64,000 nucleotides of DNA from an uncultured Pseudoruegeria sp. GTDB lineage: Bacteria; Pseudomonadota; Alphaproteobacteria; Rhodobacterales; Rhodobacteraceae. The translations under genes were made by a program, and so were the position numbers. Of this stretch, positions 1-64,000 are shown piece after piece. The number at the start of each line of letters is the position of its first letter. Position 1 is the first letter of the stretch. The stretch spans positions 1 through 64,000 of the forward strand of contig CANMJD010000001.1 of NCBI GenBank assembly GCA_947498155.1. Direction: 5' to 3'. Under the pieces are notes generated by a model. It saw only the letters and a list, made by a program, of their open reading frames with translations, did no database searches and was not told the origin of the DNA.

Positions 1-75
1 GGTTGTAGCTCAGTTGGTTAGAGTACCGGCCTGTCACGCCGGGGGTCGCGGGTTCGAGTCCCGTCAACCGCGCCA
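1..75 (+). tRNA. tRNA-Asp (anticodon GTC), 5' end cut by window edge
   Basis: The sequence folds as a tRNA with anticodon GTC in the anticodon loop, the T-loop GGTTCGAGTC and an encoded 3' CCA. It is identical to the second copy at 111-187 but lacks the first two bases (GC) of the acceptor stem, which lie just before the window. The truncation comes from the window boundary and is not a broken gene. Confidence 0.95.
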
Positions 76-110
76 CTCTTAGAATGCCCCAAAAGTCGGT
101 CGACGTATGC

Positions 111-187
111 GCGGTTGTAGCTCAGTTGGTTAGAGTACCGGCCTGTCACGCCGGGGGTCGCGGGTTCGAGTCCCGTCAACCGCGCCA
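111..187 (+). tRNA. tRNA-Asp (anticodon GTC)
   Basis: A complete 77-nt tRNA. The acceptor stem GCGGTTG (111-117) pairs with CAACCGC (177-183), followed by discriminator G and encoded CCA. The anticodon is GTC, reading Asp codons GAC/GAT. It follows the first copy after a 35-nt spacer and is base-for-base identical, so the two are probably co-transcribed and together raise tRNA-Asp dosage. Confidence 0.97.
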
Positions 188-448
188 CTTTTTCTCATTC
201 AAAGTTGTGTTGTTTGGAACTAGGTGGCTGCCGCGCGCCCTTAGGGGTGTTTTGCCGGTTTCCGTTGTTCCGTCAAAGGGATCGCTTAGATTCCAGAAAT
301 CCGAACCCCGTTCGCGTAAACAGGTTTTCGATGGGAAGAAGAATCAGCTTCTGGGCGGGCCGTAGGGTCTGTAGTTTGCGTTGATTGACGGTGGCGATCA
401 CCCGTAATCTTATCCGCGCCGCCTGATTTCGGGCGAAGCGGGTCGTCC

Positions 449-1660
449 TCAGCTGTTCGGGGCGAAGTCCGGCGGAGCCACACGAATGTATGCGCGAATT
501 TCGGCTTTAAATCCTGTTAACCGGTGCGACGGCATCTTGGTTCGTGCTTCGCAATAAAGCGGCATTTTGTTGATCTGATGCCGTTCAACGAGCTTTTTGA
601 CCTGCTTTCCCCGTGCCGGAATGTGACAGGCGGAGACGGGGTTGAATTCGGGCTTAAAGATCGCGGGAAATATCGTTCTTATTTCGGCCCGTGCCGCCGG
701 GGATACGGATTTGAGCGCTTCAGGTCCTGTTAACAAGCTTTCGGAAGGGGTCCCGTTGGACCAGATGATCTGGTGATCATCAAACAGAATATGCCAGTAG
801 TCCACGCCTTCGTCGGGTTGATCCAGAATGTCGATACCAGCGAGTGGCAGCAGCTTATGGGCAGGGACCAAAACATCCGCAGCGCCAAACATACGCATGG
901 CAATCCGAGAGGATACCAGAATGCGATGTTGCGGGGATACAACCAGATCCTGTTTTGGATAGCCCGCGCCCAAAGCATCGGCGCGGATCAGGATTGGCCT
1001 AAGCCGTGTGTGCGCACGCAGCTGGGCCGGGCTGACTTTGCTGCAGCCAATCCAGCGAATAGGTTCAAAGGTGCCCTCATAGGTCAGAACCTGATCCCCT
1101 TTCTTCAACCCCTCAACCGGGCGTTGGCCAGCAGCGGTTTCGATCAGTGTTCCCGCTGCAAAACACACAACTTCCGTGAATTCGCCACTGGCATTGGTCG
1201 GACCCGTAACGATTTGATCCAGCACAATCGTATTGGGGCCGCTGTCGTTCCACGCGGCATCAATTGCGGCGGTGTTGACGGTCAATCCGTTAAACAGCTC
1301 CAGAGGCTCCAGCGTGCCGTTGTTGGCTTTTACACCATAAAGGGCAACCGTGCCGTCGGGATTGACGATCAATCGGAAAACCGGATCAGGGCCCGAATTG
1401 CTGAGTTGCCAAATGGCTGGCGTATTGGTTTCATACCTATCGCCATCGGCAAATTGCACGGTCTGCCCCGAGGTGCCGCTGGTCTGGAACTGCAGTTCAT
1501 TTGGCGCCCCCGCTGGTCCGCCGACAAAAAGATCCACGCCATTGATCTGCACGCTCAAACTGTTGTCGAGACTGGTGAAATCAATGATCAAACCATCACC
1601 TGGGGTGGTGTCTGTAAATGTCGTCGAATTACCGTTTGCGATGCTAAATGCAGTCACCAA
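449..1660 (-). CDS. Secreted-type Hint-domain protein (first copy)
   Basis: This protein of about 403 residues has a C-terminal Hint (hedgehog/intein-like, Hint_2 type) module starting at Cys166 (VVCFAAGT). It carries the conserved block SPQHRILV with His245. The N-terminal 165 residues are rich in Asn, Thr, Gly and Asp and look like an extracellular beta-type region with no signal peptide visible. Hint modules in other proteins catalyse self-cleavage at the Cys, and cleavage is inferred here. An AGGAG sits 5 nt before a TTG at 1660 and 8 nt before a GTG at 1657, so the start is one of these two. A second Hint protein lies 1.2 kb away on the same strand. The native function is unknown. Confidence 0.8.
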   Translation of the reverse strand: MVTAFSIANGNSTTFTDTTPGDGLIIDFTSLDNSLSVQINGVDLFVGGPAGAPNELQFQTSGTSGQTVQFADGDRYETNTPAIWQLSNSGPDPVFRLIVNPDGTVALYGVKANNGTLEPLELFNGLTVNTAAIDAAWNDSGPNTIVLDQIVTGPTNASGEFTEVVCFAAGTLIETAAGQRPVEGLKKGDQVLTYEGTFEPIRWIGCSKVSPAQLRAHTRLRPILIRADALGAGYPKQDLVVSPQHRILVSSRIAMRMFGAADVLVPAHKLLPLAGIDILDQPDEGVDYWHILFDDHQIIWSNGTPSESLLTGPEALKSVSPAARAEIRTIFPAIFKPEFNPVSACHIPARGKQVKKLVERHQINKMPLYCEARTKMPSHRLTGFKAEIRAYIRVAPPDFAPNS

Positions 1661-2035
1661 TTATACTCCTGATACCCGAAACCCATAGCAACAGTTGATT
1701 AATGAAACCTGAGTTTCCGCAAAAAAAACACAGCAGTTTAACCACGTCACGCTCGGGCTCTTGGGGGTGATTTAGGGGGCGAATACGGCAAAAACAGGGT
1801 GCTTTTACGAAATTCATCGTCACATTTTTTCAACGCTCGGATTGCGCTGTCTGGACACATGATTTCTGGCCCTTTGGGCAAGCAATCGGCGCAAGTCTGC
1901 CGGTGATTACAGGTCTAGGGCCAACTACAGCTTGTTTATTCGCGCAAAGACCTCTATCTAGTCCTTGTTACGTTACCTCTATCGATTTTTCTGCTCCTTA
2001 CGGCTCAGTGATACGATCTAGCACTGACTAGCCGG
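1661..2035. other. Long intergenic region between Hint gene and cspA
   Basis: This AT-richer stretch separates the minus-strand Hint gene from the plus-strand cspA. It must hold both divergent promoters and most of the cspA leader. I see no convincing ORF and no clean -35/-10 pair. The only clear structured element is the hairpin next to the cspA start, listed separately. Confidence 0.5.
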
Positions 2036-2070
2036 ACTGCCGCATTCTGCGGGCAGTATTTTTTAAGGAG
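2036..2070 (+). promoter_or_regulatory. Terminator-like hairpin in the cspA leader
   Basis: A stem ACTGCCGCA / TGC-G-GGCAGT (2036-2044 with 2048-2057, one bulged G at 2051, three-base loop) is followed directly by ATTTTTT and then the ribosome site AAGGAG (2065-2070) in front of the ATG at 2078. The hairpin plus U-tract has the layout of an intrinsic terminator ahead of the Shine-Dalgarno site. CspA-family proteins are known antitermination factors that melt hairpins, so attenuation or autoregulation is a reasonable inference. Confidence 0.5.
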
Positions 2071-2077
2071 ACTTACG

Positions 2078-2284
2078 ATGGCTAATGGCACCGTAAAATG
2101 GTTTAATTCTACTAAAGGTTTCGGTTTTATCGCCCCTGAGGGCGGTAGCAAAGACGTTTTTGTGCATATCTCTGCTCTGGAACGTTCTGGCCTGACTTCG
2201 CTGAACGACGACCAAAAGGTCACTTTTGACATCGAATCCGGTCGTGATGGCCGTGAGAGCGCTGTCAATCTTGCTTTGGCATAA
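2078..2284 (+). CDS. cspA: CspA-family cold-shock protein
   Basis: This is a single cold-shock domain of 68 residues, the normal length for the family. The RNA-binding motifs RNP1 (KGFGFI, residues 13-18) and RNP2 (VFVHIS, residues 27-32) are both intact. Such proteins bind single-stranded RNA/DNA and act as RNA chaperones and transcription antiterminators in the cytoplasm. The start is fixed by AAGGAG seven nucleotides upstream. The gene has its own long leader with a hairpin and its own intrinsic terminator, so it is likely monocistronic. The symbol follows the family name; alphaproteobacteria usually have several paralogues. Confidence 0.95.
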
Positions 2285-2320
2285 GCTTCTGCCCTGAACA
2301 TGGGGCAAAAGTCGCGATTT

Positions 2321-2354
2321 AAAGGGGGCATTGGAAACAATGCGCCCTTTTTTT
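2321..2354 (+). terminator. Intrinsic terminator of cspA
   Basis: The stem AAAGGGGGCATT / AATGCGCCCTTT (one mismatch) has a GGAAAC loop and runs into seven T residues. It lies 36 nt after the cspA stop codon. Confidence 0.85.
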
Positions 2355-2452
2355 GTGTCGGCGTATGGGGGCTGACCGGGGTTTGCGGCAATCTGCCTTG
2401 CTCCCTCAAGGGCGTAATGCTCTAACCGCCGCAGATACTTAGGGGAATGATA

Positions 2453-2845
2453 ATGACAGGCGACACTATATTGCCACCGGAAATGATGCCAACGATTCGC
2501 GTCATCGCCATGCCGACAGATACCAACCCTGCGGGTGACATTTTCGGGGGCTGGTTGATGAGCCAGATGGACTTGGCCGCCGGAACGGTGGCCGCACGGG
2601 TGTCAAAAGGGCGAGCATCAACGGTTTCGGTGGAGCAAATCCAGTTTCATCGCCCTGTTCTGGTCGGTGATGAGGTCTCGCTTTATGGTGAATTATTGAA
2701 GGTTGGGCGCACCTCAATGCGGATCAAGGTCCGCGCTTGGAGCCGCGCACGGCATCAGGAAGACATCAAGCAAGTGACCGAGGCAGTGTTTACCTTTGTG
2801 GCGCTGGATGAAAACGCCCGTCCACGGGCGGTGGTGCAGTCCTAG
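2453..2845 (+). CDS. Acyl-CoA thioesterase, YciA-like hotdog protein
   Basis: This 130-residue protein is a hotdog-fold thioesterase of the YciA/BFIT type, which hydrolyses acyl-CoA to free acid and CoA. Visible family blocks are NPAGDIFGGWLMSQMD (with the Asp and Gly that line the active site) and VEQIQFHRPVLVGDEV. An ATG at 2447 is also possible, but AGGGG at 2441-2445 is well spaced only for the ATG at 2453. The gene stands alone after cspA and ends 6 nt before the end of the convergent Hint gene. The physiological acyl-CoA cannot be told from sequence. Confidence 0.85.
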   Translation: MTGDTILPPEMMPTIRVIAMPTDTNPAGDIFGGWLMSQMDLAAGTVAARVSKGRASTVSVEQIQFHRPVLVGDEVSLYGELLKVGRTSMRIKVRAWSRARHQEDIKQVTEAVFTFVALDENARPRAVVQS

Positions 2846-2851
2846 CGGCCC

Positions 2852-3958
2852 TTAGGCCACCAGAAGCTTGGCTTCTTTAACACTCAGCGACGGATAGGCT
2901 GCTGGACCATAAGCTGCAGCTGTATCGCTGAGTTCGGGAAAGATCTCGTATAATTCGGCGCGGGCAGGGGCGGTGAGCCCCGCCACCGACCAATCACCGG
3001 GGTGAAAGCTCTCCGAATAAAGCCCATCTGCTTTCAGGATTTCATGCTGGTCAAACAGCAGATGCACATAATCCACCCCTTGAGAGTCGATTTCCTGCCA
3101 GACCGTAGTACCGTTCAACAACCCCTTTGCCGGTGCCAGCGTTTCTTCGGTGCCGAAAAAGAACTGGTTGAGCGGGGATTTCACATAAATACGGTGTTGC
3201 GGGGACAGGCGGGTCTGACAGCTGGGCTGGCCAGCGCCAAATGCGTTTTGCTCGATCACGATCGGGGCCAGCTCGGGTTTTTGTTGCAGCTCGGCATGGC
3301 TTAAGTGGCGATTGCTGATCCAGCGCACGGTCTGAAAGCCGCGGTCCTTGGTTTTGATCTGCATGCCGATGCGCACGTCTGACAGCGGCAAGCGCCCGAG
3401 CGGTGTGATGACTTTGGTCTCGGCGGTAAAGCAAAGCACCACCGCGCCCTGAATAAGCGATCCCCCCGACGGATCGGTATAGGGCGTCGGGTCGGTGGCA
3501 TCAGTGCCGCCATAGAAAAAGTTCCAAAACGTCCCCGCGACCTCATCGTTGCCGACAACGTTGCTGGTTGTGTAGGAATAGGTGACATCGGGATCAAGCG
3601 GCGCGGTTGGCAGGTAGCCCGCAAAACGTCCACTGATTTCAAGGAGGTAGACCGTTATCGTGCTGCCGTCATCGCCGGTTAGCAGATATTGTTCTTCGGC
3701 ATAGATGCGCCCGTTGGAGTAGCTTTGCCCGTTCAGATCGGCCAGCGTGGTGCCATCGGTTTCATAAACACCAGCGCGTTGGTTGCCATCATAGCCGCGT
3801 TCGTCATTGCTAAAGTCGCCGTCGAGCTGATTGTCGTCATCGGTTAGATTGACAATCCACCGGTCGTCATCGGCATCGAACGTATCTGATAATGTGACAT
3901 TACCACCGGAAAAATCCAGCCCAGCGGTATTGTACACAAAGAAGCTGTATGTTGGCAT
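2852..3958 (-). CDS. Secreted-type Hint-domain protein (second copy)
   Basis: This 368-residue protein has the same architecture as the first Hint gene: an acidic Asp/Gly/Asn-rich N-terminal region (about residues 1-170) and a Hint_2-type module from Cys176 (VVLCFTAET) with SPQHRIYV (His255). The N-terminal region has no obvious similarity to that of the first copy and holds several DDD/DDDN clusters that could bind calcium. The start ATG has AGGAT 6 nt upstream. Self-cleavage at Cys176 is inferred from the family. Export may use a type I or other leaderless route, since no Sec signal is visible. Function unknown. Confidence 0.8.
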   Translation of the reverse strand: MPTYSFFVYNTAGLDFSGGNVTLSDTFDADDDRWIVNLTDDDNQLDGDFSNDERGYDGNQRAGVYETDGTTLADLNGQSYSNGRIYAEEQYLLTGDDGSTITVYLLEISGRFAGYLPTAPLDPDVTYSYTTSNVVGNDEVAGTFWNFFYGGTDATDPTPYTDPSGGSLIQGAVVLCFTAETKVITPLGRLPLSDVRIGMQIKTKDRGFQTVRWISNRHLSHAELQQKPELAPIVIEQNAFGAGQPSCQTRLSPQHRIYVKSPLNQFFFGTEETLAPAKGLLNGTTVWQEIDSQGVDYVHLLFDQHEILKADGLYSESFHPGDWSVAGLTAPARAELYEIFPELSDTAAAYGPAAYPSLSVKEAKLLVA

Positions 3959-4095
3959 CTTTGATCCTGCGAAATCTGTCTCAATAGGCGCGGTGTTTTA
4001 AGTGGCTCATTAAGCGGCCGGTCCGCGCTGTAGATAATTTTTCGCATGAATTTGGGTGTTTACAAAGAGTTAACTTTGATTTGCCCAAGGGGATG

Positions 4096-4131
4096 CCCAA
4101 GCCCTGTGCTTTTGGAGTCACAAGGCTTGGG
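4096..4131 (-). terminator. Hairpin downstream of the M20 dipeptidase gene
   Basis: An inverted repeat CCCAAGCC-C-TGTG / CACA-A-GGCTTGGG (4096-4108 with 4119-4131) begins 10 nt past the stop of the minus-strand dipeptidase gene. There is no U-tract, so it is either a weak terminator or a 3'-end stabiliser. Confidence 0.45.
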
Positions 4132-4140
4132 TGATTTGGA

Positions 4141-5514
4141 TCAGGCCAGCGCCGCCAGTACGCGTGCCCAGCTGCGCATTCCCTTGTGAAAGCTCTGCAG
4201 GTCGTATTTTTCGTTGGGTGAATGAATGGCGTCATCGTCATTGGCAAAACCGATGAGCATAGATTCCATATCCAATATTTCTTTAAAAAAGCCCGCTATC
4301 GGAATCGATCCGCCCATGCCAACAAAAACCGCCTCGCGGTCCCATTCATCGCTGAGCGCCTGACGGGCGGCTTCAAATTCGGGGCGGGTTGTGTCCATCA
4401 CCGACGCCGGAGAGCCGTCAAGATCCTGATTCCAGATCACTTTGGCATCCGGTGACAGGCGGTCCTCAACATGTTTGCGGATCGCATCGCGCAAGCGGTC
4501 AGGGTCCATACTGCCCACCAACCGACAGGTCAGTTTGCAATGGGCCTCTGACGGGATCACGGTTTTTGTGCCCGCCCCCTGATAGCCGCCCCACATGCCG
4601 TTAATCTCCAGCGTCGGGCGCGCCCATTGTTGCTCCAGTACCGAATAGCCAACCTCACCGCTGGATTGCGTATAGCCGACCTCATTCAGATATTGCGCCT
4701 CATCAAAGCCGCAGGCCTGCCATTGGCGCAGCAGATCGGCGGGGACCTCATGCACGCCGTCATAAAACCCCTCGACCGCGACACGTCCTGTTTCGTCGTG
4801 AAAGCTGGCGACAAGGCGGGCGATTTCTTTCAGCGGGTTCAGACCGGGACCGCCGTAATGACCGGAATGCAGATCAATACGCGGCCCGACAATGGTGAAT
4901 TCATCCTTCAACATGCCGCGCAATTGTGAGGCAATCGACGGGATGCCCGGTGCGACCATGCTGGTATCACAAATCAACGCAATATCGCTTTTCAGCTCAT
5001 CGGCGTTTTCTTTCATGAACGGAATAAGCGAGGGAGAGCCGGATTCCTCTTCGCCCTCAAACAGGAACGAGATTTTGGCGGGCAGGGTGCCATTCACCGC
5101 TTTCCATGCGCGACAGGCCTCAACAAAGGTCATCAACTGGCCTTTGTCATCCGATGCCCCGCGTCCGCGCAACACCTTGCCTTTCGGGGTTTCCTCGATC
5201 TGCGGCTCAAACGGGGGGCTGTCCCAAAGATCAACCGGATCAACGGGTTGCACGTCGTAATGGCCATAGAACATCAGATGCCGCCCGCTGCCCTCTCCAT
5301 GGGCCACCACCATCGGGTGGCCGGGAGTGATACGTTTTGCAGCATCAAAGCCGATAGATTTCAAATCAGCGACCAGCCAGTCGGCGGCCCTGTCGCAGTC
5401 GGCTTTATAAGCCGGATCGGTGGAAATGGATTGAATGCGCAGCAGTTCAATCAGGCGGTCGAGCGCATGGGGCAGGTCGTCGTCGATTTTCTGCAAGACG
5501 GCGTCAAGAGACAT
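4141..5514 (-). CDS. M20-family dipeptidase / carboxypeptidase-like metallohydrolase
   Basis: This 457-residue enzyme belongs to the M20/M28 metallopeptidase superfamily (dipeptidase, DapE/CNDP-like). Metal-ligand and catalytic motifs are visible: GHYDVQPVD (His ligand), GRGASDDKGQ (bridging Asp), EGEEESGSPS (catalytic Glu plus ligand) and the C-terminal HSPNEKYD. The usual insertion/dimerisation domain lies between. A longer frame begins at 5547, but AAGGT sits just before the ATG at 5514 and family proteins start near MSLDAVL. It probably hydrolyses cytoplasmic dipeptides. It is divergent from the secreted-protein gene at 5644. Confidence 0.88.
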   Translation of the reverse strand: MSLDAVLQKIDDDLPHALDRLIELLRIQSISTDPAYKADCDRAADWLVADLKSIGFDAAKRITPGHPMVVAHGEGSGRHLMFYGHYDVQPVDPVDLWDSPPFEPQIEETPKGKVLRGRGASDDKGQLMTFVEACRAWKAVNGTLPAKISFLFEGEEESGSPSLIPFMKENADELKSDIALICDTSMVAPGIPSIASQLRGMLKDEFTIVGPRIDLHSGHYGGPGLNPLKEIARLVASFHDETGRVAVEGFYDGVHEVPADLLRQWQACGFDEAQYLNEVGYTQSSGEVGYSVLEQQWARPTLEINGMWGGYQGAGTKTVIPSEAHCKLTCRLVGSMDPDRLRDAIRKHVEDRLSPDAKVIWNQDLDGSPASVMDTTRPEFEAARQALSDEWDREAVFVGMGGSIPIAGFFKEILDMESMLIGFANDDDAIHSPNEKYDLQSFHKGMRSWARVLAALA

Positions 5515-5643
5515 AGGTGTACCTTTATAGATGCGGATTTTGAGCAAAACCTAACAGGAAGAGACAGACTGTCCAGACCGCCACTGGCCAGCGGCGCCTC
5601 TTGCGGCTAAACTCTGCTTAAGAACTTCGGGAGATTGATAAAT

Positions 5644-6234
5644 ATGCGAACCTCTATCGCGACGATGGCCGGCTGTATTGCCTTGCTGGCACTGCCCTTA
5701 AGCGCCCAGACCCTGACCGAGAAAGAGGCGCGCAAGCAGTTGTTTTCGGTCAAAGGCCATAGCGTGCAGATTCCTAAACATAGCTTTATCGGCGCGGATG
5801 AGGAAAAGCTGCTGCGCCAGATTGCGCAAACACAGTATTATTACGGCGCGGTTGCGGTCCCCCCCAATGAGGGGCTTTTCTCCGAAGCGGCTTTTGCGGC
5901 GGCCAATTTTCACAGCATTCCAGCCGCCGAAAAAGTGGCGCTAAAAAACTGTGAAGCCAAACGTAAAGGTGGCGCACCCTGTACCATCGTGCTGCGGATC
6001 TTTCCTAAAAAATGGAGCCAGCAGCCTCTGATGATGAGCCGAGACGCAACGGAAGGCTTTGAAAAGCAGTATAAACGCGCCAAAAGCCCCAAAGCTTTTG
6101 CGATTTCTCCGTCAACGGGGGCTTGGGCCAGCTTTGAAGGCGAGGGGGGCGAGGTGTTCTCTGTGGCGCGCTGCAACGACAAGGCCAAGTCAAACGGGGC
6201 AAAAGACTGTGTACTTGTGCTGCGGGATAACTAA
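5644..6234 (+). CDS. Secreted protein of unknown function upstream of hemA
   Basis: The 196-residue product starts with a clear Sec signal peptide (MRTSIATMAGC, then a hydrophobic run ending LPLSAQ). The mature part holds four cysteines (in FKNCEAK-like, GAPCTIV, ARCNDK and KDCVLV contexts), which could form two periplasmic disulfides. Two short repeats are suggested, each ending in a C-x-IVLR/VLVLR strand. The ATG at 5644 has GGGAGA upstream; a TTG at 5635 is less likely. I do not recognise the family. It lies 106 nt upstream of hemA on the same strand, but nothing in the sequence ties it to haem synthesis. Confidence 0.7.
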   Translation: MRTSIATMAGCIALLALPLSAQTLTEKEARKQLFSVKGHSVQIPKHSFIGADEEKLLRQIAQTQYYYGAVAVPPNEGLFSEAAFAAANFHSIPAAEKVALKNCEAKRKGGAPCTIVLRIFPKKWSQQPLMMSRDATEGFEKQYKRAKSPKAFAISPSTGAWASFEGEGGEVFSVARCNDKAKSNGAKDCVLVLRDN

Positions 6235-6302
6235 ACGCAGGTCGCGGCAAAATGTAACCTAGGTGGATTGATTTGATCCGCGTAAAAGGTCAAAAAGACA
6301 AA

Positions 6303-6315
6303 ACGGTTTTACCGT
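6303..6315. promoter_or_regulatory. Inverted repeat in the hemA promoter region
   Basis: ACGGT-TTT-ACCGT is a perfect 5-bp inverted repeat 26 nt upstream of the hemA ATG. A second short palindrome, ACCTAGGT, lies at 6257-6264. Either could be an operator. No FnrL-type TTGAT-N4-ATCAA site is present. Confidence 0.3.
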
Positions 6316-6340
6316 GAATACAATAAGGAATGCCAGGCGT

Positions 6341-7564
6341 ATGGATTACACAGCCCAGCTGGATCAGGCTCTGAACACGCTCCACGAAGAGGGGCGTTAT
6401 CGGACGTTCATTGATATTGAGCGCAAGAATGGCCATTTCCCTCATGCTGTCTGGCGTCATCCCGAAGGTGAAGAACGTCCTGTAACCGTCTGGTGTGGTA
6501 ACGACTATTTGGGCATGGGGCAGCATCCGGCTGTTCTGGCGGCGATGCATGAAGCCATTGACGCCGCCGGTGCCGGCTCTGGCGGGACACGCAATATTTC
6601 GGGCACCACGGTCTATCATAACCGACTGGAGGCCGAGCTTGCCGATTTGCATGGCAAAGAAGCGGCTCTGGTCTTTACCTCTGCTTATATCGCCAATGAC
6701 GCCACGCTCAGCACACTGCCCAAGCTGTTTCCGGGGCTGATTATTTATTCCGATGCGCTGAACCATGCCTCGATGATCGAAGGCGTGCGCCGCAATGGCG
6801 GGGCCAAACGCATTTTCCGCCACAATGATGTAGCGCATCTGCGCGCATTGCTTGAAGCCGACGATCCTGCTGCACCGAAACTGATTGCCTTTGAATCGAT
6901 TTATTCGATGGATGGTGATTTCGGACCGATCAAGGAAATTTGCGATCTGGCCGATGAATTTGGCGCGCTGACCTATATCGATGAGGTCCATGCGGTGGGA
7001 ATGTATGGTTCGCGCGGTGCCGGCGTGGCAGAGCGCGACGGTCTGATGGACCGTCTGGACATTATCAATGGCACCATGGCCAAAGCCTATGGTGTTATGG
7101 GGGGATATATCGCGGCCTCTGCAAAAATGGTGGATGCGGTGCGCTCTTATGCGCCGGGGTTCATCTTTACGACGTCGATTCCCCCAGCTGTGGCGGCGGC
7201 GGCGGCGGCCTCTGTGAAACATCTGAAAAGCGATCAATTCCTGCGGGAAAAGCATCAGTCCCAAGCCCGCACCCTAAAGCTGCGTCTTAAAGGTCTGGGG
7301 TTGCCGTTGATCGACCATGGCAGCCATATCGTGCCGGTGCATGTGGGCAATCCGGTCAAATGCAAAATGCTGTCGGATATGCTGCTGAATGATCACGGGA
7401 TCTACGTTCAGCCGATCAATTTCCCCACCGTGCCCCGGGGCACCGAACGTCTGCGCTTTACCCCATCGCCGGTGCATGGGCCCCGTGAAATGGATGCATT
7501 GGTCAAAGCAATGGACACGCTTTGGTCTCATTGTGCGCTGAATCGTGCCGAACTGGCCGGATAA
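6341..7564 (+). CDS. hemA: 5-aminolevulinate synthase
   Basis: This PLP enzyme condenses glycine with succinyl-CoA to 5-aminolevulinate, the first step of tetrapyrrole synthesis by the Shemin route of alphaproteobacteria. The 407-residue length and the N-terminus ([10 protein letters not shown], close to the known Rhodobacter HemA start) fix the start at 6341, although GTG 6314 and ATG 6330 are in frame upstream. The PLP-binding lysine is Lys248 in NGTMAKAYG, the same number as in the well-studied Rhodobacter enzyme. YIDEVHAVG carries the Asp that contacts the PLP ring nitrogen, and [11 protein letters not shown] is the glycine-rich substrate loop. It is transcribed alone or with the secreted-protein gene before it. 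Confidence 0.97.
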
Positions 7565-7671
7565 TCATTAGAAGACTATCGAATCGATTGCCCTGTGCTA
7601 GGATTGCCGTAATAGGTCGGCTTAGGCATAATTTGCCGACACAGGGGCACAGAAGGCATGGGGACGATTGA

Positions 7672-8922
7672 ATGATCGGGCGGCGGAATCACCGGCGGGA
7701 AGAGGCGAAGCCTGAGGAAAAACCTCAGGGGTTTGACGCCTTTGAACTGCGCCTTGGTGATGTCATGCGCGGCGAACGCGCCACCCTCGGCAAATCCCTG
7801 TTGGATGTTCAGCGTGAGCTGAAAATCAAGGCTGCCTATATCTCTGCCATTGAAAACTGCGATCCCAGCGGCTTTGAAACGCCGGGGTTTGTGGCTGGGT
7901 ATGTGCGCTCTTACGCGCGTTATCTTGGGCTTGATCCGGATTGGGCCTATACGTCGTTTTGTCAGGAAAGCGATTTCCAAATCACCGACGGTCTGGCGTC
8001 TAAATCCGGCTATACCCCTGTTTCAAAAAAGAAATCTGTTGACGCCAAAGCCGGTTTCCGCGACACGAGCGAGCTTTTTTCAAACCCAAGCACCCCCTTT
8101 GCACCGCGCAAAGAAGCAATGTTCAGCGCAGTAGAACCCGGTGCCATCGGCTCTATTCTGGTGCTGGCCTGTCTGGTGGCGGGCATGGGCTATGGCGGCT
8201 GGTTTGTGCTGCAAGAAGTGCAAAAAGTGCAATTCACACCGGTGGAGCAATCACCGGGCCTGATTTCGCAAGTTGATCCCTTGACTGAATCCACCACGGC
8301 TTTTGCCGATGCCGGGGATGTCAGCGGCTTTACCGCCCCCTCTGCTGAGGCTTTGGACCGGTTGTATCGCCCGCAAGCATTGGACGTTCCGGTGCTTGAG
8401 GCGCGGGATGGTCCGATTGCCGCGCTAGATCCTTCTACCGTTGGGGTTTTTGCCCCCAAAGTTGGCCTGCCGGATCAACCGGCCATCAATCTGGCCTTGG
8501 AAACCCCTAATACTGCAACAACTTTGGGCATCGAAGAAACCCTGATCAAAGTGGTTGAGGATGAAGCCCCCTCTGTGGTCATGTTCGCGGTGCGTCCGGC
8601 TTGGGTGCGGGTGCGCGGCGCGGATGGCACGGTGTTGTTTGAGAAAATCCTTGATGCGGGCGAAGAATATGTTCTGCCCGCCACCGAAGAAGCCCCGACC
8701 TTGCGGGCAGGGAATTCCGGCTCGGTCTATTTCAAGGTCAATGGCGAAACCTATGGTCCGGCGGGGCCGGGCACCTCTGTGGCCAAGAATGTCGTTCTGG
8801 CAGCGGCCGATCTGGCCGAGACCTACACAAAACCTGTGCGTGAAGGCGGAAGCGATCCGGACCTGTGGCGCATTGTGGAACTTCAGCAGCAGCAACGCTT
8901 GATTCCAACCCCCACTGAATAA
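7672..8922 (+). CDS. RodZ-like helix-turn-helix / membrane protein with DUF4115 domain
   Basis: The 416-residue protein has three parts. An N-terminal HTH_25-type helix-turn-helix (about residues 25-95, LGKSLLDVQRELKIKAAYISA) is followed by one transmembrane segment (about residues 158-182, GAIGSILVLACLVAGMGYGG) and a periplasmic C-terminal DUF4115 beta domain (about residues 300-390). This is the architecture of RodZ, the bitopic partner of MreB that shapes cell elongation. It lies directly upstream of ispG in the same direction (78-nt gap), a common pairing. The basic, charged N-terminus (MIGRRNHRREEAK) is extra to the HTH. Confidence 0.82.
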   Translation: MIGRRNHRREEAKPEEKPQGFDAFELRLGDVMRGERATLGKSLLDVQRELKIKAAYISAIENCDPSGFETPGFVAGYVRSYARYLGLDPDWAYTSFCQESDFQITDGLASKSGYTPVSKKKSVDAKAGFRDTSELFSNPSTPFAPRKEAMFSAVEPGAIGSILVLACLVAGMGYGGWFVLQEVQKVQFTPVEQSPGLISQVDPLTESTTAFADAGDVSGFTAPSAEALDRLYRPQALDVPVLEARDGPIAALDPSTVGVFAPKVGLPDQPAINLALETPNTATTLGIEETLIKVVEDEAPSVVMFAVRPAWVRVRGADGTVLFEKILDAGEEYVLPATEEAPTLRAGNSGSVYFKVNGETYGPAGPGTSVAKNVVLAAADLAETYTKPVREGGSDPDLWRIVELQQQQRLIPTPTE

Positions 8923-9000
8923 TCGCGCGCGAGGGCGTTGTCAGACGGTGTCTGCTGGACTATTTACGATCTAACATTCATTTGATCACAGGGGGCGACA

Positions 9001-10137
9001 ATGTCGCTGAACCAAGTGCGTCCGTGGCGCAATATTTACCGCCGGAAATCGCGCCAGATTATGGTTGGGACTGTGCCGGTTGGCGGGGATGCCCCAATTT
9101 CTGTGCAAACCATGACCAATACCGACAGCTCGGATGCGGCGGCAACGATCAAACAGGTCTTGGCCTGTGCTGATGCCGGGGCGGATATTGTGCGGGTGTC
9201 CACGCCGGATCAGTCTTCAACCCAAGCACTGCGCGAGATCGTGCGTGAAAGTCCGGTGCCGATCGTGGCCGATATTCATTTCCATTACAAACGCGCCATT
9301 GAGGCCGCCGAAGCAGGGGCGGCCTGTCTGCGGATCAACCCCGGCAATATTGGCGATGAGACCCGCGTCAAAGAGGTGATCAAAGCCGCCAAGGATCACG
9401 GTTGTGCGATCCGGATTGGCGTGAACGCGGGCTCGCTTGAGCGCCATCTGCTTGAAAAATATGCCGAACCTTGCCCCGAAGCCATGGTGGAAAGCGGCAT
9501 GGATCACATCAAAATCCTGCAAGACAATGATTTCCACGAATTCAAGATCTCGGTGAAAGCTTCGGATGTGTTTCTGTCTGCCGCCGCCTATCAGGCGCTT
9601 GCCGATGTGACCGATGCGCCGATCCATTTGGGTATCACCGAAGCGGGCGGGCTGATGAGCGGTACGGTGAAATCCGCCATCGGTCTGGGTAATCTATTGT
9701 GGATGGGCATCGGGGATACGCTGCGTGTGTCCCTATCTGCTGATCCGGTAGAAGAGGTCAAAGTCGGCTATGACATTCTGAAATCGCTCGGCCTGCGCCA
9801 TCGTGGGGTGAACATCATTTCCTGCCCGTCTTGTGCGCGTCAGGGGTTTGACGTGATCAAAACCGTTGAAAAACTGGAAAAGCGGCTCGAACATATCAAA
9901 GCCCCGATGAGCCTTTCGATCATTGGCTGTGTGGTTAATGGCCCCGGAGAGGCGCTGATGACCGACATCGGGTTTACCGGCGGCGGTAAGGATGCCGGCA
10001 TGGTCTATATGGCGGGCAAGCAAAGCCATAAGCTCTCTAACGATCAAATGGTTGATCACATCGTTGAGCTGGTCGAAAAGAAGGCCGAAGAAATTCAAGC
10101 CGCAGAAGCGGCAGAAGCGGCGCAAGCTGCGGAATAA
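9001..10137 (+). CDS. ispG: 4-hydroxy-3-methylbut-2-en-1-yl diphosphate synthase (flavodoxin)
   Basis: IspG/GcpE performs the penultimate step of the methylerythritol phosphate pathway to isoprenoids and carries a [4Fe-4S] cluster. The 378-residue length fits the two-domain bacterial form: a TIM barrel, then an iron-sulfur domain. The cluster cysteines are visible in CPSCARQGF and GCVVNGPGE. The N-terminus [30 protein letters not shown] is typical (quoted here only to mark the barrel start). The extreme C-terminus is an Ala/Glu-rich tail (about 20 residues) with no known role. Confidence 0.96.
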
Positions 10138-10166
10138 ACCCAGCGGCTGAAACACTTGATCCGAGC

Positions 10167-10200
10167 AAAGAGGGCACCGCGCAAGGCGATGCCCTTTTTT
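10167..10200 (+). terminator. Intrinsic terminator after ispG
   Basis: The stem AGGGCA / TGCCCT (10171-10176 with 10190-10195) has flanking A/T pairs and ends in TTTTTT. It lies between the convergent ispG and dsbA-like genes and has A-rich sequence on its left, so it may work in both directions. Confidence 0.85.
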
Positions 10201-10201
10201 G

Positions 10202-10951
10202 TTACTGGGTGCGCACTTCCTGCACGATGCCTTCCATTGCCTCGAGCGGCAGGTAGCCGCGCAAAACTACATCGCCGAGCACAAAAGCCGGGGTGCCTGA
10301 GATGTTCAACCGCTGCGAAAGCAGACGGTTTTCGCGGATCACCGTATCAACTTCCTGACTGTCCATGGCCGCAATAATCGCATCATCATCCAGCGATAGG
10401 TCTCTGGCAATATTGCGTAAATTCGGTTCGGTTACATTGCCGCGCAGGGTCATCAACGCATCATGAACACCCTTATAGGCATCCGGTCCGCTGGTTTGCA
10501 GCGTGGCAATGGCAAAGCGCGCAGAAAGATCGCTTTGCTCTCCGAGAATGGGCAGTTCCTTCAGGATAAAGCGGATATTGCCGTCTTTGGCGATCAGAGC
10601 CTCAACTTCCTCAAAGGCTTTACGGCAGTAGCCACAGCGGTAATCCATGAATTCAACCAGCGTGATATCCCCATCAGGGTTGCCGCCGACCCATGAATTG
10701 GGGTCTTCGAACAAATCGGGCGCATTCACCTGCAACAATTCCTCATCGCCCATGGCCTGCTCGGCGGCCTGACGCTCTTCCAGAACGCTGATGGCTTCGA
10801 TCAGGACCTCGGGGTTTTCCAGTAAATAGGCACGCACTTCGGCCCGAAACGCGCTACGCTCGGCGTCAGATAGGGCGTCCAGATCCACCGCCAGCGCGGG
10901 TGCCGTCATCAGGGCCAATCCGGCGACCGTTTTCAAAAGCAATTGTTTCAT
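10202..10951 (-). CDS. DsbA-family thiol:disulfide oxidoreductase (Com1/ScsC-like)
   Basis: This is a periplasmic thioredoxin-fold protein of 249 residues with a signal peptide (MKQLLLKTVAGLALMTAPALA). The N-terminal helical extension (residues 25-90) is typical of the Com1/BdbD/ScsC-like branch. The active site is Cys106-Gly-Tyr-Cys109 in FMDYRCGYCRK, and the cis-Pro loop is SGTPAFVLGD. It introduces or isomerises disulfides in exported proteins. Its ATG overlaps the stop of the upstream M48 protease gene by one base (TGATG), so the two are translationally coupled and probably both serve envelope protein quality control. Confidence 0.88.
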   Translation of the reverse strand: MKQLLLKTVAGLALMTAPALAVDLDALSDAERSAFRAEVRAYLLENPEVLIEAISVLEERQAAEQAMGDEELLQVNAPDLFEDPNSWVGGNPDGDITLVEFMDYRCGYCRKAFEEVEALIAKDGNIRFILKELPILGEQSDLSARFAIATLQTSGPDAYKGVHDALMTLRGNVTEPNLRNIARDLSLDDDAIIAAMDSQEVDTVIRENRLLSQRLNISGTPAFVLGDVVLRGYLPLEAMEGIVQEVRTQ

Positions 10952-12309
10952 CACCGTTTTTTTCCTTTCGCAGCGATATCCGATGCTCGTATCACATCCT
11001 GAGCGCGGTTCCAGCCTGAACTGCCGCGCGGTAATAATCCGGCGGCGCGTTTGGCGTGAATTCCGGCGTCTTTCATCCGTCTGACCAATGCATAACGTTC
11101 CGCCGTCGCGACCGAGGCCATGCCGTTGTTTCCGGCCTTTGCATAGGCCACCGCCAGATCGCGCAACATGCGCGGGTCCTGCGGGTCACGGGCGCGGGCC
11201 TTGATTAGAACGTCCAAGGCTTTGGCGTTGCTATCGCGGGTGTTAACCGCCAAGAGCGCGCGGCCATAGCCAGATAGGATCAAAGGCTGGCTTGGGGCCA
11301 GATTGACAGCGCGCGCATAGGCGGCTACTGCGGCTTTCGCCTGGCCGCTTTCCAATAGGATTTGCCCCTTAAGTTCTTGGTAGTAGGGGTCTTTTGGGCG
11401 TTTAGCCGTCAGGGCATTGACGTTTTTAATCGCCTCTGCCGGTTTCGGCATTCGGTGATAAGCCACGGCTTTGGTCAGGAGCGCAATTTCAGAGGTATCA
11501 TTCTTTTTCACTCGCCGTAGCGTAGAGGTTGGATTGCCCAGAAACGCACCAAGCTTGGCGCGGGTGCGGGCAAACCAATAGGCCGAGGACTGCGGGTTGC
11601 CGTCACGGGCTTTATATCCGGCAGCATAGCCCTTTACGGCGCGCAGGCGGTCCTCGGTCAGCGGATGGCTGCTGGCATAGGGATCACGGCGGTTGGGCGT
11701 CAGGGCATCCTGTCCGCGAAACAGGTTCAGGACCTCTACCATAGCCTTGGGGTCGACACCGGCACTGGCCATATAGCGGATGGCGGATTGATCGGCCGAG
11801 GATTCTTCGGCCCGCGTATGCGACAGGAAAACCCGAAAGGCCGAATTATAAGAACCTGCGACGATCCCGCCTGCCGCTGCGATTTCGCCCGAGGCAGCGG
11901 TCGCGGCAGATAAGAGCAGCCCAAGCATGGCCGCATTGCGCGCGGCCCCCAGATTAGCGGCGCGTTGGGTCAAATGGCCATTGGCAATATGGGCCAGTTC
12001 ATGGGCAATCACGGCCTGCAATTCTGCCGGTGTTTTCATGCGGTTGATCAGGCCGGAGTGTAAAAATACATGTTGGCTGTCGATCACAAATGCGTTCAAT
12101 CTGGAATCCTGAATGACCATAATTTTGATGCGGTTCGGACTTAGCCCCGCTGCGGTGATCATCGGGCGGGCCAATTCCTTTAGCGAACGTTCGATCTCGG
12201 CGTCGCGGATCAGCGTTTGCGCCGCCGCCACACTCCCCCAAACCAGGGAAACGACAAGGATGCCCACCTGCAGCAACGTGTGAATTCTTGTGCTTTTCAT
12301 TGCTGCCAT
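10951..12309 (-). CDS. M48 family periplasmic metalloprotease with TPR domain (BepA-like)
   Basis: This protein of about 452 residues has a signal peptide (hydrophobic run VGILVVSLVWGSVAAAQ). An M48 zinc-protease domain follows with HELAH (His103, Glu104, His107) and a downstream Glu in EESSADQSA. The C-terminal half is helical and TPR-like (about residues 260-440). This is the layout of E. coli BepA/YfgC, which edits outer-membrane protein assembly. The start may be the ATG at 12309 (AGGAGG three bases upstream) or the ATG at 12300. The gene is divergent from the aminotransferase and coupled to the DsbA-like gene. Confidence 0.85.
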   Translation of the reverse strand: MAAMKSTRIHTLLQVGILVVSLVWGSVAAAQTLIRDAEIERSLKELARPMITAAGLSPNRIKIMVIQDSRLNAFVIDSQHVFLHSGLINRMKTPAELQAVIAHELAHIANGHLTQRAANLGAARNAAMLGLLLSAATAASGEIAAAGGIVAGSYNSAFRVFLSHTRAEESSADQSAIRYMASAGVDPKAMVEVLNLFRGQDALTPNRRDPYASSHPLTEDRLRAVKGYAAGYKARDGNPQSSAYWFARTRAKLGAFLGNPTSTLRRVKKNDTSEIALLTKAVAYHRMPKPAEAIKNVNALTAKRPKDPYYQELKGQILLESGQAKAAVAAYARAVNLAPSQPLILSGYGRALLAVNTRDSNAKALDVLIKARARDPQDPRMLRDLAVAYAKAGNNGMASVATAERYALVRRMKDAGIHAKRAAGLLPRGSSGWNRAQDVIRASDIAAKGKKR

Positions 12310-12367
12310 TGACCTCCTCTGTCTGCGCTGTGACAAACGCACGGTAACAGGCAGTATGGAGGCAGAA

Positions 12368-13522
12368 ATGAAGAGTTCAACCCGCAGTCAGGTCGATCCC
12401 TTCATTGTGATGGATGTGATGGAGGCCGCGCGTCAGGCAGAGGATGCCGGACGCAGCATTATCCACATGGAAGTCGGCCAACCCGGCACCGCCGCCCCCC
12501 AAAATGCACGTATAGCTCTGGCGCAGCAGATGGAACAGGACGCCCTTGGTTATACGGTGGCCCTTGGGGTGCCAGAGCTGCGTAAACGTATCTCAGGCCT
12601 TTATAAAGAATGGTATAATCTGGATATTGATCCGGCGCGCATTGTCGTGACGTCGGGGTCCTCCGGGGCGTTTTTGTTGGCCTTCACCGCCCTGTTTGAT
12701 GCCGGTGCGCGGGTCGGATTGGGAGAGCCGGGCTATCCGAGTTACCGGCAAATCCTCAAGGCGCTGTCGCTTGACGCAGTTGGGCTGCAAACCCGCCTAG
12801 AGAATCGTCTGCAGCCGGTGCCTGATGATCTTCTGGGGCAGGATCTGGATGGGCTGATCGTCGCCTCTCCGGCGAATCCGTCCGGCACGATGCTGAATGC
12901 CGATGATTTGCGGGCGTTGATCGGGGCTTGTCAGGCCCAAGGCATCAATTTTATCTCCGACGAAATTTATCACGGTATCCAATATGAGGGCCGCGCTGTC
13001 TCGGCGCTGGAGATCAGCGATGACGTCTATGTGATTAATTCCTTTTCGAAATTCTTTTCGATGACCGGTTGGCGTGTGGGCTGGATGGTGGTCCCCGAAG
13101 ATCATATTCGCACCATAGAGCGACTGGCGCAGAATATGTTCATCTGTGCGCCCCATGCCTCGCAGGTGGCGGCACTGGCGGCGATGGAGTGCACAGAAGA
13201 GCTTCAGGGAAATCTGGATGTTTATACGCACAATCGTCAGCTGATGATCGAAGGGTTGCAGGCGGCTGGTTTTCGCAATTTTGCCCCGCCGGACGGGGCG
13301 TTTTACATCTATGCCGATGTCTCAGAATTTACCGATAACAGTCTGAAATTCTGCGAAGAAATTCTTGAACATGCCGGGGTTGCGGTGACGCCGGGTCTTG
13401 ATTTTGACCCAAAGCGCGGTGCGCGAACCATCCGGTTTTCCTATGCGCGGGCAAGTGAAGATATTGTAGAGGGTATCCGGCGCCTCAAGGACTATATGGC
13501 GCGGCGGGCTGCAATTGGGTAA
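12368..13522 (+). CDS. PLP-dependent aminotransferase, class I/II
   Basis: This 384-residue fold-type I aminotransferase is of the aspartate/aromatic class. The PLP Schiff-base lysine is Lys228 in SFSKFFSMTGWR. Asp198 (ISDEIYH) contacts the pyridine nitrogen, and ASPANPSGT holds the conserved Asn. TGGAGG at 12357-12362 lies five bases before the ATG at 12368, which is preferred over the in-frame ATG at 12356. Substrate specificity cannot be read from sequence. The gene is followed by the amidase gene after 30 nt and may be co-transcribed with it. Confidence 0.85.
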   Translation: MKSSTRSQVDPFIVMDVMEAARQAEDAGRSIIHMEVGQPGTAAPQNARIALAQQMEQDALGYTVALGVPELRKRISGLYKEWYNLDIDPARIVVTSGSSGAFLLAFTALFDAGARVGLGEPGYPSYRQILKALSLDAVGLQTRLENRLQPVPDDLLGQDLDGLIVASPANPSGTMLNADDLRALIGACQAQGINFISDEIYHGIQYEGRAVSALEISDDVYVINSFSKFFSMTGWRVGWMVVPEDHIRTIERLAQNMFICAPHASQVAALAAMECTEELQGNLDVYTHNRQLMIEGLQAAGFRNFAPPDGAFYIYADVSEFTDNSLKFCEEILEHAGVAVTPGLDFDPKRGARTIRFSYARASEDIVEGIRRLKDYMARRAAIG

Positions 13523-13552
13523 ACTGCCCCAAAAAGAGAACAGGCAAAGCAG

Positions 13553-14770
13553 ATGTTTCGAATAGTGACGGTGATCTTTTCGCTTATGGCGGCTTTTGCG
13601 GCCTCGGCTCAGGATTTTTCTGCCTTGGCCAAGCTGGAACCGGCGCGCAGCTTCATTAAGGACGCATCGCAAGGCATTGAGATGCAACTGCAATTAAGCC
13701 AACCGGTGCCTTATCGCCTGTTTACGCTGGATGCGCCGAAGCGGCTGATCATCGATTTTCGCGAGGTGGATTTTTCTGGCGTCGATGCCGAAGTTTTGCG
13801 CCAGGGCAGCAACAGTTCGGGTCTGCGGTTTGGTGTGTTTCGACCGGGGTGGTCGCGTTTGGTGTTGGATTTAAACGCGTCACAGCAGATCATCGAGGCA
13901 GGTATGCGGACCGACGCGCAAACCGGCCGTGCGGCGATCACCGTGCGCACCGAAGCGGTTGAGGATACGCGCTTTGCAGCTCTGTCCGGTATGCCGGAGA
14001 CCGAGGGCTGGCAGGAACCGAAACCCGCAGACATCCCTGCAGAAATCCGTCGTCAGGACGGGAGCCGACCCTTGCGGGTGGTGCTTGATCCCGGCCATGG
14101 CGGTATTGATCCGGGGGCGCAACGCGACAACGCCAATGAAAGCGATTTGATGTTGCTCTTCGCGCTTGAACTGCAAGAAAATCTCATTAGGGCGGGGGGA
14201 TATGAGGTGACGTTAACGCGCACCGAAGATGTTTTTGTGCCGCTGGAAGCCCGTGTCTCGGTGGCGCGTCATGCGCAGGCGGATGTGTTCATCTCTTTGC
14301 ATGCGGACGCTTTGGCCGAAGGGCGCGCGACGGGCACAACCCTGTATACGCTCTCGGATGCGGCGTCTGATAAGGCCTCTGCCTTGTTGGCTGAACGACA
14401 TGATCGGGCAGATTTGCTGGCAGGGATTGACCTGAGCAAACAGGACGACATCATTGCCGCTGTCTTGATGGAATTGGTGCGACGCGACACCACGCCAAGA
14501 TCAGAAAAGCTCGCCCAGTCGTTGCTAGCGGGCTTTCAGGATGAAGACATCCAACTCTATAAAAAACCCAAACTCTCGGCGGGTTTTTCGGTCCTCAAAG
14601 CGCCTGATATCCCATCGGTTTTGATCGAGCTTGGCTTTCTGTCCAATCCGGCGGATTTGCGAAACCTGCAGAATCCGGCATGGCGCAAGCGCGCGGCGGA
14701 TGCGATAAAACTGGGATTGCGGGACTGGGCGGTGGCGGATGCGGCAGAGGCCAAGCTGATCCGGCAATGA
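13553..14770 (+). CDS. N-acetylmuramoyl-L-alanine amidase (AmiC-like)
   Basis: The 405-residue exported cell-wall hydrolase begins with a signal peptide (MFRIVTVIFSLMAAFAASAQ). An AMIN domain (about residues 25-130) targets such enzymes to the envelope or division site. A C-terminal Amidase_3 zinc domain (about residues 175-400) carries DPGHGGIDPGA (zinc His), SLHADAL and LIELGFLSN (catalytic Glu). It cleaves the stem peptide from MurNAc, usually for daughter-cell separation. In E. coli-type amidases activation comes from LytM/EnvC factors; one M23/LytM protein is encoded at 21371-22690. Confidence 0.9.
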   Translation: MFRIVTVIFSLMAAFAASAQDFSALAKLEPARSFIKDASQGIEMQLQLSQPVPYRLFTLDAPKRLIIDFREVDFSGVDAEVLRQGSNSSGLRFGVFRPGWSRLVLDLNASQQIIEAGMRTDAQTGRAAITVRTEAVEDTRFAALSGMPETEGWQEPKPADIPAEIRRQDGSRPLRVVLDPGHGGIDPGAQRDNANESDLMLLFALELQENLIRAGGYEVTLTRTEDVFVPLEARVSVARHAQADVFISLHADALAEGRATGTTLYTLSDAASDKASALLAERHDRADLLAGIDLSKQDDIIAAVLMELVRRDTTPRSEKLAQSLLAGFQDEDIQLYKKPKLSAGFSVLKAPDIPSVLIELGFLSNPADLRNLQNPAWRKRAADAIKLGLRDWAVADAAEAKLIRQ

Positions 14771-15069
14771 CCCCGTTATCCTAAGATATTTGTCTGACGT
14801 CACGCAGTTGTGAGGGCAGGTTGACTTTGAATTGGGCAAAGGGGTGGGACGCGGGTTCTTGCGGGGGAACGGCCAACCACCTGCTGTTCTAGGTATTTTG
14901 GCATGGCTTTGTCATATTAAAACAATGATTTGTCTGGGTTGTCGTTCTCGAACTTTTTCGGTTCCGGCAAGGCATTCCACCTTGGGTTTTGGGATGATCT
15001 TCTGATAGAATGCCCCTTACAGGGACAAGGATGCGGGCGGGAAACAGCCGACTGGACGCAACGCTTGTT
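14771..15069. other. Intergenic region upstream of the PBP1A gene
   Basis: About 300 nt after the amidase stop without a credible ORF, tRNA or hairpin with a U-tract. Only the mrcA promoter at its right-hand end was recognised. Confidence 0.5.
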
Positions 15070-15098
15070 TTGACCCTGTCGGAGAGCTTGCCTATATA
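15070..15098 (+). promoter_or_regulatory. Predicted sigma-70 promoter of the PBP1A gene
   Basis: TTGACC (15070-15075) and TATATA (15093-15098) are separated by exactly 17 nt, close to the housekeeping consensus. Transcription would begin near 15105, giving a short leader before the GTG start at 15128. Confidence 0.65.
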
Positions 15099-15127
15099 GC
15101 TCCGACGACGTGAAACAGGAGCAAACC

Positions 15128-17668
15128 GTGATCCGCGCGATACTATCCTTTTTTGGTGGCATTTTCAGCTTGATCACCATCGGTGCGGTGGCTGTTGCCC
15201 TGACCATTGGTGCGATCTTCTGGATTTATGGCCGCGATTTGCCCAACCACGAACAATTGGCCCAATATACGCCCAAAACCATCAGCCGGATTTATTCGGG
15301 CGAAGGGCAGATCATCGATGAATTTGCCCGCGAACGACGGTTGTTTGCCCCCTCTGAGGAAATTCCGGAACTGGTTAAGGCGGCGTTTATCTCTGCCGAA
15401 GATAAGAATTTCTATAACCACAAAGGCTATGATCCGCTGGGTATGGTCAAAGCGGGGGTGGACGCCATGCAGGGCGCGCGTCTGCGCGGGGCCTCGACCA
15501 TTACACAGCAGGTGATGAAGAACTTCCTGCTGTCGTCTGACCGCTCTGCCGAACGCAAAATCAAGGAATTGATCCTCGCCTCGCGGCTTGAGGAGACCCT
15601 GAGCAAAGATAAAATTCTGGAACTCTATCTGAACGAGATTTTCCTTGGTCAGAACAGTTTTGGTGTGGCGGCGGCCTCTCAGACTTATTTCAATAAGACC
15701 CTGTCAGAACTGACCGCCCCCGAGGCGGCCTATCTGGCGGTGCTGCCGAAAGCGCCGTCTAACTATCACCCCGTGCGCAACACCGAATCCGCCATCAGTC
15801 GCCGGAATTTCGTTCTTAAGGAAATGAATGAAAACGGCTATCTGAATGATGCGGAATACGCCGAGGCAAAAGCCGCGCCGCTGGATACGGTTCAGGGCGG
15901 GCAGATCGCCAGTTTCCGCAGTGCCTTGCCACCACGGGATTATTTTACCGATGAAATCCGGCGTCAGCTCAGCCGTGATTTTGGTGAAGAGGAATTTTTC
16001 TCCGGCGGTCTGGCCATTCGCGCCACGGTCGATCCGGAAATGCAGGCCGAGGCGGCAAAATCCTTGCAGCGCGGCCTAGAGAAATATGATCGCGGGCTGG
16101 GGATTTGGCGCGGGACGCGTCAGGAAATCGATCCCGCCCAGCTGGGAGATGAAGAAAGCTGGCGCGCGGCTTTGAAAGACGTTGAAATCGCCCGTGATGT
16201 CGAAAGCTGGCATCCTGCCGTGGTTTTAGAAGTGGGCAGCACCCATGCGCGCATTGGGATTGAAGGCGTTGAGGATGATTCCGACGGTCACTGGATTCCG
16301 CCAAAAGACGTCACCTGGGCACGTAAACGCAATCGAGATGGCAGTCTCGGGCCGCGGGCTAAGGTTGCGGGTGATTTGCTGGCCGTGGGCGAAGTGGTGC
16401 ATGTGCGAGCCATGACATCTGATGATGACGGATCGTTCATCCGCTGGACCCTGCGCCAAGTGCCCGAGGTTGAAGGCGGCTTTATGGCGATGGATGTGAA
16501 CACCGGTCGGGTGATCGCCATGCAGGGCGGGTTTTCCTATCAGCATTCGGTGTTTAACCGCGCCACGCAGGCTACTCGTCAGCCGGGGTCTTCGTTTAAA
16601 CCCTTTGTCTATGCCGCTGCTCTGGATTCGGGCTATTCCCCTGCGACCATCGTGGTGGATGCACCGATCGAGATATATTCCGGTAACGAAGTTTGGCGTC
16701 CTAAAAATGCGTCCAATAAATTCTACGGCCCCACGCCGCTTCGGACGGGGATCGAACGCTCGCGTAACCTGATGACCGTGCGACTGGCCCAAGAGGTTGG
16801 CATGGACACGGTTGCGGGCTATGCCGAACGCTTCGGGGTCTATGACAACATGGGCACCTACTTGCCCAACGCTCTTGGCTCTGAGGAAACCACCTTGTTC
16901 AAGATGGTCGCGGCCTATGCGATGTTTGCCAATGGCGGCGAACGGGTAGAGCCGACCCTTGTTGACAGGGTGCAGGACCGCTGGGGCACGACGGTTTATC
17001 GCCATGATCAGCGCGATTGTGAAGATTGTCGGTTGGCCTCGCTTGATCCCGGGTTTGCGCCGCGCATCAAATCCAATCGTGAACGGGTGATGAATGCGGT
17101 AACCGCTTATCAGCTGACATCCATGATGCAGGGGGTGGTACAGCGTGGCACCGCAGCGGGACGGGTTGATCTAGGGGTGCCTGTTGCGGGTAAAACTGGG
17201 ACAACAAATGACGCAAAAGACGTCTGGTTTGTTGGCTTTACCTCTAACATCGTGGCAGGCTGTTACATCGGTTATGACCGTCCGACGCCGCTGGGCCGTG
17301 GGGCAGGGGGTGGCACCATGTGTGCGCCTGTCTTTAATGATTTCATGAAAGATGCGACCAAGAAATACGGCGGTGGGCAGTTTGACATTCCCCCCGGTGG
17401 CTATTTCATCAAGATCGACCGCTTTACCGGCGCACGCTTGCCGGACAATGCCGTGGGCGATCATGTCGTGTCCGAATATTTCCGCGAGGGCACAGACCCC
17501 ATGTTCGGCATTGCCTTTGATGGTGGTTTTGCCATGGGCTCCAACTTGCCGCTCTATTCGCGGGGCGAAGCTGAATCCACGCAGGAAATCACCACCTCGA
17601 CTGGTGAAAAGAAAACCCTTGGCGGTAAGGCCAGCTTTGGCACCTTATCTTCCGGTGGGCTATACTGA
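15128..17668 (+). CDS. mrcA: Penicillin-binding protein 1A, bifunctional murein synthase
   Basis: This class A PBP has about 846 residues with one N-terminal transmembrane helix (about residues 5-35). The GT51 glycosyltransferase domain shows AEDKNFYNHKGYD (catalytic Glu) and GASTITQQVMKN. An OB-like insert follows (about residues 290-420). The transpeptidase domain has all motifs: SSFK (Ser488/Lys491), SRN (IERSRNLM) and KTGTT. It polymerises and crosslinks peptidoglycan at the inner membrane. CAGGAG lies seven bases before the GTG at 15128, which is preferred over the in-frame GTG at 15110. prfB follows after 74 nt with a hairpin between. Confidence 0.95.
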   Translation: MIRAILSFFGGIFSLITIGAVAVALTIGAIFWIYGRDLPNHEQLAQYTPKTISRIYSGEGQIIDEFARERRLFAPSEEIPELVKAAFISAEDKNFYNHKGYDPLGMVKAGVDAMQGARLRGASTITQQVMKNFLLSSDRSAERKIKELILASRLEETLSKDKILELYLNEIFLGQNSFGVAAASQTYFNKTLSELTAPEAAYLAVLPKAPSNYHPVRNTESAISRRNFVLKEMNENGYLNDAEYAEAKAAPLDTVQGGQIASFRSALPPRDYFTDEIRRQLSRDFGEEEFFSGGLAIRATVDPEMQAEAAKSLQRGLEKYDRGLGIWRGTRQEIDPAQLGDEESWRAALKDVEIARDVESWHPAVVLEVGSTHARIGIEGVEDDSDGHWIPPKDVTWARKRNRDGSLGPRAKVAGDLLAVGEVVHVRAMTSDDDGSFIRWTLRQVPEVEGGFMAMDVNTGRVIAMQGGFSYQHSVFNRATQATRQPGSSFKPFVYAAALDSGYSPATIVVDAPIEIYSGNEVWRPKNASNKFYGPTPLRTGIERSRNLMTVRLAQEVGMDTVAGYAERFGVYDNMGTYLPNALGSEETTLFKMVAAYAMFANGGERVEPTLVDRVQDRWGTTVYRHDQRDCEDCRLASLDPGFAPRIKSNRERVMNAVTAYQLTSMMQGVVQRGTAAGRVDLGVPVAGKTGTTNDAKDVWFVGFTSNIVAGCYIGYDRPTPLGRGAGGGTMCAPVFNDFMKDATKKYGGGQFDIPPGGYFIKIDRFTGARLPDNAVGDHVVSEYFREGTDPMFGIAFDGGFAMGSNLPLYSRGEAESTQEITTSTGEKKTLGGKASFGTLSSGGLY

Positions 17669-17676
17669 TCTTGCCG

Positions 17677-17704
17677 CCCGCGTGGGCTATTGCTATCACG
17701 CGGG
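17677..17704. other. Hairpin between mrcA and prfB
   Basis: CCCGCGTG (17677-17684) pairs with CACGCGGG (17697-17704) across a 12-base loop. There is no U-tract. It may modulate read-through from mrcA into prfB or protect the mrcA 3' end. Confidence 0.35.
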
Positions 17705-17742
17705 GGCTAAGATGAATTTATCCAGAGAAACAGGAAATCCCC

Positions 17743-18870
17743 ATGCGCGCAGAAACGCAGAACACCGTTGATGCCATCGAGAAATCGTTGGAGCTGCTTA
17801 AGCAGCGCATGGATTGGGATATGGCCCCGCACCGGCTTGAGGAATTCAACGCCCGCACCGAGGACCCTGATCTGTGGAACGACCCTGACAAGGCGCAAAA
17901 ACTGATGCGCGACCGTCAGACTTTGGTCGATAAAATCGATCTGGTGAAATCCATCGCGCAAGATCTGTCCGACAATATCGATTTGATCGAAATGGGCGAG
18001 ATGGAAGACGATGCCGAAATCGTTCAGGACGCCGAAGAGGCGCTGACAGCGCTTCAGGTGAAAGCCGCGCAAAAAGAGCTGGAGGCCTTGCTGGATGGCG
18101 AAGCCGATGGCAATGATACCTTCCTTGAGATCAATTCAGGCGCCGGTGGGACTGAAAGCTGTGACTGGGCCAGCATGCTGGCGCGGATGTATGTGCGGTG
18201 GGCGGAAAAACATGGCTATAAGGTCGAGTTGCAATCCGAAAGTGCAGGCGAGGAAGCAGGCATCAAATCCGCGGCCTATAAAATTTCTGGGCCTAATGCC
18301 TATGGCTGGCTGAAATCCGAAAGCGGCGTGCACCGGTTGGTACGAATTTCACCGTTTGATTCCGCCGCCAAGCGCCACACGTCTTTCACTTCGGTCAAAG
18401 TTTATCCGGTGGTTGATGATGACATTGAAATCGAAGTGAACCCATCGGATATCCGGATTGACACCTACCGTTCCTCAGGGGCCGGAGGGCAGCACGTCAA
18501 CACCACGGACTCGGCGGTGCGGATCACCCACCACCCCACCGGAATCGTTGTCACCAGCTCGGAAAAATCCCAACACCAGAACCGCGATATCGCCATGAAG
18601 GCGCTGAAATCGCAGCTCTATCAGATCGAGCTGGATAAACGTTCCGCCCTTGTGAACGAGGTGCACCAGAACGCCGGAGACGCCGGCTGGGGCAACCAGA
18701 TCCGGTCCTATGTGTTGCAGCCTTATCAAATGGTTAAGGATTTGCGCACCAGCTATGAAACCTCTGACACCAAAGGTGTGCTGGACGGCGATCTGGACGG
18801 GTTGATGGCCTCTACTTTGGCAATGAATGTTGCGGGTAAGAGCCGCGCCGAGGCAAATTCCGAGGACTAA
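17743..18870 (+). CDS. prfB: Peptide chain release factor 2
   Basis: RF2 recognises UGA and UAA and triggers peptide release. The 375-residue protein has the recognition tripeptide Ser203-Pro204-Phe205 and the catalytic Gly248-Gly249-Gln250 (SGAGGQHVN). The reading frame is continuous from the ATG at 17743: there is no in-frame UGA near codon 25, so this prfB lacks the +1 programmed frameshift seen in E. coli. The Gln of GGQ is the target of PrmC, encoded at 51319-52155. Confidence 0.97.
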   Translation: MRAETQNTVDAIEKSLELLKQRMDWDMAPHRLEEFNARTEDPDLWNDPDKAQKLMRDRQTLVDKIDLVKSIAQDLSDNIDLIEMGEMEDDAEIVQDAEEALTALQVKAAQKELEALLDGEADGNDTFLEINSGAGGTESCDWASMLARMYVRWAEKHGYKVELQSESAGEEAGIKSAAYKISGPNAYGWLKSESGVHRLVRISPFDSAAKRHTSFTSVKVYPVVDDDIEIEVNPSDIRIDTYRSSGAGGQHVNTTDSAVRITHHPTGIVVTSSEKSQHQNRDIAMKALKSQLYQIELDKRSALVNEVHQNAGDAGWGNQIRSYVLQPYQMVKDLRTSYETSDTKGVLDGDLDGLMASTLAMNVAGKSRAEANSED

Positions 18871-19021
18871 TGGCGGTGTCCTGATCGGGGTGCACAATGT
18901 AATGCTGCCTTTTTCCGACGACATCTGCTGTCAGCTGTAAAAACGCGGCCATCTGGAATTGACAAGCCCCTGTGATATCGGGCCAAATCCCTATTCATGG
19001 GGTTAGGGAGGATTTTCACGG

Positions 19022-19804
19022 ATGAATAGCACGATGGTTGAGGCTTCTGAGGTTCCGAATTTCCATCCTGTCGGTTTTGCCGATCTGAAAACCGCTTTGA
19101 CCCTGGGCTGGGGCGACTTTCGCAAAGCCCCGCAATTCGGGCTGTTCTTCGGCTGCTTTTATACCATCGGCGGGCTGTTGATGTGGTGGGTTACCACCAT
19201 AACCGGCCAGAGCTATTGGCTTGGGCTGGCGGCTTTTGGCTTCCCCTTGATCGGCCCTTTTGCCGCCGTGGGCCTTTATGAGGTTAGCCGCCGGTTAGAA
19301 TCCTCAGAGCCTCTGAACTGGGGGGCGGTACTTGGAGTGGTTGTGCGCCAACGGGACCGACAAATCCCGTCAATCTGTGTGACGATCATTATGATCTTTC
19401 TGTTCTGGTTCTTCATCGCACATATGATTTTTGCGCTGTTTCTGGGTCAGATGTCTATGGTTAACGTGTCATCCACCTATGAGACCTATCTTTCCACCGA
19501 AGGTATTTCGATGCTGGTCTTCGGGACAGCTGTCGGGGCGGTCTTTGCGTTTATCACCTTTGCGCTGATGGTTTTCAGCATCCCGATGCTGCTGGATCGG
19601 GAACTGGACGTCATTACCGCCATGATCACCAGCTTTCGGCAGGTGCTGGCCAACCCTGTGGTGATGATGACATGGGGCGGGATTATTGCGCTCACGCTTT
19701 TTGTCGGCATGTTCCCGTATTTCTTTGGCTTGATGATTGTACTGCCGTTGTTGGGGCACGCGTCATGGCATTTGTATCGGCTTGCCACAAATTCAGGCGC
19801 TTGA
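19022..19804 (+). CDS. DUF2189 family polytopic membrane protein
   Basis: The 260-residue inner-membrane protein has about six hydrophobic segments: residues 40-62, 67-95, 120-145, 165-190, 210-232 and 233-250. The N-terminal cytoplasmic stretch FADLKTALTLGWGDFRKAPQ marks DUF2189. GGAGG lies upstream of the ATG. A TTGACA -35-like hexamer is present at 18959-18964, but no convincing -10 follows. The family has no assigned function. It is followed, in the same direction, by a LysR regulator. Confidence 0.8.
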   Translation: MNSTMVEASEVPNFHPVGFADLKTALTLGWGDFRKAPQFGLFFGCFYTIGGLLMWWVTTITGQSYWLGLAAFGFPLIGPFAAVGLYEVSRRLESSEPLNWGAVLGVVVRQRDRQIPSICVTIIMIFLFWFFIAHMIFALFLGQMSMVNVSSTYETYLSTEGISMLVFGTAVGAVFAFITFALMVFSIPMLLDRELDVITAMITSFRQVLANPVVMMTWGGIIALTLFVGMFPYFFGLMIVLPLLGHASWHLYRLATNSGA

Positions 19805-19917
19805 CCGCCTGAACCACATACGCCGCATTGAAACAGATTTGTGGCAGCTTATATCGGTGCTCTGAGCATAATAACGGGCGTAGAACAAAAGCCCGACGAT
19901 ATAAGGGGCCCGTATTT

Positions 19918-20832
19918 GTGGCACATGATTGGGACGATTTTCGATATTTTCTGGCACTCTCTCGTGCGTCCTCAACTGTAGAGGCAGCCCGCGCGCTGGA
20001 GGTGACGCATCAGACCGTATCCCGGCGCATCGCAGCCCTTGAGGCGCGGTTGAACATGCGGCTGGTGGATCGGGAAGGGGCGTCTCTGCGACTGACCTCG
20101 CGCGGGGTGGCGCTGGCAGAGCGGGTGGCCGAGATGGAAACCATGTCCCATTCAATCACCCAGTTGGCACGCCATTCTGGCGAAGAGGTCGAAGGGCGCG
20201 TGCGCATAACCACCAGCGACGCCGGTATCCGGTTCCTGCTGATGCCGATCATCGACAAGCTGATGAAAACCTACCCTGATATCACGATCGACATCCTGAC
20301 CAGCACCGAAGTTCTGGACGTCGGGTCGGGGTTTGTTGATTTCGCCGTGCGCTTTACCTCCACCCCGGATGAAGACCTGATCGGGCAGAAAATCGCGCCG
20401 GTGGGGCTGCGGGTGTCCGGTACGCGCAATCTGATCGATGCCTTTGATCGCGGGTTGCGCAATCCGGCGGACCGGCAGTCTGTTCCGATTATCACCTTTG
20501 ACAACAACCCCGAAAAGGTCCCCGATTGGGTCGAGGGAGCGGTGTCTGATGGCAGTCCGGTGCATCGGGTCAACCATATGGAGTCGCTGATAGAGCTGGT
20601 GCAGCGCGGTCACGGAGTCTGTCTGTTACCCTGTTTCATCTCTGCGCAACTCGATAATCTGGTGCACAGTCAGGTTCTGCCCCTGCGCAGCCCGATTGAT
20701 TTGTGGCTGCTGACCAATGCCGAAGTGCGGCGGTCAGAAAAAATCCGGCAGATCAGGGCGTTTTTACAGAAAGAACTGACGGCACTTGCACCGCATATCG
20801 CGGGCTCTGCTGTGCCGCGTACCCTGGGCTAG
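19918..20832 (+). CDS. LysR-family transcriptional regulator
   Basis: This regulator of 304 residues has an N-terminal winged helix-turn-helix (residues 5-62, SSTVEAARALEVTHQTVSRR) and a C-terminal periplasmic-binding-like effector domain (about residues 90-295). The GTG at 19918 is chosen because VAHDWDDFRYFLAL is the usual LysR start; the longer frame from 19828 would add a non-conserved leader. AAGGGG lies about 10 bases upstream. No divergent target gene is adjacent, so its regulon cannot be guessed. The convergent neighbour is bactofilin, separated by a terminator. Confidence 0.85.
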   Translation: MAHDWDDFRYFLALSRASSTVEAARALEVTHQTVSRRIAALEARLNMRLVDREGASLRLTSRGVALAERVAEMETMSHSITQLARHSGEEVEGRVRITTSDAGIRFLLMPIIDKLMKTYPDITIDILTSTEVLDVGSGFVDFAVRFTSTPDEDLIGQKIAPVGLRVSGTRNLIDAFDRGLRNPADRQSVPIITFDNNPEKVPDWVEGAVSDGSPVHRVNHMESLIELVQRGHGVCLLPCFISAQLDNLVHSQVLPLRSPIDLWLLTNAEVRRSEKIRQIRAFLQKELTALAPHIAGSAVPRTLG

Positions 20833-20841
20833 GGCAAAATA

Positions 20842-20867
20842 AAAGGCGCCCGAAACTGGGCGCCTTT
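20842..20867 (-). terminator. Intrinsic terminator between LysR and bactofilin genes
   Basis: A perfect 10-bp stem AAAGGCGCCC / GGGCGCCTTT has a GAAACT loop. Read on the minus strand it continues into TTTTATTTT, so it best serves the bactofilin transcript, but the symmetry allows it to stop LysR transcription too. Confidence 0.85.
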
Positions 20868-20889
20868 GGATTTGAATATTTCGAAGACC

Positions 20890-21381
20890 TTAGTCTTTTT
20901 GGTTCGGGGCAACCGGTTTTTTCGGTGCGCCGCCACCGAGCGGATCATCCTGACGCTGAACCGAGCCTTCAAAATGGGCACCGGATTCGATCGCGATGGT
21001 TTTATGGATGATGTCGCCTTCGACACGGGCTGTGGACGTCAGACGCACCTTCAAGCCCCGTACACGGCCAACAACGCGACCATGCACGACAACATCATCG
21101 GCCATGACCTCGCCTTTGACGGTGGCACTTTCGCCAACTGTCAGAAGATGTGCGCGAATGTCGCCTTCGACGGTACCTTCGATGTTGATGTCGCCTGATG
21201 TTTTCAGGTTCCCAACGACCGTCAGGTCGGCGGACAAGGAAGATGCCGGTGGCTTCGCCTTCGGAGCCGAGGGCTTCAGGTCGGTTGTGGGTTTATTCAC
21301 AGGGGCCTCTGGTGCTTTGGGTTTTTCTGCTTCGGCGCCTGCTTTCGGGCCGGGTTCGTTAATCCTGCTTTTAGAAAACAT
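20890..21381 (-). CDS. Bactofilin family cytoskeletal protein
   Basis: The 163-residue protein has a central bactofilin domain (about residues 48-145) built of right-handed beta-helix turns (LTVVGNLKTSGDINIEGTVEG, with repeated hydrophobic-Gly spacing). It is flanked by a Pro/Lys/Ala-rich N-terminus and a short charged tail. Bactofilins polymerise without nucleotide and localise cell-wall enzymes. The ATG lies inside the last codons of the upstream M23 peptidase gene (11-nt overlap), a coupling seen for bactofilin/LytM pairs in other bacteria. The two products therefore probably act together. Confidence 0.92.
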   Translation of the reverse strand: MFSKSRINEPGPKAGAEAEKPKAPEAPVNKPTTDLKPSAPKAKPPASSLSADLTVVGNLKTSGDINIEGTVEGDIRAHLLTVGESATVKGEVMADDVVVHGRVVGRVRGLKVRLTSTARVEGDIIHKTIAIESGAHFEGSVQRQDDPLGGGAPKKPVAPNQKD

Positions 21382-22690
21382 CTCGTGCTGCCTTGATATA
21401 TTTCATCGGGTTGACCGGAGTGCCCTGAACGCGCACTTCGTAATGCAAATGCGTACCGGTAGAACGTCCTGAATTCCCCATGTCACCTATGCGGTCACCA
21501 CGAGAAACCCTTTGGCCCTTCGTCACGCGTATCTTTGCCATATGGGCATAGCGGGTTTCAATGCCAAATTCATGCTGAATCTTCACAAGGCGCCCATATC
21601 CGGACAACCAACCCGCATGAATCACCACTCCGTCGGCCGTCGAATAGATCGGCGTGCCATACGAAGCGGCAAAATCGGTGCCGTTATGCATCCGTCCCCA
21701 CCGTGGACCAAAACCCGAGGTGAAACGGAAGGCACCCTTGACCGGAACATCAAAGGGCGCTTTTTGCGCCGCGATCCGGTAAATGTTCATTTCATCCAGC
21801 TTTTTCAGAATGTTATTAGCCCGCAAACCGTCTGCATCCGGCGTTTCATTGTCCAAATTGAACTGCAATGGCGTCAAGGGGCCACCCTGACCGGAATAGC
21901 CGCTGCGCACCTGTTTAAGGACCGAATCGACCGACAGGCCGGAGGCGGCAAACATCTTGTTCATCGGCTCGATTGAAACGGTCACCGCTTCTTCGAGTTT
22001 CGAGAAAATTTTATCGTTACGCTGTTCGCGCAATTTCGCTTCTAGCATCAGCTCGTCGATGAAAACATCGGCGTCACTGGCATAGGCTTCCATATGATCG
22101 CGTTCCTGCGCGGTGTCGCGCAGGGCCTCGCTGAGGAAAGAAACCGTGGTTTCGACATCTTCCAGACGGGCGGTATCGGGCTCGGCGACCTGACGTTCCT
22201 CAAGGGTCGCCAGAACTTCGGTTGTGGCACGGCGGGCTTCGTCGCGTTCTTGAATGGTGTTGCGCAGGGTCGATTGAATGACCTCTGTGCCTGTTTCAAG
22301 CTCGCGGCGGCGGTTTTCGGATTCCAGCAGGGCGGTCTGCATGTCCGAAATCTCTTGCAGCGCGGTGGTAAAGCGGCGGTGGGCGCGGGCGGCTTCTTCG
22401 AGCCTTTGATCGCGCTCGGCGGAAAGCTTGTTCAGCCGCGCCTCATAGAGATATTGATCCCGTTTCACCTGATCGCGCAAATCGCCGGCACTGAGCGACC
22501 CCATCAGTAGGATAGAGGTGGCCACCAGCGTCCAGCTGCCCAGCCCAACAACGCCGACAATCGCGGCAAGCTGGGTGCCCGAGCGCAGGCGAATAAAGCG
22601 GGTTTCGGTATCAGAGCGCAGAAACAGCCGCCGTTCCGGCAGGCGGCGCTCAAGAGCGACGTGAAGTTTGTGAATAAGTGCGGACGGCAA
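21371..22690 (-). CDS. M23 (LytM-type) peptidoglycan endopeptidase, membrane-anchored
   Basis: The protein has about 439 residues: a short cytoplasmic N-terminus, one transmembrane helix (about residues 38-65), a long Glu/Arg-rich coiled coil (about residues 75-235) and a C-terminal M23 domain (about residues 310-435). HNGTDFAA and HLHYEV hold the zinc ligands and catalytic His, so the enzyme looks active. The start is a TTG at 22690 with AGGGG upstream; no ATG is available nearby. The bactofilin gene overlaps its end. The arrangement matches the membrane endopeptidases recruited by bactofilin in other alphaproteobacteria. Confidence 0.9.
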   Translation of the reverse strand: MPSALIHKLHVALERRLPERRLFLRSDTETRFIRLRSGTQLAAIVGVVGLGSWTLVATSILLMGSLSAGDLRDQVKRDQYLYEARLNKLSAERDQRLEEAARAHRRFTTALQEISDMQTALLESENRRRELETGTEVIQSTLRNTIQERDEARRATTEVLATLEERQVAEPDTARLEDVETTVSFLSEALRDTAQERDHMEAYASDADVFIDELMLEAKLREQRNDKIFSKLEEAVTVSIEPMNKMFAASGLSVDSVLKQVRSGYSGQGGPLTPLQFNLDNETPDADGLRANNILKKLDEMNIYRIAAQKAPFDVPVKGAFRFTSGFGPRWGRMHNGTDFAASYGTPIYSTADGVVIHAGWLSGYGRLVKIQHEFGIETRYAHMAKIRVTKGQRVSRGDRIGDMGNSGRSTGTHLHYEVRVQGTPVNPMKYIKAARDVF

Positions 22691-22830
22691 GGTCAGCTAA
22701 TCCCCTTTTAACGTTCCTTCCAGACGTCAGCATGTCCCCATCGCTGACGCGTCTGAGACTGAGTAACGATCTGCTAACCTTGTCGCAAGAAGTTTGCTTT
22801 ATACCGGCGGACTGGGGCTTAAGCTCCCGT

Positions 22831-22866
22831 GATTTAGGCAGATTTCCGCCTAAATCTGTTTTTGTT
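22831..22866 (+). terminator. Orphan plus-strand intrinsic terminator
   Basis: GATTTAGGC (22831-22839) pairs perfectly with GCCTAAATC (22848-22856) and is followed on the plus strand by TGTTTTTGTT. Both flanking genes run on the minus strand, and the nearest plus-strand gene ends 2 kb earlier with its own terminator. It therefore points to an unannotated plus-strand transcript in 22691-22830. Confidence 0.6.
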
Positions 22867-22871
22867 CCGGT

Positions 22872-23705
22872 TCAGACCGGCCCACGGCTCCAACTCTCAT
22901 CGGCCAGCGGCCAATAGAAATCCGGCGGCAAACCGGCATCAGCGCGTTTTTCTTCGTTGAAGGGCGGCTTAAGGCCCCCATGGAAATACTTGCGCACCAG
23001 ATCGTGGAATACCTCTTTGGGGTCCAGATTGTGGCGCCCACAAAGGAAATGAAACCACTTTGAACCATAGGCTACATGGCCAACTTCCTCGGCATAGATG
23101 GTTTCCAGTGCGGCAATGGTCTGCGTGTCCTTGGCCTTTTTGAATAACGCAATCATATTCGGGGTGACATCCAGCCCGCGCGCCTCCAACACCATTGGCA
23201 CAACCGCCAGACGGCCCATCAGATCGCTGTTGGTATCCTCGGCGGCGCGCCACATTCCGGCATGAGCCGGTAGCGCCCCGTAGAAAGATCCATGGGTATC
23301 AAGACAGTCGCACATCAGGTTGAAATGATTGGATTCTTCATCGGCGGCCAGTACCCAGTCATCATAAAATCCCATCGGCATTTCGGTCTCTGTGAACCGC
23401 GCGATGATGTCCCAATGCAGATCAACCGCGTTAAGCTCGATATGGGCCACGGCATGAAGCAGGGCAATGCGCCCCTCTGGCGTGCCGGGTTTGCGTTTGG
23501 GCACATCGCGCGGGGATAGCAATTCGGGTTTTTCCGGCCGCGCAGGCCGCAATGGGGGAGTGGCTGAGCCCAGCTCTACGGCAGCGCCGGATTTACGCGC
23601 GCTAAGCCATTCTTTGGCATAAGCACGGCTTTTGGCGGTTTTTTCTCGCCCGTCCGCTGTTGTCAGAACATCAACGGCCATCTGGGCCAGTGTTTTGCTG
23701 TTCAT
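22872..23705 (-). CDS. DUF455 family ferritin-like protein
   Basis: This 277-residue cytoplasmic protein belongs to DUF455, a ferritin-like four-helix family. Carboxylate/His motifs suited to a di-metal centre are seen: HIELNAVDLHWD, AADEESNHFNLM and YAEEVGHVAYG. No enzymatic activity is established for the family. The ATG overlaps the stop of the upstream peroxiredoxin gene by four bases (ATGA), implying coupling. A link to oxidant defence is inferred from that neighbour and from the ferritin fold. Confidence 0.85.
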   Translation of the reverse strand: MNSKTLAQMAVDVLTTADGREKTAKSRAYAKEWLSARKSGAAVELGSATPPLRPARPEKPELLSPRDVPKRKPGTPEGRIALLHAVAHIELNAVDLHWDIIARFTETEMPMGFYDDWVLAADEESNHFNLMCDCLDTHGSFYGALPAHAGMWRAAEDTNSDLMGRLAVVPMVLEARGLDVTPNMIALFKKAKDTQTIAALETIYAEEVGHVAYGSKWFHFLCGRHNLDPKEVFHDLVRKYFHGGLKPPFNEEKRADAGLPPDFYWPLADESWSRGPV

Positions 23706-24163
23706 AGCGCTTTAACAGCCGCCAGCACGTCCTCGATATGGCCATCGACTTTGACCTTGGGCCAGATTTTAACGATTTTGCCTTCGGCATCGATCAGGAT
23801 CGTGGTGCGTACGATGCCAAAGAAGGTTTTGCCGTACATCTTTTTCTCTTGCCAGACGCCGTAAGTTTCACAGACGTCGTTCTCGGCATCCGACAGCAAG
23901 GTGACGCCAAGATCGTATTTCGCTCGGAAATTGTCATGCTTTTTGACCGAGTCCTTTGACACGCCCAAAACTTTGGCACCCGCGGCCTCAAAGGCGTCCG
24001 CGGAGTCAGTGAAACCGATGGCCTGTTTTGTGCATCCGGGGGTATTGTCCTTGGGGTAGAAATACAAAACCACCGGCCCGCCGCGCAGCGCTGACAGGGT
24101 GATGGGGGTGCCATCCGCATCCGGAAGGGTGAAATCTGGGGCAAGTTCATTCAGGTCTGGCAT
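23702..24163 (-). CDS. bcp: Thioredoxin-dependent peroxiredoxin, Bcp/PrxQ type
   Basis: The 153-residue peroxidase reduces hydrogen and organic peroxides. The peroxidatic Cys44 is in the canonical KDNTPGCTKQ. The second cysteine that PrxQ/Bcp enzymes often have five residues later is absent (Ile49), so this is the one-Cys-helix variant; a further Cys is present in NDVCETYG. The start is placed at 24163 (MPDLNELAPDF), because residues before it in the longer frame from 24214 are not family-like. It is divergent from the AsmA-like gene and coupled to the DUF455 gene. Confidence 0.92.
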   Translation of the reverse strand: MPDLNELAPDFTLPDADGTPITLSALRGGPVVLYFYPKDNTPGCTKQAIGFTDSADAFEAAGAKVLGVSKDSVKKHDNFRAKYDLGVTLLSDAENDVCETYGVWQEKKMYGKTFFGIVRTTILIDAEGKIVKIWPKVKVDGHIEDVLAAVKAL

Positions 24164-24263
24164 GTTATGTCTTTCATGGTGTCTAGCTTTGACATCTGTT
24201 TTAGTCTTTTCCAAACAAAGTTAAAGGGAGCGACCCAAAGGCAGGTCGCATAAGGGCAGGGCA

Positions 24264-27200
24264 GTGCAGCAAGAGACAGGCGGCAAAGCAAAAGGCAGTA
24301 AAAGGCGCAGCGCCGCAATCGGGCTGTTGGGTCTGATTCTGCTTTGCCTTATTGCGGGCATGATCGCGGTTGGGGTGTTGATCCAGACCCAGAGCAGGGT
24401 CTCGGCGCCGCAATGGCTAAAGGCCCGCGTTGAGGCACGGCTGGATGGGCTGACGGAGTCGGTTGATCTGGCTTTTGAGGATGTGTCCTTTGCGCTGACG
24501 GCGCAGGGCAATCCGCTGATCCGTTTGTCCGAGGTCAAGCTGTCGCAGGAAGGTAATGAAACCCTCGTGCAATTCGGCGAGATGCGCATTGGTTTTGATA
24601 TTTCGGATGTGGTGCGGCGCGACTTCAAACCGACCATGCTAGAGCTGCAGGACAGCAAATTTGTCATCCGTCGGGATCGCGACGGTCAGTTCAATGTGCA
24701 GATCGGCGCGGGGGCTGGCGGTACTTCTATCGCCTATACCGACATTCCAGCCCTGATTGATGCGGTGGAGCTACGTCTGAAGCAAACCGCCCTGCGCGAT
24801 CTTAGGCGGGCAACGGCGCAGGGGATTACGCTGGTGTTTGACGACGCCCTGCAGAACACGCGCACCGAAATCACCGAAGGCCGGATCGAGGCCCGTCAAA
24901 CACCCGAGGGGCTTAGCGCGCAACTTCAAATGCAATTGCCCGGAGCGGGGGGGACCAAAGCACCGGTGATCCTGTCGGCGCAAACTGATTCCCAGAGCAC
25001 CTCGGCCCGTTTGTCGGTTTCCGTTGAAGGGGTGGACGCCGGATTTATGGCGGGCCATGTGCCCACTGCGGTCTGGCTCTCGGCGGTTCAGGCGCCGGTA
25101 TCGGCGACGCTTGCGCTTGAGGTTTTGCCAGACGGGACGTTCTCGCCGGTGCAAAGCCAGTTACGGGTGGGCAGAGGTATTTTGCGGCCTAATGCGGCCA
25201 CCACGCCAATCCGGATCGATCAGATGGAGGCCAATTTCAGCTATGATCTGGTGCAGCACCTTGTGGGGCTCAACAGTCTGCAAGTGGACTCTGATCTTGT
25301 CAGCCTGTCCGGTCAGGGGCAGGTGTTTTTTAAGGATTTTGCGCAAGGCGTGCCGCAATCGCTGATCGCGCAGTTGCAGATTGAAGATTTGCACAGCACT
25401 GCCAAGGATATGTTTGCTTTTCCGCTGGCGCTGCACGAAGGGGCAGCGGATTTGAAGTTCCGGTTCGATCCGTTTGAAATCTCCCTTGGGCAGGCAACGG
25501 TGTTTGATGGGCAGACGCGGGTTCATGCCAAAGGCAAGGTTTCAGCCCAGCCCGATGGCTGGCATGTTGCTCTGGATGCAACCGCGGACCGGCTTAGCCC
25601 GGAAAAGCTGACCGGATACTGGCCCGCTTTCCTGCGCCCAAAGGCGCGCAAGTGGCTGATAGATAATATTAAATCGGGGGTCGGCAAAAATGGCCGCCTG
25701 TCGGTGCGCTTTACCCCCGAACAGCCCCCTAAAGTAGATGTTGGCTTTGAATTCGAAGAGGCCGAAGTCCAGTTTATTCCGAACTTCCCACCAATTTCGG
25801 GCGGTTATGGTCACGGTGTGATCTCTGGCACCAGCCTGTCTGTTACCGTCGACAAAGGGGTGGTTCGATCGGGGACAGATGTGGTTGATATCGCGGGCAG
25901 CACGGTTCAGATCCCGGATATGCGGCTTAAGCCCGCGCCGGGCATTGTATCGCTGCAAACGGATTCGGCACTATCGGCGCTTTTGACCCTTCTGGATAAG
26001 CCACCGCTAAACCTGATCCAGCGGGCAGGGCGCAGTCCGGATCTGGCGCAGGGGCGGGCGGTGACCACCGCGCTGTTGACGCTGCCCTTTAGCAAATTCA
26101 CCCGCGCGCCGGATGTCGGCTTTGATCTGAAGGGCACGGTCAGCGCCTTTGAAAGCGAAATGCTGGTGCCCGGTCGGCGCTTATCGTCGGACCTATTGCA
26201 TGTCGGGGGCGATCCGCAAACGCTTTGGGTCTCGGGCGGCGGTACGATTGATGGCATCGGGTTTGACGTGGATTGGTTGCAACCCTTGGGGGCTGCCTAT
26301 GCGAATGGCAGCAGGATCAAGGGGCAGATTGCGGTTTCGCCCGAATTTGCCCAGGTCTTTAACATCGGATTGCCCGACAACAGCCTACGCGGCAGCAGCA
26401 TGGCCGAGGTGATGCTTAATCTAACGCCGGATGGGGCGGCGCAGTATGAAATTCAATCCGATCTGGTTGGTCTGGGGCTGTCGATTGATGCCCTGCAATG
26501 GCGCAAACCCGAAGCCGCAGCGGCGGATTTTACGGTGCGCGGCGAATTGGGCAGCCCCCCCTCTGTAGACGCCTTGCGTCTGTCAGCCGATGGGTTAACG
26601 CTGGCCGGATCGATTTCCCTTGCCGAAGGCGGCGGTCTGTCCCGCGCGGTATTTGAGCCGCTTCAAGTCGGCTCCTGGCTGAATGCACGGGCAGAATTGA
26701 CCGGGCGCGGGGCAGGGGTTGCACCGGCACTGACCATAAGTGGCTCCTCGCTCGACATCCGCCGTGCCGGTTTGGCGGGCACGGGTGGTGCTGGCCCCTC
26801 GGCACCAATGACAGCAGCCTTTGAACGGGTGCAGCTGAACGAAACCACTTTTCTGACCGCCTTTCGCGGGCGTTTTGCAGAGGCAGGACAGCCGGACGGC
26901 TTTGAAGCATTGTTAAACGGGCGTGCAGCGGTCTCGGGCACACTGACCGAAACCCAATACGGAACGACCTTTGACATTAGCGCAGATGATGGCGGTGCCG
27001 TGCTTTTGGCTCTGAACCTGCTAGAACGGGGCGCGGCGGGGCCCTTGCGCCTGCGGCTTAAGCCACGGGCGGAAAAAGGTGCTTATAATGGCCGGTTGAC
27101 CCTATCTGATTTGGGCGTGCGCGGCGCACCGGTGTTGGCGGATATGCTGGGCGCAATCAGCGTTGTCGGGCTGATCGAACAAATGAACGGCAATGGGCTG

Positions 27201-27536
27201 GTTTTTAATGATGTAGAGGCTGATTTCATCTTGACGCCGGAGCGCATTATCATCACGAGGGGCAGCGCTGTCGGCAGTTCTTTGGGGGTGTCGGTAGATG
27301 GTAGTTACGATCTGGCTGACAAGCAGATGGACCTTCAGGGGGTGATCTCTCCGGTCTATCTGGTGAATTCGGTCGGGGCGACGTTAACCCGCCGTGGTGA
27401 GGGGCTTTTTGGCTTTTCCTACCGGCTGACAGGCCCCGCATCCCAGCCCGATGTATCTGTCAATCCTTTGTCCCTTTTAACACCGGGTATGTTTCGCGAC
27501 ATCTTTCGAAAAGCGCCCCCAAAAGTCACCGAATGA
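24264..27536 (+). CDS. Large AsmA/YhdP-like envelope protein (DUF3971/AsmA_C)
   Basis: The 1090-residue protein has one N-terminal transmembrane helix (about residues 15-42) and a very long beta-rich periplasmic part. The YhdP/TamB/AsmA superfamily is suggested by the DUF3971-like middle (about residues 260-560) and an AsmA_C-like end (about residues 880-1085, ending LTGPASQPDVSVNPLSLLTP). Members form periplasmic bridges that move phospholipid to the outer membrane. The start is a GTG. queA follows after 24 nt in the same direction, so the two may be co-transcribed despite unrelated roles. Confidence 0.82.
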   Translation: MQQETGGKAKGSKRRSAAIGLLGLILLCLIAGMIAVGVLIQTQSRVSAPQWLKARVEARLDGLTESVDLAFEDVSFALTAQGNPLIRLSEVKLSQEGNETLVQFGEMRIGFDISDVVRRDFKPTMLELQDSKFVIRRDRDGQFNVQIGAGAGGTSIAYTDIPALIDAVELRLKQTALRDLRRATAQGITLVFDDALQNTRTEITEGRIEARQTPEGLSAQLQMQLPGAGGTKAPVILSAQTDSQSTSARLSVSVEGVDAGFMAGHVPTAVWLSAVQAPVSATLALEVLPDGTFSPVQSQLRVGRGILRPNAATTPIRIDQMEANFSYDLVQHLVGLNSLQVDSDLVSLSGQGQVFFKDFAQGVPQSLIAQLQIEDLHSTAKDMFAFPLALHEGAADLKFRFDPFEISLGQATVFDGQTRVHAKGKVSAQPDGWHVALDATADRLSPEKLTGYWPAFLRPKARKWLIDNIKSGVGKNGRLSVRFTPEQPPKVDVGFEFEEAEVQFIPNFPPISGGYGHGVISGTSLSVTVDKGVVRSGTDVVDIAGSTVQIPDMRLKPAPGIVSLQTDSALSALLTLLDKPPLNLIQRAGRSPDLAQGRAVTTALLTLPFSKFTRAPDVGFDLKGTVSAFESEMLVPGRRLSSDLLHVGGDPQTLWVSGGGTIDGIGFDVDWLQPLGAAYANGSRIKGQIAVSPEFAQVFNIGLPDNSLRGSSMAEVMLNLTPDGAAQYEIQSDLVGLGLSIDALQWRKPEAAAADFTVRGELGSPPSVDALRLSADGLTLAGSISLAEGGGLSRAVFEPLQVGSWLNARAELTGRGAGVAPALTISGSSLDIRRAGLAGTGGAGPSAPMTAAFERVQLNETTFLTAFRGRFAEAGQPDGFEALLNGRAAVSGTLTETQYGTTFDISADDGGAVLLALNLLERGAAGPLRLRLKPRAEKGAYNGRLTLSDLGVRGAPVLADMLGAISVVGLIEQMNGNGLVFNDVEADFILTPERIIITRGSAVGSSLGVSVDGSYDLADKQMDLQGVISPVYLVNSVGATLTRRGEGLFGFSYRLTGPASQPDVSVNPLSLLTPGMFRDIFRKAPPKVTE

Positions 27537-27560
27537 AAGCCACTGAATGAAAGTCTCAGT

Positions 27561-28619
27561 ATGAAGCTCTCTGATTTTGATTTTGATCTGCCAGAAACCT
27601 TGATCGCCACCCGCCCGGCGGTGCCGCGCACCGCTGCGCGACTGCTTCATGCCACAGCGTCAGGTACACAAGATCTGCGGGTCTATGATTTGCCTGATCT
27701 GCTGCGCAAGGGTGACCGGTTGGTGTTGAATGATACCAAAGTCATCCCCGCGCGGCTGAGTGGCGAACGGCGGCGTTTCGGGGCCGAAGGCGAAACCAGC
27801 GCCAAGATTTCAGTGACACTGCTGGAGCCGCGTCCAGAGGGGCAGTGGTTGGCCCTGCTGAAGCCGCTCAAGAAAGTGCGCATTGGTGAAATCATCCATT
27901 TCGCCCCGACGCTTTCGGCGGAACTGCTGTCCAAAGAAGACGGCGAAGCGCTACTGTCGTTCAACCTGACCGGCGATGATTTTGAGGTCGCCTTACAAGA
28001 GGTCGGCGCGATGCCCTTGCCGCCTTATATAGCGGCCAAACGGGCGGCGGATGCGCAGGATCACACCGATTATCAAACGGTATTCGCCCGCAACAGCGGC
28101 GCCGTGGCCGCACCCACAGCCTCGCTTCACTTTGATGACGCCCTGCTGGCGCAGATCGCTGCGATGGGCGTTGAATTTACCCATGTGACCCTGCATGTCG
28201 GCGCGGGCACCTTTCTGCCGGTGAAAACCGATGATGTGTCACAGCACAAAATGCACGCCGAATGGGGCGAGGTCTCAGAGCAGGCCGCCGCCGAAATCAA
28301 CGCCACCAAAGCTGCTGGCGGGCGGGTCATCCCCGTGGGCACAACAGCCCTGCGTCTGATTGAAACCGCTGCACGCGATAGCGGTGCGGTGCAGCCTTGC
28401 CGCGGGCCCACCGATATTTTCATCACACCGGGGTTTGAATTCAAGGCAACGGACGCCTTGATGACAAATTTCCATCTGCCAAAGTCCACATTGATGATGC
28501 TGGTCAGCGCCTTGATGGGGTCTGAACGTATCAAAGACATCTATCGTCACGCGATAGAAACAGAATACCGGTTTTTCTCGTATGGGGATTCATCGCTTCT
28601 TTGCCCGAATGATCCCTAA
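27561..28619 (+). CDS. queA: tRNA preQ1(34) S-adenosylmethionine ribosyltransferase-isomerase
   Basis: QueA transfers and rearranges the ribosyl moiety of SAM onto 7-aminomethyl-7-deazaguanine at position 34 of tRNA(GUN), giving epoxyqueuosine. The 352-residue length and the N-terminal [19 protein letters not shown] are family hallmarks, as are [21 protein letters not shown] and [15 protein letters not shown]. tRNA-Asp, one of its substrates, is encoded at the left end of the window. The gene is followed by an MFS permease after 84 nt. Confidence 0.96.
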
Positions 28620-28703
28620 AAACGACACCCGCTGTCGGTGAAAATACAGTTCTTATTATCTTCCTATGTGACGCTTGAAGCCAAGCGATAAGGATCCCTT
28701 GTA

Positions 28704-29960
28704 ATGCTGGACGTTCTGAAAACCTCTTGGGCCCTGTTATTGGGCATGTTGCTGCTGATGATCGGCAACGGCATGCAAGGCACGCTTTTGGGTGTGCGGG
28801 GCGATATCGAAGGGTTCTCGACCTTCGAAATGTCGATTATTGTGTCGGCCTATTTCCTGGGGTTCTTGTTTGCCTCGCGCCAGACGCCAAACTGGATTCG
28901 CCGCGTCGGGCATGTGCGGGTGTTTGCCGCGATGGGCTCGTTTATCTCGGCGGTGATTATCCTTTATCCGACGCTGGCCCATCCTATCGCCTGGACCGTT
29001 GGCCGGTTTGTCATCGGCTATTGCTTTTGCGGTGTCTACGTCACCGCCGAAAGCTGGCTCAATAATGCGGCGACCAATGACAATCGCGGCAAATCCCTGT
29101 CGCTGTACCTGCTGGTCCAAATGGCCGGTATCGTGACCGCCCAGCTGTTCGTCTCGATGGGGGACCCCGCCGGATTTGCTCTTTTTGTGATTCCATCGGT
29201 TCTGGTTTCCATCTCTTTTGCACCGATTCTGTTGTCGATCAGCCCAACGCCTGCCTTTGAAACAACCAAGCGGATGACGTTGAAAGAGTTGATAAAAATA
29301 TCGCCGTTGGGCTGCGTCTCGATGGCGATATTGGGGGGTATTTTCTCGGCGCAATTCGGCATGGCCTCGGTTTATGGTTCCGAGGCGGGGCTCAGTTTGC
29401 GCGAAATCTCGATCTTTATTTCGGTGATCTACATTGGCGCTTTGGTGTTGCAGTTTCCAATCGGCTGGCTGTCGGACCACATGGACCGTCGTATCCTGAT
29501 TGTGATGGTGGCGCTTATCGGCGGGATTGCCGCGATCGTTGCCTATTTTGTTGATGATAATTATGCCCTGCTGCTTGCGGCGGGATTTGTCATCGGCGGC
29601 TGTTCCAACCCGCTTTATGCTTTGGCTATTGCCTATACCAATGATTTTCTGGAACCCGAGGACATGGCCGCTGCATCGGGGGGGCTGCTGTTCATCAACG
29701 GGCTGGGCGCCATCGCTGGACCGTTGACCACCGGGTGGCTGATGGGGGTCGCTGGACCCGAAGGGTTTTTTGCCTTCCTCGCTATTCTGATGCTGGGCCT
29801 GTCGGGCTACGGGGTTTACCGGATGACCCAACGGGCCGCCCCGTCCGTCGAGGACACCGGAAGCTATGCAGCACTGGCGCCATCCGGCTCTCTGGTGGCG
29901 GCAGAGGCCGCCCAAGAGGTGTTTATTGAATCCGCACTGGAGGAAGAAGGCAACACTTGA
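28704..29960 (+). CDS. MFS transporter, YcaD-like
   Basis: This 418-residue permease of the major facilitator superfamily has about 12 hydrophobic segments, with an N-terminal MLLLMIGNGMQGTLLGVRG typical of the YcaD-like branch. The conserved loop 8-9 motif GWLSDHMDRR is visible. A short cytoplasmic tail (about residues 385-418) ends in a Glu-rich stretch. The substrate is unknown; some relatives are annotated as sugar or drug exporters without firm evidence. Confidence 0.8.
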   Translation: MLDVLKTSWALLLGMLLLMIGNGMQGTLLGVRGDIEGFSTFEMSIIVSAYFLGFLFASRQTPNWIRRVGHVRVFAAMGSFISAVIILYPTLAHPIAWTVGRFVIGYCFCGVYVTAESWLNNAATNDNRGKSLSLYLLVQMAGIVTAQLFVSMGDPAGFALFVIPSVLVSISFAPILLSISPTPAFETTKRMTLKELIKISPLGCVSMAILGGIFSAQFGMASVYGSEAGLSLREISIFISVIYIGALVLQFPIGWLSDHMDRRILIVMVALIGGIAAIVAYFVDDNYALLLAAGFVIGGCSNPLYALAIAYTNDFLEPEDMAAASGGLLFINGLGAIAGPLTTGWLMGVAGPEGFFAFLAILMLGLSGYGVYRMTQRAAPSVEDTGSYAALAPSGSLVAAEAAQEVFIESALEEEGNT

Positions 29961-30053
29961 GCGTCTAATGACGGAAATCCTTGATATTTGGTTAAAGTTT
30001 TGTAACGCTTCTTCACATCTGGGGACTAAAATGAACGGCAAATGGAGGCCGAT

Positions 30054-30626
30054 ATGTTACGTCCTGAAGACGTCCTTGCCTTTTGGCTCGACGAAATAGG
30101 CCCAAGCGGCTGGTATGCGGGGGGCGAAGCGCTGGATGCGCGGGTGCGTGCCGTGGCAGAACCGACATGGAATGCCGCCATGCGGGGCGGATGCGGGCTT
30201 TGGCTCACGTATCCGAGCGGCGCGCTGGCCTATACGATCCTGATGGATCAGTTTCCGCGCAATATGTTCCGCGGCACCGGCAAGGCGTTTGCTTCGGATT
30301 TCGCCGCAAAAGCGGCCGCCAAAATCTCGATCAAGAAAAGCTGGGATCTGCGCATCGATGAACCGGCGCGGCAGTTTTTCTATATGCCGCTAATGCATTC
30401 TGAATGTCTGGGTGATCAGGAACGCTGTATCCGCCTGATGCTGACGCGGATGCCGCAAACCGGCAAAGATCAACTTTTCCACGCCAAGGCCCATCGCGAA
30501 GTCATTCGCATGTTTGGCCGCTTTCCCTATCGTAACGAGGCGCTTGAACGCGCCACTTCGGTGCCCGAGGCCGCCTTTATCGATCAGGGCGGCTATCAGG
30601 CAGCGATGGAAGCGGTGCGGGTTTAA
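30054..30626 (+). CDS. DUF924 family protein
   Basis: The 190-residue cytoplasmic protein is of the DUF924 family (VLAFWLDEIGPSGWY, ILMDQFPRNMFRG, FFYMPLMHSE and GRFPYRNEAL are family blocks). The fold is all-helical and TPR-like. TGGAGG at 30043-30048 selects the ATG at 30054 over the in-frame ATG at 30042. No biochemical role is established for the family. It stands between the MFS gene and lpd with gaps of about 100 nt each. Confidence 0.85.
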   Translation: MLRPEDVLAFWLDEIGPSGWYAGGEALDARVRAVAEPTWNAAMRGGCGLWLTYPSGALAYTILMDQFPRNMFRGTGKAFASDFAAKAAAKISIKKSWDLRIDEPARQFFYMPLMHSECLGDQERCIRLMLTRMPQTGKDQLFHAKAHREVIRMFGRFPYRNEALERATSVPEAAFIDQGGYQAAMEAVRV

Positions 30627-30727
30627 CGCTTCATTGGCGGGCGGGTGAAAAACCTGTACGCTGCTTGATTGCCGTTTTGCTTTTGCTGGTTTAACGTCAA
30701 ATCACTTTGCACAGGGAGTGGTTTGAA

Positions 30728-32122
30728 ATGGCAGCCAAATCTTTTGATATGATCGTTATCGGCGCGGGGCCGGGGGGCTATGTGGCCGCAATTCGCGGGG
30801 CACAGCTTGGCCTGAAGGTCGCGATTGTCGAGCGTGAACATCTTGGCGGCATTTGCCTGAACTGGGGTTGTATCCCGACCAAGGCGCTACTGCGCTCTGC
30901 CGAAGTTTTTCATCAGATGGAACGGGCCAAGGAATTCGGCCTGAGCGCCGAGAAAATCGGCTTTGATCTAACGGCGATTGTGGATCGCTCGCGCGGGGTG
31001 GCCAAGCAAATGGCCGGTGGCATCGCGCATTTGATGAAAAAGAACAAAATTACCGTGGTGATGGGCGAGGCAAACCTGCCAGCTAAGGGTAAAGTCTCGG
31101 TTAAAACCGATAAGGGCGTTGAAGAACTGAGCGCCAAAAACATCATCCTTGCCACTGGTGCGCGCGCGCGCGAATTGCCCGGCCTAGAGGCAGACGGCGA
31201 TCTGGTCTGGACCTATAAACATGCGCTGAAACCCGTCCGTATGCCCAAAAAGCTGCTGGTCATCGGCTCCGGCGCGATTGGCATTGAATTTGCCAGCTTT
31301 TACAATACATTAGGCGCTGATACCACGGTTGTTGAGGTCATGGATCGTGTGCTGCCGGTTGAAGATAAAGACATTTCCGCCTTTGCCAAAAAGAGCTTTG
31401 TTAAACAGGGCATGAAGATCATGGAGAAAGCCATGGTCAAAAAACTGGACCGCGCCAAGGGCAAAGTCACGGCCCATATCGAGGTCGGCGGTAAGATTGA
31501 AAAACACGACTTTGACACGGTGATTTCAGCTGTCGGCATTGTTGGTAATGTTGAAAACCTCGGGCTTGAAGCGCTCGGTGTGAAAATTGACCGTACCCAT
31601 GTGATCACGGATGAATTCTGCCGTACGGGTGTCGACGGGCTTTATGCCATTGGGGATATCGCCGGTGCGCCTTGGTTGGCCCATAAAGCTAGCCATGAAG
31701 GCGTGATGGTGGCCGAAGTCATTGCGGGTAAACACGCGCATCCGGTGAAACCCGAAAGCATCGCAGGCTGCACCTACTGCCATCCGCAGGTCGCCAGTGT
31801 TGGCTACTCCGAAGCCAAAGCCAAAGAACTTGGCTATGAGGTCAAGGTTGGCAAATTTCCCTTTGTCGGCAACGGCAAAGCCGTCGCCATGGGCGAGGCC
31901 GAGGGGCTGGTTAAAACCGTTTTTGATGCCAAAACCGGCGAACTTTTAGGCGCGCATATGATCGGGGCTGAAGTTACGGAAATGATTCAGGGCTATGTCA
32001 TCGGGCGTCAGCTGGAAACCACCGAAGAAGACTTGATGAATACGGTTTTCCCGCATCCGACAATGTCCGAGATGATGCATGAAAGCGTTCTGGATGCTTA
32101 TGGTCGGGTCATCCATATGTAG
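30728..32122 (+). CDS. lpdA: Dihydrolipoyl dehydrogenase (E3)
   Basis: This flavoprotein reoxidises dihydrolipoyl groups of 2-oxo acid dehydrogenase and glycine-cleavage complexes with NAD. In the 464-residue protein, the FAD site GAGPGG (residues 12-17), redox disulfide Cys43/Cys48 (GICLNWGCIP), NAD site GSGAIGIEFA and C-terminal FPHPTMSEMM (catalytic His-Glu pair) are all present. The ATG at 30728 follows AGGGAG. No E1/E2 genes are adjacent, so which complex it serves is open. The family normally shares one E3 among several complexes. Confidence 0.93.
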   Translation: MAAKSFDMIVIGAGPGGYVAAIRGAQLGLKVAIVEREHLGGICLNWGCIPTKALLRSAEVFHQMERAKEFGLSAEKIGFDLTAIVDRSRGVAKQMAGGIAHLMKKNKITVVMGEANLPAKGKVSVKTDKGVEELSAKNIILATGARARELPGLEADGDLVWTYKHALKPVRMPKKLLVIGSGAIGIEFASFYNTLGADTTVVEVMDRVLPVEDKDISAFAKKSFVKQGMKIMEKAMVKKLDRAKGKVTAHIEVGGKIEKHDFDTVISAVGIVGNVENLGLEALGVKIDRTHVITDEFCRTGVDGLYAIGDIAGAPWLAHKASHEGVMVAEVIAGKHAHPVKPESIAGCTYCHPQVASVGYSEAKAKELGYEVKVGKFPFVGNGKAVAMGEAEGLVKTVFDAKTGELLGAHMIGAEVTEMIQGYVIGRQLETTEEDLMNTVFPHPTMSEMMHESVLDAYGRVIHM

Positions 32123-32158
32123 CAAAACTTTGTTCCCCAAATATCCTCGGGGGGGCAT

Positions 32159-32177
32159 GGGGGGCAGACAGCCCCCC
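32159..32177 (+). terminator. G/C-rich hairpin downstream of lpdA
   Basis: GGGGGGC-AGACA-GCCCCCC begins 37 nt after the lpdA stop. It has no U-tract, so termination is likely but not certain. Confidence 0.45.
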
Positions 32178-32228
32178 GTTCGATCACTTTGAACGGCAAA
32201 CGGTCCCTATGTCAGTAGCGATCTGCTT

Positions 32229-32243
32229 GTTCTCTTTTCGTTC
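32229..32243. promoter_or_regulatory. LexA (SOS) box upstream of uvrA
   Basis: GTTC-TCTTTTC-GTTC fits exactly the direct-repeat operator GTTC-N7-GTTC known for LexA of alphaproteobacteria. It lies 66 nt upstream of the uvrA start codon, a suitable place for an SOS operator. Confidence 0.75.
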
Positions 32244-32308
32244 CTAGTTTTCCCTTGGCGTTTCGCAATGGATGACCTATCTGTTAACAGCGAGCGAATG
32301 AGGACCCC

Positions 32309-35173
32309 ATGGCCGAGCTGAAAAACATCGAAGTACGCGGTGCGCGTGAACATAATCTGAAGTCAATCGATGTGGATATTCCGCGCGATCAGCTTGTGGT
32401 GATCACTGGGCTGTCCGGCTCTGGAAAATCATCGCTGGCCTTTGATACGATCTATGCCGAAGGCCAACGGCGCTATGTCGAAAGCCTCTCGGCCTATGCG
32501 CGTCAATTCCTTGATATGATGGAAAAACCTGACGTCGATCATATCTCGGGCCTGTCTCCGGCGATCTCGATCGAACAGAAAACCACCAGCAAAAACCCGC
32601 GCTCCACCGTTGGGACAGTCACCGAAATATACGACTATATGCGGCTGTTGTTTGCCCGCGTTGGCACACCCTATTCGCCAGCCACAGGCCTGCCCATTGA
32701 GGCCCAGCAGGTGCAGGATATGGTGGATCGGGTGATGACCATGGAGGAGGGCACGCGCGCCTATCTTCTGGCGCCGATCGTGCGGGATCGCAAAGGCGAA
32801 TACCGCAAAGAGTTTCTGGAACTTCGCAAACAGGGTTTTCAGCGGGTCAAGGTGGACGGTGAATTCCATGAGCTCGACAGCCCGCCGACGCTGGATAAAA
32901 AATTCCGCCACGATATCGACGTGGTGGTCGACAGGATCGTCGTGCGTGACGGGCTTGAAACCCGTCTGGCGGATTCCTTTCGCACGGCGCTTGATCTGGC
33001 CGACGGCATCGCCATCCTTGAAACAGCCCCCAAAGAAGGCGAGCCGGAACGCCATACCTTTTCGGAAAAATTCGCCTGTCCGGTGTCGGGTTTCACCATT
33101 CCCGAGATCGAGCCGCGCCTGTTTTCCTTCAACGCGCCCTTTGGGGCGTGCCCGTCCTGTGACGGCCTTGGGGTAGAGTTGTTTTTTGACGAACGGCTCG
33201 TGGTGCCGGACGCGACGCTGAAACTCTATGACGGGGCCTTAGCCCCATGGCGTAAAGGTAAATCGCCCTATTTCCTGCAAACCATCGAAGCCATCGCACG
33301 GCATTTCGAATTTGACAAAAACACCCCGTGGAAGGATCTGCCTGCCCATGTGCAGCAGGTGTTTCTCTACGGGTCGGGCGAGGATGAGATCGATTTCCGC
33401 TATGATGAAGGCGGGCGGGTTTATCAGGTCAGCCGCGCCTTTGAAGGGGTCATTCCGAATATGGAGCGCCGCTACCGCGAGACCGATTCCAACTGGATTC
33501 GCGAAGAGTTCGAGCGTTATCAAAACAACCGCCGCTGTGGCGAATGTGACGGCTATCGCCTGCGTCCCGAAGCGCTGGCGGTCAAAATCGCCGGATTGCA
33601 TGTTGGCCAAGTGGTTGAAATGTCAATCAAAGAGGCCTTTGAATGGTGCGAATCCGTTCCCGAGAATCTGACCAAGCAGAAAAATGAAATCGCCCGCGCG
33701 ATCCTGAAAGAAATCCGCGAACGGCTGGGGTTCCTCAATAATGTAGGGCTGGAATATCTGACCCTATCGCGTAATGCAGGCACGCTGTCTGGCGGTGAAA
33801 GCCAGCGCATCCGGCTTGCCAGCCAGATCGGTTCTGGCCTGACCGGAGTGCTTTATGTGCTGGATGAACCCTCGATCGGACTACACCAGCGCGATAACGA
33901 CCGTTTGCTTGGCACGCTGAAAAACCTGCGCGATCAAGGCAACACCGTGATTGTGGTCGAACATGACGAAGAGGCCATCCGCGAGGCCGATTATGTGTTC
34001 GACATCGGCCCCGGTGCCGGGGTGCATGGCGGTCAGGTGGTTTCCGAAGGCACGCCGGCGGAAATTATCACTGATCCCAAATCCTTGACGGGGCAGTATC
34101 TGTCTGGCCAACGCGAAATCTCGGTGCCCCCTAAACGGCGCAAGGGCAATAAGAAAAAGGTCAAAGTGGTCAAAGCCTCGGGCAACAACCTTCAAAATGT
34201 GACGGTTGATTTCCCGCTGGGCAAATTTGTCTGTGTAACCGGTGTGTCGGGCGGGGGTAAATCGACGCTGACGATTGAAACCCTGTTCAAAACCGCCTCG
34301 ATGCGGTTGAATGGCGCGCGTCAGACCCCAGCCCCCTGTGAAACCATCAAAGGGCTGGAGCATCTGGACAAGGTAATCGACATTGACCAGCGTCCCATCG
34401 GGCGCACCCCGCGGTCCAACCCGGCGACTTATACAGGGGCCTTTACCCCGATCCGCGACTGGTTCGCCGGTCTGCCAGAGGCCCGCACCCGTGGCTATAA
34501 ACCCGGTCGTTTTAGTTTTAACGTCAAGGGCGGGCGCTGTGAGGCCTGTCAGGGCGATGGCGTGATCAAGATCGAAATGCACTTTTTGCCCGATGTCTAT
34601 GTGACCTGCGAAACCTGCAACGGTGCGCGTTATAACCGCGAGACGTTAGAGATCAAATTTAAAGGCAAAAGCATCGCCGATGTGCTGGATATGACGGTGG
34701 AGGACGCCAAAGAGTTCTTTAAGGCCGTGCCCAGCATTCGCGATAAGATGGAGGCACTCTCGCGCGTCGGGCTGGATTACATCAAGGTCGGGCAGCAGGC
34801 GACGACCCTGTCGGGCGGCGAAGCCCAGCGAGTAAAACTGTCCAAGGAACTGGCCAAACGCTCTACCGGTCGTACGCTGTATATTCTGGATGAACCGACC
34901 ACGGGTCTGCATTTTGAAGATGTGCGTAAGCTGTTGGAAGTGTTGCATGAATTGGTTGATCAGGGCAATTCTGTGGTGGTGATCGAACATAATCTGGATG
35001 TGGTGAAAACCGCGGATTGGGTAATCGATATTGGCCCTGAAGGTGGGGATAAGGGGGGCGAGATCGTCGCCACCGGCACGCCTGAAACCATCGTTAAAGA
35101 GCCGCGCAGCCACACGGGGCATTATCTTAAATCGCTGCTGGAAAAACCGGCAAAAAGCGTGGCGGCTGAATAG
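32309..35173 (+). CDS. uvrA: Excinuclease ABC subunit A
   Basis: UvrA is the damage-sensing dimeric ATPase of nucleotide excision repair. The 954-residue protein has two ABC modules: Walker A GLSGSGKS (residues 34-41) and GVSGGGKS (from residue 645), with ABC signatures LSGGESQRI and LSGGEAQRV. Zinc-binding cysteine pairs are seen in the first module (CPSC, CGEC) and the second (CEAC, CETC). GAGGA precedes the ATG. A LexA box upstream makes it part of the SOS response. Confidence 0.98.
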
Positions 35174-35182
35174 GGTTGGGGC

Positions 35183-35548
35183 ATGGGGATGACGGCATCG
35201 CTTGGGCGCGTAATCCTATACACCAAAAAGATCGACGAAATGGCGACGTTTTACGGGTGCCATTTCGGGTTTGAGCGGCGCGATATTGCGGGTGACCGGA
35301 TCGTCGAACTTGTTGGCGATGGCGCGGCGCTGCTTCTACATCGGGCCTCGGCCCGCCAGAAAGAGGGGCAGGTCATGGTCAAACTGGTTTTTGATGTAAA
35401 AGACGTGCGGGGCTTTTGCGAGACCGCCAAAACCAACGGCTTGGTCTTTGGTCCGATCCTGAAGGGGGACGGCTATGAATTTGCCAATGCCAAGGACCCT
35501 GCCGGAAATTCGATTTCTATTTCCAGCAGGGCCTTTGTATCTCTTTAA
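35183..35548 (+). CDS. VOC superfamily (glyoxalase/bleomycin-resistance-like) protein
   Basis: This small 121-residue vicinal-oxygen-chelate protein has two beta-alpha-beta-beta-beta units (residues 6-55 and 65-118). LGRVILYTKKIDEMATFY and DPAGNSISI are typical. The start may be the ATG at 35183 or 35189. Metal ligands are not fully conserved by eye, so it may be a binding protein and not an enzyme. It follows uvrA by 9 nt and may be co-transcribed. Its stop overlaps the end of the convergent mmsB gene. Confidence 0.75.
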   Translation: MGMTASLGRVILYTKKIDEMATFYGCHFGFERRDIAGDRIVELVGDGAALLLHRASARQKEGQVMVKLVFDVKDVRGFCETAKTNGLVFGPILKGDGYEFANAKDPAGNSISISSRAFVSL

Positions 35549-36417
35549 CTTCTGCCGCGTTTTTCAAAGCGCGGTAGCATGGCCGAAAAATCACGACCCT
35601 TGCCGTCTTCATCTTCGACAAACTGCCGGTAAAGTTCGGTGGCATCCGCGCCCATCGGCGTATCTGCATCCACCGCTGCGGCGGCCTGTTGGGACAGACG
35701 CAAATCCTTAAGCATCAAATCAGCGGCAAAACCGGGCTGATAGCTATTATCCGCAGGGCTTTGCGGCCCAACACCGGGGGCAGGGCAATAGGCGTTCATG
35801 CTCCAGCTATAGCCTGATGACGTGCTGACAACGTCAAACATTTTTTGCCGGTCCAAGCCCAGTTTATCGGCCAAAGCAAAGGCTTCGCAGGTGGCGATCA
35901 TGGTCACACCAAGAATCATATTGTTACAAATCTTCGCCGCTTGTCCTGCACCAGAAGCCCCGCAATGCACCGCTTTCTGCCCCATGATATCCAGCAGGGG
36001 GCTGATTTTACCAAATGCCGCATCGCTGCCACCCACCATAAAGGTGAGCGTGCCACCCGCAGCGCCGCCAATCCCGCCGGACACCGGCCCGTCGGCGGCA
36101 AGCACCCCATGGGCTGCGGCCTGATCCGCGACCTGTCGGGCTGACTCGACATCAACCGTAGAGCAATCCAGAAACACCGATCCTTGGGCCATGGCAGGCA
36201 GAATTTCCGCCGCCACGCTGCGCAGAATATCACCGTGGGGCAGCATGGTGATCACCACATCGCTGTCTTGGGCGGTCTGCGCGGCGGTCTTGGCCTGCGC
36301 GACACCCTCTGGCATCGGGGCGTGTAGATCATAGCCGATGACCGCATGGCCTGCTTTGGCCAGATTGGCCGCCATGGGTCCCCCCATATTGCCCAGTCCG
36401 ATAAAGCCGATTTTCAT
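35545..36417 (-). CDS. mmsB: 3-hydroxyisobutyrate dehydrogenase
   Basis: This enzyme oxidises 3-hydroxyisobutyrate to methylmalonate semialdehyde with NAD in valine degradation. The 290-residue protein has the Rossmann motif GFIGLGNMGGPMA at the N-terminus, the substrate motif DGPVSGGIGGA and the catalytic Lys in GAGQAAKICNNM. AGGAGG fixes the ATG at 36417, which overlaps the stop of the upstream hydrolase gene by ATGA. It is the last gene of the valine cluster. Confidence 0.93.
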   Translation of the reverse strand: MKIGFIGLGNMGGPMAANLAKAGHAVIGYDLHAPMPEGVAQAKTAAQTAQDSDVVITMLPHGDILRSVAAEILPAMAQGSVFLDCSTVDVESARQVADQAAAHGVLAADGPVSGGIGGAAGGTLTFMVGGSDAAFGKISPLLDIMGQKAVHCGASGAGQAAKICNNMILGVTMIATCEAFALADKLGLDRQKMFDVVSTSSGYSWSMNAYCPAPGVGPQSPADNSYQPGFAADLMLKDLRLSQQAAAAVDADTPMGADATELYRQFVEDEDGKGRDFSAMLPRFEKRGRS

Positions 36418-37460
36418 GGTCGCTCCTCCTGTTTCCATAGGGCCTCTGCACCGAGGGGCATCAACATGCGTGTCACCTCCAGCGCGGGCACACCGTCAAT
36501 TGTATCGTGCTGCCATTTCGGCTGACGGTCCTTGTCGATGATCTGCGCACGCACCCCTTCCAGAAAATCGCTCTGCATGACGGCACGATGTGTAAAGCGA
36601 TATTCAAGGTCCAGCGCATGGTAAATATCGGTACTGCCCCGCAAGCGGTGGGTCAGTTCGACGCCAACGGCCATGGAAAGCGGCGCATTTTGCTGCAGGG
36701 TTTTTAACGTGTCCCGGGTAAAATCGCTATCGCCGTTCATCAGGGATTTCACAATGTCGTCAAAGGTTTCTCCGGCGAAGTGCACGTCGATCTCGGGCTG
36801 TAGACCCTGCAGGGTTCCGGCAGTATTGGGTCGGGCAGCGGCATCGATCAAGTTCCAGTCGCCGGTGTCTGCCAGCGCTGCAATCAGGGCAGGCCACTCG
36901 GCCACGGGGATAAAATAATCGGCAAAGCCGCAGTAAATCGCATCCTCTGGGGCCATGCGGGCCGCCGTTGTCGCGAGATATTCCCCCAAACGCCCCGGTG
37001 CATTGGCAAGGATCAGACTACCGCCAACATCCGGAATAAGACCAATCACCGCCTCGGGCATGGCGATCTGGCTCGTTTCGCAGACAACGCGATGGGAGGC
37101 ATGACAGCCGATACCGACACCGCCGCCCATGACAAACCCCTGCATGAAGCTGGCGACCGGTTTGGGAAAGGTGAACAGCTTGGCGTTCAGCCGGTATTCT
37201 TCGCGCCAAAAGCGCCGCCCGTAGTCCAGATCACCGGCCTTGCTGCGGGTATACAGATCCGCGATATCCCCACCAGCGCAAAAGGCACGCTCTCCGGCGG
37301 CATCGATCACCAGCATTTTGACCTCGGGATCATCGCGCCACAGATCAATGGATTCTTCGATCGCGGTGGCCATGTCGTGGGTCAACGCATTGAGCGCCTT
37401 GGGGCGGGTCAGGGTGATATGGCCGATCTGGCCGCTCTTTCGACAGTGGATGTCGCTCAT
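36414..37460 (-). CDS. 3-hydroxyisobutyryl-CoA hydrolase (enoyl-CoA hydratase family)
   Basis: This 348-residue crotonase-fold protein is longer than a plain enoyl-CoA hydratase, which is typical of 3-hydroxyisobutyryl-CoA hydrolase (HIBCH). The oxyanion-hole block GGGVGIGCHASHRV and the active-site region MPEAVIGLIPDVGGS (Glu and Asp) match HIBCH and not hydratases. It frees 3-hydroxyisobutyrate from its CoA ester, feeding MmsB next door. It is coupled by ATGA overlaps to the genes on both sides. Confidence 0.9.
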   Translation of the reverse strand: MSDIHCRKSGQIGHITLTRPKALNALTHDMATAIEESIDLWRDDPEVKMLVIDAAGERAFCAGGDIADLYTRSKAGDLDYGRRFWREEYRLNAKLFTFPKPVASFMQGFVMGGGVGIGCHASHRVVCETSQIAMPEAVIGLIPDVGGSLILANAPGRLGEYLATTAARMAPEDAIYCGFADYFIPVAEWPALIAALADTGDWNLIDAAARPNTAGTLQGLQPEIDVHFAGETFDDIVKSLMNGDSDFTRDTLKTLQQNAPLSMAVGVELTHRLRGSTDIYHALDLEYRFTHRAVMQSDFLEGVRAQIIDKDRQPKWQHDTIDGVPALEVTRMLMPLGAEALWKQEERP

Positions 37461-38605
37461 GTGTCGCGCTCCGTTAAAAGGCTTCTGGCGGTGATCAGGC
37501 GCATGATTTCATTGCTGCCTTCCAGAATTTGATGCACGCGCAAATCGCGCACGATTTTTTCGATGCCATAGTCGGCCAGATAGCCGTAGCCGCCATGGAG
37601 TTGCAGGCAATCATTGGCCGCTTTGGAGGCCGCTTCGGTTACGAAGGCCTTGGCCATGGCGCAGAACTTGGTCGCATCCGGTGCGCCATTGTCGAGCTTC
37701 CACGCGGCTTGGCGCAGAAACACCCGCGCCGCTTGCAGCTCTATTTCCATATCGGCGAGGCGGAATTGCAGCGCTTGAAACTGATCAATGCTTTGGCCGA
37801 AAGCCTTGCGTTCCCCCATATAGGCCAGCGTTTCCGATTGCGCCGATTGCGCTGCCCCCAGCGCACAGGCGGCGATGTTCAGCCGCCCGCCATCCAGTCC
37901 GGCCATGGCATAGCTGAATCCTTTACCGGCCTCGCCCAGCTGGTTGCCCGCCGCAATAACGCAGCCATCCAGTTGCACCTGCCGCGTAGGTTGGGATTTC
38001 CAGCCCATCTTATCCTCAAGCCCGCCAAAACTAAGGCCCTCGGTGCCGTCTTCGACGATAAAGGCCGAAATACCTTTGGGGCCGGCCTCACCGCTGCGGG
38101 CCATAACGATATAGGCGTCCGAATAGCCACCGCCGGAAATAAACGCCTTGGTACCGGTCAGAGCAAAGCCGCCATCACAGGGCACGGCTTTGGTGCGCAG
38201 GGCGGCGGCATCCGATCCCGATCCCGGTTCGGTCAGGCAGTAGGAAAACACCGTCTCCATGGTGACGGCTTTGGGCAGAAACCGCGCCCGCAGGGCCTCA
38301 TCGCCGAATTTGTCAATCATCGCCGCGCACATGTTGTGGATCGACAGAAAAGCCGCCACCGAAGGGCAGGCCATTGACAGGGCCTCAAAGACCAGCGTCG
38401 CATCCAGTCGGCTCAGGCCGGTGCCGCCGTTCTCCTCGCGCACATAAAGCCCGCCAAACCCGAGTTCGGCCAAAGCAGGCCACAGGCTGCGCGGGATAGA
38501 ACCGTCCTTTTCCCACTGACGCGCATGGGGGGCGATATGGGCCTGCCCGAAGGCATGGGCCATGTCAAAGATAAGCTGTTGTTCTTCGGTTAGGGCGAAA
38601 TCCAA
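37457..38605 (-). CDS. Acyl-CoA dehydrogenase, probably isobutyryl-CoA dehydrogenase
   Basis: This FAD enzyme of 382 residues has the acyl-CoA dehydrogenase fold. CLTEPGSGSDAAAL is the FAD/substrate loop, LHGGYGYLADYGIEKIVRDLR the signature 2 region, and Glu362 (ILEGSNEIM) the catalytic base. Placement of the base and the gene context with HIBCH and MmsB make isobutyryl-CoA the likely substrate. Product is methacrylyl-CoA; the hydratase for the next step is not in this window. Confidence 0.88.
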   Translation of the reverse strand: MDFALTEEQQLIFDMAHAFGQAHIAPHARQWEKDGSIPRSLWPALAELGFGGLYVREENGGTGLSRLDATLVFEALSMACPSVAAFLSIHNMCAAMIDKFGDEALRARFLPKAVTMETVFSYCLTEPGSGSDAAALRTKAVPCDGGFALTGTKAFISGGGYSDAYIVMARSGEAGPKGISAFIVEDGTEGLSFGGLEDKMGWKSQPTRQVQLDGCVIAAGNQLGEAGKGFSYAMAGLDGGRLNIAACALGAAQSAQSETLAYMGERKAFGQSIDQFQALQFRLADMEIELQAARVFLRQAAWKLDNGAPDATKFCAMAKAFVTEAASKAANDCLQLHGGYGYLADYGIEKIVRDLRVHQILEGSNEIMRLITARSLLTERDT

Positions 38606-38629
38606 AACGCGGCGTCCTTCTTTGTCGGG

Positions 38630-39763
38630 TTACAGGTCTTCGTGGAATTCTTCGATCAGATGGCGCACCACGGCATCCAGAGAATCTTTGGTGTCCTGTC
38701 CGGCAGCCAGACTGTTTTCATACACCCGGCGCTGCCTGTCCGCACTGGTGCCACCGCTAATGATCCGGCGCAGGTTTTCCATCTCAGCCTGGCAGCCCAA
38801 TGCGTCGGCATCTTCTTCCACCAGTTCGATCATCTCCTCGACCAGGTCCCCCATCGAAATGATCTCGCGCTTGCCAAAATCGATCAGCCCGCCGTTGACG
38901 CCATACCGTTGCGCGCGCCAGCGGTTTTCGCCGAGCAAGAAGCCCTCATAGATGCGCCAGCGCTGGTTGTTTCGGGCCAGACGGTAGAGCATGCGGCACA
39001 GGCATTGCGTTGCCGCCGCCAGACTTAGGGCATCCTCCATGCGCGGGGAAACATCGCAAATCCGGCTTTCGATGGTCGGGTAGCTGGCGGAAGGACGTAG
39101 ATCCCACCAGATTTTGCTGCTGTCCTCGATCAGCCCCATTGAGATCAGCGCATCGACAGAACGTTCATATTCAGACCAGCCGCTGAGTTTTGGCGGCAGT
39201 CCTGTGCGGGGCAGGTTGTCAAAAACCGTCAGTCGGTAAGAGGCCAACCCTGTATCATTGCCCTGCCAGAATGGCGATGAAGCCGACAGCGCCAGCAGGT
39301 GCGGCAGGAAATAGGACAGCTGGTTCATCGTATCGATGCGGGCGTTTTGATCGTCAATGCAAACGTGAACATGCATCCCGCAAATCAACATCCGCCGCAC
39401 CACGCCGGCCAGATCTTTTTCCAGCTCGGTATAGCGATCCCGCTTGGTGTGATGCTGTTCTTTCCAATCTGCAAAGGGATGACAAGAGGCCGCAATCGGG
39501 GCCAGACCATAGTCACCAGCAATTTTTGCCACAGTACTGCGTAGCCGTTTGAGATCTTCGCGGGCGGCAGAGATATCGCCACAGACCCGTGTGCCGATCT
39601 CGATTTGGCATTGCAGGAACTCGGGGCTGACCTGACCATCAAGCGCAGCGGCACAGGCCTCTATCAGCCCGTCGGGGGCTTCGCTCAGGGCAAGGCTGTC
39701 CTGATCGACCAGAAGATATTCTTCCTCAATCCCGATCGTGAAAGAAGGGGGGGTATGTGCCAT
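38630..39763 (-). CDS. YbdK-like carboxylate-amine ligase (glutamate-cysteine ligase 2 family)
   Basis: The 377-residue protein is of the GCS2/YbdK family. The blocks [13 protein letters not shown] (N-terminal Glu-rich metal/ATP motif), [10 protein letters not shown] and [15 protein letters not shown] are characteristic. Related E. coli YbdK has weak gamma-glutamylcysteine ligase activity, but the true substrate is unknown. GGAGG lies before the ATG at 39763. It sits between mmsA and the acyl-CoA dehydrogenase gene (gaps 97 and 24 nt) in the same direction, an unexpected place among valine genes. Confidence 0.85.
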
Positions 39764-39820
39764 ATGCTCCTCCGAATTTTTGATAAGCAGACCAGAGAGG
39801 GGCGTGTCAGACAAGGGGGT

Positions 39821-39852
39821 TTCGGGGCTGTGACAGAGTGCACAGCCCCGAA
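39821..39852 (-). terminator. Strong hairpin downstream of mmsA
   Basis: A perfect 12-bp stem TTCGGGGCTGTG / CACAGCCCCGAA with an eight-base loop lies 8 nt past the mmsA stop. The minus-strand continuation is C-rich, with no U-tract. It may cause partial termination before the YbdK-like gene or stabilise the mmsA mRNA. Confidence 0.5.
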
Positions 39853-39860
39853 AGGTGCCA

Positions 39861-41363
39861 TTATTCCATGGCTTTGAAGTTGAACTCGCCGCCTTGCTTG
39901 ATGCCGGAGGGCCAACGCGAGGTTACGGTTTTGGTGCGGGTGTAGAATTTGAACGCATCCGGACCGTGCTGGTTCAAATCGCCAAAGCCGGATTTTTTCC
40001 AACCGCCGAAGGTGTGATAGGCCAGTGGCACAGGGATCGGCACATTGATGCCAACCATACCGACGTTGATACGGTGTGCAAAATCACGGGCGGCGTCGCC
40101 GTCGCGGGTAAAGATCGCAGTGCCGTTGCCGTATTCATGATCCATTGCCAGACCAATGGCTTCTTCATAAGAGCCAGCGCGCACGGTTGACAGAACAGGG
40201 CCAAAGATTTCCTTCTTGTAGATATCCATGTCCGGTGTGACGCGGTCAAAAAGATGCGGGCCAACAAAGAAGCCGTCTTCGTAGCCTTGCAGGTTAAAGT
40301 CGCGACCATCGATGACCAGTTCCGCGCCTTGTTCGATGCCGGATTCAACCAGGCCAAGGATGTTGCGTTTTGCTGCTGCAGTGACAACAGGGCCGTAGTC
40401 CACGTCGTTGCCAGCTGTGTAAGGCCCGACTTTCAGCTTTTCGATCCGTGGAATCAGCTTTTCAATCAGACGGTCAGCGGTTTCATCGCCCACAGGCACC
40501 GCCACGGAAATCGCCATGCAGCGTTCGCCCGCGGCACCATAACCCGCACCGATAAGCGCATCAGCGGCTTTATCCATGTCGGCGTCCGGCATGATGATCA
40601 TGTGGTTTTTCGCACCACCAAAACACTGAACGCGTTTGCCGTTGGCACAGCCACGGCTGTAGATGTATTCAGCAATCGGGGTCGACCCAACAAAGCCAAC
40701 GGCCTGTACGGTGTCATTGTCCAGAATGCCATCTACAGCTTCTTTGTCGCCGTTGATCACTTGCAGGATGCCATCGGGCAGGCCGGCTTCTTTGAAGATT
40801 TCGGCCAGCATCAGCGGCACAGAAGGCGCACGCTCCGAAGGCTTCATGATCATGGCGTTGCCACAAGACAGCGCAGGGCCGATTTTCCAGAGTGGGATCA
40901 TGGCAGGGAAGTTGAACGGTGTGATACCGGCCACAACACCCAGCGCCTGTTTCATCGAATACATGTCGATCCCAGGACCGGCGCTGTCGGTGAATTCACC
41001 TTTCAGCATCTGCGGTGTGCCAATGCAATATTCGATCACTTCAAGACCGCGTTGGATATCACCTTTGGCATCCGGAATGGTTTTACCGTGCTCGCGCGAC
41101 AGCGCTTCGGCCAGTTTTTCCATGTCGCGGTTGATCAGTTGAACGGCAGCCATCATGACACGGGCGCGTTTTTGCGGGTTGAAAGAAGCCCATTTGGGTT
41201 GCGCTGCAGCGGCAGAAGCAATTGCGTCGTCCAGTTCTTGTGTGGACGCCAACGGCACTTTGGCTTGTACTTCGCCAGTGGCAGGGTTGAACACGTCAGC
41301 AAAACGGCCCGAGGTGCCCTTTACAAGCTGGCCGTTAATGAAGTGCGATAGCTCTGTGGTCAT
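39861..41363 (-). CDS. mmsA: CoA-acylating methylmalonate-semialdehyde dehydrogenase
   Basis: MmsA converts methylmalonate semialdehyde, CoA and NAD to propionyl-CoA, CO2 and NADH, ending distal valine catabolism; it also acts on malonate semialdehyde. The 500-residue ALDH-fold protein has the catalytic Cys282 in [11 protein letters not shown], and [10 protein letters not shown] is typical of the CoA-dependent subfamily. The ATG at 41363 is preferred over the longer frame from 41450. It lies divergent from a LysR gene with a 102-nt shared region. Confidence 0.95.
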
Positions 41364-41402
41364 GATGAACTCCGGTTCAAGTGGGTTTGGCGGACAATAG
41401 GC

Positions 41403-41452
41403 TTGCAATTTTGCCCGCAACAGGCACAAGATTCCAAATCGGTTTTGCAAAA
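41403..41452. promoter_or_regulatory. Candidate LysR operators between mmsA and its divergent regulator
   Basis: Two TTGCAA cores lie 42 nt apart, about four helical turns: one in TTGC-N10-GCAA (41403-41420) and one in the perfect palindrome TTTTGCAAAA (41443-41452). The spacing and inverted symmetry in a LysR/target divergent region suggest the regulator's recognition and activation sites. Confidence 0.5.
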
Positions 41453-41465
41453 ATATAGGTATGCA

Positions 41466-42362
41466 ATGGATCTTCAGTGGGATGACTTGCGCATTTTCAT
41501 GGCTGTGGCGCGTTTTGAAAGCCTCACCGCTGCGGGCAAAGCCTTACGGATTGATCCGGCCACAGTCGGTCGACGCATCGGGCGGCTTGAGGAAAAAGTC
41601 GGCGCGGTGCTCTTTGCCAAATCACCACAAGGCTATTCTCTGACTGATGAGGGACAAAACCTGCGGATTCAGACGGCTGAGGCAGAGCAGGTGATTTTGG
41701 ATGCGGTGGAAACCGTGCGCGGTCAGACCGGCTTGTTGACCGGTACGATCCGGATCGGGGCACCGGATGGGGCGGCGAATTATCTTTTGCCGCAGGTCTG
41801 CGCCCGCATCTGCGACGAAAACCCCGGTCTGGAGGTGCAGATCGTTGCCCTGCCACGAGTGATCAACCTGTCGCGGCGTGAGGCCGATATGGCTATTGCG
41901 GTGTCGCCGCCGGTCGCAGGACGGCTGAGTGTAAAAAAGATCGCGGATTATAAACTGCACCTTGCCGCCTCTGACGCCTATCTGGCCAAAGCGCCACCGT
42001 TAAACAGTCTCGCCGATCTGGAGCATCACAAGATCATTGGCTACATTGCGGATATGATTTTCGATAAAGAGCTGGATTACCTTTCTGAAGTCGGGGTGAG
42101 CCATGTGGATCTTTCCTCCAATTCGGTTTCAGTGCAAATCAACTGGGCGCGTCTGGGGGAAGGGGTGACCGTGGCCCATGATTTCGCCTTGCCGAGTGCG
42201 CCGGAATTACGGCGGGTGCTGATGGATCAGGCATCGCTGACCCGCAGTTTCTATTTGATCCGCCACACCAGTGATCGACGGGTGTCGCGCCTGAACCGGT
42301 TTGCCGAGGCATTGGCCAGCGGCCTGCGCAAGGAAGTTGCGAGATTGGAAGCACTTGCTTGA
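41466..42362 (+). CDS. LysR-family regulator, likely of the mmsA valine cluster
   Basis: The 298-residue regulator has a winged helix-turn-helix (residues 5-62, SLTAAGKALRIDPATVGRR) and an effector-binding domain (about residues 88-290). The ATG at 41466 gives the usual MDLQWDDLRIFMAV start. It is divergent from mmsA, the classic LysR layout, and paired TTGCAA elements occupy the shared region. It therefore probably responds to a valine-pathway intermediate; this is inferred from position only. Confidence 0.87.
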   Translation: MDLQWDDLRIFMAVARFESLTAAGKALRIDPATVGRRIGRLEEKVGAVLFAKSPQGYSLTDEGQNLRIQTAEAEQVILDAVETVRGQTGLLTGTIRIGAPDGAANYLLPQVCARICDENPGLEVQIVALPRVINLSRREADMAIAVSPPVAGRLSVKKIADYKLHLAASDAYLAKAPPLNSLADLEHHKIIGYIADMIFDKELDYLSEVGVSHVDLSSNSVSVQINWARLGEGVTVAHDFALPSAPELRRVLMDQASLTRSFYLIRHTSDRRVSRLNRFAEALASGLRKEVARLEALA

Positions 42363-42421
42363 CAGATGTTGCTTGAAGGGGGACGCTGGTCTTAACGCAT
42401 TTTAAGAGAGGAGCGCTCATT

Positions 42422-42856
42422 ATGATTGTCCAACAGATCCTAAAGCAAAAAGGGGATACGACCGTGGTGACTTTGGCGCCCGGTGCGCAGGTGTCCGAAG
42501 CGGCGGCGATCCTGTCAGAACGCCGGATCGGGACGATTGTGATTTCGGCGGATGGCAAAAAACCCGACGGCATCCTGTCAGAACGCGATATCGTGCGCGA
42601 GCTTGGCAAGCGTGGAACGGAATGCATGTCCGACAAGGTCGACGATTTGATGACGACCAAGCTCACCACTTGCGGCAAGGCCGATAAGACTGACGATGTG
42701 TTGCAGCTTATGACCGACGGGCGGTTTCGCCATATGCCGGTGCTGGAAGAGGGTGAGATGATCGGCCTGATTTCGGTCGGCGATGTGGTCAAAGCCCGAC
42801 TGGCGGAACTGGCAATGGAAAAGGATGCGCTTCAAGGCATGATCATGGGGCATTAA
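42422..42856 (+). CDS. CBS-domain pair protein
   Basis: The 144-residue cytoplasmic protein consists of two CBS motifs (about residues 8-62 and 74-130). IGTIVISADGKKPDGILSERDIV and FRHMPVLEEGEMIGLISVGDVV are the two core strands-plus-helix blocks. Such stand-alone CBS pairs bind adenine nucleotides or SAM and sense energy state. AGGAG precedes the ATG. The partner or target is unknown. It is followed 81 nt later by coaD. Confidence 0.9.
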   Translation: MIVQQILKQKGDTTVVTLAPGAQVSEAAAILSERRIGTIVISADGKKPDGILSERDIVRELGKRGTECMSDKVDDLMTTKLTTCGKADKTDDVLQLMTDGRFRHMPVLEEGEMIGLISVGDVVKARLAELAMEKDALQGMIMGH

Positions 42857-42937
42857 GCTCGATACTGCGGGTGCAGAAAAAACTTGCAATTTAACGCGCA
42901 ATATCGTTGCGTGCGCTGGACTTAACGGAGACTTAAA

Positions 42938-43429
42938 ATGCGCGTTGGATTGTATCCGGGAACTTTTGACCCGATTACCTATGGTCATGTCGATATTATC
43001 CGGCGCAGTGCCGGTCTGGTCGACAAGCTGGTAATCGGGGTGGCGATCAACCGTGACAAGGGCCCGTTGTTTGATCTTGATGAACGGGTGGCGATGATCG
43101 AGGCAGAGTGCAAAATCCTCTCTGAAGAAACCGGCACCATCATTAAGGTGCATCCGTTTGAAAATCTTCTGATTGATTGCGCGCGCGATGTCGGTGCGCA
43201 GATCATTCTGCGCGGCCTGCGGGCTGTGGCCGATTTTGAATATGAGTATCAAATGGTCGGGATGAACCGTGCCCTGGATAGCACTGTTGAAACGGTGTTC
43301 CTGATGGCCGAAGCCCGTCATCAGGCGATTGCGTCAAAACTGGTCAAGGAAATTGCCCGCCTTGGCGGTGATGTGACCAAGTTTGTACCGCCCGCCGTCA
43401 ACGACGCGCTGATCACACGGCTGCGTTAA
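42938..43429 (+). CDS. coaD: Phosphopantetheine adenylyltransferase
   Basis: CoaD transfers AMP to 4'-phosphopantetheine, the penultimate step of CoA synthesis. The 163-residue protein has the nucleotidyltransferase motif GTFDPITYGHVDI (residues 9-21, His18) and ISSTxxR-like end block ASKLVKEIARLGGDV. It is the normal length for the hexameric enzyme. CGGAGA lies upstream of the ATG. Confidence 0.96.
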   Translation: MRVGLYPGTFDPITYGHVDIIRRSAGLVDKLVIGVAINRDKGPLFDLDERVAMIEAECKILSEETGTIIKVHPFENLLIDCARDVGAQIILRGLRAVADFEYEYQMVGMNRALDSTVETVFLMAEARHQAIASKLVKEIARLGGDVTKFVPPAVNDALITRLR

Positions 43430-43440
43430 CCGGCTGTTCC

Positions 43441-43472
43441 AAAAACAAACAAGCCGCCCGTTGCGGGGCGGC
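43441..43472 (-). terminator. Intrinsic terminator of the 52-residue gene
   Basis: GCCGCCC (43453-43459) pairs with GGGCGGC (43466-43472). On the minus strand it continues into TTGTTTGTTTTT. It lies 48 nt past the stop of the small gene and also close to the end of convergent coaD. Confidence 0.8.
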
Positions 43473-43520
43473 CTTGCTGCGGTGCAGTCCTGTGCGGGCT
43501 GCGCGTAACTTGTGGGCTGT

Positions 43521-43679
43521 TTAGCCGTAAACTGCTTTGCTCGCGATTTTATGTGCGTCTTCGCGAAAGATACCAAGATCAAGTGCAACATCCAGTGGCA
43601 TAGCTTGGATTTCAGCAACAGTACGGTTGTAATCTGCGCGTTTCTGGGCGGCTTTGCGAACGTTTGTAAAAAGTGTCAT
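43521..43679 (-). CDS. 52-residue DUF1127-like small protein
   Basis: This short gene encodes MTLFTNVRKAAQKRADYNRT followed by a helix-rich half containing MPLDVALDLGIFRED and ending ASKAVYG. The pattern of a basic N-terminal helix followed by a leucine-rich (A)L-DLGI-R-D-(H)-I-A motif matches DUF1127-type small proteins of alphaproteobacteria, some of which affect phosphate or RNA metabolism. AAAGGAAA lies before the ATG, a U-tract terminator follows, and the upstream region is packed with inverted repeats. These make it a real, separately regulated gene. The function is unknown. Confidence 0.82.
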   Translation of the reverse strand: MTLFTNVRKAAQKRADYNRTVAEIQAMPLDVALDLGIFREDAHKIASKAVYG

Positions 43680-43709
43680 TTCATTTTCCTTTGTGTTTGC
43701 GTCTCTTTC

Positions 43710-43719
43710 TTAGCGCTAA
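43710..43719. promoter_or_regulatory. CceR-like (LacI-type) operator upstream of the small gene
   Basis: TTAGCGCTAA is a perfect palindrome 31 nt upstream of the small gene's ATG. It is the same core as the operators next to both gap genes. Confidence 0.6.
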
Positions 43720-43727
43720 CATAAGTG

Positions 43728-43742
43728 TGCTGCGCCGCAGCA
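43728..43742. repeat. Perfect 15-nt inverted repeat upstream of the small gene
   Basis: TGCTGCG-C-CGCAGCA: seven-base arms around a single central base. It may be a protein-binding site. The spacer is too short for a hairpin. Confidence 0.45.
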
Positions 43743-43769
43743 AAAACCCACAAATCGGTCTGTCCGGTA

Positions 43770-43806
43770 TGCGTTAAATGCATAGGCTGTGCGTCAAACG
43801 CATAGG
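43770..43806. repeat. Pair of tandem operator-like repeats
   Basis: A 17-nt unit occurs twice (43770-43786 and 43790-43806) with two mismatches and 20-nt spacing, about two helical turns. The second unit contains the perfect inverted repeat TGCGT-CAA-ACGCA, and the first contains TGCGT-TAA-ATGCA. This is the usual look of a dimeric repressor or activator binding two adjacent sites on one DNA face. I do not recognise the regulator. Confidence 0.55.
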
Positions 43807-43839
43807 AATACCCACCAAAGAACAATAACGTCGACAAAA

Positions 43840-43869
43840 AAAGCCCGCTGGCCGGGGCCAACGGGCTTT
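43840..43869 (-). terminator. Intrinsic terminator of gap (first copy)
   Basis: AAAGCCCG / CGGGCTTT with an inner TGGC/GCCA helix. The minus strand runs on into TTTTTTTGTCG. It lies 24 nt past the gap stop. Confidence 0.85.
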
Positions 43870-43892
43870 GAATTTTTTAAGAGCGCGCCTGC

Positions 43893-44894
43893 TTACAGGT
43901 ATTTCGCCATCTCGACAGCCGTATCGGCCATCCGGTTGGAGAAGCCCCATTCATTGTCATACCACGTCAGAATGCGGCACATGTTGCCGTCCATGACTTT
44001 GGTCTGATCCGTGGCAAAGATAGAGGAACGCGGATCGTGGTTGAAATCCATAGACACCAGCTTGGCATCGGTGACACCCAGAATGCCGTTCAGTTTGCCC
44101 GCTGCCGCAGCGTGGATCGCAGCGTTGATTTCCTCAACACTGGTGTCGCGATTGGCTTCAAAGGTCAGATCAACAACCGATACATTCGGGGTCGGTACGC
44201 GGATGGCAACACCGTCCAGTTTCCCGTTCAGTTCCGGCAGCACCAGACCCACGGCTTTGGCAGCCCCGGTGGAGGTCGGGATCATGTTGGCCGCTGCTGC
44301 GCGGGCGCGATACAGATCGCTGTGCATGGTGTCCAAAGTCGGCTGATCACCGGTATAGCTGTGGATCGTGGTCATGAAACCGCGCTTAATACCAATAGTA
44401 TCGTTCAGCACTTGGGCCACAGGCGACAGGCAGTTGGTTGTGCAAGAGGCATTGGAAACAACGATGTCATCACCTGTCAGCACATCGTGGTTCACACCGT
44501 AAACGATGGTCTTATCTGCACCGGCAGAGGGGGCAGAGACCAAAACGCGGCTAGCACCATTTTCAAGATGGATCGCGGCCTTGTCACGGGCGGTGAAAAT
44601 GCCGGTGCATTCCAGCACGATGTCCACATGACCCCAAGGCAGCTCGGCGGGGTTGCGGATCGCTGTCACTTCGATCGGGCCACGGCCCACGTCGATGGTG
44701 CTTTCGGTTGTGGTCACTTCCTTTGGAAAACGGCCATGCACAGAGTCATACCGCAAAAGATGAGCATTGGTTTCAACCGGACCCAGATCGTTGATTGCCA
44801 CAACCTCGATATCGGTGCGACCCGCTTCTTCGATTGCGCGCAGAACGTTACGACCGATGCGGCCAAATCCATTGATTGCTACTTTTACAGTCAT
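43893..44894 (-). CDS. gap: Type I glyceraldehyde-3-phosphate dehydrogenase, NAD-type
   Basis: The 333-residue enzyme has the Rossmann motif NGFGRIGR (residues 8-15) and the active-site Cys151 in SNASCTTNC. Asp36 in AINDLGP occupies the position that binds the adenosine ribose and selects for NAD. The ATG at 44894 follows family length; a frame three codons longer exists. A CceR-like operator lies 64 nt upstream. It probably serves the glycolytic/Entner-Doudoroff direction, with the second copy serving the other; this division of labour is inferred. Confidence 0.95.
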   Translation of the reverse strand: MTVKVAINGFGRIGRNVLRAIEEAGRTDIEVVAINDLGPVETNAHLLRYDSVHGRFPKEVTTTESTIDVGRGPIEVTAIRNPAELPWGHVDIVLECTGIFTARDKAAIHLENGASRVLVSAPSAGADKTIVYGVNHDVLTGDDIVVSNASCTTNCLSPVAQVLNDTIGIKRGFMTTIHSYTGDQPTLDTMHSDLYRARAAAANMIPTSTGAAKAVGLVLPELNGKLDGVAIRVPTPNVSVVDLTFEANRDTSVEEINAAIHAAAAGKLNGILGVTDAKLVSMDFNHDPRSSIFATDQTKVMDGNMCRILTWYDNEWGFSNRMADTAVEMAKYL

Positions 44895-44957
44895 GTTATG
44901 CAAACCCCTTTTCGGAACACATGCCTTCGGGCGCAGTCAGGTGACGCCCCGTCAATT

Positions 44958-44971
44958 TGTTATCGCTAACA
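44958..44971. promoter_or_regulatory. CceR-like operator upstream of the first gap gene
   Basis: TGTTATCGCTAACA differs from the perfect palindrome TGTTAGCGCTAACA at one base. It lies 64 nt before the gap start codon, between that gene and the 47-residue gene. Confidence 0.65.
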
Positions 44972-45011
44972 TGTTCATTTCCGAAAAAAGGTCAACCGCT
45001 GATTTCGTTCG

Positions 45012-45155
45012 TTATCGCCAAAAAGCGAGAAATTCCGAAAATTCAGCGAGCTTTTTGCCCAGAAAAACCGGCAAGCCCCAGTGATAGAAAAAATGATCGG
45101 CTGCAAAAATCGCAATGATGATGCAGCCGAGGATAAGCGCGAGGCGATTGGTCAT
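45012..45155 (-). CDS. 47-residue single-span membrane protein between the gap genes
   Basis: A short ORF starts 34 nt after the second gap gene. The product MTNRLALILGCIIIAIFAAD has a clear transmembrane helix (about residues 5-22), followed by aromatic residues (HFFYHWGLPVF) and an amphipathic basic tail ending LAEFSEFLAFWR. Its position in the same direction between the two gap genes suggests co-transcription with the upstream one. The RBS is weak (GAGAGAGG about 20 nt upstream), which fits coupled translation. Function unknown. Confidence 0.7.
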   Translation of the reverse strand: MTNRLALILGCIIIAIFAADHFFYHWGLPVFLGKKLAEFSEFLAFWR

Positions 45156-45188
45156 ATGTGCAAAGGGCGGGGTGCGCCTCTCTCCTGC

Positions 45189-46193
45189 CTAGTGGAGGAG
45201 CCGCCCCATCGCTGCCGCGACATCTGCCATCCGGCAAGAGAAGCCCCATTCGTTATCATACCATGCCAGAACCCGCACGGTACGACCACCAATAACCTTG
45301 GTCTGGTCCGGCGCAAAGATGCAGGATTGATTTGTATGATTAAAATCGATGGAAACTTTCGGTTCCGGATCATAGGAAAGCACTGCTCCCATATGGCCGG
45401 CAGCGGCTTCGCGCATGATTTCATTCACGCTTTCGACGGTGACGCCCTTTTTGGCCTCAAAGGTCAGATCAACCGCAGAGACATTTGGGGTTGGGACGCG
45501 CAGGGCGGTGCCATCCAGCTTGCCTGCCAGTTCCGGCAATACCTCAGAAAGCGCCTTGGCCGCGCCGGTCGAGGTCGGGATCATCGCCATGGCGGCAGCA
45601 CGGGCGCGGTACAGATCGCTATGGCGCCGGTCCAATGTGGGCTGATCGCCGGTATAGCTGTGGATGGTGGTCATTAACCCGCGCTCGATACCGATGGTAT
45701 CATTCAGCACTTTGGCCAGCGGGGCCAGACAGTTGGTGGTGCAGGAGCCGTTAGAGATCATGCGATCACCCGCCAGCATCTCGCGGTGGTTGACCCCGTA
45801 GACAATCGTGCGGTCGACGTTTTTGGCAGGGGCTGAGATCAGCACTTTCTTGGCACCGCGCTCCAGATGCACGTCGGCCTTGTGGCCGTCGTTGAATTTA
45901 CCAGTGCATTCCAGCACCACGTCAACGCCGTTCCAATCCAGTTCTTGCGGATCATAGGTCGAAAACACTTCCATCGGGCCGCGGCCCAAATCCATTGTAT
46001 TGCCATCAACCCGCACATTGCCGGGAAAACGGCCATGTACAGAGTCATAGCGCAGCAGGTGGGCGTTTGTTTCAATCGGGCCAGTTGCGTTGATTTTTAC
46101 AACCTGCACATCATTTCGCGCGCTTTCGGCGATATGGGCCAAAGTACAACGTCCAATGCGGCCAAATCCATTGATACCGACGGTGATGGTCAT
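45189..46193 (-). CDS. gap2: Type I glyceraldehyde-3-phosphate dehydrogenase, putative NADP-type
   Basis: This 334-residue paralogue has NGFGRIGR and catalytic Cys151 (SNGSCTTNC). Where the first copy has Asp36, it has Ala (KINATGP). Loss of that Asp is known in NADP-using, gluconeogenic GAPDHs such as Bacillus GapB. It is therefore predicted to prefer or accept NADP(H). The ATG at 46193 is used, since seven codons upstream are not conserved. Three CceR-like operators lie 112-178 nt upstream, between it and the transketolase gene. Confidence 0.93.
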   Translation of the reverse strand: MTITVGINGFGRIGRCTLAHIAESARNDVQVVKINATGPIETNAHLLRYDSVHGRFPGNVRVDGNTMDLGRGPMEVFSTYDPQELDWNGVDVVLECTGKFNDGHKADVHLERGAKKVLISAPAKNVDRTIVYGVNHREMLAGDRMISNGSCTTNCLAPLAKVLNDTIGIERGLMTTIHSYTGDQPTLDRRHSDLYRARAAAMAMIPTSTGAAKALSEVLPELAGKLDGTALRVPTPNVSAVDLTFEAKKGVTVESVNEIMREAAAGHMGAVLSYDPEPKVSIDFNHTNQSCIFAPDQTKVIGGRTVRVLAWYDNEWGFSCRMADVAAAMGRLLH

Positions 46194-46304
46194 GTCCGGG
46201 CTCTCCTTAACCACTTTCCTGTTGCGTGGGCTGCAACGGTATTGCCAAGGGATATACGGGGTAGATCGTTAAGGGGCCAATAGGAAAGTGGCGTTTTTCC
46301 AATG

Positions 46305-46318
46305 TGTTAGCGCAAACT
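46305..46318. promoter_or_regulatory. CceR-like operator 1 upstream of gap2
   Basis: TGTTAGCGCAAACT: an intact left half and a partly conserved right half of the palindrome. The centre is 30 nt from the next site. Confidence 0.55.
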
Positions 46319-46334
46319 GCGACACAATGATCGA

Positions 46335-46348
46335 CGTTAGCGCGAACA
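46335..46348. promoter_or_regulatory. CceR-like operator 2 upstream of gap2
   Basis: CGTTAGCGCGAACA matches the palindrome at all but two positions. The centre is 23 nt from the third site. Confidence 0.55.
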
Positions 46349-46357
46349 TCTTGAAGC

Positions 46358-46371
46358 CCTTAGCGCTAACA
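46358..46371. promoter_or_regulatory. CceR-like operator 3 upstream of gap2
   Basis: CCTTAGCGCTAACA contains the perfect core TTAGCGCTAA, as in the site upstream of the small gene. Confidence 0.6.
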
Positions 46372-46420
46372 GGTTTTGGTCGCCGCCGATGCGCGGCTCC
46401 AATGTATACGATAGGGAATC

Positions 46421-46443
46421 AAAAAGGGCACCCGAAGGTGCCC
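46421..46443 (-). terminator. Intrinsic terminator of the transketolase gene
   Basis: GGGCACC / GGTGCCC with a four-base CGAA loop (UUCG on the RNA). On the minus strand it is followed by TTTTT. It lies 24 nt past the tkt stop. Confidence 0.87.
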
Positions 46444-46467
46444 GATCTGTGTTCATAGGGTGCGCCT

Positions 46468-48483
46468 TTACAGCAGCTCTTTGGCTTTCGCCACGGCGGC
46501 ATCGGCGGTGATGCCGAAATGCTCAAACAGCTCACCCGCAGGGGCAGAGGCCCCGAAACCTTCCATGCCGATAAAGGCGGATTTGGCTTCGCGGCCGCGC
46601 TCACCCAGCAACCACGTATCCCAGCCCTGACGCACGCCTGCCTCAATCGCGATGCGCACGGCGCCACCGGGCAGCACGCGCTTGCGATAGGCTTCGTCCT
46701 GCTCGGCAAACAGCTCCATGCAAGGCATGGACACAACCCGTGTCCCGATGCCCTCTGCTTCCAGTTTTTCACGAGCCGCCAAAGCAACTTCGACCTCAGA
46801 ACCAGTGGCCATCAGGATAACCTGACGTTTGTTTTCGGCTTCGGCCAGCACATAGGCGCCTTTGGCAGTAAGGTTGTTGTTCTTATGCTCTGTGCGCACC
46901 GTTGGCAGGCCCTGACGGGACAGCGCCAGAACCGAGGGGGTCGATTGGCTGGACAGGGCAATTTCCCAGCTTTCCGCGGTTTCCACCACATCGGCGGGAC
47001 GGAATACATAGGTGTTCGGCGTCGCGCGGCTGATTGCCAGATGCTCGACCGGCTGGTGGGTCGGACCATCTTCGCCCAGACCGATGGAGTCATGGGTCAT
47101 GACAAAGACCGTCGGAATTTGCATCAAAGCTGCCAGACGCATGGCAGGGCGGGCGTAGTCGGTGAAGCACATGAATGTGCCACCATATGCGCGCACACCA
47201 CCGTGCAGCACCATGCCGTTCATCGCAGAGGCCATGCCATGTTCACGGATACCGTAATAGACATAACGCCCTTTGCGGTTATCCGGTGCAAAAACGCCCA
47301 GATCATCGGTTTTGGTGTTGTTGGAGCCGGTCAGATCGGCAGAGCCGCCCACGGTTTCGGGCATGATCGGGTTGATCACTTCCAAAGCCATTTCGCTGGC
47401 CTTGCGGGTCGCGACTTTGGGCAGCTCTTCGCTGGCTTTTTTCTTCAGCTGTTTGACCACCGCGCTCAGGCGTTTGGGGGTCTCTTTGGCATAGATGCGG
47501 GTGATCTCTGCCTGACGGCCCTGGGACAATTCCGCGAAGCGTTCCTGCCAGGCGGCAAATTCTGCGGCACCGGATTTGGCCATATCTTCCCAACCGGCCT
47601 TAACATCGGCGGGAATGTCAAAGGGACCATGCTCCCAGCCGTAAACGGCGCGGGTGTCTGCGATCAGTTGCGCATCAGTCAATGCGCCATGGCCTTTGGA
47701 AGTATCCTGTGCCGAAGAGCCCAAAGCAATATGTGTTTTACACGCGATCATCGAGGGGCGACGGGCGGCTTTGGCTTCGGTGATGGCGCGATCGATATCT
47801 TCGGGGTCGTGGCCGTCGCATTCGACAACATGCCAACCAGAGGCGCGGAAGCGTTTCATCTGATCGGTTTTGTCAGACAGTTCTACCTTGCCGTCAATCG
47901 TGATGCCATTGTTGTCCCAGAACACGATCAGCTTGGCCAGTTCATGCTTGCCCGCAAGGCCGATGGCCTCTTGGCTAACACCTTCCATCAGGCAGCCGTC
48001 ACCAGCGATAACATAGGTAAAGTGATCAACGACCTTTTTGCCGTACCGCGCGCGCTGGATTTGCTCTGCCATGGCAAAGCCGACCGAATTGGCAATCCCC
48101 TGACCCAAGGGGCCGGTGGTGGTTTCAATGCCCGTGGCATGGCCGAATTCCGGATGACCTGCGGTTATGGCGCCCCACTGGCGAAAGTTTTTCAACTGCT
48201 CAATGGTCATGTCTTCGTAACCGGTCAGGTGCAGCAGCGAATACAGCAACATAGAGCCGTGGCCCGCAGACAGAATAAACCGGTCACGATCGGGCCAGTT
48301 CGGGTTTTTAGGGTCAAACTTCAGATGTTTTTCAAACAGCACGGTGGCCACATCGGCCATGCCCATGGGCATACCGGAATGGCCGGAATTTGCAGCAGCA
48401 ACCGCATCCAGCGTCAAAACGCGAATGGCAGCGGCTTTTTTCCAATGATCGGGGTGTTGTGCGCGCAAGGCAGAGATGTCCAC
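46468..48483 (-). CDS. tkt: Transketolase
   Basis: Transketolase moves two-carbon units between sugar phosphates in the non-oxidative pentose phosphate and related routes. The 671-residue length is standard. [13 protein letters not shown] with the NN-containing end [10 protein letters not shown] is the thiamine-diphosphate/metal motif, [13 protein letters not shown] holds the catalytic Glu of the second domain, and the C-terminal domain is complete. It is in the same direction as the two gap genes, with the operator cluster downstream of its terminator. Confidence 0.97.
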
Positions 48484-48717
48484 GGGGGTTTGTCCTTTGG
48501 TTCAAAGATCGCGTTCGGCTTTCTGATAGCAGGGTCGGGGCGAAGTGCAAGTTTGGAGGCTCCTGAAAGCGGCATTGATTGGCAATAACCGGCCGTTTTC
48601 CGAGGATTAGGGGCGCAATCCCCGATCTCATTCGTTAAACTTGGGAAACAAGAATGCAAATCCCGATTCGGCTACCAGCGTTAGACCGACAGGCGGGAAC
48701 AAACGGAAACGGGCAAA

Positions 48718-49074
48718 ATGGACAGTATCGCAGACTATGAAGCGCGCATAACCGCCGCTTTGGATCGTATTGAGCAGGCGATGGCACCTGCCGCGATCCC
48801 TCAGACGGATTCCGGCGAGGTTTCCGAAGTGGCCTCTGAAGAGGTCGCAGCGCTGAAAGCGGCCCTTCAAAGCGAACGGGACATCAACCAACGTCTTGAA
48901 GCCCGTGTTGAGGCGGTGCGCGAAAAGCTTTTGCCACGTGTCAACAAATGGAAAACAAAGGCCCTTCGTTTGGAGACCGAGCTTGAAGCTTTACGCGCTG
49001 AGCGCGAACAGGACGTTCAGGAAATCGGTCAGGTTCTGACTGAATTACGCACTACGATCGGAGGACAGTCCTAA
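48718..49074 (+). CDS. Coiled-coil protein coupled to zapA
   Basis: The 118-residue acidic protein has a conserved N-terminus (MDSIADYEARITAALDRIEQ) and a long predicted coiled coil (about residues 38-118, with heptads such as LKAALQSERDINQRLEARVE). The stop overlaps the zapA ATG by one base (TAATG), implying coupled synthesis. A role in division with ZapA is inferred from that. I do not recognise a characterised homologue. Confidence 0.8.
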   Translation: MDSIADYEARITAALDRIEQAMAPAAIPQTDSGEVSEVASEEVAALKAALQSERDINQRLEARVEAVREKLLPRVNKWKTKALRLETELEALRAEREQDVQEIGQVLTELRTTIGGQS

Positions 49075-49454
49075 TGCCAGAGATTACGATTTCCATCGGG
49101 GACCGGGACTTTCAGGTCGCTTGTCAGGATGGCGAAGAGCATTTCCTCCATTCTGCCGCGTCTCTTTTAGGGGCAGAGGCCAATGTTCTGGTCGAACAGA
49201 TTGGCCGCCTGCCAGAGGCCCGCATGTTGCTTATGTCGGGGTTGATGCTGGCCGATAAAACCGCCGGTCTGGATGAACGCCTGAAGGACGCGGAAAAAAC
49301 CATCGCCAAACAAGAGGCGATGATCGCAGAGCTGAAGGCCCGTCCTGCCGCCGGTGATCCGGTCGAAGTGCCGGTCATTCCACCGGCTGTGACCGAAACA
49401 TTGGCAACCATCGCCCTGCGGGCCGAAGCTTTGGCTGACTCTGCAACGGCCTGA
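49074..49454 (+). CDS. zapA: Cell division protein ZapA
   Basis: This 126-residue ZapA-family protein bundles FtsZ filaments. The N-terminal globular part (EITISIGDRDFQVACQDGEE) and following helix LLGAEANVLVEQIGRLPEARMLLMSGLMLAD are typical. A coiled coil (about residues 60-95) follows. The C-terminal 30 residues are Pro/Val/Ala-rich and longer than in E. coli. No 6S RNA-like fold is obvious in the short sequence after the gene. Confidence 0.9.
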   Translation: MPEITISIGDRDFQVACQDGEEHFLHSAASLLGAEANVLVEQIGRLPEARMLLMSGLMLADKTAGLDERLKDAEKTIAKQEAMIAELKARPAAGDPVEVPVIPPAVTETLATIALRAEALADSATA

Positions 49455-49539
49455 TGGTGACTGTCGCGATCCGGAGGGCCGGGTGGTCCTGCGCGTGGCT
49501 CTCTGTTTTTAAAAAATGATCAAATTCAGGATACAGCCA

Positions 49540-49968
49540 ATGCTCTGGACCCTCTTTCTGTTGTGCTTTGGCCTTTGTGCTTTTATCCGATTTGCCCCGA
49601 GTGATCCGGCAAAATGGCATGTCGATCCGCTGACTGCCGCCGATCCCGGAGAGGGCGGCGTGCTGCTACTGCCCGGTCAGGGCGCGCCAGTGGGACGTCT
49701 GTCTGATCTGGATGATATTGCCCAGCAGACCCCGCGCACAACACAACTGGCGGGCGCGCTTCAGGAAGGCATGATCACCTATATCACCCGTAGTAAGGGC
49801 TTTGGATTTCCCGATTACACCACGGTTCGGGCCATCCCGAAAGGCGATGGCACGTCGGATTTGATCATCTTGGCGCGGCTACGCTTTGGGCGCAGGGATC
49901 TGGGGGTCAATGCCGCGCGGGTTGAGGGCTGGATCAAGGCGTTGAAGGCGCTCGATCAGGCTCGATGA
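49540..49968 (+). CDS. DUF1499 domain protein with N-terminal membrane anchor
   Basis: The protein of about 142 residues has one N-terminal hydrophobic segment (LWTLFLLCFGLCAFIRF) and a C-terminal DUF1499 domain (about residues 55-142, TYITRSKGFGFPDYTTVRAI, ending VNAARVEGWIKAL). The ATG at 49540 has AGGA upstream; the ATG at 49516 would add eight residues without an RBS. The last 90 nt overlap the 3' end of the convergent gene at 49879-50205. The family function is unknown. Confidence 0.8.
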   Translation: MLWTLFLLCFGLCAFIRFAPSDPAKWHVDPLTAADPGEGGVLLLPGQGAPVGRLSDLDDIAQQTPRTTQLAGALQEGMITYITRSKGFGFPDYTTVRAIPKGDGTSDLIILARLRFGRRDLGVNAARVEGWIKALKALDQAR

Positions 49969-50205
49969 CAAGCAACCGTCGCCGGTTTCGCGCCACATCG
50001 GGACATTCAGCGACATCTCGCAGCGGGCCATGAACATGCGCCCGTCCACCTGCAGACAAATCTGTTCTCCGAGTTCGATGCGCCCGCCGGTTTTATCGGT
50101 GCAGTAACAGTCAACGGTTTTACCACCAATCGTGGCATCCGCTAGCGCCCAAGTGCTCATGCCAAGAAAGACGCCAAGTGTAAGAATGGAAAGTCTCTGT
50201 CTCAT
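49879..50205 (-). CDS. Small secreted cysteine-containing protein
   Basis: The 108-residue product begins with a signal peptide (MRQRLSILTLGVFLGMSTWALA). The mature protein has five cysteines (VDCYCTDKTGG, EQICLQ, ARCEMS and DGCLSS), enough for disulfides in the periplasm. No family is recognised. Its 3' 90 nt overlap the end of the convergent DUF1499 gene, which is unusual here, but both reading frames show protein-like composition. Confidence 0.65.
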   Translation of the reverse strand: MRQRLSILTLGVFLGMSTWALADATIGGKTVDCYCTDKTGGRIELGEQICLQVDGRMFMARCEMSLNVPMWRETGDGCLSSSLIERLQRLDPALNPRGIDPQIPAPKA

Positions 50206-50266
50206 GGGGTAAAGATAGCACAGCCCGACCTCTTGACCAAAACACATATTTGAGGGAAGGGAGAGC

Positions 50267-51322
50267 ATGGTTCCTTTAGATAAACTCGAACAAATCTCGC
50301 AGCGGTTTCAATTTCTTGAGGCCAAGATGGCCGAAGGCGATGCGGGTGCAGATATTGCCACTCTGGCGCGCGAATATTCCGACCTTAAACCGGTGGTGGA
50401 TGAAATTAACGCCTATCGGGGTTTGCTTGACGATATTGCGCAAGCCGAGGAAATGTTGACTGATCCCGAGATGGCCGAGCTGGCGCAGGAAGAATTGCCC
50501 GAATTGCAGGCCGGTTTACCCGCGCTTGAGCAATCCTTGCAAATCGCGCTGCTGCCCAAAGACGAGGCCGACGCCCGTCCGGCGATGATCGAAATCCGTC
50601 CCGGCACCGGCGGGGATGAGGCGGCGCTTTTTGCCGGTGATCTGCTGCGCATGTATCAGCGCTATGCCGAAGGGCGGGGCTGGTCCTTTGATATCATTGA
50701 GGAAAACGCCACCGAATTGGGGGGCATCAAAGAAGTGGTCGCCCATGTCAAAGGCGTGAATGTGTTTGCGCGGCTCAAATATGAATCCGGCGTGCATCGG
50801 GTTCAGCGGGTCCCGACGACAGAGTCCGGCGGACGTATTCATACCTCTGCGGCCACCGTCGCGGTCTTGCCCGAAGCCGAAGATGTCGATGTGCAAATTG
50901 ATGCCTCTGACATTCGCATTGATACCATGCGGGCCTCGGGCGCAGGGGGGCAGCACGTCAATACCACCGATTCTGCGGTGCGTATTACCCATATCCCCAC
51001 GGGAATCATCGTTGTAAGTGCCGAAAAATCGCAGCACCGGAACCGTGAAATCGCCATGCAGGTGCTAAAAACGCGGCTTTTCGATCTGGAACGCCAGCGG
51101 ATTGACAGCGCGCGTTCTGAAGACCGTAAATCCCAAGTCGGCTCTGGTGATCGCTCTGAACGCATCCGCACCTATAATTTTCCGCAAGGACGCATGACCG
51201 ACCACCGGATCAATATGACTCTGTATAAGCTGGACCAAATCCTGCAAGGCGATCTGGATGAGACCATCGACGCGCTTACGGCGGATCATCAGGCCACGCT
51301 GATGGCTGAAATGGGCCAATGA
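50267..51322 (+). CDS. prfA: Peptide chain release factor 1
   Basis: RF1 reads UAG and UAA. The 351-residue protein has the recognition element Pro183-Thr-Thr185 (PxT class, in RVPTTESGG) and the catalytic Gly227-Gly228-Gln229 (SGAGGQHVN). AGGGAGAG precedes the ATG. Its stop overlaps prmC by ATGA, so the factor and its methylase are made together. Confidence 0.97.
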
Positions 51323-52155
51323 CAACCGCCGCGCAGGCTTTGGTTGTTGGCGTGCGCACTTTGCGGGCTGCCGGCATCGAGGACGCGCCGCGCGATGCTA
51401 GGATCTTGCTGGCCCATGCCATCGGGATAAAGACCTCACGCTTGACGCTTGTGATGCCCGATCCCCTGACGGCCGAGGCCGCAACCCGGTTTAGCGCGCT
51501 TATTGAACGGCGGGCCGCACGACAGCCGGTTTCGCATCTCATCGGTGGGCGGGAATTCTATGGGCGATGGTTTAAGGTCACGCCGCAAGTCCTTGATCCA
51601 AGACCAGAAACCGAAGAGCTCGTAGCGTTGGCCTTGCAGCAGGATTTTCAATCTGTGTTGGATTTGGGTGTGGGCTCCGGCTGTATCTTACTGAGCCTTT
51701 TGGCCGAACGCCCCGCTGCCCAAGGGGTTGGCGTGGATATGTCGGAAGGCGCGTTGCAGGTTGCAGCAGAAAACGGCAAATCCATCGGGGTATCGCCGCG
51801 GCTGTCGCTGTCAAAATCGGACTGGTTTTCTGCTGTGACAGGCCGGTTTGATCTGATCGTTTCCAACCCGCCTTATATTACTGAAACAGAGATGGCCCAA
51901 TTGTCCCCCGAGGTCGCTAATTGGGAACCGGACTTGGCCCTGACACCGGGCGGCGACGGGTTGTCGCCCTATCGTGAAATCACCAAAACCGCGCCGAATT
52001 ATCTGCATGCGGGAGGGCGGTTGATCGTTGAAATCGGCTATCGTCAGGGGGCGGATGTGGCGGCGATGTTCACCGCAGGCGGTTTTGAACAGGTGGCGAT
52101 TTCACAGGATATGTCCGGTAAGGATCGTGTCGTTCGTGGTGTTTTACCATCCTGA
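51319..52155 (+). CDS. prmC: Release factor glutamine methyltransferase
   Basis: PrmC/HemK methylates the Gln of the GGQ loop in RF1 and RF2, both encoded in this window. The 278-residue protein has an N-terminal helical substrate-binding domain (residues 1-75) and a SAM-dependent methyltransferase domain ([13 protein letters not shown] for SAM, SNPPYIT for the glutamine substrate). It is coupled to prfA by a four-base overlap. Confidence 0.96.
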
Positions 52156-52392
52156 GTGCTGAAAACGTGTTTTTTTCGCCCTTTCTACGCACCAATGATG
52201 GATTTTTAAGGTTTTAGGCTTGTACTTAGGCGCATGATTTGCTTACTGATGGGGCACGAGGAAGCGGATGTTTTTACGTCCCCCTCTGTAAAGTTTGCCA
52301 AAAATCGCATGATACCCGGTTATGATAACCCCACGCAAGAGGCGCGGCAGAGGTTCTAGCGAAGCCACAATAAGGCTGGATACGTTACTAAA

Positions 52393-52977
52393 ATGAGATC
52401 TTCCAAATCCCGCTCGCGGAATAAATCGAACCGCAACCGCTCTGTCGGCAATATCGTCAATCGTGTTTTTGACAGTTCCGGCCCCGAGGGTAAGGTGCGC
52501 GGTACGCCGCAGCAAATTATCGATAAGTACAACCAGCTTGCCCGTGATGCGCAATTGTCCAATGATCGTGTTGCCGCGGAAAATTTCCAACAGCACGCAG
52601 AGCATTACCTGCGGATGTTGGGAGAGGCCCAGAAAGAGGCCGACGCCAAGCGTGAGGCGCAAGAAGCCGAAAACCGCGCCCGTCAACAGCAACGCGATCA
52701 GGAACGTCAGCAGGCCGATCAAAACCGTCAGCAGAACAACAGCCAACCGGCGCAGGATCAGGGGCAACCCCAGCCTCAGCCTCAACAACCGCAGCCAGAG
52801 GCCCAACCGCAGCCCGTGGATCAGTCGCAGGCGCCGCAACCGGATTTGCTGGATGTTGTCGACAGCGGTGAAGCATCGGGGTTGGTTGAAACCCCAGAAA
52901 GCAAGCCTAAGCCAAAGCGTAAATACACCCGCAAGCCAAAGGCGCCAAAACCGGAAGCACCGGAAGTCGCTGATTAA
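52393..52977 (+). CDS. DUF4167 domain protein, Q/P-rich
   Basis: The 194-residue protein starts with a basic, Ser/Arg/Asn-rich tract (MRSSKSRSRNKSNRNRSVGN) and a DUF4167 domain (about residues 15-85, VFDSSGPEGKVRGTPQQIIDKY and ENFQQHAEHYLRML). A long Gln/Pro/Glu low-complexity region and a Lys-rich, AT-hook-like tail (KPKRKYTRKPKAPKPE) follow. The composition suggests a nucleic-acid or ribosome-associated protein. The family function is not established. It has its own 237-nt upstream region and its own terminator. Confidence 0.85.
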   Translation: MRSSKSRSRNKSNRNRSVGNIVNRVFDSSGPEGKVRGTPQQIIDKYNQLARDAQLSNDRVAAENFQQHAEHYLRMLGEAQKEADAKREAQEAENRARQQQRDQERQQADQNRQQNNSQPAQDQGQPQPQPQQPQPEAQPQPVDQSQAPQPDLLDVVDSGEASGLVETPESKPKPKRKYTRKPKAPKPEAPEVAD

Positions 52978-53000
52978 CAACGGTGAAATTGATGGAAAAC

Positions 53001-53025
53001 GGGGGCCGCTTGGCCCCCTTTTTTT
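53001..53025 (+). terminator. Intrinsic terminator of the DUF4167 gene
   Basis: GGGGGCC / GGCCCCC with a four-base loop is followed by seven T residues. It lies 23 nt past the stop, just before the end of convergent rsmA. Confidence 0.9.
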
Positions 53026-53031
53026 ATGCGC

Positions 53032-53874
53032 TTAAGGCGCGTCGATGGCACGGGCCAGAGCGCAGAACCCTTCTAGGGGAATTTGCTCGGCCCGATCCGT
53101 CGGTTTCAATCCTGCCGACAACAGGCGGTCTTCGATATCCGGCGCAACGCCTTTCAGAGATGAGCGCAGCATCTTGCGACGCTGGTTAAAACCGGCGGCC
53201 ACGACGCGGGAAAGCGTTTCTGCTTTGGCCGGAAAACGGGCCTCGGGCAGGGCCGTCAGATGCACCACTGCAGAATGGATTTTCGGCGGCGGGGTAAAAG
53301 CCTCTGGGGGCAGGGACATGACGATATTTGCATCACACCGCCACTGCGACAGGATCGCCAGACGGCCATAGGTTTTGGAGCCGGGCTGCGCGATGATGCG
53401 TTGGGCGACTTCTTTTTGAAACATCAGCGTCAGGCTAGTCCAATAGGGTGGCCATTCCGGCGGGGTCAGCCAGCGCACCAGCAATTCGGTGCCGACGTTA
53501 TAGGGCAGATTGGCGACCACACGGATCGGCGGTGTCAGATGCGCCAATGCGTCGATCTGAAGGGCATCTGCGTTGATCACCTCAAGCTGGCCCGGATAGG
53601 CGGCGGAGATTTCCGCCAGCGCTGGCAAACAGCGCGAATCCTTCTCAATCGCCAAAACCCGTCGCGCACCTTCTGCCAGCAAGCCGCGGGTCAATCCACC
53701 GGGGCCAGGGCCGACTTCGAGAATATCGGAGCCTGTCAGATCACCGGCCTGTCGGGCAATTTTGGCCGTCAGGTTCAGATCCAGCAGAAAATTCTGTCCG
53801 AGCGATTTTTTTGCCCGTAAATCATGGGTTTCGATTACATCCCGCAGGGCGGGAAGGCCGTCAAGCTGTGCCAT
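53032..53874 (-). CDS. rsmA: 16S rRNA (adenine1518/1519-N6) dimethyltransferase
   Basis: RsmA/KsgA dimethylates the two adjacent adenosines near the 3' end of 16S rRNA during 30S maturation. The 280-residue protein has [15 protein letters not shown], the SAM loop [10 protein letters not shown] and the catalytic NLPYNVG (motif IV). The ATG at 53874 lies one base after the pdxA stop; the frame extends to 53922, but conserved residues start at MAQLDGL. It is the last gene of the lptF operon. Confidence 0.95.
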
Positions 53875-53875
53875 T

Positions 53876-54862
53876 TCAGGTCTTTCTTTGGCTGTGGCGC
53901 GCAGAGGCCATTGAGTGGGCAAGCCGCAGGGCTTCGATCAGGCTCGTGGGGGTGGCCATGCCTTTGCCCGCAATATCAAATGCGGTGCCGTGATCCGGCG
54001 ATGTGCGGATAAACGGCAGGCCCAACGTCACATTCACCCCGCGATCAAAATCAAGCGTTTTGATCGGGATCAGGGCTTGGTCGTGATACATGCAGATCGC
54101 CACATCATAGCCGGCGCGGGCTTGGGGGTGGAACATCGTGTCAGCGGACACCGGCCCCTGCACATCAATGCCATCATCGCGTAAACGCGCCAGAAGCGGG
54201 CCGATCATCGCGCCTTCTTCGGTTCCCATAGCCCCGCCTTCACCGGCGTGAGGATTAAGACCGGCAACCCGCAATCGGGGTGCTGGCAGGCCAAAATCAC
54301 GTTGCAAAGCGTCATGGGTGATCCGAATAGTCGACATCAGGCGTTCTGGCGTCAGGGCCTGTGGCACGTCCTTCAGGGCGATGTGTATGGTGACAGGCAC
54401 CACCCGCAACATCGGGCTGGCCAGCATCATCACCACATCGGGTACATCGGCCAAATGGGCCAGAAATTCCGTATGGCCGGGAAAAGCAAAGCCCGCCCCG
54501 TCTTTCAGCGCCTTTTTGTGGATCGGGTTCGTGCAGATCGCCGATGCCGCGCCGGATTTGACCAGATCAACGGCGGTGGTGATGCTGTCGATCACGCCCT
54601 GCGCATTGCGCGGATCAGCCACCCCTTTGCGCGCATCGCCATCAAAGGGCAGGGGCAACACCGGCAGCCCCTTGGCCATGGCTGCAGGGGCCTGCGCCGG
54701 AGAGCTGATATCGATCAGGGGGGCGTCTTGGGGCAAGTGCCGCCGATCCCCGATATAAAAGAACGGAAATTCGGTTTTGAGGGCCTTCCAAGCGGCCACG
54801 GCAAGCTCTGGACCAACGCCCGCAGGCTCGCCGCTACTTAGGGCAATCGGGGGCAGGCTCAC
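53876..54862 (-). CDS. pdxA: 4-hydroxythreonine-4-phosphate dehydrogenase
   Basis: PdxA oxidises 4-phosphohydroxy-L-threonine in the DXP-dependent route to pyridoxal phosphate. The 328-residue protein has [12 protein letters not shown] at the N-terminus, PGHTEFLA and NPHAGEGG, and the metal-binding [11 protein letters not shown], all family hallmarks. It overlaps the surA gene by ATGA and is followed within one base by rsmA. The surA-pdxA-rsmA order is the classic one. Confidence 0.95.
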
Positions 54863-56088
54863 GGGATGCGGATCAGCGCGTCGGCACGCAGTTCTTCCAT
54901 ATAGCTGGTGGCAAAAGAGACCAGCCGGTCGTTCACCAGCTGGCGACGCACGTCTTCGCGGGCAATATCATCGGTCAGGGTCGGTGTGCGCCCGCAGAGC
55001 ATCAGGAACACAAGGGTTTGGCCGTTGTTACGGGTCAACGCGGTAGAGACTTCGTTGGCGTCAAGCTTGTCGAGCTCACGGCGGATGTCGGCAGGCACAT
55101 CGCTTTCTGGAAGGGTTGTGATTACCAATTGTTCTTCGGGGTTGTCTTTGTTGACCCCATAAAGATCACCGCAGGTGTCCACGTCTTCGCGTACACCACG
55201 CGCATCGCGCAGGGTGTCGGCACTGCGGCCCCCCGGCAGATAATACTGGGCATATTCGACGGTAAAACTGCCTGCGGCCACGGCTTCTGTTTGGCGTTTA
55301 TCGCGTAGCTGGAAAAGCGCCACGGCGTTGTTGACTTCAATCGGGCGGCTCACCTGTCCGGGGCGCAGGGATAGGACCTGATTGCGGATTTCTGGCGGCA
55401 GGGCAGAGGCCGCGCGCCAGTCAAGTTGGCCTCCACGAGCGCGCGAGGGGGACGCGGAATATTGCGATGCGGCGGTCGAGAAGGCGGCGATCGTGTCGAT
55501 CCGTTGCAATTCCGGCAGCAGCGCTTGGGTGCGGGCGGCAAATTCCGGTGTGGTGGGCAGAATGATTTCCGAGAGTAACACCCGCAGGCCACCGGAGCTA
55601 CCGGTCTGGGCAAGGGCACGATCCAATTCTGCTTCTGAGATTTGGGCGCGCGGGCCAAACAGGCCCTGCACAAGCTCGCGCCAAATCAGACCGGCGGACA
55701 CAAAGTCGCGCATGGTTTGCGGCGCGATACCGGCTTTGTCGAGCTCGACCAACAGCTGCTCTCCGCTGAGATTTGCACGAGAGGCGAATTCATCAATACC
55801 GCCCTGAATTTGCTCATCCGATACCGTAAGGTTGAACCGACTGGCTGCAGAAAGCTGCAGGCGCTCTTCGATCAGGCGTTCGCGCGCTTCTTCGCGCAGA
55901 TCGCCCGGTGCGCCCAGAACCTGCAGGAAACGGCTGCGTTGCTCGACCTCAAATTCAGTTATGACTTTGTCATTTACATAAGCCGCCGGAGCAAAAAGGT
56001 TTTGCGCCGATACCGTCAGCGGAAACAGACAGGCCACCCCGAAAAGGGTGCGGGCCAAAAGGGCAGAAATGCGCGATGAAAGTTTCAA
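54859..56088 (-). CDS. surA: SurA-like periplasmic peptidyl-prolyl isomerase chaperone
   Basis: SurA guides outer-membrane proteins, including LptD, across the periplasm. The 409-residue protein has a signal peptide (LKLSSRISALLARTLFGVACLFPLTVSAQ), a SurA_N domain (about residues 35-150) and a parvulin-like PPIase domain (about residues 180-290). The first in-frame ATG (56160) lies inside the lptD end and would bury the signal peptide under 24 extra residues. A TTG at 56088, preceded by AAGAAAGAG, gives a normal signal peptide and is preferred. Flanked by lptD and pdxA as expected. Confidence 0.88.
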   Translation of the reverse strand: MKLSSRISALLARTLFGVACLFPLTVSAQNLFAPAAYVNDKVITEFEVEQRSRFLQVLGAPGDLREEARERLIEERLQLSAASRFNLTVSDEQIQGGIDEFASRANLSGEQLLVELDKAGIAPQTMRDFVSAGLIWRELVQGLFGPRAQISEAELDRALAQTGSSGGLRVLLSEIILPTTPEFAARTQALLPELQRIDTIAAFSTAASQYSASPSRARGGQLDWRAASALPPEIRNQVLSLRPGQVSRPIEVNNAVALFQLRDKRQTEAVAAGSFTVEYAQYYLPGGRSADTLRDARGVREDVDTCGDLYGVNKDNPEEQLVITTLPESDVPADIRRELDKLDANEVSTALTRNNGQTLVFLMLCGRTPTLTDDIAREDVRRQLVNDRLVSFATSYMEELRADALIRIP

Positions 56089-56116
56089 AGGACGGCTCTT
56101 TCTTATGGTGTGGCGG

Positions 56117-58237
56117 CTAGTAGCATTCGGAAACGCTTTGACGACGGTTGTTTGAGCCAAAGCCCAACAAGGTCACTTTTAGCCCGACATTGGTCGACGG
56201 GTCTACATTAGATGAGGAGGTAAAGCGACGCGAGACCGAAAGATCGATGCTGACGCATTCATTAAAGTACTCCAGACCAACTTTTGCCTTGGCTGCTTTG
56301 TCGGCAATGAAGTCATAACGCCAGTCGACCTTACCGATCCAGTTGTTGGCAAAACGGTATTCGGCATCCAGCGTCCACTCCGAAGTGCGTTCGAATCGTG
56401 ATTGGCTGGGATCTTCGATCAGCCAGATATAGGTAGAGCCAAGGGCGATATCCTCATCGATCCACGATAGGCGCGTTGTGCTTTTGGTGAATGAAAATTC
56501 ATTATTGAACAGGGTACGGTTAAACAGATGGATATGATCGTTGATGCCCAGATGAAAGGCCGTCAGCCAGTCTGATTCAGAACCGGACAGCCCGGTGCCA
56601 TCCGAGAAGTTATTCACATCCGTGTCGCGAAATACCTTGCCCACCGTGACCCCCAATTCCCAGCCGGCCGGATCGATCCGCGTCCATGTTGCACCGATAT
56701 TGGCGCGGAACCCGCTTTCGGTTTCGTCATATCCGGGAAAGCGCGATAGGGCGAAAAGGTTGCCTTCGTCAAATTCGATCAGGGTGCTGTCTTCGTTGGG
56801 CACATCGGCATCCGATTTACCGGTCCAGAGCAATTGCACCATCGGTTCCAGAATATGCACCACGCCGCTGGCCGTGGTTTTGCTATGGGGCCAGCGCAGT
56901 TCAACACCAGCGGTGGGGACAAACTGGGCCTGATTGCTGGGGTAGCTATCGTCTTGACGCACCGCGAAAAAATCGGCCTGACCGGCGGCCTGGGTTTTGA
57001 AAATCATCCCGTTGCGTAATTGCCAGTCGCGATACCATTCAAGCTTGGCTGTGGCCCGCCCCATGTCGCGCCCGTCGTCTCCATTTGTTTTGGAATGGCG
57101 CTGAAACCCGTATCCGTTCAGCAAAACAGAGGCATTCCCCCCGAGCCCCAGTGGCTCAAACCGGCGTTCATAGGTGGCATCAAAGACTTCGGTGGGCAGG
57201 ATGTCGTTGTTATCCGACGCCCGCAGGGACCGGTAATGGGTAAAGGCGGTCGAGATATATTCGTCGCGTCGGGTTCGTGTGACCTCTAACTGGCTTTCCA
57301 GCCGGTCCTTATCAGAGAAATCATACTCCAGCAGATAGGCTTTATCCGAGGTGTATTCGATGTCGAAATTGAACACAAAATCATCGGGCAGGCCGATATT
57401 GCCCTCGGCAAACAGATAGCTGCGCCATTCATTCGGCCGGATATCGTCGCGGCTAATGGCCCCGTCCACCAGAACCTCTCCGTCTTGCAGCAGTTGCCGG
57501 TAAGAGAATTCCAGTGTTCTGGTTTCCGTGGTGATCAGAGGGGCAACGGTAATGTCGCGCGATTCCCCCAAGGTGATGAAATAGGGCAGCCGGACTCCGG
57601 TTCCGGTAATCGAGTCCGATTGCACCGTAGGGATCAGAAAGCCGCTGACCCGTTCCACACTCGGATCAGGCAGCCGCAAGCGCGGTAGATAGAAAACCGG
57701 CACACCGGCCACTTCCAGTCGGGCATTGGTGAAATATAGTTGCTGTTCCAGTTCATCGTGGATGACTTCTTTTGCCCTGATCTGCCAGAGCGGCACCGGA
57801 TTGGCGCTGCAGACGTGACAGCTGGAAGCGACGGTTTTGTTCAACCGCGTATAGCGTCCGTCGATCCGTTGCAAAGAGGCCGCCGCCAGTTGCAATTGCT
57901 GATCCAGCACCAGTCGCGCACTGGTCAGAATGCCGTTCCTGAGGTTTTGATCCAGCGCGGCACTCTCGGCCAGAACGGTGGAGCCGTCGCCATAGCTGAT
58001 GGTAATCGGTCCCTGAATGCTCAGCTGTTCGGTGCTGGCATCATAGATGATCTGATGCGCTCTCAGGTGGGCGCCGTCGTAGAAAACCTCGACATTGCCG
58101 GTTGCTGTCACCTGATTGTTGCCATTCAGCGAAACCTGATCGGCCACAAGCGTGGCAGGGGATTGCTGCGCCATTGCAGGTCCGATCACGCAAAGCAGGA
58201 ACAGCGCAGAGAGCAAAGGCCGGAGGAGTGCGCGCAT
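56117..58237 (-). CDS. lptD: LPS-assembly outer-membrane protein LptD
   Basis: LptD is the beta-barrel that inserts lipopolysaccharide into the outer leaflet. The 706-residue precursor has a signal peptide (MRALLRPLLSALFLLCVIGPAMAQ), an OstA/LptA-like N-terminal jellyroll (about residues 28-180) and a C-terminal barrel (about residues 250-700) ending in Tyr. Cys residues in SSCHVCSAN, NECVSI and SVSECY could form the inter-domain disulfides that mature LptD needs. The ATG overlaps the lptG stop by one base (TGATG). Confidence 0.94.
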   Translation of the reverse strand: MRALLRPLLSALFLLCVIGPAMAQQSPATLVADQVSLNGNNQVTATGNVEVFYDGAHLRAHQIIYDASTEQLSIQGPITISYGDGSTVLAESAALDQNLRNGILTSARLVLDQQLQLAAASLQRIDGRYTRLNKTVASSCHVCSANPVPLWQIRAKEVIHDELEQQLYFTNARLEVAGVPVFYLPRLRLPDPSVERVSGFLIPTVQSDSITGTGVRLPYFITLGESRDITVAPLITTETRTLEFSYRQLLQDGEVLVDGAISRDDIRPNEWRSYLFAEGNIGLPDDFVFNFDIEYTSDKAYLLEYDFSDKDRLESQLEVTRTRRDEYISTAFTHYRSLRASDNNDILPTEVFDATYERRFEPLGLGGNASVLLNGYGFQRHSKTNGDDGRDMGRATAKLEWYRDWQLRNGMIFKTQAAGQADFFAVRQDDSYPSNQAQFVPTAGVELRWPHSKTTASGVVHILEPMVQLLWTGKSDADVPNEDSTLIEFDEGNLFALSRFPGYDETESGFRANIGATWTRIDPAGWELGVTVGKVFRDTDVNNFSDGTGLSGSESDWLTAFHLGINDHIHLFNRTLFNNEFSFTKSTTRLSWIDEDIALGSTYIWLIEDPSQSRFERTSEWTLDAEYRFANNWIGKVDWRYDFIADKAAKAKVGLEYFNECVSIDLSVSRRFTSSSNVDPSTNVGLKVTLLGFGSNNRRQSVSECY

Positions 58238-59334
58238 CAGCCGTCCTCCAGGTGCAAAATAAGCCCCAGCGCCAGTAGAATACCGGCAATGGGCGGTGTC
58301 CAGGCGGCTACGGCTACCGGAATTTGCCCGCTTTCGCCCAAGACTTGCGCAAAATTACGGATAAAGAACAAACCAAATCCGGTCAGAATTGCCGCCAGCA
58401 CAAGGATGCCAGTGCGGCCAAACCGCGTGTGGCGCATGGTAAAAGCCGCCCCGATCAGTACCATGGCGACAAACAAAAGCGGCAGGGCCAGTTCCATCTG
58501 CAGCCAGACCTGATGCTGGCGTGCGGAAAATCCGGCGTCTTTCAGGTTGCGGATAAACTCTGGCAGTTCCCAGATCGGGATCGCACTGGGAGTGCCAAAA
58601 CTGTCGCGAATTTGTTGGCGGGTCAGCGTTGAAGGCACGTTATAGGTGTCAAACAGGCGTGCATCGCGTTCGGGATTGTCGGTTTGATCCAACGTCCAGA
58701 CCTTTGCATTGCTCAACCGCCAGAACCCCGCACCCAGGCTGGCCTCTTTTGCCTCGACCCGTTCTGTGGGGGTGCCTTCGGGCGAAAACGACAGAAAGGT
58801 GACCTGTGTCAGTACAGTACCATCCAGATTGGATTCCGCCGCCCGGATCACGGTCTGCCCGTCTTCATTGCCCTGACGCAGCCACAGCCCTTCCTGAGAG
58901 ATCGACAGCACAGAGCGTTCGCCGCGTTTGTATTCGTTCGACAGTAGTTCGTATTGTTGCTGAGTGCCCGCAACAATCGGATTGAAGACAACAACCGCCA
59001 GTATCCCCAGTAGCAAGGCGGTGATGACCGGTGAGACCAATGACATAATCGCAGAGCGGCCAGCGGCACGGGTGACGACCAATTCGCTGCTGCGCGCAAG
59101 GTTCAGGTAGTTGGCCAGCGTGGCCAGAATTACGATCAGCGGCAAGATGGCATAAAGACCGCTAGGCACGTTCAACAGGGAAAGCTGCAGGATTGCGCCA
59201 AAGCTGACCTCTTCATCGCCAAATTTGCGCAGTTGCTCGACCATATCGAACATCTGCATCAACAGCGCAAAGGCGACGCCGACAATCATGATAAACCGCA
59301 AAAACAGGCGGGCAAAATAGAAATGCAGGATCAT
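58237..59334 (-). CDS. lptG: LPS export permease LptG
   Basis: LptG is one of the two permeases of the LptB2FG ABC transporter that lifts LPS from the inner membrane. The 365-residue protein has an N-terminal transmembrane block (about residues 5-110), a periplasmic beta-jellyroll (about residues 125-255) and a C-terminal membrane block (about residues 265-360). The ATG at 59334 has AGGAG upstream and overlaps the lptF stop by ATGA. Confidence 0.94.
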   Translation of the reverse strand: MILHFYFARLFLRFIMIVGVAFALLMQMFDMVEQLRKFGDEEVSFGAILQLSLLNVPSGLYAILPLIVILATLANYLNLARSSELVVTRAAGRSAIMSLVSPVITALLLGILAVVVFNPIVAGTQQQYELLSNEYKRGERSVLSISQEGLWLRQGNEDGQTVIRAAESNLDGTVLTQVTFLSFSPEGTPTERVEAKEASLGAGFWRLSNAKVWTLDQTDNPERDARLFDTYNVPSTLTRQQIRDSFGTPSAIPIWELPEFIRNLKDAGFSARQHQVWLQMELALPLLFVAMVLIGAAFTMRHTRFGRTGILVLAAILTGFGLFFIRNFAQVLGESGQIPVAVAAWTPPIAGILLALGLILHLEDG

Positions 59335-60452
59335 ACGTATCTCCTGCGGCGGGCAAAGAGTGCCGGTTTTGTCGACAGCCACAGCAAAAACACGCTGAAC
59401 AATAGGCCCGCGACAGAAGCCACATAGAGCAGCGGCCAGAGATCAGGATCGTCCGAGGCAATATCTGCCATTGTATTATCCAGCGTTTCGATCACCACCA
59501 GTAAAACCACCGCCCCGACGACCTGTTTCCAGATGCCAAAGCGCGAATAGGGGCCGATCATCAAGCAGGCGAATCCCGCCATGATCGCGACAATCGCAAT
59601 CAGCGCCTGTGTAATGCGTTCATGCCCCTCCAGCATGAGCTGACCGGCGGGGCGGTCTACTTCTTTTAGCAGGGCCTCGGTTGGGGCGAATAATTCGGCG
59701 GTTTGCAAATGGCTGATCCGGCGGGTCTTGGAATTTGACAGCGACACCAAACCGCCCAGATCATAGACCAGATCGGCAAATTTGGTCGTCGACAGGGTTT
59801 GATCGGCATAGCTGAGCGATTGCACCATCCCGTCAAACATCAAAAGTTTCGGGCCGGTTTCTTCGCGCACCAAAAGCGCAAGCTTGGCCGTATAGGTCAC
59901 CCGAACATCATCGTCGCGGGCATCGCTTAGGAACATATCGCTTAATTCACCGCTGGCCGAAATATCGCGCATATAAAAGGTGATGCCATCAGCCGGATGC
60001 ATAAAAGTACCCTCGACCAAAAAAGAAGAGGCAACGTTTTCAGCGATTTCTGCGGTGCGCGCCGATAAGCGTTCCGAAGAACGCGGCACAAGATAATGGG
60101 TCAGCACAGACATCAGCACGGCCACGATCAGGCCGAATCCCAAAACCGGTCGGGCCAGCCGGTAGGGGCTAAAGCCGGTGGATTGCACAATCACCAGCTC
60201 GCTTTCATTGGACAGGCGGTTGGTCACATAGACCGTCGCTACAAACGCCGCCACCGGTAAGACCACACGAATGACATTGGGCAGGGTAAGAGCCGAGAAT
60301 TCCATAAACACGACGGCAGACTGGCCATTGGCGATCAGCGTATCAAAAAGCGCAACCGCGCGATTCACCCAATAGACCAGCACCAGAACCAGCGAAAAGA
60401 ATCCAAAGAGCATCAGCAACTGCGACAGGAAATATCTGTCGAATTTCGCCAC
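59331..60452 (-). CDS. lptF: LPS export permease LptF
   Basis: LptF is the partner of LptG. The 373-residue protein shows the same YjgP/YjgQ layout: N-terminal transmembrane helices (DRYFLSQLLMLFGFFSLVLVL), a periplasmic jellyroll and C-terminal helices. It is the first gene of the operon lptF-lptG-lptD-surA-pdxA-rsmA, and the 125 nt to divergent pepA must hold its promoter. Confidence 0.94.
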   Translation of the reverse strand: MAKFDRYFLSQLLMLFGFFSLVLVLVYWVNRAVALFDTLIANGQSAVVFMEFSALTLPNVIRVVLPVAAFVATVYVTNRLSNESELVIVQSTGFSPYRLARPVLGFGLIVAVLMSVLTHYLVPRSSERLSARTAEIAENVASSFLVEGTFMHPADGITFYMRDISASGELSDMFLSDARDDDVRVTYTAKLALLVREETGPKLLMFDGMVQSLSYADQTLSTTKFADLVYDLGGLVSLSNSKTRRISHLQTAELFAPTEALLKEVDRPAGQLMLEGHERITQALIAIVAIMAGFACLMIGPYSRFGIWKQVVGAVVLLVVIETLDNTMADIASDDPDLWPLLYVASVAGLLFSVFLLWLSTKPALFARRRRYV

Positions 60453-60577
60453 GTTTTGCCCCCGATACTAATCAATTTTGCGCCAAGCTAGCGGATTTGG
60501 CGCGCAGGGAAAACTGCTATCTGGTGTTAATCGCTTTGACGGGCTACCAATTGCCCAACGCATGCAAGGAGAAGCCC

Positions 60578-62053
60578 ATGACAACCCCCGTCGCTATTGA
60601 TTTCAAAGAGCTTGAACTCGACCCGATCGCCGCTGCCGAAGGTCAGATTGTCGTCTTTCTAAAGGGCGAGGGCGGATTGGATCAGGCGGGCCGTCGGGTG
60701 AACCGCCATATGAAAGGCGCTTTGGCCCGTTTTGCGGAAAGTGATTCCTTTGAAAAGATGAAGCAGGGCGATGTGAAAAGCTTTGCTTTTCCGACAGGGC
60801 TGGCGGCGGATGCGGTGCTGGTGGTCAAACTGGACCGCAACGCAAAAATCGATGTGGCGCGCAAGGCCGGGGCGGCGCTTGGCAAATTGCATAATGATAC
60901 CCCGATGCTGGTGCTGGCGGGGCCGTCGCCTCGGGCGGCAGAGATTTCTTACGGGTTGGCGCTGCGGGCCTATGATTTTGATCCGCATAAAACCGGCGAT
61001 AAAGACGGGCGTGGCGTGGTGACCTTTATGGTGTCCAAACCCGAAGAGGTTGCCGCCAAGGCCGCCCCGATGGCGGCTGTGGCGGAGGGCGTATTTTTCA
61101 CCCGTGATCTGGTGAACGAGCCCGCCAATGTGCTGACCACCTCCGATTTTGCAGCCCGATTGGCAGCGATGCAGGAACTGGGGCTGGATGTCGAAATTCT
61201 GGAAGAGGCCGAGCTTGAAGAATTGGGCATGCGGACTTTGCTATGTGTCGGACAGGGAAGTGAAAGCCCCTCTAAGGTCGTGGTGATGAAATGGAACGGC
61301 GGCGGGGATGAAAAGCCCTTTGCGCTGGTTGGCAAGGGCGTGGTGTTTGATACCGGCGGAATTTCTTTGAAACCGGCGGGCGGCATGGAAGATATGACCA
61401 TGGATATGGGCGGCGCTGGCGTGGTGTCCGGCGTGATGCGCACGTTGGCGCTGCGCAAGGCCAAGGCCAATGTGGTGGGCATTGTCGGTCTGGTGGAAAA
61501 CATGCCGGATGGCAAAGCAACCCGTCCCGGCGATGTGGTGAAATCGATGAAGGGTGATACCATCGAAATCATCAATACCGACGCCGAAGGGCGTTTGGTG
61601 CTTGCCGATTGCCTTTGGTACGCACAGGAACGGTTTGAGCCAACCGGCGTGATCAATCTGGCAACCCTGACCGGGGCGATCATCATCGGGCTGGGTCACG
61701 ATAATGCCGGTGTTTTCTCTAATGATGACACGCTTTGTGGCAATTTCCTGAAGGCGGCAGGCAATGAGGGCGAGGGGGCGTGGCGCATGCCTATGGGCGC
61801 GTCCTATGACAAACAGCTAAAATCACGCATTGCTGATATGAAAAACGTCGGTACCCGTGCGGCGGGCTCGATCACGGCGGCCCAATTCCTGCAACGTTTT
61901 GTCAAAGACGACATGCCGTGGATTCATCTTGATATTGCCGGCACCGCTTCGGTGAAGGCGGAAACCGATCTGGCACCGGCGGGGGCCACGGGCTGGGGCG
62001 TCATGGCGCTGGATCGATTGATCCGCGACACTTATGAGGCCGAAACCGAATAA
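60578..62053 (+). CDS. pepA: Leucyl aminopeptidase (M17)
   Basis: This cytoplasmic two-metal hexameric aminopeptidase has 491 residues. The N-terminal domain (about residues 1-165) precedes the M17 catalytic domain with FDTGGISLKPAGGMEDM (metal ligands and Lys) and the signature NTDAEGRLVLAD. AAGGAG before the ATG at 60578 fixes the start. It is followed by holC after 14 nt, so the two are co-transcribed, the usual pepA-holC order. Confidence 0.95.
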   Translation: MTTPVAIDFKELELDPIAAAEGQIVVFLKGEGGLDQAGRRVNRHMKGALARFAESDSFEKMKQGDVKSFAFPTGLAADAVLVVKLDRNAKIDVARKAGAALGKLHNDTPMLVLAGPSPRAAEISYGLALRAYDFDPHKTGDKDGRGVVTFMVSKPEEVAAKAAPMAAVAEGVFFTRDLVNEPANVLTTSDFAARLAAMQELGLDVEILEEAELEELGMRTLLCVGQGSESPSKVVVMKWNGGGDEKPFALVGKGVVFDTGGISLKPAGGMEDMTMDMGGAGVVSGVMRTLALRKAKANVVGIVGLVENMPDGKATRPGDVVKSMKGDTIEIINTDAEGRLVLADCLWYAQERFEPTGVINLATLTGAIIIGLGHDNAGVFSNDDTLCGNFLKAAGNEGEGAWRMPMGASYDKQLKSRIADMKNVGTRAAGSITAAQFLQRFVKDDMPWIHLDIAGTASVKAETDLAPAGATGWGVMALDRLIRDTYEAETE

Positions 62054-62067
62054 GGGGGGCACGGGCC

Positions 62068-62535
62068 TTGGGGGCTGCGTTCTTTTACCATCTGACACGA
62101 GAACCGATGGAGGCGACCTTGCCGGTGCTGCTGGGCAAGGCCCAACAGGCTGGCTGGCGCATCCTTTTGCGCGGGCGCGATGAATCGCGTCTGCGCTGGT
62201 TGGATGAACGTCTGTGGCAAGGGGCCGAAGACAGCTTTCTGGCCCATGGCATGGCCGGAGGCCCCCATGACGCGCTGCAACCGATCCTACTGGCCGATGA
62301 AACCTTATCTTCTGAAGGTGCCGCCTGTTTGATGACCATCGAAGGGGCGACGGTATCACCAGAAGAGGTCCACCGATTGGAGCGGACCTGCATTCTGTTT
62401 GACGGTAATGATCCCGACGCCGTGCAAACCGCCCGCGATCAGTGGAAAGCCCTCACCGCGGCAGGGTGCGCGGCGCAGTATTGGTCCCAAGAAGAGGGGC
62501 CTTGGAGAAAGAAGGCCGAGAGCAACGGAACATAG
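62068..62535 (+). CDS. holC: DNA polymerase III chi subunit
   Basis: HolC links the clamp-loader complex to single-strand-binding protein. The 155-residue length and N-terminus FFYHLTREPMEATLPVLL are typical of the alphaproteobacterial form. The start is a TTG with AAGGGGGGC upstream (62052-62060). It ends before a strong terminator and is convergent with cysK. Confidence 0.9.
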   Translation: MGAAFFYHLTREPMEATLPVLLGKAQQAGWRILLRGRDESRLRWLDERLWQGAEDSFLAHGMAGGPHDALQPILLADETLSSEGAACLMTIEGATVSPEEVHRLERTCILFDGNDPDAVQTARDQWKALTAAGCAAQYWSQEEGPWRKKAESNGT

Positions 62536-62560
62536 TTCCACGCTTTCGGTCCGCTGTGTA

Positions 62561-62590
62561 ACGGGGGCTACTTTTTGGCCCCCGTTTTTT
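62561..62590 (+). terminator. Intrinsic terminator of pepA-holC
   Basis: ACGGGGGC / GCCCCCGT with a loop of nine bases is followed by six T residues. It lies between convergent holC and cysK; the minus-strand side has no U-tract. Confidence 0.87.
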
Positions 62591-62602
62591 ATGAGAGGTA
62601 GC

Positions 62603-63676
62603 CTATCCGTCCATCTGCGCGGTCGGAGAAGACCGTGAGATGGCGATTTCTTCTTCGGTCATTTCTTCGGGCACATCCTCAAACAACGGGGTGGAAAGAT
62701 AGCGTTCGCCGGTATCGGGCAGCATCACTAGAATATTGGCCCCCTTTGGCGCGGTTTCAGCGATTTTCATCGCAATGGCAAAGCTGGAACCGCCAGAAAT
62801 GCCAGTGAAAATACCTTCTTCTGCCGCCAGGCGCTTGGACCATGCGATGCCCTGAGGCCCTTCGACGGGGATCAATTCATCGTAGTATTTATTGTCCAGA
62901 GCCTCTTGCAGCACAAAGGGTACAAAATCCGGTGTCCAACCTTGGATCGGGTGCGGCTGGAAGGCGGGGTGGCTTTCGGTGGGCTGGTTGGTTTCATTGC
63001 GCGTATTCACATAGCCCGAGGCAACAATCGCCGCATTAGTCGGTTCGGTGAGGATGATTTTTGTGTCCGGCCGTTCTTGGCGCAGCACCCGTCCGACACC
63101 GGAAACCGTGCCCCCCGTGCCGTAGCCTGTGACAAAGTAATCAAGCGGATCATCGCCAAAATCGGCCAGAATTTCGCGGGCCGTGGTGTTTTGGTGAATA
63201 TCGGCGTTGTCAGCGGTTTCAAACTGGCTGGCCAGAAACCAGCCGTTTTGTTCGGCCAGTTCTTTGGCCTTTGTATACATGCCAAACCCTTTAAGTGCGC
63301 GCGGGGTCAGCACCACTTTGGCGCCAAAAAACCGCATAAGACGCCGTCGTTCTACCGAAAAACTATCGGCCATGGTGATGACCAACGGATAGCCCTTGGC
63401 CGCGCAGACCATGGCCAGACCAATACCGGTATTGCCTGAAGTCGCCTCGACCACGGTTTGACCGGGTTTCAACCGGCCTTCGCGTTCGGCGGCTTCGATG
63501 ATGTTGATCGCCAAACGGTCCTTGACCGAGCCCGCTGGATTGAAAGCTTCGAATTTCACAAACACATTAACATGGTCCGGAGCGATCCGGTTGATGCGGA
63601 TCACCGGCGTATCCCCGACCGTATCCAGTATTGAATGGTAGACCTGCCCCCGGCCGTTTGTTGTCCGAATGCCCAT
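62603..63676 (-). CDS. cysK: Cysteine synthase A (O-acetylserine sulfhydrylase)
   Basis: CysK makes cysteine from O-acetylserine and sulfide with PLP. The 357-residue protein has the PLP lysine Lys52 (NPAGSVKDRL), the substrate loop SGNTGIG and the phosphate-cradle GTGGTVSG. It is about 35-40 residues longer than E. coli CysK because of a C-terminal acidic tail (EDVPEEMTEEEIAISRSSPT). AGGAGT lies upstream of the ATG. Repeats in the upstream region are listed separately. Confidence 0.93.
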   Translation of the reverse strand: MGIRTTNGRGQVYHSILDTVGDTPVIRINRIAPDHVNVFVKFEAFNPAGSVKDRLAINIIEAAEREGRLKPGQTVVEATSGNTGIGLAMVCAAKGYPLVITMADSFSVERRRLMRFFGAKVVLTPRALKGFGMYTKAKELAEQNGWFLASQFETADNADIHQNTTAREILADFGDDPLDYFVTGYGTGGTVSGVGRVLRQERPDTKIILTEPTNAAIVASGYVNTRNETNQPTESHPAFQPHPIQGWTPDFVPFVLQEALDNKYYDELIPVEGPQGIAWSKRLAAEEGIFTGISGGSSFAIAMKIAETAPKGANILVMLPDTGERYLSTPLFEDVPEEMTEEEIAISRSSPTAQMDG

Positions 63677-63713
63677 GGGTATACTCCTAAATTGAATTGT
63701 CTAAAATCGGTTC

Positions 63714-63739
63714 GCTGTTGTGGACGAAACTATAACAGC
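63714..63739. promoter_or_regulatory. Inverted repeat upstream of cysK
   Basis: GCTGTT (63714-63719) and AACAGC (63734-63739) form a 6-bp inverted repeat over a 14-nt spacer, 38 nt before the cysK start. It may be an operator. I do not recognise the regulator. Confidence 0.3.
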
Positions 63740-63745
63740 AAAGGC

Positions 63746-63772
63746 CGCCCTTGTCGCCCTTGTCGCCCTTGC
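63746..63772. repeat. Triple 9-nt tandem repeat
   Basis: CGCCCTTGT occurs three times in tandem, the last with C in place of T. It lies between cysK and the divergent MFS gene and could be a slippage-prone spacer. Confidence 0.6.
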
Positions 63773-63871
63773 GCTCTTGCCTGTGTGGTAAACGATGTGC
63801 CCGCACAAAAATCATTGCGAGGTTTAGCACCCTATCGACTATACTCTAAGGGAACCAGCGCGGGGGCGAGG

Positions 63872-64000
63872 ATGACGGAAAGCACACAAGCAGCAGATAA
63901 GACGACAGCGGCGGTGATCGCGGGCTGTTGTGTGGCTTTTGTCGGATTTGGATTCTCGGCCACATTCGGGGTGTTTTTGCGCCCGATGTCCGAGGCATTG
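63872..64000 (+). CDS. MFS transporter, N-terminal part (cut by window end)
   Basis: 43 codons are visible before the window ends. MTESTQAADKTTAAVIAGCC, followed by VAFVGFGFSATFGVFLRPMS, shows the first transmembrane helix and the start of an MFS permease of the monocarboxylate or oxalate/formate type. GGGGCGAGG lies upstream of the ATG. Substrate and full length cannot be told. It is divergent from cysK. Confidence 0.6.
   Translation, partial: MTESTQAADKTTAAVIAGCCVAFVGFGFSATFGVFLRPMSEAL

Follow-up and report, generated by a model that had tools for sequence, protein, structure and literature searches.

A small DUF1127-type gene of Rhodobacteraceae with putative VtlR/LsrB-type, PhaR and CceR sites in its promoter

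Our analysis of a 64,000-nt stretch of DNA from an uncultured Pseudoruegeria sp. (contig CANMJD010000001.1; hereafter the window) indicates that a 52-aa reading frame is probably a small Rhodobacteraceae gene of the DUF1127 type, activated by a LysR protein of the VtlR/LsrB kind and carrying two carbon-repressor sites on its core promoter. The promoter elements are present in the window, are conserved at preferred spacings in homologues, and consist of boxes common to pha, Entner-Doudoroff and VtlR-type targets. The elements are real and conserved, and the sequence evidence would largely explain the gene as a DUF1127 gene of the VtlR type that also takes input from PhaR and CceR. The combination of inputs and the taxonomic extension are new; the kind of system is not. 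Among the open-licence PMC full-text matches listed, no paper was seen to report that a DUF1127 gene of Rhodobacteraceae is controlled by PhaR, CceR or a VtlR-type regulator.

The gene lies on the minus strand at positions 43521-43679 of the window (stop codon counted in), and its ATG at 43679 is preceded by AAAGGA. It is convergent to coaD (42938-43429), and gap (43893-44903) lies upstream of it; both neighbours were named from their own translations. A hairpin scan found terminator-like hairpins on the minus strand 3′ of the gene (43451-43474) and at the end of the upstream gap gene (43840-43869), and the region scanned contained five such hairpins against a shuffle mean of 1.1. Since predicted terminators flank the gene on both sides, this suggests that it would be transcribed as a monocistronic unit. 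An Rfam search of the window locus itself gave one match only, at chance level. Six genomes each contain two adjacent copies of the small gene: L006 (G142), L007 (G198), L013 (G118), L029 (G073), L106 (G079), and L122 (G036).

The original prediction called the gene DUF1127-like. The PF06568 (DUF1127) profile scored the 52-aa protein at 16.5 bits (E 0.0073), under the gathering score of 23.3, and no match was found upon an NCBIfam search with the protein. Among 22 homologues scanned with PF06568, 16 matched at E ≤ 1, the best at E 9.7e-4. Profile A1, built from 22 family members, found matches at E 1e-4 in 128 of the 198 genomes of the window's family, other DUF1127 proteins included. It also reached the gene of locus L153 (G030:C383:17477-17620) with E 9.8e-7, and the protein of this gene scores 51.1 bits against PF06568. 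Judged by these comparisons, the 52-aa protein is a diverged DUF1127 relative, below the cut-off itself and linked by profile to a bona fide member; the predicted kinship holds at the profile level, but not as a Pfam match above threshold.

The single sequence as query found matches at E 1e-3 in 77 of the 198 family genomes, and 23 loci from named records, all Rhodobacteraceae or Rhodobacterales, also match. Lengths in the set of 90 non-redundant homologues run from 49 to 59 aa, bar one of 45 aa truncated at the edge of the fetched stretch; 89 of the 90 have a VYG-like C-terminus, and identity to the window protein falls to about 42% within the set. The AlphaFold2 model of the 52-aa protein has helices at 2-26, 29-35, and 39-51 with a mean pLDDT of 90. 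The protein contains 7.7% Arg with a net charge of +2, and the mean Arg content of the family is 12.7%. DUF1127 proteins of Agrobacterium have been reported to bind PhoR and damp phosphate uptake, those of S. meliloti, R. sphaeroides, and E. coli can substitute for them, and RNA binding is reported for the R. sphaeroides protein CcaF1 (PMC12501420). CcaF1 has been described as a 71-aa protein whose operon also contains four homologous sRNAs. By analogy, the 52-aa protein probably acts by binding a protein partner, as with PhoR in Agrobacterium, or RNA, as with CcaF1.

All promoter elements lie no more than 127 nt from the ATG. Comparison with homologue promoters led us to propose TATGTT (43718-43723) as the −10 hexamer and TTTTGC (43740-43745; often TTGTGC in relatives) as the −35 hexamer, both on the minus strand; an E. 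coli-type promoter scan of the region found none. The putative CceR-type palindrome TTAGCGCTAA (43710-43719) overlaps the end of the proposed −10 and the start site. The putative PhaR box TGCTGCGCCGCAGCA (43728-43742), a perfect inverted repeat with a 1-nt centre and the core CTGC-N3-GCAG, sits in the −35/−10 spacer. Two 17-nt direct repeats, TGCGTTAAATGCATAGG (43770-43786) and TGCGTCAAACGCATAGG (43790-43806), are 88% identical and spaced by 20 nt. A putative proximal LysR (VtlR/LsrB-like) box of the form T-N11-A was placed at 43770-43782 on the minus strand, around −66 (TGCATTTAACGCA on the gene strand), and its putative distal copy at 43790-43802, also on the minus strand, around −86 (TGCGTTTGACGCA).

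The palindrome, the perfect 15-nt inverted repeat, and the two tandem repeats had all been predicted and are indeed present. The 15-nt repeat and the tandem repeats had been left unrecognised; the former matches the PhaR/PHB box, and the latter resemble VtlR/LsrB-like LysR boxes. TGCGT-N3-ACGCA, which had been singled out as the motif, is present but is a local variant, as TGC[GA]T-N3-A[CT]GCA occurs in 4 of the 90 homologue promoters, and the conserved part is TGC-N7-GCA. This is T-N11-A, the generic LysR box, at its usual promoter place. A second copy of the element 18-24 nt away was found in only 4 of the 90. As readers of TGCGT-N3-ACGCA, NtrC, RamB/PccR, FadR-type GntR, and PurR were set aside on spacing.

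The homologue promoters were collected from 95 loci, which gave 99 tblastn hits and 94 unique upstream regions, and a redundancy filter dropped four of these to leave 90. Patterns were counted in the last 180 nt before each gene, with dinucleotide shuffles as the null and, as an extra control, 384 other 180-nt segments, both strands, from 32 of the homologue loci. CTGC-N3-GCAG was found in 44 of the 90 promoters (shuffle mean 0.6, maximum 4 in 200 shuffles), TGCTGC-N3-GCAGCA at ≤1 mismatch in 46 (0.1 in shuffles), TTAGCGCTA in 17 (shuffle mean 0.0), TTAGCGCTAA at ≤1 mismatch in 34 (0.5 in 20 shuffles), the 12-mer GTTAGCGCTAAC at ≤2 mismatches in 56 (0.3 in shuffles), and TGC-N7-GCA in 78 (shuffle mean 10.2, maximum 17), counts that are not independent because the homologues share descent. 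Two scrambled patterns stayed at chance level. The 384 control segments contained CTGCN3GCAG in 2, the 15-mer in 0, the 10-mer in 9, the 12-mer in 9, and TGC-N7-GCA in 25. Each class of element is strongly enriched in the homologue promoters by both comparisons.

Other spacings of TGC-Nk-GCA were raised in the raw counts (N6 59, N3 53, N1 37, N15 34, N12 33, and N9 29 of the 90), mostly because of PhaR-type sites. With these masked, the counts became N6 20, N3 12, N1 21, N15 16, N12 17, and N9 9, and N7 was still the commonest spacing with 63 of the 90, followed by N1 and N6. TGC-N7-GCA was lacking in 12 of the 90 promoters, the exact PhaR core in 46, and the CceR-type 10-mer at ≤1 mismatch in 56; all three together were found in only 15. 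Absence of the motif from relatives that keep the gene had been named as evidence against the prediction. Our counts show that the element classes are kept in many such relatives but are missing in some.

The elements also have preferred positions. The distance from the end of TGC-N7-GCA to TTG[TC] is exactly 23 nt in 59 instances and 24 nt in 5, and the alignment of 79 promoters reads GC-NN-TGCA-N5-TGCA-NN-GC, then gGcttT, then TTGT. The exact PhaR core starts 41-43 nt past the TGC, which is the −35/−10 spacer, in 23 cases (42 nt in the window), and 6 nt ahead of the TGC, fused to the left half, in 16 cases. For CceR-type sites at ≤2 mismatches, the start lies 3-5 nt past the TTG in 16 promoters, 12-15 nt past it in 11, 26-27 nt past it in 9, and elsewhere in 4.

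The perfect 15-mer TGCTGCN3GCAGCA was found at four places in the 3.71-Mb genome: one is the small-gene promoter, two precede the first phasin gene of the phaC-phasin-phasin-phaR locus, and the fourth (C3:134819-134833, L059) lies within an ORF near a purB-like gene and may be chance or an unrecognised PhaR target. At the pha locus (C1:687269-687988; L057, L058, L065) several CTGC-N3-GCAG occur around both phasin genes and phaR, among them copies ahead of the second phasin gene and near the phaR start. Pfam gave PhaC_N, two Phasin_2 matches barely over the cut-off, and PHB_acc_N with PHB_acc. The PhaR site of R. sphaeroides has been given as CTGCNNNGCAG, and its source describes phasin genes as repressed by PhaR until PHB titrates it (PMC12542648). 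By the core shared with the pha genes and by this published site, the 15-nt repeat is a candidate PhaR (PHB-sensor) box. The phaR gene was found in 191 of the 198 family genomes, the window's included. A relaxed scan of the own genome with the 15-mer at ≤2 mismatches gave 368 places per strand against 68 for the reversed control, which is too noisy beyond the strongest sites.

The palindrome TTAGCGCTAA, which we take to be of the CceR type, occurs at seven places in the genome against six for the reversed control, so the count is uninformative and only the positions speak for CceR. Five of the seven places belong to the small-gene promoter, the second gap gene, zwf, edd, and eda (enzyme families by Pfam), about 146 nt before the second gap, 20 nt before zwf, and 49 nt before edd; the one linked to eda is within edd, at its end, and some 98 nt ahead of eda. 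Of the remaining two, one is close to sdh-like genes and one to an aminotransferase-like gene. In the window, the copy at 46360-46369 is upstream of the second gap (45189-46214, minus strand) and beside a transketolase-like gene (46468-48483, minus strand). A simple six-frame scan near the seven sites found no LacI-type motif. Alphaproteobacterial CceR has been reported to respond to 6-phosphogluconate (PMC4419725). The guess that the palindrome is CceR-like agrees with these positions.

VtlR, the Brucella homologue of LsrB, is described as activating three DUF1127 genes and the sRNA AbcR2, with the motif CAATGCAGCCATGCA (PMC12595884). The reverse complement of this motif, TGCATGGCTGCATTG, resembles the promoter consensus, TGCAtgGCgGCttT of our alignment. 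The published VtlR 15-mer was matched at ≤4 mismatches in 32 of the 90 promoters (3.9 in shuffles), at ≤2 in 3, and at ≤1 in 0. The LsrB box in PabcR1 of S. meliloti has been given as GCAT-N3-TG-N3-T. In S. meliloti, most sequences are reported to have tandem T-N11-A ahead of the sigma-70 signature, and removal of the predicted site lowered PabcR1 activity more than 22-fold (PMC8844928).

The strict 21-mer GCYATGCA-N5-TGCATRGC was found at 36 places in 32 of the 198 genomes, with 0 for the reversed-pattern control, and 31 of the 36 places were read. Three precede the gene family of the window, 10 precede other DUF1127 genes, 9 a CCTCCCTGTTGGAC sRNA, 5 are situated between efp and a gene of the DUF6280 type, 3 are unclear, and 1 is terminator-like; none of the 31 was recognised as a pha gene. 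All 10 other DUF1127 genes exceed the Pfam cut-off, and several are divergent from an Mrp-type gene (one Mrp tested). The palindrome between the divergent efp and DUF6280-type genes was seen in five genomes (L152, L155, L156, L164, and L170; one pair tested). The strict 21-mer at C3:55151 of the own genome was rejected as a LysR box, for it lies in a longer hairpin flanked by AAAGCCCG/CGGGCTTT and is probably a terminator. A relaxed scan of the own genome with the 21-mer at ≤1 mismatch gave 425 places per strand against 152 for the control, again too noisy beyond the strongest sites.

A LysR gene is present in the same genome at C1:406373-407296, and a SorX/SorY-like sRNA gene lies directly downstream of it. 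This sRNA copy (C1:407341-407507; L128 1501-1667) has a perfect VtlR-type palindrome, and 33 nt separate the box from the proposed −35, about one helical turn beyond the spacing of the small gene. Its covariance scores are all below threshold: SorX 45.7 bits (gathering 46.6), SorY 47.7 (111), and mmgR 24.3 (41). The closest PDB sequence to the LysR protein is 9hh1 (E 1.4e-68; the next 1.2e-26), deposited as A. tumefaciens LsrB (PMC11975290). The helix-turn-helix is closely similar to that of LsrB. We therefore call the protein LsrB-like, and orthology would rest on similarity, neighbourhood, and motif. LsrB has been described as unique to Rhizobiales (PMC11975290). A close relative of the LysR protein of this genome (E 1e-90 or better) was found in 190 of the 198 family genomes; as nearly every genome has phaR and nearly every genome has the LysR gene, their co-occurrence with the small gene cannot test the link. 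In 29 LysR sequences (28 from the family and L195 from another), C144 of LsrB is replaced by V in 28 and I in 1, and C273 by A in 28 and V in 1. Since both cysteines are absent, the LysR input signal probably differs from the Agrobacterium redox signal.

A motif-free search with the SorY covariance model covered 41 genomes and matched 21 of the 25 family genomes. Twenty of the 21 best sRNA loci (L175-L194) follow a LysR gene that shares 68-83% identity with the one described above, own copy aside; the other, L197, has neither the LysR gene nor the box, and its genome is also without the LysR gene. Nine other fetched loci (second matches or other families) are without a LysR gene except L195 (50% identical, with a perfect 21-mer). 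TGC-N7-GCA is present in 17 of the 20 LysR-linked loci (shuffle mean 2.6, maximum 9), and other spacings from N3 to N11 are present in 2-4. The boxes lie 111-122 nt before the CTCCCTG motif in 14 of the 17; the other three, found only at 94-96 nt and so in a different register, may be a different element.

A scoring matrix built from these 17 sRNA-promoter sites placed its best position on TGC-N7-GCA in 78 of the 90 small-gene promoters, and 69 of the 90 scored above the 99th percentile of shuffles. The window boxes are weaker than the family consensus, with the outer GC pairs mostly gone, and only the proximal copy beats shuffles (2.2% of shuffles reach its score, and 30% reach the distal score). 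The tandem repeats may best be read as T-N11-A LysR boxes resembling the published VtlR/LsrB box, with the proximal box of the window as a partial match. A second DUF1127 gene of the genome, L205 (C1:894297, above the cut-off), has a similar plan with TGCATTCGCTGCATAGCGGCTTTG, TGTGCATCTGCAGCA, and TGTTAGCGCAATC; none of the three patterns was found in at least 250 nt scanned at three others, L207-L209. The density of control that had seemed striking for one small gene is therefore not unique to it, as L205 and the sRNA gene share parts of it.

In an alternative reading, all TGC-rich elements, tandem repeats included, would be PhaR sites, the 21-bp palindrome would be two tandem GC-N3-GC boxes for a tetramer, and no LysR protein would take part. 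The palindrome can indeed be divided into two GC-N3-GC units, the 16 cases of CTGC-N3-GCAG fused to its left half point the same way, PhaR of B. diazoefficiens has been described as a tetramer with the motif NGCN3GC, and the sRNA MmgR of S. meliloti as repressed by PhaR. However, the fixed 23 nt to the −35 is an activator-like position, the right half of the element resembles the published VtlR motif, and the strict palindrome marks DUF1127 genes and the sRNA beside the LysR gene, with no pha gene recognised among the 31 places read. We consider a role for PhaR at every element unlikely, because the box precedes an sRNA gene beside an LsrB-like gene and because of the published VtlR motif.

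Some LacI-family regulator besides CceR might likewise read the palindrome at −10/+1, as the CceR gene was not identified in this genome; yet the same 10-mer precedes zwf, edd, eda, and the second gap, a set expected of a 6-phosphogluconate-responsive regulator, and another reader seems unlikely. It is very unlikely that no regulator binds and that what is seen are remnants, or the texture of a GC-rich promoter, conserved from shared ancestry only. In favour of this, the promoters are homologous, the distal window box scores like shuffles, and one or more elements are missing in many homologues. But the −35 spacing is kept though the proteins fall to about 42% identity, PhaR-type and CceR-type sites each persist at more than one preferred position, and the same boxes recur at unrelated loci.

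Our preferred reading is LysR activation with PhaR and CceR repression, in which binding, the direction of regulation, and protein function are what we infer. The LysR protein (C1:406373-407296) would bind both T-N11-A boxes, around −66 and −86, and recruit RNA polymerase to the weak −35/−10, and the core promoter would be blocked by PhaR in the −35/−10 spacer and by CceR at −10/+1. When Entner-Doudoroff flux rises, 6-phosphogluconate would rise and CceR would leave. When PHB forms, PhaR would be titrated onto granules and the 52-aa protein would be made, once CceR is also off. As both CceR release and PhaR titration would be needed, the protein would signal carbon surplus, and the gene probably reports this state to the cell. 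The original prediction proposed a hub joining carbon status with another signal, and this is partly supported, as it fits the operator conservation in the 90 promoters.

A wider proposal can be made only tentatively. Rhodobacteraceae may carry an unrecognised VtlR/LsrB-type regulon of several DUF1127 genes, a SorX/SorY/mmgR-like sRNA, and efp-DUF6280. In it, small-protein promoters would act as logic gates that open only when three conditions coincide: LysR activation, high Entner-Doudoroff flux (CceR off), and the presence of PHB (PhaR off). Carbon surplus might then be relayed by the 52-aa protein to a different nutrient system, with the PhoR phosphate sensor as the likeliest, so that phosphate uptake would depend on the state of the storage polymer. 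Little is known of the inputs of the widespread DUF1127 proteins, and a conserved promoter pointing to three regulators offers direct inputs that can be tested in one branch. It would also tie small-protein and sRNA control to PHB storage and sugar flux, and the VtlR/LsrB regulon would reach beyond Rhizobiales.

Compared with known systems, the arrangement resembles the VtlR/LsrB regulon of Brucella, Agrobacterium, and Sinorhizobium in its LsrB-like LysR gene, adjacent sRNA gene, boxed DUF1127 genes, and T-N11-A near −65. In S. meliloti, abcR1/abcR2 adjoin lsrB (PMC8844928). It differs in that the sRNA is SorX/SorY/mmgR-like and not AbcR, two LsrB cysteines are absent, PhaR-type and CceR-type sites are overlaid on the small-gene promoters, and the order is Rhodobacterales. 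As in the PhaR (AniA) regulon, CTGC-N3-GCAG is in the core promoter of the small gene as it is ahead of the phasin genes of this genome, but the target is a DUF1127-type small protein gene and not a phasin or depolymerase gene. As for the CceR regulon, TTAGCGCTAA is in the small-gene promoter as it is ahead of zwf, edd, eda, and the second gap of this genome, but the target is no metabolic enzyme. The protein family shares with CcaF1, YjiS, and the Agrobacterium SDPs (DUF1127) a short helical form, a D-[LI]-[GDN] core, and profile kinship, but it is a diverged branch that scores under the Pfam cut-off and conserves a VYG at its C-terminus.
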